NCBI GenBank assembly: GCA_027083925.1
Contig: JALWMK010000145.1
Coordinates: forward strand, 1-37,543
Direction: 5' to 3'
Length of the DNA stretch: 37,543 bases
Source of the DNA: Sedimenticola sp.
GTDB taxonomy: Bacteria; Pseudomonadota; Gammaproteobacteria; Chromatiales; Chromatiaceae
Shown here: positions 1 to 37,543 of the stretch, in pieces
Layout of the letters: the number at the start of each line of letters is the position of its first letter
Numbering within the stretch: position 1 is the stretch's first letter
Position numbers and translations under genes: made by a program
Notes under the pieces: model-generated
Seen by the model: the letters and a program-made list of their open reading frames with translations, nothing else
The model's database searches: none
What the model was told of the DNA's origin: nothing

Positions 1-977
1 ATGAAGGACAGCAGGAACAGGGCGGCGCTGATGCCGGACAGCCGTCCCCGGCCACCGGATTTGATGTTGATGATGCTCTGGCCCACCATGGCGCAGCCGC
101 CCATGCCGCCGAACAGGCCGGTGGTGGCATTGGCAACGCCCTGGCCGATGCACTCGCGGTTTGGCTGTCCCCGGGTTTCGGTGAGTTCATCCACCAGGTT
201 CAGGGTCAGCAGGCTTTCAATCAATCCCACCAGAGCCATGATCAGGGCATAGGGAAATACGATTTTCAGGGTTTCCAGGTCAAAGGGAATGTCCGGAATA
301 TGGAAGCTGGGCAGGCCGCCCTGGATCGATGCCATATCGCCCACGGTTGCCGTGTTCAGGCCAAACCCGAGTGCAACCAGGGTGCCGGCAATAATCGCCA
401 CCAGGGTGGAAGGCACTGCCTTGGTCAGCCTGGGAAGGTATTCGATGATCGCCATGGTCAGGACGATGAGTCCGAGCATGATCATCAATGCCTCGCCGCT
501 AATCCACTGGGCGCTGCCGGCGGCATCGGTGAGGATGTTTCCACTGGCGTCGCGGAGCTTGAACTGATCCAGCTGGGCGATAAAAATTACCAGGGCCAGC
601 CCGTTGACGAAGCCCAGGAACACCGGATGGGGCACCAGGCGAATGAACTTGCCCAGCTTCAGCACCCCGAACAGGATCTGGATGGCGCCCGCGAGCACCA
701 CGGCGGCGAACAGATACTCCACACCATGTTCCACCACCAGGGATACGATCACCATGGCAATGGCACCGGTAGCGCCAGTGATCATGCCCGGACGGCCACC
801 GATTACGGCGGCAATCAGGCCCATGATGAAAGCTGCATACAGGCCCACCAAAGGGGCGACATGGGCGACAAAGGCGAAAGCGACTGCTTCGGGCACCAAC
901 GCCAGGGCGACGGTCAGCCCGGACAGGATGTCGTTTTTTGCATTTTGGGGAGAATGCTTGGAGATGATATCGAACAT
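1..977 (-). CDS. SulP family inorganic anion transporter (partial, C-terminus beyond window)
   Basis: Reading the minus strand from 977 gives 325 open codons that run off the left edge. The protein begins [10 protein letters not shown] and is strongly hydrophobic. It carries the SulP signature near its N-terminus ([17 protein letters not shown], about residues 19-35), then GLYAAFIMG and [13 protein letters not shown] later conserved block contains [12 protein letters not shown] and [13 protein letters not shown]. This fits the membrane domain of SulP proteins, inner-membrane carriers for sulfate, bicarbonate or dicarboxylates. The family usually exceeds 500 residues and ends in a STAS domain, so that part would lie outside the window. 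The ATG at 977 has a GGAAG-type ribosome site about 10 bases upstream. The gene is divergent from yaaA. The substrate cannot be told from this fragment: sulfate and bicarbonate are both plausible. Confidence 0.88.
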
Positions 978-1057
978 GTGATCATGTCTTCCCTGGTGGC
1001 GTGAGCCGAGTGGTGGGATTCCTGCACAGACAGCCCTGTGGGGAATGGGAAAAAGCG

Positions 1058-1066
1058 TGCTATTCT
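1058..1066 (+). promoter_or_regulatory. Candidate extended -10 promoter for yaaA
   Basis: The sequence TGCTATTCT reads as an extended -10 element (TGn followed by TATTCT), about 57 bases before the yaaA start. No good -35 is visible 17 bases upstream, as expected for an extended -10 promoter. This is a by-eye match only. Confidence 0.3.
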
Positions 1067-1122
1067 AGTCGAAATCCAAGGGGTTGTCCCCGTTGTTTCT
1101 TGCTTCAGGAACCACTAACAGA

Positions 1123-1896
1123 ATGATCATCACTCTCTCGCCTTCAAAAGGGCAGGATTTTAAAACACCGGTCTTGGCAGGGGGTATCACCCAGCCGCAG
1201 ATGCTGGACGGATCCCTGCTGCTCATCGAAGAATTGCGCCAATACGACGCCGTGCGGCTGCGCAAGCTGATGTCAGTAAGCGAGAATATTGCCAGGCTGA
1301 ATGTGGAGCGCTACCAGTCCTTCGCCACGCCGTTCACCAGTCAGAATGCCCGCCCGGCGCTATTTGCCTTCAAGGGCGATGTATATCGCGGCATTCCCGT
1401 TAGAGAATACGGCCAGGATGATCTGGATTTTGCCCAGACGCATTTGCGCATACTATCCGGGCTGTATGGCTGCTTGCGTCCCCTGGATCTGATCCAGCCC
1501 TACCGCCTGGAGATGAAGACCAAACTGAAAAATCCCCGGGGCGAGAATCTCTACCGGTTCTGGGGGGATCGCATCACCCGATGCCTGAATGCCGAGCTGA
1601 AAAACCACAGGGAACCTGTATTGATCAACCTGGCCTCCAATGAGTATTTCAAGGCGGTAAATCCCGGGCAGCTGGACGGCCGCTTGCTGGATATTTCCTT
1701 TAAGGAGGAGAGGAACGGCAAGGCGCGGGTTATCGCGGTCTTCGCCAAACGGGCACGGGGCATGATGGCAGACTACATTATCCGCAACCGGCTGGAAGAG
1801 CCCGAAGCGATCAAGGCTTTTGATCGCGGAGGATATCGCTATTCGGCACAGGATTCTGATGACAGACAGTGGGTATTTGTGCGCCCACAGCCCTGA
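1123..1896 (+). CDS. yaaA: Peroxide stress protein YaaA (UPF0246/DUF328)
   Basis: This is a 257-residue cytoplasmic protein, the same size as E. coli YaaA. It begins MIITLSPSKGQDF, matching the family's MIITLSPAKTLD start, so the ATG at 1123 is preferred over an in-frame TTG 13 codons upstream. Other family landmarks are FKGDVYRG, LSGLYGCLRPLDLIQPYRLEM, NLASNEYF and KRARGMMADYI. In E. coli, YaaA is induced by OxyR during hydrogen peroxide stress and lowers free intracellular iron, limiting Fenton damage. More recent work describes a DNA-binding helix-hairpin-helix fold, and the biochemical activity is still debated. Here it lies 65 bases upstream of feoA on the same strand. The two may share an iron or peroxide context, although feoA has its own promoter. 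Confidence 0.93.
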   Translation: MIITLSPSKGQDFKTPVLAGGITQPQMLDGSLLLIEELRQYDAVRLRKLMSVSENIARLNVERYQSFATPFTSQNARPALFAFKGDVYRGIPVREYGQDDLDFAQTHLRILSGLYGCLRPLDLIQPYRLEMKTKLKNPRGENLYRFWGDRITRCLNAELKNHREPVLINLASNEYFKAVNPGQLDGRLLDISFKEERNGKARVIAVFAKRARGMMADYIIRNRLEEPEAIKAFDRGGYRYSAQDSDDRQWVFVRPQP

Positions 1897-1925
1897 ATAC
1901 TGATGCAAATCCTGAGCAAGCATAC

Positions 1926-1931
1926 TATAAT
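1926..1931 (+). promoter_or_regulatory. -10 element of the feoABC promoter
   Basis: A perfect TATAAT lies about 31 bases before the feoA start, in the short gap after yaaA. The -35 region is poor, with only loose matches around 1901-1908. The -10 overlaps the left half of the Fur box by three bases, so repressor binding would directly block RNA polymerase. Confidence 0.7.
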
Positions 1932-1947
1932 GAGAATAGTTCTCATT
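1929..1947 (+). promoter_or_regulatory. Fur box of feoABC
   Basis: The 19-bp sequence AATGAGAATAGTTCTCATT is a perfect inverted repeat with 8-bp arms (AATGAGAA / TTCTCATT) around a 3-bp centre. It closely resembles the classical Fur box GATAATGATAATCATTATC. It overlaps the -10 element and the expected transcription start just ahead of feoA. Iron-loaded Fur would be expected to repress feoABC. The role is inferred from sequence and position. Confidence 0.88.
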
Positions 1948-1961
1948 ACATCAGTCTATCC

Positions 1962-2192
1962 ATGAACCAGCAAAGCTTATCCCAGGTTGCTCCAGGCCGG
2001 CGTGTACGTCTGGTGTCCATAGAAGGTGATCGCGTCCTGACGCGCCGCCTGCTTGCCTTGGGATTGAGCGTGGGCAATGAGGTGGAAGTGCTGCATCGTC
2101 GCAATGGCGATGTGGTAGTGGGCAGGGGCGGCAACCGGCTGGCTTTGGGGCACGATATTGCTGCCCGGGTGTTGATCAAGGAGCTGTCCTGA
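1962..2192 (+). CDS. feoA: Ferrous iron transport accessory protein FeoA
   Basis: This is a 76-residue SH3-like protein of normal FeoA length. It shows the expected pattern: LSQVAPGRRVRLVSIEGD, a leucine-rich turn RRLLALGLSVGNEVEVL, then a glycine-rich strand and LALGHDIAARVLIKEL. FeoA is a small cytoplasmic partner that modulates the FeoB transporter. The start was set at MNQQSLSQ because translation from earlier in-frame codons would run through the Fur box and -10 element. The resulting leader is short and has no clear Shine-Dalgarno sequence, so initiation may be weak. The stop codon overlaps the feoB ATG by one base, implying translational coupling. Confidence 0.92.
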   Translation: MNQQSLSQVAPGRRVRLVSIEGDRVLTRRLLALGLSVGNEVEVLHRRNGDVVVGRGGNRLALGHDIAARVLIKELS

Positions 2193-4552
2193 TGGGTGGT
2201 TGTTGTGATCAGACGCAGCCCCTGCGAGGTGATTACTCCCTGACCATTGCCATTGCCGGCAACCCCAACTGCGGAAAATCCGCCCTGTTCAACGCCTTTA
2301 CCGGCATCCGTCAGCGTACCGGCAACTGGCCTGGCGTAACTGTAGATCGCAAGGAAGGGCAGTTCGAGCTGGAGCGGTACAAGGTCAAACTCATCGACCT
2401 GCCGGGCATTTACAGCCTGGACGCTTCCTCTATGGATGAAGAGATCACCCGGGACTATCTGTTGTCCCGCGAGGCGGATCTGATCATCAACGTGGTGGAT
2501 GCATCCAACCTGGAGCGTAACCTGTATTTTACCGTTCAATTGCTGGAAATGGGCGTACCCATGGTGCTGGCGCTGAACATGATGGATGTGGCGCGCAAGC
2601 GCGGCATTCGCATCGATGTGGAAAAGCTGGCAGAGGAACTGGGCTGTCCGGTGGTTCCCGTGGTAGCAACCACAGGTGAAGGCACGGCGGAACTCAAGGC
2701 ACGCATGCTGGCCGTGGCAACAGGCGCGGAATGCGGCGGTTTTGCCTTGGCGAATGAGGAGGTGGTGGAGCAGGCAGTGGCCGATCTGGAGCAATATCTG
2801 GCGGAAGAGAACCCCGTGAATCGCCACTGGCTGGCCCTGAAGATGCTCGAATCTGATGAGCTGATTCCCGTGGATCTTTCCGCGCAGGCCAGACAAAGCG
2901 TCCTGCAGTGGCGGAAAATGATTGAGGATCGCAGTGGTGAGGAGCCGGACATCCACATCAGTGACAGCCGCTTCAGCCATGCGCATGCGCTGGCGCAAAC
3001 CGTGATCAAGGAGCGTGGCAAGCTGGGGAAAACCGTATCGGATCGCATCGATTCCTTGGTATTGAGCCGCTGGCTGGGAGTGCCGGTTTTTCTGTTTGTG
3101 ATGTATCTGATGTTCATGTTCACCATCAACATCGGCGGTGCCTTTATCGATTTTTTCGATGGCGTGGTGGGCGCCTTTGCTGTGGATGGCGCGGCTCATC
3201 TGCTGTCATCCTGGGGAGTGCCCGAATGGTTGCGGGTGGTGCTGGCGGAGGGCCTTGGCGGCGGATTGCAGGTTGTAGCGACGTTCATCCCCATCATTTC
3301 CGCTTTGTACCTGTTTCTGTCCGCCCTGGAGGACTCCGGCTACATGGCCCGGGCGGCCTTCGTCATGGATCGCTTCATGCGCGGCATCGGCCTGCCGGGC
3401 AAGGCTTTCGTCCCCCTCATCGTCGGCTTTGGTTGCAATGTGCCGGCGATCATGGCGACCCGCACCCTGGAGAACATGCGTGAACGCAAGCTCACCATAC
3501 TCATGAATCCCTTCATGTCCTGTGGGGCGCGCCTGCCTGTATATGTGCTGTTTGCTGCTGCATTCTTCCCCGATAACGGACAGAATCTGGTGTTTGGTCT
3601 GTATGTCATCGGCATCGCAGTGGCCGTACTCACCGGGCTGGTCATGAAAAAGACCCTGCTGCCGGGGGAGAGTGCAGGCTTCATGATGGAATTGCCGCCA
3701 TATCATGTACCAACGCTCAAAGGTGTGTTGCTGAGAACCTGGGATCGGGTGAAAGTGTTCATCAAGGAAGCCGGGCAGATCATCATCGTCATGGTGCTGG
3801 CGCTAAATGTGCTCAACTCCATTGGTACAGATGGATCCTTCGGCAATGAGGACTCTGATAAATCCGTACTCAGCGCGGCCAGCCAGGTGGTAACGCCGGT
3901 GTTTGCCCCGATGGGTATTCAGGAAGACAACTGGCCGGCAGTGGTGGGCATTGTTTCCGGTGTGCTGGCCAAGGAAGTCGTGGTCGGCACCCTCGACACC
4001 TTGTACAGCCGTCTGGCGCTGGAAGCTTCCGGCGGTGAGAGCGGCGGGGAAGCCGGTTTCGATCTTTGGCAGGCGCTTGGGGAAGCAGCGGCCACGGTGC
4101 CGGAAAATCTGGCGGATGTGGCGGAACTGCTGACGGATCCCCTGGGTCTGGGAGCTGCAGACGTTAAGGATATTGCAGAGGTAGCCGCCGAACAGGAAGT
4201 GAGCATGGATGTGTTTGGCGCCATGGTGCAGCGTTTTGACGGCCAGGTGGGCGCCTTCGCCTATCTGCTGTTCGTGTTGCTGTACTTTCCCTGCGTGGCG
4301 ACCATCGGCGCCATCAAGCGGGAAGCCGGTGGCAGCTGGGCGGCGTTTGTCGCATTCTGGACCACCAGCGTGGCCTATGTGTCTGCAAGCGTCTACTACC
4401 AGGTGGCCACCTGGTCCCAGCATCCGGGCGCTTCCCTGATGTGGATCCTGCTGCTGCTGGGGTACCTTGGCCTGGTCATTTTAGGCCTGAGTCGCTGGGT
4501 CAACCGGGGCAAGCCGGAAGTGGTGAACCCGGCGACGGAAGGGCATCCATGA
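2192..4552 (+). CDS. feoB: Ferrous iron transporter FeoB
   Basis: This 786-residue protein imports Fe(II) across the inner membrane (E. coli FeoB: 773). The N-terminal G domain has the P-loop GNPNCGKS (residues 23-30), the switch threonine in GVT (about 50), DLPG (69-72) and a NMMD guanine-specificity motif. A helical linker follows. The transmembrane part starts near residue 285 and contains the family blocks GFGCNVPAIMATRTLE, NPFMSCGARLPVY and, later, LAKEVVVGTLDTLY. A second hydrophobic bundle closes the protein. The N-terminus carries an adjacent pair of cysteines (MGGCC) before the G domain, which is uncommon. It is the middle gene of feoABC, overlapping feoA by one base and feoC by four, and should be under the upstream Fur box. 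Confidence 0.97.
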   Translation: MGGCCDQTQPLRGDYSLTIAIAGNPNCGKSALFNAFTGIRQRTGNWPGVTVDRKEGQFELERYKVKLIDLPGIYSLDASSMDEEITRDYLLSREADLIINVVDASNLERNLYFTVQLLEMGVPMVLALNMMDVARKRGIRIDVEKLAEELGCPVVPVVATTGEGTAELKARMLAVATGAECGGFALANEEVVEQAVADLEQYLAEENPVNRHWLALKMLESDELIPVDLSAQARQSVLQWRKMIEDRSGEEPDIHISDSRFSHAHALAQTVIKERGKLGKTVSDRIDSLVLSRWLGVPVFLFVMYLMFMFTINIGGAFIDFFDGVVGAFAVDGAAHLLSSWGVPEWLRVVLAEGLGGGLQVVATFIPIISALYLFLSALEDSGYMARAAFVMDRFMRGIGLPGKAFVPLIVGFGCNVPAIMATRTLENMRERKLTILMNPFMSCGARLPVYVLFAAAFFPDNGQNLVFGLYVIGIAVAVLTGLVMKKTLLPGESAGFMMELPPYHVPTLKGVLLRTWDRVKVFIKEAGQIIIVMVLALNVLNSIGTDGSFGNEDSDKSVLSAASQVVTPVFAPMGIQEDNWPAVVGIVSGVLAKEVVVGTLDTLYSRLALEASGGESGGEAGFDLWQALGEAAATVPENLADVAELLTDPLGLGAADVKDIAEVAAEQEVSMDVFGAMVQRFDGQVGAFAYLLFVLLYFPCVATIGAIKREAGGSWAAFVAFWTTSVAYVSASVYYQVATWSQHPGASLMWILLLLGYLGLVILGLSRWVNRGKPEVVNPATEGHP

Positions 4553-4815
4553 TCCTTTCGGAACTGAAACAATACCTGCAACAGCGACGGCAGGTGACCC
4601 TGGCTGATGTGGTCAACCATTTCGATGTAGATGCCAATGTAGCCCGGGATATGCTGCAGGTATGGATGAATAAAGGCAAGGTGCAGCGTTTGCAGGCGGC
4701 GGCTTCCTGTGGTTCTGCTTGTTCTCAGTGTGATCCGATGACCACAGAGGTTTATGTCTGGGGAACGCCGGTTGAAGGGCGGCAGTATGCTCGCCCGGAT
4801 TGTGGTTCGCACTGA
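4549..4815 (+). CDS. feoC: FeoC-like winged-helix iron-sulfur protein
   Basis: This small protein of 88 residues starts MILSELKQYLQQRRQVTLADVVNHFDVD, a typical FeoC winged-helix N-terminus. The wing region holds cysteines at 54, 58 and 61 (CGSACSQC) and a fourth near the C-terminus (85). These are likely ligands for the oxygen-sensitive iron-sulfur cluster described for enterobacterial FeoC. FeoC binds FeoB and protects or regulates it. The ATG overlaps the feoB stop as ATGA, so the start is secure and the gene is coupled to feoB. An earlier in-frame ATG at 4441 would lie deep inside feoB and is not credible. A strong terminator follows. Confidence 0.88.
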   Translation: MILSELKQYLQQRRQVTLADVVNHFDVDANVARDMLQVWMNKGKVQRLQAAASCGSACSQCDPMTTEVYVWGTPVEGRQYARPDCGSH

Positions 4816-4838
4816 GGAAGACAGCAGCAACAGGCATT

Positions 4839-4866
4839 AAAAAGGGCGGTTCAACCGCCCTTTTTT
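4839..4866 (+). terminator. Rho-independent terminator after feoC (bidirectional)
   Basis: GGGCGGTT and AACCGCCC form a GC-rich stem separated by a single C, so the real loop is made from the stem top. An A run precedes it and TTTTTT follows it. On the minus strand the same hairpin is followed by five T residues, so it can also end transcription of the secreted-protein gene that stops at 4925. Confidence 0.9.
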
Positions 4867-4886
4867 GTTGTTTCCAGAAGGTGAGG

Positions 4887-4928
4887 CTAGCCCGGAAATC
4901 CCACATCCTGGTGCAATTTCCGGGCTAG
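4887..4928 (-). repeat. 13-bp perfect inverted repeat over the stop codon
   Basis: The arms CTAGCCCGGAAAT (4887-4899) and ATTTCCGGGCTAG (4916-4928) are perfectly complementary with a 16-base loop. The right arm contains the stop codon of the minus-strand gene ending at 4925. There is no T tract directly after it. It may stabilise the 3' end of the mRNA and work together with the terminator at 4839-4866. Confidence 0.75.
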
Positions 4929-6316
4929 TTTCCGTGAGGTGCCATCTTGGTGCTCATGAGCAGTATGTCGTATGGCCCGACCAGTTCGGATACTGTGGAA
5001 TCACCGGTATCCGATATCACGCCTTCTTCTTCTGCGGTAAGCTCAAAATAATAGTCCCCTTGCAAGGCGGCGCCCAGATCGATGACCTGGCCTGGTACCA
5101 CAGGCCCTTCCATAAGGATGATGCCGGTATTGTCTTTGTTGATCCGCAGGTGGACTTTATTGAACTGGCAGTTGCTGCGGGTGCAGAGCTGGATACGCAG
5201 TTGTTCATTGCCTTCGGAGTGATAGACGAAAGTATCGTTGTCGTATTCGAAGATGCCTACATATTTGGTTTTGGCAGGTGTAATGACTGCTTTTGACTCG
5301 CACGCATCTGCCGGTGATTGATTGGGAGCAGTGTTGGGATTGTCTGGCGTGACAGGGTTGTTGGTGATATCACATACGCAATCAGTCTGACCTGTGGGTA
5401 CTGTATTCGGGTCTCTCGTGTCACAGCCTTGGTACAGGTAGATATACTCGGTTTTTGCGGGGGTTTCGACCTCGATACGCTTGAGCAGGGTGCGGTTGAA
5501 CACGCCGGTCATGGCCACATTGGAGCGCAGTTGGTCGGCATTTGCCTTGTCATTGTTGGGTTCGGTTTCCGTATCGAAACGGTTTTCATCCGGATTGGCG
5601 GTTACCTGCCCGGTGTTCTCCAGATTGGCTGCAATGTTGTAGCCCCGCAGCTGCCCCTTGTCTTCCTTGGATTTGACAGAGATGTAATAGGTGCCCACCT
5701 TGCCCAGGGTGACTTCTGTGACCTTGGCGAAATCCACCGGAGAGGCATCTGTGGGTGTTGGTGTTGCGGTATTGCCCCCGGTTTCCCCGGTTTCCCCGGT
5801 TTCACCCCCTTCACCTCCGTTCTCGCCGCCACTGCCGGGGGGCGCGCTGTCGAATGCCGCGATAATGTTGCCGTTGAGGTCACGCACCTGGATGATCCAG
5901 CCGGCGGTTTCGGTAAAATTCCCGGCATCGGCCAGGAAATAGATGGTGAGCTTCTGGCTGGGTTTGTCGGTGATGACGTGATACCAGTCCTCATCAAACG
6001 GGCCGAGGGTATTGCCATGATAGAACTGCCCCAGCAGCAGGCCGTCGGCGTTGAGGATGTGATCATTGGGTTCGGTTTCGCCAAAGCCCTGATTCTTGGT
6101 CATGGGATAAATCCGCACACCGCAGGATCGTGGGTCAGCTCGGCAGTCCTCCTGACCGGCGGTATATCCTTCCTGGTAGTCGGCATCCTTGTTGGGATTT
6201 CCCTTGCCACCGGGCCAGAAGATGGCTGCCTGGGCTTGAAAGGTGGAAATGCTCATGATGCTTATTGCCACCGCCAGAGCAGACCAGCGGGCAGTCTTAA
6301 TTAGTGGGTTTTTCAC
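4925..6316 (-). CDS. Secreted protein with two PPC-like domains (downstream paralogue)
   Basis: This 463-residue protein has no assigned function. Translation probably starts at the GTG at 6316: GGAG lies 8 bases upstream, and the paralogue at 6405-7793 starts at the same point (VKN-L--KTARWSALAVA). A Sec signal peptide ends near AQA. The mature part begins WPGG and has a GYTAGQEDCRADPRSC block. Two regions then open with E-TEPN(D/N) (GETEPNDHILNA and TETEPNNDKANA), typical of bacterial pre-peptidase C-terminal beta-sandwich domains. Between the sandwich strands of the first domain lies a Gly-Glu-Thr-rich linker. Eight cysteines are shared with the paralogue, suggesting four disulfides and an extracytoplasmic location. 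No peptidase domain and no LPXTG or PEP-CTERM anchor is present. It is the second gene of a two-gene unit, 88 bases after its paralogue. Confidence 0.82.
   Translation of the reverse strand: MKNPLIKTARWSALAVAISIMSISTFQAQAAIFWPGGKGNPNKDADYQEGYTAGQEDCRADPRSCGVRIYPMTKNQGFGETEPNDHILNADGLLLGQFYHGNTLGPFDEDWYHVITDKPSQKLTIYFLADAGNFTETAGWIIQVRDLNGNIIAAFDSAPPGSGGENGGEGGETGETGETGGNTATPTPTDASPVDFAKVTEVTLGKVGTYYISVKSKEDKGQLRGYNIAANLENTGQVTANPDENRFDTETEPNNDKANADQLRSNVAMTGVFNRTLLKRIEVETPAKTEYIYLYQGCDTRDPNTVPTGQTDCVCDITNNPVTPDNPNTAPNQSPADACESKAVITPAKTKYVGIFEYDNDTFVYHSEGNEQLRIQLCTRSNCQFNKVHLRINKDNTGIILMEGPVVPGQVIDLGAALQGDYYFELTAEEEGVISDTGDSTVSELVGPYDILLMSTKMAPHGN
5776..5802 (-). repeat. 9-bp tandem repeat encoding (Glu-Thr-Gly)x3
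   Basis: Three perfect copies of CCCCGGTTT on the plus strand encode Glu-Thr-Gly repeats in the linker of the secreted protein. Copy-number change in units of nine would keep the frame. The paralogue lacks this repeat. Confidence 0.85.
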
Positions 6317-6404
6317 CTTGCTTTCTCCATTGCTCATGCTGCAGGGCGTGTAGCAATCACGCGCTGATGACGGCATCTGTTCGTTGTTTATTTGCGCGGC
6401 CATA

Positions 6405-7793
6405 TCAATTCCCATTTGGGGGTAATTTGGTGCTTCTGAGCAGGAAGTTGTACGGCCCGGTCAGGTCGTCAACGGTATGTACGCCGGATTCCGGGTCAAC
6501 CTGGGGGCCATCCACGGGTTCCGGGGAAAGCTCTATGAAATAGGTTCCGGGTCCGACAACGCCAAAGTCATAGGACCAGCCCGGCTGTATGGGGCCATTG
6601 ATCAAAACCACAGAGTCGTTGACATAGATGATGCGCAAATGCACCCGGGCAAAATCGCAACTGCCCTTGGCGCACATTTCAAAATGCAATTGCTCGTTGC
6701 CTTCCGAACGGTATACAAACCAGTCGTTATCATAGTTGTATGCGTATTCCCATGTGCCTCCTCCATCATTTTTTGGTTTGGCCATGCAGGTTCCGGCGGG
6801 GGTGTTCTCCACATCGCAGCTGCAGTCGCCTTGCCCAAGGGGGGCGGATCTAAGGATGCTTTCTATGTCGCCAGGGTTGCAATAGGTTCCGGTGACTGGA
6901 TCGGGGTAAACCCAGTCAATGTTATCCTCTGGGGGGACAAACCACTTCACCATCTTGCGCCCGAAAGTGCCGAACATATGCACGTTGGAGCGCAACGGGT
7001 CTGCTGCTTCCTGGGTATCATTGATCTCGGTTTCGGTATCGAAGAAGTTGGTGTCGGGGTTGGGAGAGATCTGGTCTGATTCGGAGATCATGGCGGCGAT
7101 GTGATAGGCCCGCTGTTCTCCCTTGTCTTCCAGGGAGGCTACGGAAATATAGTAGCGCCCGGCATTCCCCAAAGTGGCAAGGATAATCTTGGCATTGCTC
7201 AAGGGGGTTTTGGCCAGTATCGGTTCGCTGGGATCGACAACATCCTCTTCCTTGTCGCCGTTGCGGTAGACGTTGCCTGTGCCGCTGGTGGTGCTGTCGA
7301 AAGCGGCGAGAACGTTGCCGTTTCTGTCCCGCACTTCTACTACCCAGCCTTCGGTGATGGTGTAGTTGGCCTGGTCTCCCAGAAAACTGATGATCAGGTT
7401 CTGGTTGGGCTTGGTGGCGCCTACGTAGTACCAGTCCTTGTCAAATTTGTCGAGGCTGTTGCCCTTGTAGAAGCGATTGAGACGAAGGCGATCTGCTGCG
7501 GCCATGTGGTCGTTGGGCTCGGTTTCACCCCAGCCGGGGTTGGCAACTACATCTTCCAGCAGGACTTTGCAATCCTTGGGGTTTCTGACGCAATCCACCG
7601 CCCCGGTCTTGTAGCCTTTTTTATAGTCCTTGGAGGGGTTGGCGGGATCCGTGGCGCTGTAGGTGTTTGCTTCTTTGTTGGAATCATCGGTTCCGCCTGG
7701 CCAGTCAGTAGCTGCCTGGCTCTGGACGCTCATGACCCCCATTGCCACAGCAAGGGCAGACCAGCGGGCAGTCTTGTGTAGTGAATTCTTCAC
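6405..7793 (-). CDS. Secreted protein with two PPC-like domains (upstream paralogue)
   Basis: This 462-residue protein is colinear with the one at 4925-6316. The GTG at 7793 has GGAGG at a suitable distance and begins a signal peptide (KTARWSALAVAMGVMS, cleavage near SQA). The mature protein opens WPGG, then GYKTGAVDCVRNPKDC, then GWGETEPNDHMAAADRL (first PPC-like domain) and TETEINDTQEAADPL (second). Both proteins share a DND-FVYRSEGNEQL block, followed by paired cysteines, and a C-terminal tail STKLPPNGN / STKMAPHGN. The eight cysteines match those of the paralogue, including a Cys-x-Cys (CSC / CVC). PPC domains usually sit at the end of secreted peptidases, but here they form nearly the whole protein, so a binding or structural role at the cell surface or in the periplasm is more likely. 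Function unknown. Confidence 0.82.
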   Translation of the reverse strand: MKNSLHKTARWSALAVAMGVMSVQSQAATDWPGGTDDSNKEANTYSATDPANPSKDYKKGYKTGAVDCVRNPKDCKVLLEDVVANPGWGETEPNDHMAAADRLRLNRFYKGNSLDKFDKDWYYVGATKPNQNLIISFLGDQANYTITEGWVVEVRDRNGNVLAAFDSTTSGTGNVYRNGDKEEDVVDPSEPILAKTPLSNAKIILATLGNAGRYYISVASLEDKGEQRAYHIAAMISESDQISPNPDTNFFDTETEINDTQEAADPLRSNVHMFGTFGRKMVKWFVPPEDNIDWVYPDPVTGTYCNPGDIESILRSAPLGQGDCSCDVENTPAGTCMAKPKNDGGGTWEYAYNYDNDWFVYRSEGNEQLHFEMCAKGSCDFARVHLRIIYVNDSVVLINGPIQPGWSYDFGVVGPGTYFIELSPEPVDGPQVDPESGVHTVDDLTGPYNFLLRSTKLPPNGN

Positions 7794-7898
7794 CTTATTC
7801 CTCCATAATGATGCTGACGGTGGTGCTCGGGTTCCAAAGCAAGTTCTGGGGACAGAAGCTACCACACAATGCTTGTCGCAATGCAGACATGGCCAAGC

Positions 7899-7925
7899 AT
7901 AGTAGAAAAAACAAGCTTTTTCCAA
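7899..7925 (-). promoter_or_regulatory. Candidate sigma-70 promoter of the secreted-protein pair
   Basis: On the minus strand TTGGAA (7925-7920) is followed after 15 bases by TACTAT (7904-7899), about 105 bases before the GTG start at 7793. The spacer is short, and reading the -35 as GTTGGA makes it 16. No Fur-like palindrome is visible here despite the nearby feo genes. Confidence 0.4.
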
Positions 7926-8018
7926 CACTACCTGACAAAAGTTCTAGCTGAAATTGCGTTTTTGTGAGGTTGAACAAAGTTGGCGTGCCATCGCCCAGGA
8001 TTCCAGATTGGAGGGAAT

Positions 8019-9128
8019 ATGCCCGAGATAAATGATTTTCTGAAACTAATGGTAAAGAATGACGCATCGGATCTGTTTTTTTCCGCAGGTACTCCCCTGC
8101 ACATGAAGGTTGACGGGGTGCTTTCGGTGGTGAAGGACAAACCCCTGGGAGGAAAAGGCATTGCTGTGCTGGCAGACGGCATCATGACGGCCAGGCAGCG
8201 ACAGGCGTTTGAAAACCGGCCGGAAATGAATCTTGGCCTGGAGCTGGATGGCCATGGTCGTTTTCGGGTGAATGTGTTTCGCCAGCGGGGTGAGGTGGCG
8301 ATGGTGATCCGGTACCTGAAGGACAAAATACCGACCATAGCCGAACTCCATCTTCCGCCGATACTGGAGGAGCTGGTGATGAAGCCGCGGGGGCTGATTC
8401 TGGCGGTGGGGGCTACCGGTGCCGGCAAGTCCACTACCCTGGCCTCCATGATCGACTATCGCAACAGGCATAGCCGCAGCCATATTCTGACGGTCGAAGA
8501 CCCTGTGGAATATGTGCATCACTACCAAAAGTCCGTGGTCAACCAGCGGGAAATCGGCCTGGATACTGTCAGTTACGAAGACGCCTTGATGAATGCCATG
8601 CGTGAAGCGCCGGATGTGATCCTCATCGGTGAAATTCGTGAGCGCTCCACCATGCAGCATGCTATTGCCTATGCGGAAACCGGGCATTTGTGCCTTTCCA
8701 CCCTGCACGGCAGTAACGCCAGCCATGTGTTGGAGCGGGTTGTGACCTTTTTTCCCAAGGACATGCACGCCCAGTTGTTCATGGATCTGGCGCACAACCT
8801 GGTGGCCATTGTTTCTCAGCGTCTGGTGCGTGACAATGAAGGAAAACGTGTACCGGCGGTGGAGGTGATGATAATCACGCCCCTGGTTCGTGACCTGATT
8901 TCCAAGGGAAAAATCGACGAGGTTCGTGAGGCCATGGAAAGGAGCAGTGAGCCTGGTATGCAGACTTTTGACCAGTCCCTGTATCGCCTGTTCAAGGAAG
9001 GGCGCATCAGTGAGGAAAAAGCCATGGAGTTTGCCGAATCCCAGAGCAATCTTGGGGTGCGCATCCGCCTGGGCAAGGGGGGCACCCCGGACAATGAGGA
9101 TCTGCAGACCGAAGCCATGGGCAGCTGA
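8019..9128 (+). CDS. pilU: Type IV pilus retraction ATPase PilU
   Basis: This 369-residue GspE/PilT family ATPase acts on the cytoplasmic face of the type IV pilus machine. The N-terminal PAS-like part starts MPEINDFLKLMVKNDASDLFFSAG. The ATPase core has a Walker A GATGAGKST (131-139), the Asp-box TVEDPVEY (158-165), Walker B DVILIGEIR (199-207) and the His-box AETGHLCLSTLH (219-230). GEIRER-TM instead of GEMRDLETI, and LCLSTLH instead of LVFGTLH, point to PilU rather than PilT. The length is close to P. aeruginosa PilU (382). PilU supports PilT-dependent retraction. The ATG at 8019 follows GGAGGG closely, which fixes the start. No pilT lies beside it; the pilMNOPQ operon is 11 kb away. Confidence 0.9.
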   Translation: MPEINDFLKLMVKNDASDLFFSAGTPLHMKVDGVLSVVKDKPLGGKGIAVLADGIMTARQRQAFENRPEMNLGLELDGHGRFRVNVFRQRGEVAMVIRYLKDKIPTIAELHLPPILEELVMKPRGLILAVGATGAGKSTTLASMIDYRNRHSRSHILTVEDPVEYVHHYQKSVVNQREIGLDTVSYEDALMNAMREAPDVILIGEIRERSTMQHAIAYAETGHLCLSTLHGSNASHVLERVVTFFPKDMHAQLFMDLAHNLVAIVSQRLVRDNEGKRVPAVEVMIITPLVRDLISKGKIDEVREAMERSSEPGMQTFDQSLYRLFKEGRISEEKAMEFAESQSNLGVRIRLGKGGTPDNEDLQTEAMGS

Positions 9129-9140
9129 TACAATCATCCG

Positions 9141-11306
9141 ATGGATGTCTCAACGATTCTTGATGGCCTGAACGCCGCCCAGCGCGAAGCGGTTTCCTCG
9201 CCCCCCTGTTCCACTCTGGTGCTGGCGGGAGCGGGTTCGGGCAAGACCCGGGTGCTGGTGCATCGCATCGCCTGGCTGATCCAGGTGGAAGGCACATCAC
9301 CCTGGGGGATTCTGGCCGTGACCTTCACCAACAAGGCGGCGAAGGAAATGCGTCAGCGCATCGAGGAACTGCTGGGCTTTCCTGCTGGCGGCATGTGGGT
9401 GGGAACCTTTCACGGCCTGGCCCATCGCCTGCTGCGCGCCCATTGGGAAGAAGCCAGTCTGCCCAAGGGTTTTCAGATTCTCGATTCCGATGATCAGCTG
9501 CGCATGGTAAAACGGGTGATCCGCGAGCTGAACCTGGATGACGTTAAGTGGCCGCCACGTCAGGCCCAGTGGTTCATCAACGAGCAGAAGGACGAAGGCC
9601 GCCGCCCCCAGCATCTGGAAGACGGCGGAGACCTGTGGCAGCGGCAGATGATCCGTATCTACACGGGTTATCAGGCGGCCTGCGAGCGGGCGGGCGCAGT
9701 GGATTTTGCTGAATTGCTGCTGCGCGCCCATGAATTGTGGCGGGATCGGCCGGATGTGCTCCAGCACTACCAGGAGCGCTTCCAGCATGTGCTGGTGGAT
9801 GAATTCCAGGACACCAACGCCATTCAGTACGCCTGGCTACGGCTGCTGGCAGGGGAGCGGGACAACCTGTTCGTGGTGGGGGATGATGACCAGTCCATCT
9901 ATGGCTGGCGCGGCGCCCGGGTGGAGAACATCCAGGACTTTCCCCGGCATTTTCCCAGCGCCCGTGTGGTGAAACTGGAGCAGAACTATCGCTCCAGCGG
10001 CAACATCCTGCGTGGTGCCAATGCAGTAATCAGCAATAATCCCGAGCGTCTGGGGAAGGCACTGTGGACGGAAGATGACGATGGTGAGCCCATCCGCATC
10101 TACACCGGATTCAATGAGGTGGATGAGGCACGCTTCGTGGTGGATCGCATTCGTCGGTTTGTCGATGACGGGCATTTGCGGGCGGAGGCAGCGATTTTAT
10201 ACCGCACCACCGCCCAGTCGCGGGTGTTCGAGGAGGCCTTGCTGCAATCGGCCATGCCCTATCGCGTGTATGGCGGACTGCGCTTTTTCGAGCGTGCGGA
10301 GGTTAAAGATGCCCTGGCCTACCTGCGCCAGCTTTCCAATCCCCATGACGATGCCGCCTTCGAGCGCTCGGTGAACCAGCCGCCCCGGGGCGTTGGCGCC
10401 AAGACCCTGGATGCGGTGCGCGCCCATGCCCGGGACTTCAACTGCTCCTTGTGGCAAGCGTCGGAAGATCTGCTGCGCGGCGGTAGCATGTCCCCTCGGG
10501 CGGCAAAGGCCCTGCAGGGTTACCTGGATCTCATCCATGAGCTGCGGGCGGCCACGCAGACGCTGCCCCTGTGGGAGACTGCCGAACATGTGATCCACCA
10601 CAGCCGCCTGCCGGAACACTTCAAGAAGTCCAGGGACGGCAAGGGACAGGACCGGGTGGAGAACCTGGAGGAACTGGTCAATGCCGCCCGGCAGTTCCGG
10701 CACGCGCCGGAGGAAATCGAAGACATTTCCGAGCTGGATGCCTTCCTCTCTCAAGCCGCACTGGAAGCTGGCGACAATCAGGCGCAAGAATATGAAGACA
10801 GCGTGCAGCTCATGACCCTGCACTCCGCCAAGGGGCTGGAATTCCCCCTGGTGTTTTTGGTGGGCGTGGAAGAAGGGTTGTTTCCCCACAGCATGTCGGC
10901 GGAAGATCCTGCGCGACTGGAGGAGGAACGGCGGCTGTGCTATGTAGGCATGACCCGCGCCATGGGGCAACTGTACATGAGCTATGCGGAGAACCGCCGT
11001 CTGCATGGCAAGGAGTCCTATCCCCTGCCATCGCGGTTTCTGCGGGAGATACCGCCGGAAGTAACCGAAGAAGTGCGCGCCCGTCCCGTCATCGCCCGCC
11101 CGTTTGCCGCCCGCGACGGCACCCTGAACGATACCATGGAAAGCACGGGCTTCGATCTGGGGCAGCGCGTAGCGCATCCCAAATTTGGCGAAGGTGTAGT
11201 GCTCAATGCCGAGGGTCAGGGCAGCAGTGCCCGGGTGCAGGTGAATTTTGAAGCGGTTGGCAGCAAGTGGCTCGTCGTTTCCTATGCCAATCTGCAGCAG
11301 GTGTGA
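9141..11306 (+). CDS. uvrD: DNA helicase II UvrD
   Basis: This 721-residue superfamily 1A 3'-5' helicase is almost the same length as E. coli UvrD (720). Motifs appear in order: Walker A AGAGSGKT (29-36), motif Ia VTFTNKAAKEM, Walker B DEFQDTN, motif III GDDDQSIYGWRGA, motif IV EQNYRSS, motif V TLHSAKGLEFPLVFLVG and motif VI CYVGMTRA. The C-terminal segment (GQRVAHPKFGEGVVLNAEGQG) is the Tudor-like tail of UvrD that contacts RNA polymerase. UvrD removes the UvrABC-cut oligonucleotide in nucleotide excision repair and unwinds DNA in mismatch repair. It could also be called Rep or PcrA, but the DDDQSIYGWRGA motif with this tail favours UvrD. It starts 12 bases after pilU with a weak ribosome site, so some coupling to pilU is likely. 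Confidence 0.95.
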   Translation: MDVSTILDGLNAAQREAVSSPPCSTLVLAGAGSGKTRVLVHRIAWLIQVEGTSPWGILAVTFTNKAAKEMRQRIEELLGFPAGGMWVGTFHGLAHRLLRAHWEEASLPKGFQILDSDDQLRMVKRVIRELNLDDVKWPPRQAQWFINEQKDEGRRPQHLEDGGDLWQRQMIRIYTGYQAACERAGAVDFAELLLRAHELWRDRPDVLQHYQERFQHVLVDEFQDTNAIQYAWLRLLAGERDNLFVVGDDDQSIYGWRGARVENIQDFPRHFPSARVVKLEQNYRSSGNILRGANAVISNNPERLGKALWTEDDDGEPIRIYTGFNEVDEARFVVDRIRRFVDDGHLRAEAAILYRTTAQSRVFEEALLQSAMPYRVYGGLRFFERAEVKDALAYLRQLSNPHDDAAFERSVNQPPRGVGAKTLDAVRAHARDFNCSLWQASEDLLRGGSMSPRAAKALQGYLDLIHELRAATQTLPLWETAEHVIHHSRLPEHFKKSRDGKGQDRVENLEELVNAARQFRHAPEEIEDISELDAFLSQAALEAGDNQAQEYEDSVQLMTLHSAKGLEFPLVFLVGVEEGLFPHSMSAEDPARLEEERRLCYVGMTRAMGQLYMSYAENRRLHGKESYPLPSRFLREIPPEVTEEVRARPVIARPFAARDGTLNDTMESTGFDLGQRVAHPKFGEGVVLNAEGQGSSARVQVNFEAVGSKWLVVSYANLQQV

Positions 11307-11340
11307 TTACTGAAACCCTTTTGAATCAGAGGAATGAAAT

Positions 11341-12426
11341 ATGGATCGACGTGATTTTCTGAAAAAGGCCGGTGCAGCTGCCGCGGTTGCCGGAACGGGG
11401 GTGACCGCCAGCGGTTTGGCCCGGGCTGGCTCCCCCATCAAGTGGAAAATGGTCACCACCTGGCCGAAGAATTTCCCCGGCTTGGGCACCGGGGCCAACA
11501 ACCTGGCGAAACTGATCACGGAAATGTCCGGTGGACGGCTCAAGGTCAAGGTCTACGGAGCCAAAGAGCTGGTGCCGGCGTTCGAAGTCTTCGATGCCGT
11601 CTCCCGCAGCACCGCGGAAATGGGTCATGCTTCCGCCTATTACTGGAAGGGCAAGGTACCGGAGGCGCAGTTCTTTTCCACCATGCCTTTTGGCATGACC
11701 GCCAACGAGATGAACGGCTGGATCTATTACGGTGGCGGCCAGAAACTCTGGGATGAGACGTACAAACCCTTTGGCGTTATCGGCCGTCCGGCGGGCAATA
11801 CGGGAGTGCAGATGGGCGGCTGGTTCAACAGGGAAATCAACTCCCTGGCGGACATGAAAGGGCTGAAGATGCGCATTCCCGGCCTGGGGGGTGAGGTGCT
11901 CAAGCGCCTGGGCGGCACCCCGGTAAATCTGCCCGGCGGCGAGCTGTTCACCGCCCTGACCTCCGGCACCATCGACGCCACGGAATGGGTAGGGCCGTAC
12001 AACGATCTGGCCTTCGGACTGTACAAGGCAGCCAAATACTATTATTACCCCGGTTTCCATGAGCCGGGCACCATTCTCGAAGCGCTGATCAACCGTAAGG
12101 CGTTCGAGGCCCTGCCCAAGGATTTGCAATCCATCGTGGAAAACGCCTGCAAGATCGTCAATCAGGATATGCTGGCGGAATACAGCGCCCGCAACCCCGG
12201 CGCCCTGGATCAACTGGTGAACAAGCACAAGGTGCAACTGCGCGCCTATCCAGATGATGTGTTGGTGCAACTGCGCAAGGTTTCCGCCGAAGTGGCGGCG
12301 GAACTGGCGGGGCAGAACAAGGCGGCGAAAGATATCTACGACAGCTATATGCAGTTCCTCAATGCCTCGAAGAAATACAGCGCCATTTCCGATCTCGCCT
12401 ACCTCAAGGCGCGGGATGCCGGATGA
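11341..12426 (+). CDS. TRAP transporter solute receptor, TakP-like (2-oxo acid binding type)
   Basis: This 361-residue periplasmic binding protein has a twin-arginine signal (MDRRDFLKKAG, then an alanine-rich stretch ending near ARA). The body is of the DctP family: TTWPKNFPGLGTGANNLAKLI, MRIPGLGGEVLKRLGGTPV and DATEWVGPYNDLAFGLYKAAKYYYYPGFHEPG. Gln157, Arg178, Glu215 and Trp216 fall where TakP of Rhodobacter binds the sodium-chelated 2-oxo acid, so pyruvate-like acids are the best ligand guess. DctQ and DctM membrane subunits are absent from the window, which makes this an orphan receptor here. It lies 34 bases after uvrD with a good GAGGA site and overlaps hemW by four bases. Confidence 0.9.
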   Translation: MDRRDFLKKAGAAAAVAGTGVTASGLARAGSPIKWKMVTTWPKNFPGLGTGANNLAKLITEMSGGRLKVKVYGAKELVPAFEVFDAVSRSTAEMGHASAYYWKGKVPEAQFFSTMPFGMTANEMNGWIYYGGGQKLWDETYKPFGVIGRPAGNTGVQMGGWFNREINSLADMKGLKMRIPGLGGEVLKRLGGTPVNLPGGELFTALTSGTIDATEWVGPYNDLAFGLYKAAKYYYYPGFHEPGTILEALINRKAFEALPKDLQSIVENACKIVNQDMLAEYSARNPGALDQLVNKHKVQLRAYPDDVLVQLRKVSAEVAAELAGQNKAAKDIYDSYMQFLNASKKYSAISDLAYLKARDAG

Positions 12427-13583
12427 CATGTCCCGAACCGGGGGATGTGCCGCTTTCTTTGTATGTGCATATCCCCTGGTGTGTGAGCAAATGCCCTTAC
12501 TGTGATTTCAATTCCCATGCCCTGAAGGGGGAATTGCCGGAGCAGGCCTACGTACAGGCGTTACTGGAGGATTTGTACTGGCAGCAGCCCCTGGCTTGCG
12601 GGCGAAAAATCAACAGCATCTTTATCGGTGGTGGCACTCCCAGCCTGTTCAGCGGCGCCGTCATCGACGATCTGTTGCGGGGAATTCGGCAGCAGTTGGT
12701 GGTGGCGCCGGAAGCCGAAATCACCCTGGAAGCCAATCCCGGTGCCGCCGATGCCGGTCATTTCGCCGCTTATCGCGCCGCCGGGGTGAACCGGCTTTCC
12801 ATCGGGGCACAGAGCTTCAATGCCGCGCAGCTGAAGATGCTGGGGAGAATCCACGATCCGCAGCAGATCCGCCAGGCTGTCGCTGCAGCCACAGAGGCTG
12901 GATTCGAAAACATCAACCTGGATCTTATGTTTGGCCTGCCGGGGCAGGATTCGCAGCAGGCCCTGGCGGATCTGCAACAGGCTGTCGAACTGGCTCCAGT
13001 GCATATTTCCTGGTATCAACTCACTATTGAGCCCAACACCCGCTTCTACCACCAGCCGCCTCCGGCGCCCAACGACGAGCTATTGTGGAAAATCCAGCAA
13101 AAAGGCCATGGTTATTTGCGGGAAATGGGCTATGCTCAATATGAGGTTTCCGCATTTGCGAAGCCAAAAATGGTTGGCAGGCACAATTTCAATTACTGGA
13201 CATTTGGCGATTACCTGGCGATTGGCGCTGGTGCGCACGGCAAGATCAGCACGGAAGACGGGGTGATCCGGTATTCCAGGGAGCGCCATCCCCGAGCGTA
13301 CATGCAAATGCCGCAGGCGAAGGTGGAACAACGTGTACTGGAAGCTGTTGATCTGCAGCTGGAATTTATGATGAACGCCATGCGTTTGCGCCAGGGTGTC
13401 ACTATAGAGTTGTTTGAGGCGTGTACCGGCCTGCCTTTTGCCCGCATAGGGAAGGAAGTAAGGCAGGCGCAGACGCTGGGGTTGCTGGAAATGCAACCAG
13501 GCCGATTGCAGCCAACCGTGAGAGGGCAGGCATTTCTCAATGACCTGCTGATCATGTTTGACAAAAATGAGACGGTACGGTGA
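12423..13583 (+). CDS. hemW: Radical SAM heme chaperone HemW
   Basis: This is a 386-residue radical SAM protein. The cluster-binding motif HIPWCVSKCPYC has cysteines at 20, 24 and 27. The HIPWC and CDFNSH context is characteristic of the HemW/HemN-like group rather than true coproporphyrinogen dehydrogenase. SAM-binding GGGTPS, the LEANPG segment, GVNRLSIGAQSF and LMFGLPGQ follow. The C-terminal half has HNFNYW and GAGAHG, typical of the HemW domain. The family binds heme and is thought to deliver it to membrane respiratory proteins, and older annotations call it oxygen-independent coproporphyrinogen III oxidase. The ATG overlaps the TRAP receptor stop as ATGA, so the two are translationally coupled, though no functional link is known. 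Confidence 0.93.
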   Translation: MTCPEPGDVPLSLYVHIPWCVSKCPYCDFNSHALKGELPEQAYVQALLEDLYWQQPLACGRKINSIFIGGGTPSLFSGAVIDDLLRGIRQQLVVAPEAEITLEANPGAADAGHFAAYRAAGVNRLSIGAQSFNAAQLKMLGRIHDPQQIRQAVAAATEAGFENINLDLMFGLPGQDSQQALADLQQAVELAPVHISWYQLTIEPNTRFYHQPPPAPNDELLWKIQQKGHGYLREMGYAQYEVSAFAKPKMVGRHNFNYWTFGDYLAIGAGAHGKISTEDGVIRYSRERHPRAYMQMPQAKVEQRVLEAVDLQLEFMMNAMRLRQGVTIELFEACTGLPFARIGKEVRQAQTLGLLEMQPGRLQPTVRGQAFLNDLLIMFDKNETVR

Positions 13584-13629
13584 TTTTACAAAGCAGCCGG
13601 CGGGGGGCGGTTGCCTGGGAAATTAGCAC

Positions 13630-13658
13630 TTGAAATTTGCCCGGTGCTTCCCTAAAAT
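13630..13658 (+). promoter_or_regulatory. Sigma-70 promoter of rpmE
   Basis: TTGAAA (13630-13635) and TAAAAT (13653-13658) are separated by exactly 17 bases, a near-consensus promoter. Transcription would start near 13665, leaving a leader of about 64 bases before rpmE. Confidence 0.72.
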
Positions 13659-13669
13659 GCGCGGTTCTG

Positions 13670-13722
13670 TAGCGCAGTTGCGCTATTTTATAGACATTTT
13701 TTAAAGCGGCCAGAGGCCGGAG
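13670..13722 (+). promoter_or_regulatory. Structured rpmE leader (possible L31 autoregulatory element)
   Basis: Two hairpins lie between the promoter and rpmE. TAGCGCA / TGCGCTA occupies 13670-13685, and CGGCC-AGA-GGCCG occupies 13707-13719. The second abuts the ribosome site GGAG at 13719-13722. Leaders in which L31 represses its own synthesis are known in gammaproteobacteria, so this is a reasonable candidate, but I cannot confirm the covariance-model match. Confidence 0.45.
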
Positions 13723-13728
13723 ACGGAC

Positions 13729-13929
13729 ATGAAAGCGGACATCCATCCTGACTACAATGACATCAAGGTTACCTGCAGCTGCGGTAATGCCTTTGAAACC
13801 CGTTCTACCCTGGGTAAAGACCTGAACATTGAAATATGTTCTGCCTGTCACCCTTTCTATACCGGGCAGCAGAAGATGATGGATACCGCAGGCCGCGTGG
13901 ACAAGTTTCGCAAGCGCTACGCACGCTGA
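13729..13929 (+). CDS. rpmE: 50S ribosomal protein L31 (zinc-binding, C+ form)
   Basis: This 66-residue protein begins [20 protein letters not shown]. The four zinc ligands are present as C16-x-C18 and C37-x-x-C40 (ICSAC), so this is the C+ paralogue rather than the zinc-independent ytiA type. The C-terminal part ([25 protein letters not shown]) is the standard L31 tail. L31 sits on the large subunit and bridges to the 30S head. The gene is monocistronic: it has its own promoter, a GGAG ribosome site 6 bases before the ATG and a terminator hairpin behind it. Confidence 0.97.
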
Positions 13930-13947
13930 TTGGAGCAACACGCCAGC

Positions 13948-13978
13948 AAAAGGGCGCCCTCGTGGCGCCTTTGTTATT
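13948..13978 (+). terminator. Probable rho-independent terminator after rpmE
   Basis: AAAGGGCGCC pairs with GGCGCCTTT around a CTCGT loop, with one bulged G. TTTGTTATTT follows. The T tract is imperfect but the position, 18 bases after the rpmE stop, fits. Confidence 0.7.
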
Positions 13979-14099
13979 TCCAGGGACGGGATGGTTGCTG
14001 CGGGAGCCAGGGATGGCGGCGCGGTACATTTCCAAACGGCGGGTTACTGGCCAGGCATTTTCGGTTGCCGGGTAATTACCGCCATCAGGAGAAAAACAC

Positions 14100-15371
14100 A
14101 TGAGCAAAGATGCTGATGCGGATATCAACCAGGCTGCCCTGGAATACCACCAGTATCCGGTGCCGGGCAAAATCAGTGTCGAACTGACCAAATCCACCGT
14201 CTCACAGCGGGATCTGGCCCTGGCCTATACGCCGGGCGTTGCCGAACCGGTCCGGCGTATTGCCGAGAACCCGGAAGAGGCCTACAAATACACCGCCAAG
14301 GGAAATCTGGTGGCGGTAATCACCGATGGTACCGCAGTGTTGGGGCTGGGGCGTACCGGGGCACTGGCCGGAAAGCCGGTAATGGAAGGCAAGGCCGTGC
14401 TGTTCAAGCATTTTGCCGGCATCGATGTATTTGATATCGAGGTGAATGCAGAACACGCCAACGAATTTATCGATACTGTGGTGCGCATCGCCCCAACCTT
14501 TGGTGGCATCAACCTGGAAGATATTGCGGCGCCCCATTGTTTCGAGATCGAACAGGCTTTGGTGAACCAGCTGGATATCCCCGTGTTTCATGATGACCAG
14601 CATGGCACCGCCATCATCATCGCTGCGGGATTGCTGAACGCCCTGGAAATTCAGGAGAAGAAGCTGGAAGATGCGCGGGTAGTGGTGTTGGGCGCCGGGG
14701 CTGCCGGCATTGCCGCCGTGCGCCTGCTCTGCACCATGGGTGCCCGCCGCAACAATATTCTGGTGCTGGATCGCCAGGGCGTGATCCACACCGGGCGCGA
14801 GAATCTCAATCCGTTCAAGTTCAGTGTAGCTGCGGATACGGACAGGCGCACTCTTGCCGAAGCCATGGTGGAGGCGGATGTGTTCATCGGGGTTTCCGGG
14901 CCGGATCTGGTGACGCCGGAGATGCTGACCTCCATGGCGGAGCGGCCGGTGGTGTTCGCCCTGTCCAATCCGGTGCCGGAGATCCGCCCGGAAGTGGCCT
15001 GGCAGGTGCGGGATGACCTGATTATGGCCACGGGCCGCTCCGATTACCCCAACCAGGTCAACAATGTGCTGGGTTTTCCCTTCATTTTCCGGGGGGCGCT
15101 GGATGTGCGGGCCAGTTGCATAAACGAAGCCATGCAGATTGCGGCGGTGCAGGCGCTGAAAAATCTCACCCGGGCGCCTGTCCCCGAGGACGTGCTGGCG
15201 GCCTATGGCCTGACTCAGCTCGGTGCTGGAGTGGACTATATTCTGCCCAAACCGCTCGATAGCAGATTGCGTGAGGTTATTCCCCCTGCAGTTGCCAAAG
15301 CGGCGATTGAAAGTGGTGTGGCCCGCAGTTCCTGGCCCGCCCATTATCCACCCATGGACATTCTTGCCTGA
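14100..15371 (+). CDS. maeB: Malic enzyme, short form without phosphotransacetylase domain
   Basis: This 423-residue enzyme decarboxylates malate to pyruvate with NAD(P) reduction in the cytoplasm. It has the malic-domain residues Tyr43 (AYTPGVAEPV), Lys98 (MEGKAVLFK) and the metal-binding set Glu140-Asp141 (NLEDI) and Asp166 (FHDDQHGTA). The nucleotide fold starts at GAGAAG (199-204) and includes ALSNPVPEI and the late GFPFIFRGALDVRA block. It resembles the N-terminal half of E. coli MaeB (about 760 residues) but stops before the phosphotransacetylase-like half. This is a complete short form, not a truncation, because it ends at a natural stop before a new gene. AGGAGA lies seven bases before the ATG. 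It is first in the maeB-mdh-gltA group. Confidence 0.93.
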   Translation: MSKDADADINQAALEYHQYPVPGKISVELTKSTVSQRDLALAYTPGVAEPVRRIAENPEEAYKYTAKGNLVAVITDGTAVLGLGRTGALAGKPVMEGKAVLFKHFAGIDVFDIEVNAEHANEFIDTVVRIAPTFGGINLEDIAAPHCFEIEQALVNQLDIPVFHDDQHGTAIIIAAGLLNALEIQEKKLEDARVVVLGAGAAGIAAVRLLCTMGARRNNILVLDRQGVIHTGRENLNPFKFSVAADTDRRTLAEAMVEADVFIGVSGPDLVTPEMLTSMAERPVVFALSNPVPEIRPEVAWQVRDDLIMATGRSDYPNQVNNVLGFPFIFRGALDVRASCINEAMQIAAVQALKNLTRAPVPEDVLAAYGLTQLGAGVDYILPKPLDSRLREVIPPAVAKAAIESGVARSSWPAHYPPMDILA

Positions 15372-15382
15372 ACGGTTTCCTC

Positions 15383-15420
15383 TCCTCCTGCTATGCTTGA
15401 TGGACAAGGCAACAGGAGGA
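15383..15420 (+). promoter_or_regulatory. Hairpin that can sequester the mdh ribosome-binding site
   Basis: TCCTCCTG (15383-15390) and CAGGAGGA (15413-15420) are perfect 8-bp complements with 22 bases between them. A nested 4-bp CTTG/CAAG stem can form within the loop. The right arm is the mdh Shine-Dalgarno sequence, so the folded RNA would hide it. The structure sits in the maeB-mdh gap, overlapping no coding sequence. Confidence 0.65.
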
Positions 15421-15426
15421 AAATCA

Positions 15427-16353
15427 ATGAATAAGGTAGTGATAATGGGGGCAGGCCGGGTGGGGGAGACTACGGCACTGATTCTTGCAAAGCAGGAAAT
15501 ATGCAGAGAAATCATGCTCATAGATATTCGCAAGGATGCTCCCCAGGGCGTGGCGCTGGACATTATCCAGACGTCGCCCTTTTTCAATTTTGATACCCGG
15601 GTGGGGGGCAGCAACGATGCCGCTGATCTTGCGCACGCGGATCTGGTGGTGATTACCGCCGGCATTCCACGCAAGCCCGGAATGTCCCGTTCCGATGTGC
15701 TGGAAACCAATGTGGCCATTATCGATGATATTGTGGATGATATTCTGCAATATGCGCCAAATGCCATGATTCTGGTGGTGAGCAATCCGGTGGATGTACT
15801 CACCTGGCGGGTATGGAAGCGCACAGGATGGCCCCGAGAGCGGGTCTTCGGGCAGGCTGGCGTACTGGATGCCTCGCGCATGGCCACATTTATTGCCATG
15901 GAAACCGGGTTTTCCAGCCGTGACATCACCACTTTGGTATTGGGCGGGCACGGCGACAGCATGGTGCCCGTGCCAAGATTTTGTACAATCAACGGCATTC
16001 CCATCAGTCATTTTATCAGTGCGGAGCGAATACAGGATATAATTCAGCGCACCCGCGAAGGCGGGGCGGAAATACTGGCGTTGCGCAAAAATTCCAGCGC
16101 CTATGACGCCCCCGGGGCATCTGTGGCGGCAATGGTGGATGCCATCAGCCACAACCGCAAACGTCTGCTTCCCTGCGTGGCGATTCTGCAGGGCGAATAT
16201 GGGCAGGCGGATATTGCCATGGGGGTGCCTTGTGTCCTGGATGAACAGGGGTTGGCCAAAGTCTTGGAATTGGATCTGAATGCAGAGGAATCTGTCTCGT
16301 TCCAGCGTTCTGCCGCTGCAGTCAGCCAGGACATTGACCGGCTTGGAACCTGA
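15427..16353 (+). CDS. mdh: Malate dehydrogenase, lactate-dehydrogenase-like type
   Basis: This 308-residue NAD-dependent enzyme interconverts malate and oxaloacetate. The Rossmann fingerprint GAGRVG (8-13) and Asp33 (LIDI) indicate NAD use. Catalytic and substrate residues are Arg82 (PRKPGMSR, where malate enzymes carry Arg), Arg88, Asn120 (SNPVD), Arg151 and His175 (GGHGDSMVP). The GAG-type fingerprint and the GGHGDSMVP motif place it in the tetrameric LDH-like group, unlike the GAAGGIGQ enzyme of E. coli and many gammaproteobacteria. The ATG at 15427 was chosen over an upstream in-frame start inside maeB because AGGAGG lies eight bases before it. That ribosome site may be masked by the hairpin at 15383-15420. 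The stop codon overlaps the palindrome at 16349-16370. Confidence 0.93.
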   Translation: MNKVVIMGAGRVGETTALILAKQEICREIMLIDIRKDAPQGVALDIIQTSPFFNFDTRVGGSNDAADLAHADLVVITAGIPRKPGMSRSDVLETNVAIIDDIVDDILQYAPNAMILVVSNPVDVLTWRVWKRTGWPRERVFGQAGVLDASRMATFIAMETGFSSRDITTLVLGGHGDSMVPVPRFCTINGIPISHFISAERIQDIIQRTREGGAEILALRKNSSAYDAPGASVAAMVDAISHNRKRLLPCVAILQGEYGQADIAMGVPCVLDEQGLAKVLELDLNAEESVSFQRSAAAVSQDIDRLGT

Positions 16354-16370
16354 ATCCGTCTGGATTCAGG
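16349..16370. repeat. Dispersed palindrome, copy 1 (mdh-gltA gap)
   Basis: CCTGAATCC and GGATTCAGG are perfect 9-bp arms around GTCT. The left arm contains the mdh stop codon. The arms match those of two other intergenic copies in this window (34601-34620, 35561-35580). No T tract follows, so it is a poor terminator. Confidence 0.75.
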
Positions 16371-16401
16371 TCAGAACAACAACAAGATTCGGAGTTGTGT
16401 A

Positions 16402-17700
16402 ATGACCGACAAGAAAGCAAACCTTATCCTTCAGCCTACCGGCGCGTTTTATGAACTCGACGTGATTTCGGGGACAGAAGGACCGGATGCCATCGATATC
16501 ACCCGGCTGTACAGCGATGCCGGGGTGTTCACCTACGATCCGGGTTTTGTTTCAACCGCCAGTTGCCACAGTTCTATCACCTATATAGATGGTGACGAAG
16601 GCATTCTTCGATACCGCGGATACCCGATAGAGCAACTGGCTGCAAAAAGCACCTTTGTCGAGGTGGCCTATCTGCTGCTGTATGGCGAGCTGCCCAATGC
16701 CGGCCAGTTGTCTGACTTCAACGGAATCATCACACGCCACACCATGGTGAATGAAGCCTTGCTGCGCTTTTTTGAAGGCTATCATTATGATGCCCACCCC
16801 ATGGCCATGATGGTGGGGGTTGTAGGTTCTCTGGCTGGCTTCTATCACGATTCTCTGGATATTTTTGACTCCCGGCAGCGGGATATCTGCGCCCACCGGT
16901 TGATTGCCAAGATTCCCACCATTGCTGCGGCCTGCCATAAGCACAATATTGGCGAGCCGGTCATGTACCCGCGCAATGATTTGAGCTATTCCGCGAATTT
17001 CATGCATATGCTCAAAGGAACGCCCTGTGAAGAGTACGAGGTAGATCCTCTGGCGGAAAGGGCGCTGGATCTGTTGTTTATCCTGCATGCGGATCATGAG
17101 CAGAATGCCTCGACTTCCACCGTGCGGCTGGCGGGCAGCTCTGGCGCCAATCCCTTTGCCTGTGTGTCTGCCGGCATCACCTCTTTGTGGGGTCCCGCTC
17201 ACGGAGGCGCCAATGAAGCTGTCCTGACCATGCTCGAAGAGATGGGCAGTGTGCGGAATATCGACAAGTACATCGCCAGAGCGAAGGACAAGGATGATTC
17301 CTATCGGCTGATGGGTTTCGGGCACCGGGTGTACAAGAACTATGATCCGCGGGCGCGCATCATCCGGGAAGTCTGCCATCTGGTGCTGGAGAAGCTTGCG
17401 GACAGTAACAACCCCTTGTTCGAGCTGGCGCTGAAGCTCGAAGAAATTGCCACCAGTGACGAGTATTTCGTGGAACGGAAGCTCTACCCCAATGTGGATT
17501 TCTATTCCGGCATCATCTATCGCGCCCTGGGCATCCCTGACAACATGTTTACGGTGATGTTCGCCATCGCCCGTACTGTGGGATGGGTATCCCACTGGAC
17601 AGAAATGGTCTCCGATCCCCAGTTCCGCATCGGTCGTCCGCGGCAGATTTATGATGGTGCGCCAAAGCGGGATTATTCCCCGATCGGGGAGCGAGGTTAA
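16402..17700 (+). CDS. gltA: Citrate synthase (type II)
   Basis: This 432-residue enzyme condenses oxaloacetate and acetyl-CoA at the entry of the tricarboxylic acid cycle. The size matches the hexameric, NADH-sensitive bacterial type (E. coli: 427). The catalytic triad is present: His267 in [11 protein letters not shown], His308 in [14 protein letters not shown] and Asp366 in NVDFYSG. An N-terminal beta region starts near residue 13, and the [18 protein letters not shown] block is typical. It follows mdh by 48 bases with GGAG eight bases before the ATG. Its stop codon overlaps the stop of the convergent ponA gene. Being clustered with maeB and mdh, it likely shares their transcription, although the palindrome between mdh and gltA may modulate this. 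Confidence 0.97.
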
Positions 17701-20081
17701 AACAGGTCATCCGGCCTGACGCTTGGCTCACTGCTGCTTTTGGTATCTTCGGTCGGGGCGGCGGCGCTGACTTCTTCTTCCAGCACCGGCGGTTCGTTGC
17801 CGGGACGGAATATCTCGAACATGCTGTCCGGGCTGTTGCCCGCTACCTGCAATCCGGTGTTTTTGTCGATACGCACCGTGACCAGGGAAGAGGGTATCGC
17901 GGGTGGATCATCAGGGATGTCTTCCAGCGCCACCTTCATGAATTCTATCCATGCGGGCAGCGCCACGCGACCGCCGACCTCCCCTTTTCCCAGCCTGCTG
18001 TTGTCATCAAACCCGGTCCATACGGTAGTCACGATATGCTGGTTGTAGCCAGTGAACCAGGCATCGCGCTGTTCATTGGTGGTACCTGTCTTGCCCGCCA
18101 GATCGCTGTGCCCCAGGGTTCGGGCGCGTATGGCTGTACCACGGGTAATGACATCCTGCATCATGGAATACATGATGTAGCGGTTCTCTTCAGACAGGGT
18201 GCGTGGAGCCTGGCGGCAATCCTCGCATTTCCCGGCAATCAGGGGATCTGCTTCAAAGATGATTTTACCGTTCTTTTCGATGCGCTGGATAAACCAGGGC
18301 TCGATGAGATAGCCACCGTTGGCCAGCACGGCGTATGCCCGGGCCATTTGCAAGGGGGTGACTTCCCCACTTCCCAGTGCCAGAGACAGGGTGTGGGGAA
18401 GTTGATCCGGATCGAGGCCGAAGCGCCGCGCATGTTTCAGTGCATGGGCAACGCCCATTGCGCGCAGCAGGCGAATGGATACCAGATTGCGTGATTTGGT
18501 CAGCGCCCAGCGCAGGCGGGTGGGGCCGTAGAACTTGCCACTGTAGTTTTTTGGCCGCCAGGTGTCGTCATCCCCGTTGTTTTCCATGACTACAGGGGCA
18601 TCATTGATGAGGCTGGCAGCGGTGTAGCCCGCTTCCAGTGCGGCAGAGTAGATAACGGGCTTGAATCCGGATCCTGGCTGGCGCTTCGCCTGAGTGGCGC
18701 GATTGAACTTGCTGCTGTAAAAGTCGTAGCCTCCAATCAGTGCATTGACAGAGCCATCAACGGGATCCAGGGATACCAGGGCGCCGGCCACCGCAGGGAT
18801 TTGCGATAACTGCCAGTAGCTGTTTCCCTCGTCATCCTGCTGCTCCAGGATGCGCACCAGATCGCCGGCCTTGAGGATATCCGAGGCAGTTTTGGGCTTT
18901 GCACCGCGGTGGCTTTCATCTTCGTAGGGCCGCGCCCAGCTCAGTCCTTTCCAGTCGATTTGAATGTGCTGCCCCTTGCCCAGATAGGCCTGGGCGCTTT
19001 TCTCTTCCAGGCCGGTAATGATTGCCGGGATCAATTGCTGTACCGGGCGGATTTTGGCAAGCAGTTGATCCAGTGAGTCATTGTCTTCAGGGAGTGGCGT
19101 ATAGTGTTTTTCCGCGCCCCGCCAGCCGTGGCGTTGGTCATAGCCTTCCAGTGCCTTGCGCAACCCCCGGTTGGCGGCCTGCTGCAACTTGCTGCTTACG
19201 GTGGTGTAGATATTGATGCCGCTGGTATAGGCATCTGTTCCGTATTCCCTGACCAGCTGTTCACGCACCATTTCTGCCAGATAGGGTGCTTCCAGCTCGA
19301 CCTTCGCCCGGTGGAGTTTGGCAGTGACCGGGGCATTGAGGGCCACATCTGCCTGTTCTTTGCTGACGTAGCCCAGTGCCAGCATGCGCTGGATGACGTA
19401 GTTGCGTCTTTGCAGGGCGCGTCTTGGGTTGGTCACGGGGTTGTAGCGGGAAGGCGCTTTGGGCAACCCGGCAATCATGGCGGTTTCCGCCAGGGTCAGT
19501 TGCTCAAGAGGCTTGCCGTAATAGACCTGGCCTGCAGCCTTGATACCGTATGCGCGATGCCCAAGGTAAATCTTGTTCAAATAGAGTTCGAGGATATTTT
19601 CCTTGCTCAATTCCTGTTCAATATGCAGTGCCAGGAATATTTCACGGATCTTTCGGGTAAAAGTACGCTGACGCGTCAGATAATAATTTCTTGCTACCTG
19701 CATGGTGATGGTACTGCCGCCCTGGCGTTTTTTCCCGCTGAGTGCCAGCGTTACAGCAGCACGCGCCAGCCCTGCGGGATCAATGCCGTAGTGGCGGAAA
19801 AAGTTCTGGTCTTCTGCGGCCAGAAAAGCATGTACCAGGTTTTCGGGGATATCCTTGTAACTGACCGGATCTCGCCGCTTTTCGCCATACTGGGCGATCA
19901 GTTTGCCATCGGCGCTGAATACACGCATGGGGATCTGCAGCTGTATTTCCTGAAGATTATCAATAGAAGGGAGTTCGCTACGGAAATGCAGGTAGGTGCC
20001 GCCAATAACCAGGGCCGTCAGTGTTGCGCCCAGTAAAAGCAGAACAAGAATATATTTTAGGATTTTTCCAAACAGGATCAT
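17697..20081 (-). CDS. ponA: Penicillin-binding protein 1A (bifunctional glycosyltransferase/transpeptidase)
   Basis: This 794-residue class A PBP polymerises and cross-links peptidoglycan. An N-terminal transmembrane anchor (about 7-29) precedes the GT51 domain with [12 protein letters not shown] (catalytic Glu90), [13 protein letters not shown] and [16 protein letters not shown]. An inserted OB-like region specific to PBP1A follows. The transpeptidase has the serine motif SGFK (in QPGSGFKPV), SRN and KTGTT. A negatively charged, Pro/Ser-rich tail ends PDDLF. The gene is divergent from pilMNOPQ, the classical gammaproteobacterial arrangement, which may reflect co-ordination of wall growth with pilus-secretin assembly. 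Its stop codon overlaps that of gltA. The ATG lacks a clear Shine-Dalgarno sequence. Confidence 0.96.
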
Positions 20082-20115
20082 GCGAAGTAGTTGTAATTCA
20101 GGTCAGGGGGTAGAG

Positions 20116-20144
20116 TTTATATCAGTATTGTGCGGTGTTGCTAA
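20116..20144 (-). promoter_or_regulatory. Sigma-70 promoter of ponA
   Basis: On the minus strand TTAGCA (20144-20139) and TATAAA (20121-20116) are 17 bases apart. Transcription would start near 20109, giving a short leader of about 28 bases before the ponA ATG at 20081. Confidence 0.6.
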
Positions 20145-21592
<1,448 letters not shown>

Positions 21593-21593
<1 letters not shown>

Positions 21594-22153
21594 TGGCACA
21601 TATCAATCTCCTCCCATGGCGCGAGACCCTGCGCAAGAAGCGCAAGCATGATTTTGGCGTTCAGGTTCTGGGTGCGGTGATCGTGGCCGCGCTTGGCGTG
21701 TTTCTCTGGTATATGCAGGTGCAGCAGCAAATTGAGTTTCAGGAAAGCAGAAACAGTCTTCTCAAGACGGAAATTGCCAGAGTGGATGAAAAAATTAAAG
21801 AAATCAAGGATTTGGAAAAGCAACGGGCAGAGCTGGTTGCGCGCATGGATGTCATCCAGGAATTGCAGGCCAGCCGCCCGATGGTTGTTCATCTTTTTGA
21901 CGAGCTGGTCAAAACCATTCCGGAAGGTGTTTATCTGCAGAGTTTGCAGCAGAAAGGACTGGGGGTGACATTGAAAGGCCAGGCGCAGTCCAACGCACGG
22001 GTTTCCGCCTATATGCGGGCAATCGATGGTAGTGGCTGGATGAAGAGTGCTGAGCTGAAGGTAATCAAGAGCCAGGACAAGACAGAAACGGGCATGAGCG
22101 AATTTGAGCTGGTGGCCCAGCAGGCAAACCCCAATGCGCCGGAAAAAGAATGA
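21593..22153 (+). CDS. pilN: Type IV pilus inner-membrane protein PilN
   Basis: This is a 186-residue bitopic membrane protein. The cytoplasmic start carries the PilM-binding motif INLLPWR (residues 4-10), followed by basic residues and one transmembrane helix (about 21-41). A coiled-coil stretch follows (roughly 45-85, rich in Glu, Lys and Leu), then a small ferredoxin-like periplasmic domain with PEGVYLQSLQQKG and a conserved late SELKVI-like strand (here AELKVI). PilN pairs with PilO to connect PilM to PilP and the PilQ secretin. It overlaps pilM by one base. Confidence 0.94.
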
Positions 22154-22213
22154 GTGCCTGGTTTCAGCATTGCAAACTGACTGGCAATACGTCCAACAGG
22201 GTGGTATAGCGGC

Positions 22214-22801
22214 ATGGATTTGAGTGATTTCAATGACCTGACGTTTGACAATATCGGTGAATGGCCGGTATTGATCAAATTGTTAACGGTACTGGCGTTA
22301 TGTGGCGCCATCGCCGGCGCCGGGTATTATTACTTCATAAAGGAAGAATACCTGGCGCTGGAAAAAGTGGAAAAAACAGAACTGGACTTACGTGCCGAAC
22401 TGGAGCGCAAGCAGGCCAAGGCGGTTAACCTGGATGCGTACCGGGAGCAGCTCAAGGAAATGCAGGAATCTTTTGGCGCCATGTTGCGTCAATTGCCGGA
22501 CAAGACCGAAGTGGCTGCATTGCTGGTTGATGTTTCCCAGACCGGTTTGGCGGCAGGGCTCGAATTCGAACTGTTTCAGCCCATGCCGGAAATCAAGCAG
22601 GATTTCTATGCAGAACTGCCGATCAAGATCCGGGTGGTAGGCGATTACCATGAATTTGGAGAGTTCGTCAGCGGACTTGCCGCCCTGCCGCGCATTGTTA
22701 CCGTGCATGATGTGAAAATCACCAAGCAGAAGAAGGGTGGTGGACAGCTGGTCATGGAAGCGACCGCAAAGACCTACCGCTATCTCGAGGAGGCGGGCTG
22801 A
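22214..22801 (+). CDS. pilO: Type IV pilus inner-membrane protein PilO
   Basis: This 195-residue PilO protein has a short cytoplasmic start (MDLSDFNDLTFDNIGEWP), one transmembrane helix (about 19-41), a coiled coil (about 45-80) and a periplasmic ferredoxin-like domain. The segments AGLEFELFQPMPEIKQDFYAELPIKIRVVGDYHEFGEFVSGLAALPRIV are diagnostic in pattern (read as parts, since the whole block is continuous through 110-155). PilO forms heterodimers with PilN. The start at 22214 is forced by a stop codon at 22178 in the same frame. This leaves a 60-base gap after pilN, longer than the usual overlap in this operon. The stop overlaps pilP by one base. Confidence 0.93.
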   Translation: MDLSDFNDLTFDNIGEWPVLIKLLTVLALCGAIAGAGYYYFIKEEYLALEKVEKTELDLRAELERKQAKAVNLDAYREQLKEMQESFGAMLRQLPDKTEVAALLVDVSQTGLAAGLEFELFQPMPEIKQDFYAELPIKIRVVGDYHEFGEFVSGLAALPRIVTVHDVKITKQKKGGGQLVMEATAKTYRYLEEAG

Positions 22802-23325
22802 TGAAATATATGGTTCCAGTTGTCACGATGCTGCTCCTTGTCGGTTGTGCAAAACAGGACAAGGCTGATTTGCATGATTTTATTGCTGAAGTAAAGGCCA
22901 GGCCGCCAACGCCCATTGAACCGATCCCGCAGATAAAGCAGGCTGAAACCTATCTGTATGTGGGTGGCAACCGGCGCAATCCGTTTGTTCCGACGGAAGA
23001 TGGAGCGGAGGTGCTGGTGAACGAGGATACATCCGGGCCGCGTCCGGATCCAAACCGGCGCAAGGAAGAATTGGAATCCTATCCCCTGGATGCACTCAAG
23101 ATGGTGGGTACACTGGATCAAAACAGTGCGGTTTGGGCCTTGGTGCAGTCGCCGGACGGAACGATTCACCGGGTCAGGCCGGGTAACTATCTGGGGCAAA
23201 ATGATGGCGAGATCATCGGCATCGAAGAAGAAAAGATCAATGTAAAAGAACTGATTCCGAACGGTAGTGGCGGATACCTGGAGCGACAGGCGTCACTGAC
23301 ATTGGGTGAGCGAGATTCAAGTTAA
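22801..23325 (+). CDS. pilP: Type IV pilus lipoprotein PilP
   Basis: This 174-residue protein has a lipoprotein signal peptide. The lipobox LLVGC places the acylated cysteine at residue 16, followed by Ala-Lys, so inner-membrane or periplasm-facing attachment is expected. A disordered proline-rich linker (about 30-60) leads to RRNPFVP and the compact HR domain, ending around 150 (LDALKMVGTLDQNSAVWALVQ in outline, VRPGNYLGQNDGEI). PilP binds the PilN/PilO pair through its N-terminus and the N0 domain of PilQ through its C-terminal domain. The ATG overlaps the pilO stop, and pilQ follows 12 bases later. Confidence 0.94.
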   Translation: MKYMVPVVTMLLLVGCAKQDKADLHDFIAEVKARPPTPIEPIPQIKQAETYLYVGGNRRNPFVPTEDGAEVLVNEDTSGPRPDPNRRKEELESYPLDALKMVGTLDQNSAVWALVQSPDGTIHRVRPGNYLGQNDGEIIGIEEEKINVKELIPNGSGGYLERQASLTLGERDSS

Positions 23326-23337
23326 GGAGAGGCCGTG

Positions 23338-25446
23338 ATGGCAGGTGGCAAAATGGGTATCGATAAAAAGGTTTTCCTGTGGGGGTTGTTGTTCGGGCTG
23401 CTTTACATGTCTGATGCGGTGGCCAACACCCTGGAGAATATTACATATTCCATCCTTTCTGGCGGGCGCGTACAGATTGTAATGGAGACCACCGGGCCAG
23501 TGCAGGGAGCAACGAGTTTTGCTACAGACAGTCCGGCTCGCATTGCGGTTGATCTGCCGAATACCAAAAGCGAGCTGAAAACAAGGACCAGAAACATAGG
23601 TTCGGGTAATGTCCGCTCGGTGACTGCAATTGAAGCGGGCGACAAAACCCGTGTGGTCGTCAATCTTACGGGTAAGCTGCCTTATGAAATCCTTGAGCAG
23701 GGTAATAAGATCCTGTTAATGGTCAATGGTGGCTTTATTGAATCGCCTGCGGTGAGTGCCGGGGCGGGTGGCAGCGCGGCAGCACCTGCCGATAGCCGCA
23801 CAGAAATTACCCATGTGGATTTCCGCCGGGGCGGAAAAGGTGTTGCCCGCGTAGAAGTGTCGCTTTCCGATCCGGATGTGGTAGTCGATATGCGTCGGGA
23901 AGGAACCAACATCGTTCTGGATTTTCTTGGTGCGGAGGTAGATCCTGAGCAAGCCCGTGAGCTGGACGTTACTGATTTTGCGACGGTGGTGCAAAGCATT
24001 GTCACCAAGCCTCATCGCAAGAATACCCGCATGATTATTGGCACCAAAGGCGAGTTCGAACACCTGGCTTACCAGGCGGATAACCTGTATACCCTGGAAT
24101 TCCGGGAAGTCAGCAAGGAAGAAAAAGAAGAGCGCAGGAAGAAGAAGCTGTCTTATGTTGGCGACAAACTGTCATTGAATTTCCAGGATATCGAGGTTCG
24201 CTCTGTACTGCAGTTGCTGGCGGATTTCACTGGCTTGAACATGGTGGTCAGCGATTCGGTTTCCGGTAGAATCACCTTGCGGCTGAAAAATGTTCCCTGG
24301 GATCAGGCGCTGGACATTATCCTGAAAACCAAAGGCCTGTCCAAGCGGCAAAACGGAAATGTCATTCTGGTAGCACCGACGGAAGAAATTGCCGCCCGGG
24401 AAAAGCTGGAGCTGGAATCCCAAAAGCAGGTGGAAGAGCTGGCGCCACTTCATTCCGAGCTCATCCAGGTCAATTACGCCAAGGCGGAAGCACTGGCAGA
24501 TTTGCTGAAATCTGAAGAAAACCAGCTGCTGTCGGAGCGGGGAAATGTCACCATCGATGAGCGTACCAATACGCTGCTGGTGCAGGATACTGCAACCAAG
24601 CTGGGCGAGATCCGGGCGCTGATTGAAAAGCTGGACATTCCCGTGCGCCAAGTATTGGTGGAATCCCGTGTCGTCATCGCCAACGATGATTTTGCCCGGG
24701 ACATCGGTGTGCGTTTCGGCTTCAATCGTGAAAACGACCTTGGCGGCAATGCCAGCATACTGACTGCTGGCGGGCTGCCTGGCCATACCAGCGGCACCTT
24801 CGGTTTCGCTCCAGGAATCGAGAATGCGGCAGATAGTGGTGCGGAAGCGTTGATGGTGAATTTGCCTCAACAACTTGCCCCGGGACGGGGTGGCGCAATC
24901 AATTTCCTGGTTGGAAAGGTCGGTTCCTACCTGCTGCAGCTGGAATTGACTGCCATGCAACAGGAGGGGCGTGGTGAAATCGTATCCAGCCCGCGGGTGA
25001 TCACTTCCGACCAGAACAAGGCGGTCATCAAGCAGGGCGTGGAAATTCCTTATCAAAAATCCACATCCAGTGGTGCCACCACTGTTGCCTTCAAGGAGGC
25101 GGTGCTGAAGCTTGAGGTGACTCCGCATATTACCCCGGATGACCGGATTATTATGGATCTGCTGGTGTCCAAGGATGATGCGGATTTCACCAGGGCAGTG
25201 TTGGGTGTGCCTCCGCTGAACACGCGTGAGGTAAAAACCCGGGTGTTGGTGGAAAATGGGGAAACAGTCGTGCTTGGCGGTGTGTTTGAGCGCAATAAGA
25301 CCAATAAAGAAGAGAAAGTACCGTTCTTTGGTGATTTGCCCATCGTTGGACATGCGTTCAAGCAAAGGATGAATACAGACAACAAGAAAGAACTATTGAT
25401 TTTCATCACACCAAAAATCATCAAGGATTCCCTGACCGTGCGCTAG
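23338..25446 (+). CDS. pilQ: Type IV pilus secretin PilQ
   Basis: This 702-residue outer-membrane secretin forms the pore for the pilus fibre. After a signal peptide ending near DAVA (about 29) come two AMIN domains (about 31-115 and 135-230) that bind peptidoglycan. An STN/N0 domain begins near 275 (LSLNFQDIEVRSVLQLLADFTG), then an N1 domain. The secretin core spans about 430-700 and contains VESRVVIAN, the membrane-spanning segment with PRVITSDQN, and VLGGVFER near the end. The ATG at 23338 lies eight bases after AAGGAG. A GTG one codon upstream is possible but too close to the ribosome site. It is the last pil gene and is followed by a strong hairpin terminator. Confidence 0.95.
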   Translation: MAGGKMGIDKKVFLWGLLFGLLYMSDAVANTLENITYSILSGGRVQIVMETTGPVQGATSFATDSPARIAVDLPNTKSELKTRTRNIGSGNVRSVTAIEAGDKTRVVVNLTGKLPYEILEQGNKILLMVNGGFIESPAVSAGAGGSAAAPADSRTEITHVDFRRGGKGVARVEVSLSDPDVVVDMRREGTNIVLDFLGAEVDPEQARELDVTDFATVVQSIVTKPHRKNTRMIIGTKGEFEHLAYQADNLYTLEFREVSKEEKEERRKKKLSYVGDKLSLNFQDIEVRSVLQLLADFTGLNMVVSDSVSGRITLRLKNVPWDQALDIILKTKGLSKRQNGNVILVAPTEEIAAREKLELESQKQVEELAPLHSELIQVNYAKAEALADLLKSEENQLLSERGNVTIDERTNTLLVQDTATKLGEIRALIEKLDIPVRQVLVESRVVIANDDFARDIGVRFGFNRENDLGGNASILTAGGLPGHTSGTFGFAPGIENAADSGAEALMVNLPQQLAPGRGGAINFLVGKVGSYLLQLELTAMQQEGRGEIVSSPRVITSDQNKAVIKQGVEIPYQKSTSSGATTVAFKEAVLKLEVTPHITPDDRIIMDLLVSKDDADFTRAVLGVPPLNTREVKTRVLVENGETVVLGGVFERNKTNKEEKVPFFGDLPIVGHAFKQRMNTDNKKELLIFITPKIIKDSLTVR

Positions 25447-25467
25447 GTCTGATTTTCTTGGGTAGGT

Positions 25468-25503
25468 ACAGAAAAGGCACGGCCAAGGCTGTGCCTTTTC
25501 TGT
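25468..25503 (+). terminator. Strong hairpin terminator after pilQ
   Basis: ACAGAAAAGGCAC and GTGCCTTTTCTGT are 13-bp perfect arms, and the 10-base loop can extend the stem by GCC/GGC pairing. The built-in T4 followed by CTGTTG can serve as the U tract. The near-symmetric A and T runs allow function on either strand. Confidence 0.78.
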
Positions 25504-25531
25504 TGTAGCGCGCTCAGAAGTATTATTCAGG

Positions 25532-25537
25532 TATAAT
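25532..25537 (+). promoter_or_regulatory. -10 element of the aroKB promoter
   Basis: A perfect TATAAT lies 28 bases before the aroK start, just after the pilQ terminator. The -35 region is poor (CGCGCT at the 17-base position). The location still suggests separate transcription of aroK-aroB from pilMNOPQ. Confidence 0.5.
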
Positions 25538-25564
25538 CGGCGTTTTTTATCAGGTGATTGACAT

Positions 25565-26083
25565 ATGCTGAAACCCAGTCGTATCTTTCTGGTTGGTCCC
25601 ATGGGGGCGGGCAAGACCACCATCGGCCGGCAGTTGGCCCAATCTCTTGGTCTGGAGTTTGAAGACACGGATCAGGAGATCCAGCGGCGTACGGGTGTAG
25701 ACATCCCCACGATCTTTGAATACGAAGGGGAAGGTGGTTTCCGCCGCAGAGAGAGGAAAGCCATTGCGGATATGGTTGAGCAGGATAACGTGGTTCTCGC
25801 CACAGGGGGAGGCGCAGTTACCCAGCCCGATAACCGGCGTCTGCTGGCGGCAAGAGGCTATGTTATCTACTTGTCCTGCTCTCCTGAACAGCAATTTGAA
25901 CGTACCTACAAAGATAAGAATCGCCCTCTGCTGCAAACAGAAGATCCGCTGGAAATGCTGAAGTCACTCAATGAAGAGCGGGATCCGCAGTACCGTGAGA
26001 TTGCTGACCTGGTGGTTTCCACAGAAGGCCGGTCAGCCCAGGCTGTGGTCAAGGAAGTTGTCCGGCATTTTGAAGGCGCCTGA
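25565..26083 (+). CDS. aroK: Shikimate kinase
   Basis: This 172-residue enzyme phosphorylates shikimate at O3 using ATP, in the pathway to chorismate. Walker A is GPMGAGKT (11-18). The shikimate-binding residues are Asp36 (EDTDQEI), Arg60 (GGFRRRE) and the glycine triplet GGGAV (81-85). The lid arginine lies in DKNRPLL. The length equals AroK of E. coli (173), and AroK rather than AroL is suggested by position before aroB. The ATG follows AGGTGA by eight bases. aroB begins five bases after the stop. Confidence 0.97.
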
Positions 26084-26088
26084 CGGTC

Positions 26089-27180
26089 ATGTCTGGGTTG
26101 TTGTCCACGTTGCAGGTTGAGCTGGGTGAACGCAGCTACCCGATCTATATTGGACAAGGGCTGCTCAATGACGCAGAGCTGCTTGTCCGGCATATCAAAT
26201 CCAGACAGGTGCTGGTGGTCAGCAATGAAACCGTCGCCCCGCATTATATGGAGAAAGTGCTGCGCAGCCTGCCGGGATTGCAGGTGGAACAGGTGATCCT
26301 TCCCGATGGGGAAAAATACAAAAACCTGGATGTCCTGAATACCATTTTTGATCAGTTGTTGCGCAAGCGCTTTGACCGCGGCTGCACGCTCGTCGCTTTG
26401 GGCGGCGGGGTTGTCGGTGATATGACCGGCTTTGCGGCAGCCTGCTATCAACGGGGTGTGGATTTCATACAGATCCCTACCACCCTGCTTTCCCAGGTGG
26501 ATTCCTCCGTTGGCGGTAAAACCGGCGTCAATCATCCCCTGGGAAAAAACATGATCGGCGCTTTCTATCAGCCCAATGCCGTCATTATCGATATCGACAC
26601 CCTGAATACCCTGCCGGCGCGTGAATTGTCTGCTGGCCTTGCTGAAGTGATCAAGCACGGGATTATCCAGGATGCAGGCTATTTTTCCTGGCTTGAGGCT
26701 CATATCCAGGAATTGCGTAATCTTGATCCGGAAGCCCTGGCTTATGCCATAGAGGGCTCTTGCAGGATAAAGTCACGCGTGGTGTCTGCAGATGAAAAAG
26801 AAGCCGGGCAGCGGGCGTTACTGAACTTTGGCCATACATTTGGCCATGCCATAGAGACAGGCATGGGGTATGGCATCTGGTTGCACGGCGAAGCCGTAGG
26901 CGCCGGCATGTGCATGGCCACACGCCTGTCCCGCATGATGGGCTGGCTCGATGGTGAGGATGAGGGACGCATCGTCGCTGTTGTGGATGCGGCTGGTCTG
27001 CCTGTATCTCCCCCCCGTGAATTGTCTTTGGCGTGCTTCAGGGAGCTGATGGCCGTGGACAAAAAGGTCATGGCCGGCCAGTTGCGTCTGGTGCTGCTCG
27101 AAGGCATCGGCAAGGCTTTGATTACCGATGAATTCACATCTGATATCCTGAACCGGACATTGGCCAGCTACACCGCCTGA
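26089..27180 (+). CDS. aroB: 3-dehydroquinate synthase
   Basis: This 363-residue enzyme converts DAHP to 3-dehydroquinate, an NAD- and metal-dependent step of the shikimate pathway. The NAD-binding motif GGGVVGD is at 105-111, [19 protein letters not shown] follows, and NMIGAFYQP is typical. The metal ligands are Glu186 (LAEVIKHG), His249 ([11 protein letters not shown]) and His266 (LHGEAV). The size is normal (E. coli: 362). It is paired with aroK. In many gammaproteobacteria a SPOR/DamX-type gene follows aroB, but here gltB comes next after a 155-base gap. Confidence 0.97.
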
Positions 27181-27219
27181 TCCCCTCAGGATCAAAGAAA
27201 AATACTGGCCTGGTACGCC

Positions 27220-27231
27220 ATACTGCAGTAT
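27220..27231. promoter_or_regulatory. 12-bp palindrome in the aroB-gltB gap
   Basis: ATACTGCAGTAT is a perfect palindrome about 105 bases before gltB. A second inverted repeat, GGTTGCA (27285-27291) with TGCAACC (27305-27311), lies closer to the start. Either could be an operator or leader hairpin for gltBD. I recognise neither as a known site. Confidence 0.35.
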
Positions 27232-27335
27232 CCTAACGGGTTCCTTGCGGGCACATAAATGTGTTCGGGGCTGAATTCTGATCCGGTTGCAGGTACTGCT
27301 GGCTTGCAACCCCCAACAAGATGAAGAGGTTTGCG

Positions 27336-31970
<4,635 letters not shown>

Positions 31971-32005
31971 GTTTTTTCGTAACCAGTTTTTTAGGGTAAG
32001 GGCCT

Positions 32006-33460
32006 ATGGGTAAGCCAACAGGTTTCATGGAATACGAACGGCTGGATCGCAGCTACGCGCCAGTCGCTGATCGTGTCACGCACTATCATGAATTTGTCAT
32101 TCCCCTGTCTGAAGAGCAGCTGCAGATACAGGGCGCACGCTGCATGGATTGTGGCATTCCATTCTGCCACCAGGGTTGTCCGGTGAACAACATCATTCCC
32201 GAGTGGAATGACCTGGTGTACCGCAACGATTGGGAGACTGCGCTGGGAGTGCTGCATTCCACCAACAATTTTCCGGAAGTGACAGGGCGTATCTGCCCGG
32301 CGCCCTGCCAGGAATCCTGTACCCTGAATCTTCAGGATCAGCCGGTTACGATCAAAACCATTGAATGCGCTATCGTGGACAAGGGCTGGGAACAAGGATG
32401 GATCAAGCCCCTGATCCCCGCACACCGCACGGGTAACCGCGTGGCCGTGGTGGGCTCCGGCCCTGCGGGCCTGGCCTGCGCCCAGCAGCTGGCCCGTGCC
32501 GGCCATGACGTGGTGGTGTACGAGAAAGCCGACCGCATCGGCGGCCTGCTGCGCTATGGCATTCCTGATTTCAAGCTGGACAAGATGCTGCTTGATCGCC
32601 GAGTGGCGCAGATGCGCGCCGAAGGCGTGGAATTCCACGTCAACACCTGGGTGGGTGAAGATATCAGCGTGGAAGAACTGCGCAAGGATTTCGATGCTCT
32701 GGTGATGACCGGCGGTGCTGAAGAGCCCCGGAATCTGCCTGTTCCGGGACGTAATCTGGGTGGTGTTTACTTTGCCATGGAATTCCTGATCGCCAACTCA
32801 AAGAAGGTGCAGGGTGTTGCCGGTGCCGATGAAGGCTTCATCAGCGCCGAAGGCAAGCATGTGGTGGTTATCGGCGGCGGGGATACCGGGTCTGATTGCG
32901 TGGGCACATCTGCGCGTCATGGTGCGGCTTCCATCACGCAGCTGGAACTCATGCCCAGGCCACCCGAGAAAGAGAACAAGGAACTCACCTGGCCCGGCTG
33001 GCCCAACAAGATGCGCACCTCCACCTCCCAGGAAGAAGGCTGCGAGCGTCTCTGGGAAGTGCTGACCAAAGAGTTCATCGACGACGGCAATGGCCATGTC
33101 AAAGCCCTGCGCTGCGTGAAAGTGCAATGGGACAAGAACGGTGACGGCAACTGGCGGATGTCCGAAGTAGCGGGATCCGAATTTGAGCTGAAAGCTGATC
33201 TGGTTACCCTGGCCATGGGCTTTGTGCACCCTGTACATGAAGGCATGATTGAACAGGCAGGCGTGGAGCTGGATGCCCGCGGCAATGTGAAAGGCGCGAC
33301 CGAGGGCGAGAAATCCTATGCTACATCCGTTGACGGCGTGTTTGCCGCAGGTGATATGCGCCGCGGCCAGTCGCTGGTGGTCTGGGCTATCCGCGAAGGC
33401 CGCCAATGCGCCCGCTCCGTGGACGAATACCTCATGGGGCGCTCCAACTTGCCCAGGTAA
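32006..33460 (+). CDS. gltD: Glutamate synthase, small subunit
   Basis: This 484-residue flavoprotein passes electrons from NADPH through FAD and iron-sulfur clusters to GltB. The N-terminal region holds the [4Fe-4S] cysteines (46, 49, 54, 58 and a second set at 97, 101, 105, in [13 protein letters not shown] and CPAPCQESC). The FAD fold begins [21 protein letters not shown] (split: [10 protein letters not shown], about 146-155), followed by [15 protein letters not shown]. The NADPH fold has [12 protein letters not shown]. The FAD closing motif is [21 protein letters not shown] in pattern, near 445-465. The ATG has AAGGG about seven bases upstream. No SPOR or hemE gene flanks the pair. Confidence 0.97.
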
Positions 33461-33484
33461 GAAAGGCGCAGGCGCTCGCCTTGA

Positions 33485-33504
33485 CCGGGGTTGTTACACC
33501 CCGG
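33485..33504 (+). terminator. Weak hairpin after gltD
   Basis: CCGGGGT and ACCCCGG form a 7-bp stem with a 6-base loop, 25 bases after the gltD stop. Only GTTTG follows, so it lacks a real T tract. It may mark the 3' end of the gltBD mRNA. Confidence 0.35.
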
Positions 33505-33562
33505 GTTTGCGGTGGTGGCCAATGTGGACTTCAGCGCCGTTGCAGGAGCACCCTGATCCTGC

Positions 33563-34567
33563 TCAGTCCCCGGCGTACTCGAAGGAATCGTGGTACATCT
33601 GCTCATCGGTAACGCCAACTGCATGGAAGGCGTCTCTTGCGGCCTTGATCATGGGTGGTGGACCGGCCATGTAGATGTCATAGCTGGCCAGGTCGCCATG
33701 ATCTTCCAGTACCGCTTCATGCACCCAGCCCTTGCGGCCGTTCCAGCCTTGTTCCGGCACTGACAGCACGGGAACGAAGCGGGTAAAGCTCTCATGCGCT
33801 TTTTCCCATTGACGGGGCAAGTCCGGCAGATAGAGGTCTCCTTGGGCGCGCACGCCCCAGTAGAGCTCCATGGGACGCTTGATGCCCCCATGAAAGGCAT
33901 GTTCGATCTGGGATTTGACCGGGGCGAAACCTGTGCCGCCAGCGATGAACAGCATGGGGCGGTCGGATTCTTCGTTGAGGGTGAAGCCGCCCAAGGGCGC
34001 TTCGATACGCAGGATGGTCTTTTCCTTCATTTGCGTGAAGGCCCAGTCGGTAAAGACGCCGCCGTCCACATGGCGGATATGCAGCTCGATGAAATCATCA
34101 TTGTGTGGCGCATTGGCAATGGAAAAGGCCCGGCGCCTTCCGTCTTCCAAAATAAAGTCCAGGTACTGGCCAGCCAGGAACTGCAGTCGTTGCTCGTCTG
34201 GCAACTTTAGATAGAGACGCACCACATTGTCGGCAAGATGCTCAATTTTTGCAACTTTTACCGGCATAATGCGTGGCTCTATTTCGTGCGGCGTCTTGAT
34301 TTCTCTGGCCTTGATTTCCACATCGGAAACAGGCATCGCCTGGCAAGGCAGGCAGGCGTCGTCAGATGCGTCCAGGAGTTTGTCCGGCTCACCCTCCGGG
34401 TATTCGATCCTGCCTGTCAGCAAGGTGGCGATACATGCGCCACAAAACCCGTTGCGGCAGCCATAGGGCAGGCCAACGTCCTGGCGGATGGCGGCATCCA
34501 GAATGGTTTCGCCGACTTCCGCATGGAACTGGCGCCCGCTGGGGGAGAGCGTGATGGTAAAACTCAT
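33563..34567 (-). CDS. 2Fe-2S ferredoxin-type flavin reductase (CDP-6-deoxy-glucoseen reductase family)
   Basis: This 334-residue cytoplasmic oxidoreductase has a plant-type ferredoxin domain at the N-terminus (about 1-95; cysteines 37, 42, 45 and 75 in [11 protein letters not shown] and LPC). An FAD-binding beta-barrel follows ([14 protein letters not shown]), then an NAD(P) domain ([43 protein letters not shown]). The architecture matches AscD/RfbI-type reductases. In many gammaproteobacteria, copies outside sugar clusters are general NAD(P)H-dependent reductases of unknown partner. No dideoxysugar genes occur here, so a sugar role is unlikely. It is divergent from the SDR gene; the palindrome at 34601-34620 lies between them. 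Physiological acceptor unknown. Confidence 0.88.
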
Positions 34568-34600
34568 AGGTGCGTATCTTCGTTATCCGTTAGACTATAA

Positions 34601-34620
34601 CCTGAACCCACGGGTTCAGG
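34601..34620. repeat. Dispersed palindrome, copy 2
   Basis: CCTGAACCCACGGGTTCAGG has perfect 9-bp arms around AC. It lies in a divergent promoter region between the reductase and the SDR gene, so it cannot be a terminator for either. It matches copy 3 at 19 of 20 positions and the arms of copy 1 closely. Confidence 0.8.
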
Positions 34621-34671
34621 TAAGAGCCTGAATTGTCGCCGATTTGGCGCTGTATGAAAACCGTTGGATTG

Positions 34672-35541
34672 ATGGGGAACAAGAAAATACTTATTACGGG
34701 TTGCGGTTATATCGGTCGCCGTCTGGCGATGGAGCTTGTCCCAAGAGATATTAGCGGACTGGTTCGCAGCAATAAAAGCCGTGACAAGCTGGCGACGTTG
34801 GGTATCCAGCCGCTGCAATGGGATCTGGAAAAACCGGTAACTATTCCTCTGTCGACCAACAGAGCCGACATCTATTACCTGCTGCCGCCACCAAAAGCCG
34901 GCGTGGTGGATTCCTTCATGGAAAACTTTCTGCAGAGCCTCGAAGCCAATGGACAACCTGAGCGGATTCTCTATCTTGGCACCACCGGCGTATACGGGGA
35001 TTGTGGAGGAAGCTGGGTAGATGAGCGCGCGCCTCTACGCCCCAGGGTGGATCGCGCCCTGCGCCGCCTTGATGCGGAGCAGCAGCTGCGCCGCTGGGCC
35101 GGGCACTCCGGTAGGGAATTGGTGGTTCTGCGGGTGGCCGGCATCTATGGCCCGGGTAAACTGCCCCTGCAACGGCTGCGCACCGGCAAGCCCATGGTGG
35201 CGGAACAGTGCGCGCCCTGGACCAATCGCATTCATGCCGATGATCTGGTTCAGGTCTTGCTGGCAGCAATGGTGCGTGGGGGTAATGGAGAAATCTATAA
35301 CGTCAGTGATGGGCAACCGGGTAACATGACAGACTATTTCAATCAGGTGGCAGATTACGCCGGGTTGCCCCGCCCGCCAGTGGTTGATCCTGATGCGGAG
35401 GGGGATCAGTTGTCCGCCGGGCTGCGTTCCTATCTGGCCGAATCGCGCCGTGTGGACAATCGTAAAATGCTGCGGGAGCTGGGGGTGAAACTGCGCTACC
35501 CCACGCTGGAGGAAGGGCTGAATGCCTGTTTTTCCGGCTAG
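34672..35541 (+). CDS. SDR family NAD(P)-dependent oxidoreductase, YeeZ/epimerase-like
   Basis: This extended-SDR protein has 289 residues from the chosen ATG. The Rossmann start is KKILITGCGYIGRRLA with GxxGxxG-type glycines. Mid-protein, YLGTTGVYGDCGGSW contains the expected Ser/Thr and Tyr region (here TTGVYGD). VLRVAGIYGPGKLPL is the substrate-side block, and IHADDLVQVLLAA follows. The typical YxxxK is not plain: the tyrosine in GVYGD has no lysine four residues later, as in YeeZ-like proteins. Starts at 34654 (ATG) and 34633 (TTG) are possible alternatives. None has a good ribosome site, and 34672 places the Rossmann strand nearest the N-terminus. The substrate is unknown. The gene is bracketed by two copies of the 20-bp palindrome. 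Confidence 0.82.
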   Translation: MGNKKILITGCGYIGRRLAMELVPRDISGLVRSNKSRDKLATLGIQPLQWDLEKPVTIPLSTNRADIYYLLPPPKAGVVDSFMENFLQSLEANGQPERILYLGTTGVYGDCGGSWVDERAPLRPRVDRALRRLDAEQQLRRWAGHSGRELVVLRVAGIYGPGKLPLQRLRTGKPMVAEQCAPWTNRIHADDLVQVLLAAMVRGGNGEIYNVSDGQPGNMTDYFNQVADYAGLPRPPVVDPDAEGDQLSAGLRSYLAESRRVDNRKMLRELGVKLRYPTLEEGLNACFSG

Positions 35542-35560
35542 CAAGCCCGCGTCAAGTGAT

Positions 35561-35580
35561 CCTGAACCCACGGATTCAGG
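35561..35580. repeat. Dispersed palindrome, copy 3
   Basis: CCTGAACCCACGGATTCAGG has 9-bp arms with one mismatch around AC, in the same orientation as copy 2. It lies 19 bases after the SDR stop and about 42 bases before rsfS. There is no T tract. Confidence 0.78.
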
Positions 35581-35622
35581 GTGATATCATTATTCCCAAT
35601 TATTTTGTGAAGATATTGATTT

Positions 35623-35985
35623 ATGGAAATTGAAGAACTACGTGATCTGGTCGTCAACATACTGGATGATATGAAAGCCACCGATGTGGTGGTGCTGGAC
35701 GTGCGGGAGAAAACCAGCATTGCCGATTATTTCGTGATTGCATCCGGCACCTCGGATCGGCATGTAAAATCCTCGGCGGAAGCCGTGGCCTTTCAGGCCA
35801 AGCTGGCTGGCGAGCCTCCCTTAGGAGTGGAAGGCCTGACGGAAGGCGAATGGGCGCTGGTGGATCTCAATGGCGTGGTGGTGCATGTCATGCAGCCCAA
35901 GGTGCGGGATTTCTATCAGCTCGAAAAGCTCTGGGCCGTGGATGCCGAGGCGGCGGAGAAGCTCTCCAGGGAGCGGGGGCGGTAA
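35623..35985 (+). CDS. rsfS: Ribosome silencing factor RsfS (YbeB/Iojap)
   Basis: This 120-residue protein has the RsfS pattern: EELRDLVVNILDDMKATDVVVLDVREKTSIADYFVIASGTSDRH, read as consecutive short blocks, then GLTEGEWALVDLNGVVVHVM and a C-terminal DFYQLEKLW. RsfS binds ribosomal protein L14 and blocks subunit joining in slow growth. In most gammaproteobacteria rsfS sits beside nadD and rlmH, which are absent here: it is preceded by an SDR gene and followed by convergent htpX. The ribosome site is weak. Its stop codon lies in the loop of a small hairpin at 35975-35991. Confidence 0.94.
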   Translation: MEIEELRDLVVNILDDMKATDVVVLDVREKTSIADYFVIASGTSDRHVKSSAEAVAFQAKLAGEPPLGVEGLTEGEWALVDLNGVVVHVMQPKVRDFYQLEKLWAVDAEAAEKLSRERGR

Positions 35986-35991
35986 GCCCCC
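35975..35991 (+). terminator. GC-rich hairpin over the rsfS stop codon
   Basis: GGGGGC and GCCCCC form a stem whose 5-base loop holds the rsfS stop (TAA). A second small stem, CTGCTG/CAGCAG, follows directly. No T tract is present, so this is a weak or mRNA-stabilising 3' element. Confidence 0.4.
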
Positions 35992-36064
35992 CTGCTGGTT
36001 GCAGCAGCATGGCTGGCGGTGTTGTTCTGATCAAGCCCCCATTTCGGCGCTCGAAGCACTTTTT

Positions 36065-36937
36065 TCAAGCCGCCTCACGCAACGCTTCAATCCGCTTTTC
36101 CAGTGGGGGGTGGCTGGCGAAAAGCTCATGCAGCCCGCCTCCGGCGATGCCGAATGCGGCCATTTCGTCGGGCAGGGGTTCAGGCTTGGTCTGCCCGAGG
36201 CGTTGCAAAGCGCTGATCATTTTGTGTTTGCTGGTAAGCTTTGCGGCGCCTGCGTCGGCGTGAAACTCCCGCCAGCGGGAGAACCAGGCCACGATCATGG
36301 ACGCCAGGATGCCCAGTACGAACTGCGCCACCAGGGAGGTGATCCAGTAGGCCGGCCCATAACCTTCCCGGGTATTGAACACGACTCGATCCACGAAATG
36401 CCCGATAATGCGGGAGAAGAACACCACAAAGGTGTTCACCACGCCCTGAATCAAGGTCAGGGTCACCATGTCGCCATTGGCGACGTGGCTGATCTCATGG
36501 CCCAGCACCGCCTCGATTTCGTCGGCGTTCATGTTTTGCAGCAGACCCTGGCTTACTGCCACCAAAGCGTCATTCCTGTTCCAGCCAGTGGCGAAGGCAT
36601 TGGGGGAGGCGCTGGGGAAGATGCCCACTTCCGGCATTTCTATGCCGGCCTCCCGCGCCAGGCGCGCAACCGTATCCAGCAGCCAGCGGTCGGTGGAGCT
36701 GATGGGCTGGTCGATGATTTTCACTCCCATGCTGCGTTTTGCCATCCATTTGGAGGCGAACAGGGAGATGAAGGAGCCAGCAAAGCCGATCACCGCGGAC
36801 ATGATGAGCAAGGCGTTCAGGTTCAGCCCGCCACCTTGCTGCGCTAGCATGTCATCCACGCCCAGAATGCGCATGGTGATGCTGAGTACGGCCAGGATGG
36901 CGATGTTGGTGCCGAGAAACAGTAATATTCGTAACAT
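36065..36937 (-). CDS. htpX: Membrane protease HtpX
   Basis: This 290-residue inner-membrane zinc metalloprotease degrades damaged membrane proteins, overlapping FtsH. Two N-terminal transmembrane helices (about 5-24 and 42-62) precede the cytoplasmic domain. The zinc motif is HEISH (147-151; His147, Glu148, His151) and the third ligand is Glu224 in REFHAD. Two further hydrophobic segments (about 158-180 and 198-218) lie between them. The length equals E. coli HtpX (293). The gene is convergent with rsfS and divergent from the CDGSH gene. Its upstream region contains a good sigma-32-like promoter, in line with heat-shock control of htpX elsewhere. Confidence 0.96.
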
Positions 36938-36990
36938 ATTTTTCGTCTTTCCTTGAGCCCCTTTTGTTGCCGTGGGGTCAAAATATATTC

Positions 36991-37017
36991 ATGGGGTTAA
37001 TGGTATTGTGGTTTAAG
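36991..37017 (-). promoter_or_regulatory. Sigma-32-like heat-shock promoter of htpX
   Basis: On the minus strand CTTAAA (37017-37012) and CCCCAT (36996-36991) are 15 bases apart, close to the heat-shock consensus CTTGAAA-N13-15-CCCCATnT. Transcription would start near 36984, about 47 bases before the htpX ATG. The site lies in the divergent gap with the CDGSH gene. Confidence 0.6.
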
Positions 37018-37055
37018 ATAGTGCCATATTTCCAAAAATCAACAGGAGAAAGACT

Positions 37056-37307
37056 TTGGCGATCCCTCTGGTGGCAGGCACCAAGCCTGCAATTGTTGCC
37101 CTCAAAAAGGGTGAAACCCTGTACTGGTGCAGTTGTGGTCGCAGCCAGTCGCAGCCATCCTGCGATGGATCGCATGAAGACACGGAATTTCAACCCCTGG
37201 TGTTTGTTGCGCCAAAGGACGATGACTATTATTTTTGCACATGCAAGCGCAGCAAAAAACCTCCCTTTTGCGATGGCTCGCACAAGCATCTGGCGGATGA
37301 TGATTGA
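37056..37307 (+). CDS. Tandem CDGSH iron-sulfur domain protein
   Basis: This 83-residue protein contains two CDGSH [2Fe-2S] sites. Site one is C25-x-C27, C36, H40 (CSCGRSQSQPSCDGSH). Site two is C61-x-C63, C72, H76 (CTCKRSKKPPFCDGSH). Each has the 3Cys-1His ligand set of mitoNEET-type clusters. It is a soluble bacterial double-CDGSH protein with no membrane anchor. The translation start is TTG at 37056: AGGAG lies seven bases before it and no ATG is available. Bacterial members are thought to handle electrons or clusters, but their partners are poorly known. Its last codons overlap the next gene by eight bases, suggesting coupling. Confidence 0.9.
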   Translation: MAIPLVAGTKPAIVALKKGETLYWCSCGRSQSQPSCDGSHEDTEFQPLVFVAPKDDDYYFCTCKRSKKPPFCDGSHKHLADDD

Positions 37308-37543
37308 GAAACGGAAGCCGCCCACCTGTGCCTTGCCCCAGGAATCTGGCTATTCCGGGGTAACGGTAGTGTCCTTGTCGCCCAGGCCCGCACTGGCGGA
37401 TTATCTGCAGGCTATGCAACTGGCCAATGCGGAAGCGGAGCGGCGTCTGGGTGGATACATGCTGCTTTCCTGGTACGACCGGGACCGGGATTATGAATCT
37501 CCCCGGCACGCCAGCGAGTGTCATGCCGATAGCGCCACAGCTG
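37300..37543 (+). CDS. Unknown protein coupled to the CDGSH gene (partial, C-terminus beyond window)
   Basis: This reading frame starts at ATG 37300 (or 37297, adjacent in frame), within the last codons of the CDGSH gene, and stays open for 81 codons to the window end. It begins MIEKRKPPTCALPQESGYSG. A helical stretch follows (ALADYLQAMQLANAEAERRL in outline), then GGYMLLSWYDRDRDYESPRH and a Cys-His pair (SECH). No signal peptide or membrane segment is visible. I do not recognise the family. The eight-base overlap and lack of any other promoter argue it is translated with the CDGSH protein. Confidence 0.68.
   Translation, partial: MIEKRKPPTCALPQESGYSGVTVVSLSPRPALADYLQAMQLANAEAERRLGGYMLLSWYDRDRDYESPRHASECHADSATA

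Follow-up and report, generated by a model that had tools for sequence, protein, structure and literature searches.

Secreted peptidases are the main setting in which domains of the PPC and collagen-binding (CBD) type are known, attached there as appendages, and PPC proteins are often exported by the type II system. In the clostridial collagenases these domains are beta-sandwiches, arranged in tandem in ColG (s3a-s3b), and work of Wilson in 2003 and of Bauer in 2013 is said to have shown that their N-terminal E-x-E-x-N-D/N segment, together with a D-x-x-D-type loop, binds calcium. A related fold occurs in PliG, an exported, stand-alone, single-domain protein that carries no catalytic domain and inhibits g-type lysozyme.

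Here we describe two adjacent genes, A and B, found in the window, by which we mean the whole 37.5-kb contig that was analysed, part of a 2.58-Mb Sedimenticola assembly estimated to be 98.8% complete. The host is a marine sulfur-oxidising bacterium. As the original prediction had it, both genes lie on the minus strand, start with GTG and encode proteins of 463 (B) and 462 (A) residues; B starts 88 bp downstream of A. The pair is flanked by feoABC on one side and by a divergent gene for a PilU-type ATPase, then uvrD, on the other. The features of the region are as follows.

4839 to 4865, no strand assigned: terminator with a symmetric 12-bp stem, between the converging feoABC (plus strand) and gene B (minus strand)
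4925 to 6316, minus strand: gene B, 463-residue colinear paralogue of A (GTG at 6316, stop at 4925; congener orthologues; AF2 model)
4946 to 5578, minus strand: B domain 2, predicted CBD/PPC fold (PDB comparison)
5300 to 5425, minus strand: B Cys-rich loop (C, C-x-C, C; sequence and alignment)
5618 to 6097, minus strand: B domain 1, predicted CBD/PPC fold (PDB comparison)
6122 to 6178, minus strand: B block equivalent to that of A (GYTAGQEDC..DPRSC), helix 43-60 in the model
6227 to 6316, minus strand: B signal peptide, about residues 1-30 (by eye)
6405 to 7793, minus strand: gene A, 462-residue exported tandem PPC/CBD-fold protein (GTG at 7793; orthologues in 7 congeners; AF2 model)
6426 to 7055, minus strand: A domain 2, predicted CBD/PPC fold, with E254-x-E256-x-N258 and D357
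6786 to 6881, minus strand: A Cys-rich loop in domain 2 (C305, C324-x-C326, C336), genus-specific
7083 to 7535, minus strand: A domain 1, predicted CBD/PPC fold, with E90-x-E92-x-N94-D95 and D118-x-D120-W121
7569 to 7625, minus strand: A short helix and C68-x6-C75 block (GYKTGAVDC..NPKDC), helix 55-70 in the model, at the site of the long GX3 repeats of relatives
7710 to 7793, minus strand: A signal peptide, about residues 1-28 (by eye)
upstream of 7793, minus strand: sequence preceding the GTG start of gene A, GGAGGAATAAG
7980 to 9128, plus strand: orphan PilU-type ATPase, divergent neighbour outside the family, kept with the pair in 7/8 congeners

The stem at 4839 to 4865 is the longest found and separates B from feoC; terminator-like sites in the region are no more numerous than in shuffled sequence. 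A promoter scan upstream of A turned up no sigma-70 consensus, a result that carries little weight either way.

The two proteins are colinear from the signal peptide through an STKxxPxGN tail (STKMAPHGN and STKLPPNGN). Judged by eye, both carry Sec-type signal peptides, near-identical along VKNxLxKTARWSALAVA, and each has the predicted GYxxGxxDCxxxPxxC block (GYTAGQEDCRADPRSC and GYKTGAVDCVRNPKDC), two E-x-E-x-N-type blocks, eight cysteines including a C-x-C, and the shared tail. The claim that no catalytic domain is present also held, for neither protein has a Pfam match and the models consist of a helix and two sandwiches only.

Searches of Pfam and NCBIfam with A and B gave no match above cut-off and no peptidase, and the profile search matched neither protein to a characterised full-length family. 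The PPC model of Pfam, PF04151, has the same fold and a curated gathering cut-off of 25.9 bits; A and B, both of whose domains are divergent and lack an associated peptidase, do not match it, and among 49 family members scanned only two distant relatives do, below threshold (best E 0.0011), the PF04151 matches shown in full falling under that cut-off. A PDB sequence search using A alone returned nothing, while a profile of the family finds ColH s3 as the closest relevant structure there (E 0.034-0.11, HMMER), in register on the E-x-EPN block. AlphaFold2 models have mean pLDDT of 73.9 (A) and 76.5 (B) with confident domains; the packing of the domains is uncertain (pTM 0.44 and 0.41), and the models predict neither how the domains are placed relative to each other nor an A-B interface. 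Compared with the PDB by VIA-align 2, for which unrelated folds begin to appear from about Z 10, the models have as their top chains the CBDs of ColH and ColG (3jqw, 1nqd, 4hpk and 2o8o; Z 13.5-14.4, 2.0-2.8 A). A domain 1 matches 3jqw, ColH s3, at Z 14.4 (2.1 A, 113 residues) and A domain 2 matches 4hpk, ColG s3b, at Z 13.8 (2.0 A, 110 residues); B domain 1 matches 3jqw at Z 14.2 (2.8 A, 115 residues) and B domain 2 matches 2o8o at Z 13.9 (2.0 A, 108 residues). ColG s3a-s3b (5iku), which like A and B has two domains in tandem, matches both domains of each model at Z ~14, with an overall rmsd of 13 A, so the domain arrangement is not reproduced. Foldseek rows for SIDT1, CUB and GOLD domains were discounted as a likeness common to beta-sandwiches in general (whole-chain rmsd of 13-25 A, or Z of 10 or less). 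The prediction of two PPC-like domains per protein is thus borne out by the models and the PDB comparison, which place all four domains on the CBD fold, and a PPC/collagen-binding-type beta-sandwich is well supported as their predicted fold. Unlike the clostridial collagenases, A and B are without a collagenase or other catalytic module; they share 15-22% identity with the CBDs, and have putative disulfides and a Cys-rich loop that the CBDs lack, as well as an N-terminal helix.

The residues common to the clostridial CBDs and to A and B are those of the calcium-site type, E-x-E-x-N ... D-x-D. The E-x-E-x-N-D/N and D-x-D residues are presumably calcium ligands here as well, as we assume from published CBD structures and the HMMER alignment to ColH. 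Across 48 relatives with an overall identity of ~25%, E90, E92, N94, D95, D118 and D120 of domain 1 are invariant (48/48) and W121 is kept in 47/48; in domain 2, E254, E256, N258 and D357 are likewise invariant (48/48), counting for each site the rows with coverage. The main swaps are D259/N259 and D355/E355. At such an overall identity, selection on the putative metal-site pattern is, as read from the alignment, strong. From this conservation and the known CBD site we infer that A and B bind Ca2+, and the pattern suggests that calcium, rather than a particular ligand surface, may be the common denominator of the family. Collagen is not expected as the ligand. Collagen binding by the ColG CBDs is Ca2+-dependent, and no such dependence exists in a Grimontia PPC domain (PMC6168687).

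The cysteines divide into a family-wide set and a local one. All eight align in 16/16 A and B proteins from eight congeneric genomes. Beyond the genus, C68 is present in 48/48 rows, almost all rows have C374 and C379, and C75 occurs in 42/48, while C305, C324-x-C326 and C336 occur in 17/49 rows, all from this genus, within a loop inserted in domain 2. The eight-cysteine pattern put forward originally therefore stands for every congener and fails as a hallmark of the family, for which only C68, C75, C374 and C379 serve; it is absent from distant homologues, not from all homologues. Homologues in purple sulfur bacteria have 15-27 cysteines, most of them within an inserted segment close to the C-terminus, and since the insertion sites differ between them and the genus, a Cys-rich loop has apparently been placed twice on the same sandwich. 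Within the genus the loop of A has short and long forms, the A proteins of G004 and G010 carrying a long, B-like one. Gene conversion between A and B in this loop was considered and is not shown, DNA identity to the genome's own B being 59% (G004) and 53% (G010) with no long exact tracts. Ahead of C68, most Chromatiaceae relatives have 4-13 glycines at four-residue spacing (GYxxGYxxG...), far above composition shuffles, of which A and B keep only a short version with two glycines in register, modelled as a helix. GX3 runs favour helix-helix packing. Weak FliH and Yae1 matches of some relatives come from this run and not from homology.

The original impression of a recent-looking duplication is contradicted: identity between A and B is 47%, dS between them has reached saturation (~2.2), and they form separate clades, each with 100% bootstrap support, in which the major splits among genomes match; the duplication is, on these comparisons, old. 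A orthologues from the 7 congeners are 71-95% identical, and dN/dS between orthologues (~0.08-0.18) indicates purifying selection, which argues against chance reading frames. Both genes occur in the same order in 8/15 genomes of the genus set, and in a ninth (G012) a B-like gene is broken by a contig end. Among the remaining genomes absence of the pair is firm only in part: contigs end in G014 and G003, whereas G007, G013 and G002 have different genes around feoB. A clean empty site was not found in the pair-less genomes, where the region downstream of feoB differs or the contig ends. By gene content, Sedimenticola relatives keep A and B as what looks to be an inseparable pair, and the retention of both copies after an old duplication adds to the case that each is needed along with the other. 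Such strict co-retention is compatible with a complex.

Members of the family occur in 43/210 genomes of the order, whereas 369 genomes drawn across the class yielded none except in the window's own genome. The relatives found by a profile of the pair are mostly single-copy and 23-33% identical; named carriers are Marichromatium, Thiobaca, Thiocystis, Allochromatium, Chromatium, Thiorhodococcus, Thiohalocapsa, Imhoffiella, Rhabdochromatium and Thiospirillum, with two copies of their own in Rhabdochromatium and Thiospirillum. Its restriction to purple sulfur bacteria and relatives of these is well supported. The family had not been catalogued before, and in the literature searched we found nothing on PPC proteins in Chromatiaceae. 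A link to phototrophy was set aside, given non-phototrophic carriers (this genus, G016, G024, G089, G090 and G108) and phototrophs without the gene; a phage origin was likewise rejected, neither A nor B having a PHROGs match. One genome, G156, was taken as Allochromatium vinosum and has SgpA, SgpB and SgpC where their locus tags would put them. Its single homologue, at about 3,460,278-3,462,170 of the chromosome, adjoins an SLAC1/TDT gene that matches Alvin_3073 of a published table, and is therefore probably Alvin_3074.

Gene context gives no pathway, as no neighbour is common to the whole family. Several Chromatiaceae have the homologue among glycosyltransferases, upstream of a trypsin-domain gene. 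As to export, almost no Chromatiaceae carrier has a GspL match (PF05134), and A. vinosum (G156) has none; in this genus the matches are weak and partial, at 21-33 bits. Type II secretion was accordingly rejected as a general route, and the missing GspL makes it more likely that the family resides in the periplasm or reaches the surface in some other way.

We propose that A and B are a pair without enzymatic activity, stabilised by disulfides and calcium, that serves a structural or ligand-binding role in the periplasm or at the cell surface, a reading to which we give about even chances. Both proteins would be Sec-exported, with bodies of two tandem PPC/CBD-type beta-sandwich domains. By analogy with the clostridial CBDs, each domain would bind Ca2+ and thereby lock its N-terminal linker, and four disulfides would stiffen the protein once it is in the oxidising environment beyond the cytoplasm. 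The predicted pairs are C68-C75 and C374-C379, with the four loop cysteines bonded to one another. Self-association or association of A with B may go through the short GX3-type helix at the N-terminus, and domain 2 may turn its variable Cys-rich loop towards a ligand or partner, the pair then having a calcium-dependent structural or ligand-binding function in periplasm or surface. It is a doubtful extension of this proposal that such proteins would constitute a Chromatiales-specific calcium- and disulfide-stabilised class, whose members A and B join, by way of GX3 helices and tandem CBD-type domains, to build a coat or fibre outside the cell or in the periplasm. It would cover the cell surface or surround stored sulfur, and its exchangeable Cys-rich loops would determine what it binds.

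Other readings of the pair were weighed against the same evidence. PPC/CBD domains are binding modules of secreted proteins, and it is possible, if on the unlikely side, that A and B are surface adhesins or matrix proteins that reach the outside and use their CBD-like domains to hold cells to surfaces, mineral or each other, perhaps with type IV pili. The divergent orphan pilU is in keeping with this: it lies beside the pair and is 81-98% conserved in 7/8 pair-carrying congeners, and it is missing from the seven other genomes of the genus, nearly all of which have a different PilU-type gene (the second such gene of the window's genome is part of a pilT-pilU pair). Its co-occurrence is also explicable by linkage and shared ancestry, however, and it is not beside the pair in G001, nor recurrent in Chromatiaceae loci, where the usual export route of PPC proteins is moreover unavailable to nearly all carriers for want of a recognisable GspL. 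A role on stored sulfur, as a periplasmic coat or docking protein of sulfur globules, is rather improbable. The globules are periplasmic and their Sgp proteins have Sec signal peptides (PMC10386293), the family is confined to a sulfur-oxidising lineage that it shares with SgpA-D, some relatives of A and B contain a repetitive Gly-containing segment, and SgpA/B-type proteins occur in every carrier checked except one 84%-complete assembly. Yet an Sgp match is equally universal in non-carriers (59/60 genomes), which makes this co-distribution uninformative. The named A. vinosum SgpA-D are other proteins, short and repetitive, Gly/Tyr/Pro-rich or coiled-coil, as opposed to two folded, disulfide-bonded beta-sandwiches; the short, hydrophobic Gly/Tyr/Pro-rich repeats seen in SgpA/B/C of G156 are not in A or B, and the inferred homologue Alvin_3074 is not among the listed genes that differ between pyrite and sulfide in A. 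vinosum.

The usual company of PPC domains might suggest that the pair is a detached module acting in trans, bringing a separate peptidase to its substrate, and a trypsin-domain protein is indeed encoded downstream of the homologue in six loci of Thiocystis, Thiorhodococcus, Imhoffiella and Allochromatium. That gene is on the strand opposite to the homologue and the arrangement is confined to one clade, and around the pair itself, both in the window and in congeners, no gene could be recognised as a peptidase; we consider such an accessory role very unlikely. An inhibitor of g-type lysozyme resembling PliG, directed against host or grazer lysozymes, is more improbable still. PliG stands alone in the periplasm and has a related fold, and 4dzg matches domain 1 at Z 10.4-10.6 (2.3-2.4 A), but this is far weaker than the match to the CBD chains, which score nearly four Z units higher; PliG has one domain where A and B have two, and no lysozyme link is known.

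What is well supported is the four-domain anatomy of the pair, the absence of an enzyme and the restriction of the family to one lineage. The family as a whole is made of two PPC domains with nothing catalytic, and is invisible to Pfam and NCBIfam. Its old and strictly kept A-B pair is a candidate hetero-oligomer, and as the order includes the genetically tractable Allochromatium vinosum, the role of a PPC domain without an enzyme could be tested there.

The cysteine-rich loop in domain 2 of A, which occupies window 6786-6881, was compared with the A genes in which this loop is long:
L009 1501-2931, A gene with long loop
L005 1501-2892, A gene with long loop
The loop is long and B-like in two genomes (G004 and G010) and short in six others, and outside it the A protein of G010 is 84% identical to window A despite the differing loop length. 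Conversion from B was examined as the source of the long loop in these two genomes and was not demonstrated; recombination between lineages, or turnover of the loop, may account for the difference.

Another genome of the genus, G012, carries a B-like gene whose 5' part is removed by the contig end:
L127 78-857, plus strand, B-like gene
A Lys/Pro/Ser-rich tail of roughly 50 residues follows its STK motif, and none was seen in other family members.

Two kinds of neighbour were noted:
window 7980-9128, plus strand, orphan PilU-type ATPase gene adjoining the A-B pair
L048 10381-12942, minus strand, large protein, exported, that carries two trypsin-like domains, downstream of a homologue
The orphan ATPase is conserved at 81-98% in seven of the eight congeners with the pair, and the remaining genomes of the genus lack it; a separate pilT-pilU pair lies at another place in the genome (G000 contig 31). 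L048 has five similar loci at which such a protein follows the homologue, the genera with such a trypsin-like protein being Thiocystis, Thiorhodococcus, Imhoffiella and Allochromatium.

Further members of the family are:
L015 556-2007, minus strand, few-cysteine subfamily
L016 448-2133, minus strand, few-cysteine subfamily
L125 10279-12171, minus strand, A. vinosum homologue
The few-cysteine subfamily has a conserved segment at its C-terminal end (LLHIPEVKYDGLVWEADL / MSIPQVKYQGQIYRMNL). The N-terminus of the A. vinosum homologue has 13 glycines in register at four-residue spacing, formed by near-identical GWWRGFADGDSQ repeats, and this exported GX3 repeat is unusual.

Follow-up and report, generated by a model that had tools for sequence, protein, structure and literature searches.

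Tn10 undergoes nearly precise excision, in which a deletion between short repeats lying in its inverted-repeat ends leaves a remnant that keeps both target copies. Small dispersed repeats of roughly 20 bp, which Elhai is said to have described from cyanobacteria in 2008 (cited in PMC3116915 and PMC2884548), are suspected of being mobile. Bacterial MITEs are defined, in the available part of one account, as small elements with terminal inverted repeats, a target duplication, many copies and ends shared with an IS (PMC4133298), and ISEcp1 of the IS1380 family makes 5-bp duplications, according to the accessible portion of another (PMC2887853). In Haloquadratum walsbyi, 22-bp terminal palindromes of the PATEs mediate core deletion, giving terminal-only elements; the sections of the report at hand document such deletions between two strains, and its authors suspect that the terminal-only remnants can be mobile (PMC3119063). 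By analogy, the terminal-only PATEs may be taken as the closest precedent for the core deletion proposed here.

Here we describe a 37,543-nucleotide stretch of the genome of a Sedimenticola sp. (contig JALWMK010000145.1; hereafter the window), in which two short palindromes are insertions whose sequence also forms the ends of a 160-bp MITE. As in the IS1380 family (e.g., ISEcp1), the target duplication is 5 bp long, and intact elements of relatives carry the same terminal CCTGAATCCGTG, but the MITEs and the 20-bp copies standing alone (hereafter solos) encode nothing, and this genome has an IS1380 fragment only. Small size, inverted ends, duplication, copy number and IS-family ends are shared with bacterial MITEs such as TIMEs and Chunjie; unlike these, the ends are of the IS1380 type, each end is palindromic, and most copies are apparently 20-bp terminal-only remnants. 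Tn10 is a kilobase-scale compound transposon, in contrast to the 160-bp MITE, a remnant with both target copies being common to the two cases. The cyanobacterial repeats are likened to the solos by description only, in their size of about 20 bp and in their suspected mobility. As far as the consulted text goes, the PATEs are archaeal and IS605-type, measure 52 bp after deletion and have no target duplication, whereas the solos are 20 bp long and IS1380-type, with 5-bp duplications.

Palindromes of the window and their copy number

Three matches to the palindrome lie in the window where the initial annotation had placed them, namely, at 16349–16370 with a 4-base spacer and at 34601–34620 and 35561–35580 with a 2-base spacer (all on the + strand); dinucleotide shuffling of the window (n = 100) put the number expected by chance at 0. 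The 34601 copy (CCTGAACCCACGGGTTCAGG, an exact match) lies between divergent flavin-reductase-like and SDR genes, and the 35561 copy (CCTGAACCCACGGATTCAGG, an exact match to the consensus form) between the SDR/epimerase gene and rsfS; the two differ by a single base and have the same orientation, as had been described. The names given to the neighboring genes (malate dehydrogenase, citrate synthase, flavin reductase-like, NAD-dependent epimerase/SDR and RsfS) were also confirmed, the flavin reductase-like protein reaching a top NCBIfam score of 210 bits, under the model cut-off of 230 bits. The 16349 site, however, is not strictly intergenic as had been claimed for all three, because the stop codon of mdh (TGA, 16351–16353) falls within the palindrome. 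Reading of the flanks bore out the absence of a T tract at every one of the three sites, by which an intrinsic terminator was rejected. Rfam gave no matches in the window, L093 or L022. Elsewhere in the window, the perfect palindrome AAAAAGGGCGGTTCAACCGCCCTTTTT at 4838–4864 is a typical bidirectional terminator, and another, TAATGAGAATAGTTCTCATTA at 1927–1947, resembles a Fur-type box.

A count across the whole genome, which the initial annotation had proposed, found 75 matches to CCTGAAYCC-N0-8-GGRTTCAGG in 2,584,014 bases and none to the reversed control; thus, the frequency is above that expected by chance. The form with the N2 spacer accounts for 72 copies in this genome (reversed control, 0) versus 0–5 in 14 congeners, eight of which have 1–5 copies and six none. 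Outside the genus, it was present in 1/19 other members of the family and in 0/21 other members of the class. Among the 72 strict copies, 61 have the asymmetric form CCTGAACCCNNGGATTCAGG and 10 have T on both sides. The asymmetric form occurs in 16/210 genomes of the family, every other genome having at most five copies. Related copies were found in named records of Candidatus Thiodiazotropha endolucinida (L211, with TGGCA on each side of the copy), a Sedimenticola sp. MAG (L206) and several Gammaproteobacteria MAGs; L199 (HyVt-441) contains an element that has both ends and is flanked by TAATT on each side, and L196 and L201 contain solos with perfect duplications. Matches in Paracoccus, Pimelobacter and a deltaproteobacterium, which are without such context, are probably due to chance. 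A scan of viral contigs gave 0 copies of the palindrome. An alignment of 121 distinct 20-mers (three or fewer mismatches), which includes most, not all, of the diverged copies of the genome, comprised 54 ends of a longer element and 67 solos.

Target duplications and empty sites

Perfect 5-bp direct repeats flank 27 of the 67 solos genome-wide (0.3 expected), a further 12 have a 5-bp repeat with one mismatch, and pairing of left and right flanks across different sites as a control gave 0.47% and 3.75%. At 28 of the 67, there is no 5-bp duplication even when one mismatch is allowed; four of these have a perfect 6-bp repeat instead. Compared with congeners, the insertions at 34601 and 35561 each measure exactly 25 bp, corresponding to the 20-bp palindrome plus a 5-bp target duplication. 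At 35561, the two copies of the duplication, GTGAT, occupy 35556–35560 and 35581–35585, and five congeners (G009, G010, G005, G003 and G014) have the single-copy empty site ..CAA-GTGGTATCAT.. without intervening bases. Eight additional congeners lack the palindrome at a GTGGTATCAT-like site, so that it is absent from 13/13 readable congeners, including the sister species G009, which is 92% identical to the window genome over this region. At 34601, the target was TAAGA, which G010 has once as GAC-TAAGA-GCC; the right copy is kept at 34621–34625, and the left one, at 34596–34600, has since mutated to TATAA. This palindrome is absent from 9/9 congeners with both flanks, another five being unreadable there.

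Comparable results were obtained with 26% of the G009 genome, taken as stretches, in which 12 solo sites had both flanks. Six are exact 25-bp empty sites (L015, L021, L030, L040, L084 and L087), and in four, the context is changed and the palindrome lacking (L033, L041, L079:11942 and L081); of the remaining two, L079:976 is ambiguous and L038 is shared by descent. From the target duplications and the empty sites, it therefore follows that the dispersed palindromes, including those at 34601 and 35561, are insertions. A different palindrome history applies to L038, L182 and L183, where CCTGAATCCACGGATTCAGG (differing at a single base in L182) occupies the corresponding position in three species, without duplication; it is vertically inherited and not an insertion.

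Directly downstream of the 35561 insertion, TATCAT at 35585–35590 (–10-like, TGNTATCAT) is kept upstream of rsfS in most congeners read. The insertion displaces whatever occupied the –35 position upstream of rsfS.

The initial annotation had considered that a transcription regulator might use the three palindromes as operators and so connect gltA, rsfS and the SDR/flavin reductase pair. In their perfect or nearly perfect symmetry, short spacing and closeness to gene starts, the palindromes are what such operators would look like, but the target duplications that flank the copies and the absence of two of the three window sites from every readable congener argue against this proposal. Moreover, the 56 of 67 solos that could be placed with a simple gene caller are found in tandem (28), divergent (12) and convergent (7) contexts and inside called frames (9). 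The regulon is thus not supported, and we consider it highly improbable.

Hairpin between mdh and gltA

The palindrome at 16349–16370 has no target duplication, and as RNA it folds with –16.4 kcal/mol (z, –3.4). The same hairpin is present between mdh and gltA in the sister species G009, where C:G takes the place of T:A on both arms; the C:G version of G010 has longer arms, and G005 has kept the arms with one G.U pair. It is decayed in G003 and G014. In G001, G004, G006 and G008, there is no hairpin, and the mdh frame continues past that point. Judging from these orthologous sequences, the 16349 palindrome is an older, vertically inherited hairpin under some constraint. The changes on both sides of the stem and the continuation of mdh in the lineages without it suggest that the mRNA has a conserved hairpin where mdh and gltA meet, a reading that we think rather likely; the hairpin is possibly an ancient solo that was retained and supplies the mdh stop. 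Against the latter stand the lack of a clear target duplication and the varying length of the spacer, and an origin from the MITE family would be a matter of resemblance only. Since this hairpin is a separate and vertically inherited feature, the three palindromes are not to be treated as one group, as they had been originally.

The 160-bp MITE and its IS1380-type ends

The solo-type 20-mer makes up both ends of a MITE with a consensus of 160 bp (19 aligned copies) and 18-bp perfect terminal repeats. Its 'A' ends (n = 28) read CATGAACCCACGGATTCAGG preceded by GCGCTATGCGCCGT, and its 'B' ends (n = 26) read CCTGAACCCACGGATTCAGG preceded by CTCTGCATCCGC. Among the matches listed, copies covering at least 150 of the 160 bases were found in at least 21 places. 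The element has terminal inverted repeats, no coding capacity, a length under about 300 bp, multiple copies and a target duplication, which is a perfect 5-bp repeat in 15 of the 23 elements extracted, a 5-bp repeat with one mismatch in four and a perfect 6-bp repeat in one. As DNA, its single strand is predicted to fold into one long hairpin (z, –5.5). Thirty-five of the 38 MITE termini carry T at position 7, and outside solos and MITEs alike, the target shows a preference for T at +1 and for T, C and A at +7 to +9; this preference is less marked at the A end of the MITE. Of six MITE sites compared in G009, four are empty exactly and the other two almost exactly; diverged 160-bp relatives with matching ends occur in G001, G004, G006 and G009. 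Complete 160-bp copies within longer contigs ruled out that the MITE ends are artefacts of contig breaks at an IS.

Several variants accompany the MITE. A second miniature element with ends GGGCACCTCTATTAAT and ATTAATAGAGGTGCCC is nested in 160-bp MITE copies at L031:1287-1443 and L059 (contigs C70 and C165 of the window genome), and parts of it also flank L033, L041 and L057. In G001, the MITE at L142:1501-1708 contains a nested insertion of about 47 bp and itself has AATTT on each side. A shorter MITE of 107 bp (L210:1883-1989; HyVt-583) and a longer one of 181 bp (L199:158-338; HyVt-441), both from gammaproteobacterial MAGs, have the same A/B inner ends.

Both MITE ends have CCTGAATCCGTG as their outer 12 bases, as does the solo on one of its sides; this sequence is identical to the termini of three intact IS1380 elements of related genomes, except for one left end with one mismatch. 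The first of these, found by searching the genus for IS1380 transposases with PF13701, is a 1,659-bp element in G001 (L097) with ends CCTGAATCCGTGACTTC and the duplication TATAT; its 442-residue transposase scored 327 bits against NF033539 (IS1380; cut-off, 180). An IS1380 protein search throughout the family (35/210 genomes) yielded a further two elements whose ends could be read, one having CCTGGATCCGTG / CCTGAATCCGTG and the duplication TTCAA (L214) and the other having CCTGAATCCGTG at both ends and the duplication TATTT (L220). The 5-bp target duplication typical of IS1380 is thus common to solos, MITEs and intact elements. No intact IS1380 element was found in this assembly; because the genome has only a 49-residue IS1380 fragment, the source transposase is lost, outside the assembly or was never resident. 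The IS1380 remnant on C68 does not carry the MITE ends. In the literature searched, we found no description of IS1380-type MITEs.

These ends also bear on the REP-like repeat that had been suggested at the outset. Such a repeat would be a REP/REPIN element moved by a RAYT (single-strand, IS200-like) transposase, and the palindromes are indeed short, numerous and mostly intergenic. The description as a genome-wide repeat holds for 34601 and 35561, but that as REP does not, given the 5-bp target duplications and the IS1380-type termini. IS605-type elements make no target duplication, according to the part of the report available to us (PMC3119063). The REP/RAYT reading is therefore rejected because the solos carry target duplications, and we regard it as barely credible.

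Origin of the solo copies

The copies at 34601 and 35561 are probably solo copies of a MITE end, that is, 20-bp scars left by core deletion from a MITE that an IS1380-type transposase had spread. An IS1380-family DDE transposase, supplied in trans, would have inserted the 160-bp non-autonomous MITE with a 5-bp target duplication. Because each MITE end is a near-palindrome, the inverted-repeat ends double as imperfect direct repeats, with 15 of 20 bases in agreement and a perfect run, CCTGAA, of only 6 bp. Presumably, slippage or recombination between the ends, aided by the hairpin of the whole MITE, removes the core and one end, and the product would be a scar of 20 bp, flanked by the two target duplications in unchanged form and equivalent to a terminal-only or 'nearly precise' excision. 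Small repeat-mediated deletions are present inside the MITE ends of L056, L058 and L011. The solos have CCTGAA in 61/67 cases and CATGAA, as in the A end, in 3/67; they look like B ends or A/B recombinants and unlike the A end. About 70 solos in the genome would thus derive from the MITE end, as scars without a common regulatory role.

Nevertheless, among the G009 stretches and the relatives' loci, which came from species representatives, no site was found that is occupied by the MITE in one species but by a solo in a second one. The MITE L136 of G006 and the solo L079 of G000 are not clearly at the same site, and the candidate pairs L142/L315 and L181/L300 were dismissed, the element being absent from both G006 sites. 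To tell core deletion from direct mobility, a solo starting with TCTGAA was sought, the MITE B end beginning in this way in G004, G006 and G009; 739,918 bases of G009 and 400,000 of G006 contained none, but with only a handful of solos of any kind there, this comparison has too little power to weigh on either side. Solos outnumber MITEs by more than 2:1, with few intermediate sizes, and G008 and G014 have a solo with a duplication and no MITE match. From this distribution and the absence of MITE/solo pairs, direct mobility of the 20-mer is conceivable, in that the transposase, or a one-ended fold-back variant, inserts the bare 20-bp palindrome with a 5-bp duplication. The duplications and empty sites of the solos, including the TGGCA-flanked copy of Ca. 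Thiodiazotropha endolucinida, are as expected of an inserted unit, and the duplications are not clearly less well preserved in solos than in MITEs (p = 0.05 or 0.15, according to whether repeats of 6 bp are counted). However, the 20-mer is too short for two 12-bp ends, its sides being CCTGAATCCGTG and CCTGAACCCACG (9/12), and most strict copies are asymmetric, whereas the MITE termini nearly always have T at position 7. With its ends only 2 bp apart, moreover, the 20-mer would not accommodate a normal synaptic complex, as judged from DDE transposases generally. We therefore consider mobility of the palindrome itself somewhat doubtful, and core deletion from the MITE remains the preferred origin.

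Discussion

Short intergenic palindromes are easily taken for operators, terminators or REPs; here, they are insertions, and their ends name the transposase family. It is unlikely, in our estimation, that a bare 20-mer with one authentic 12-bp IS1380 end has been mobilized on its own, with a 5-bp target duplication, dozens of times since the split from a sister species. If it has, the single-end 20-mer would rank among the smallest units that a DDE transposase is known to move. The IS family, the MITE and the large set of 20-bp derivatives together offer a test of how such tiny repeats originate, by core deletion or by direct movement.
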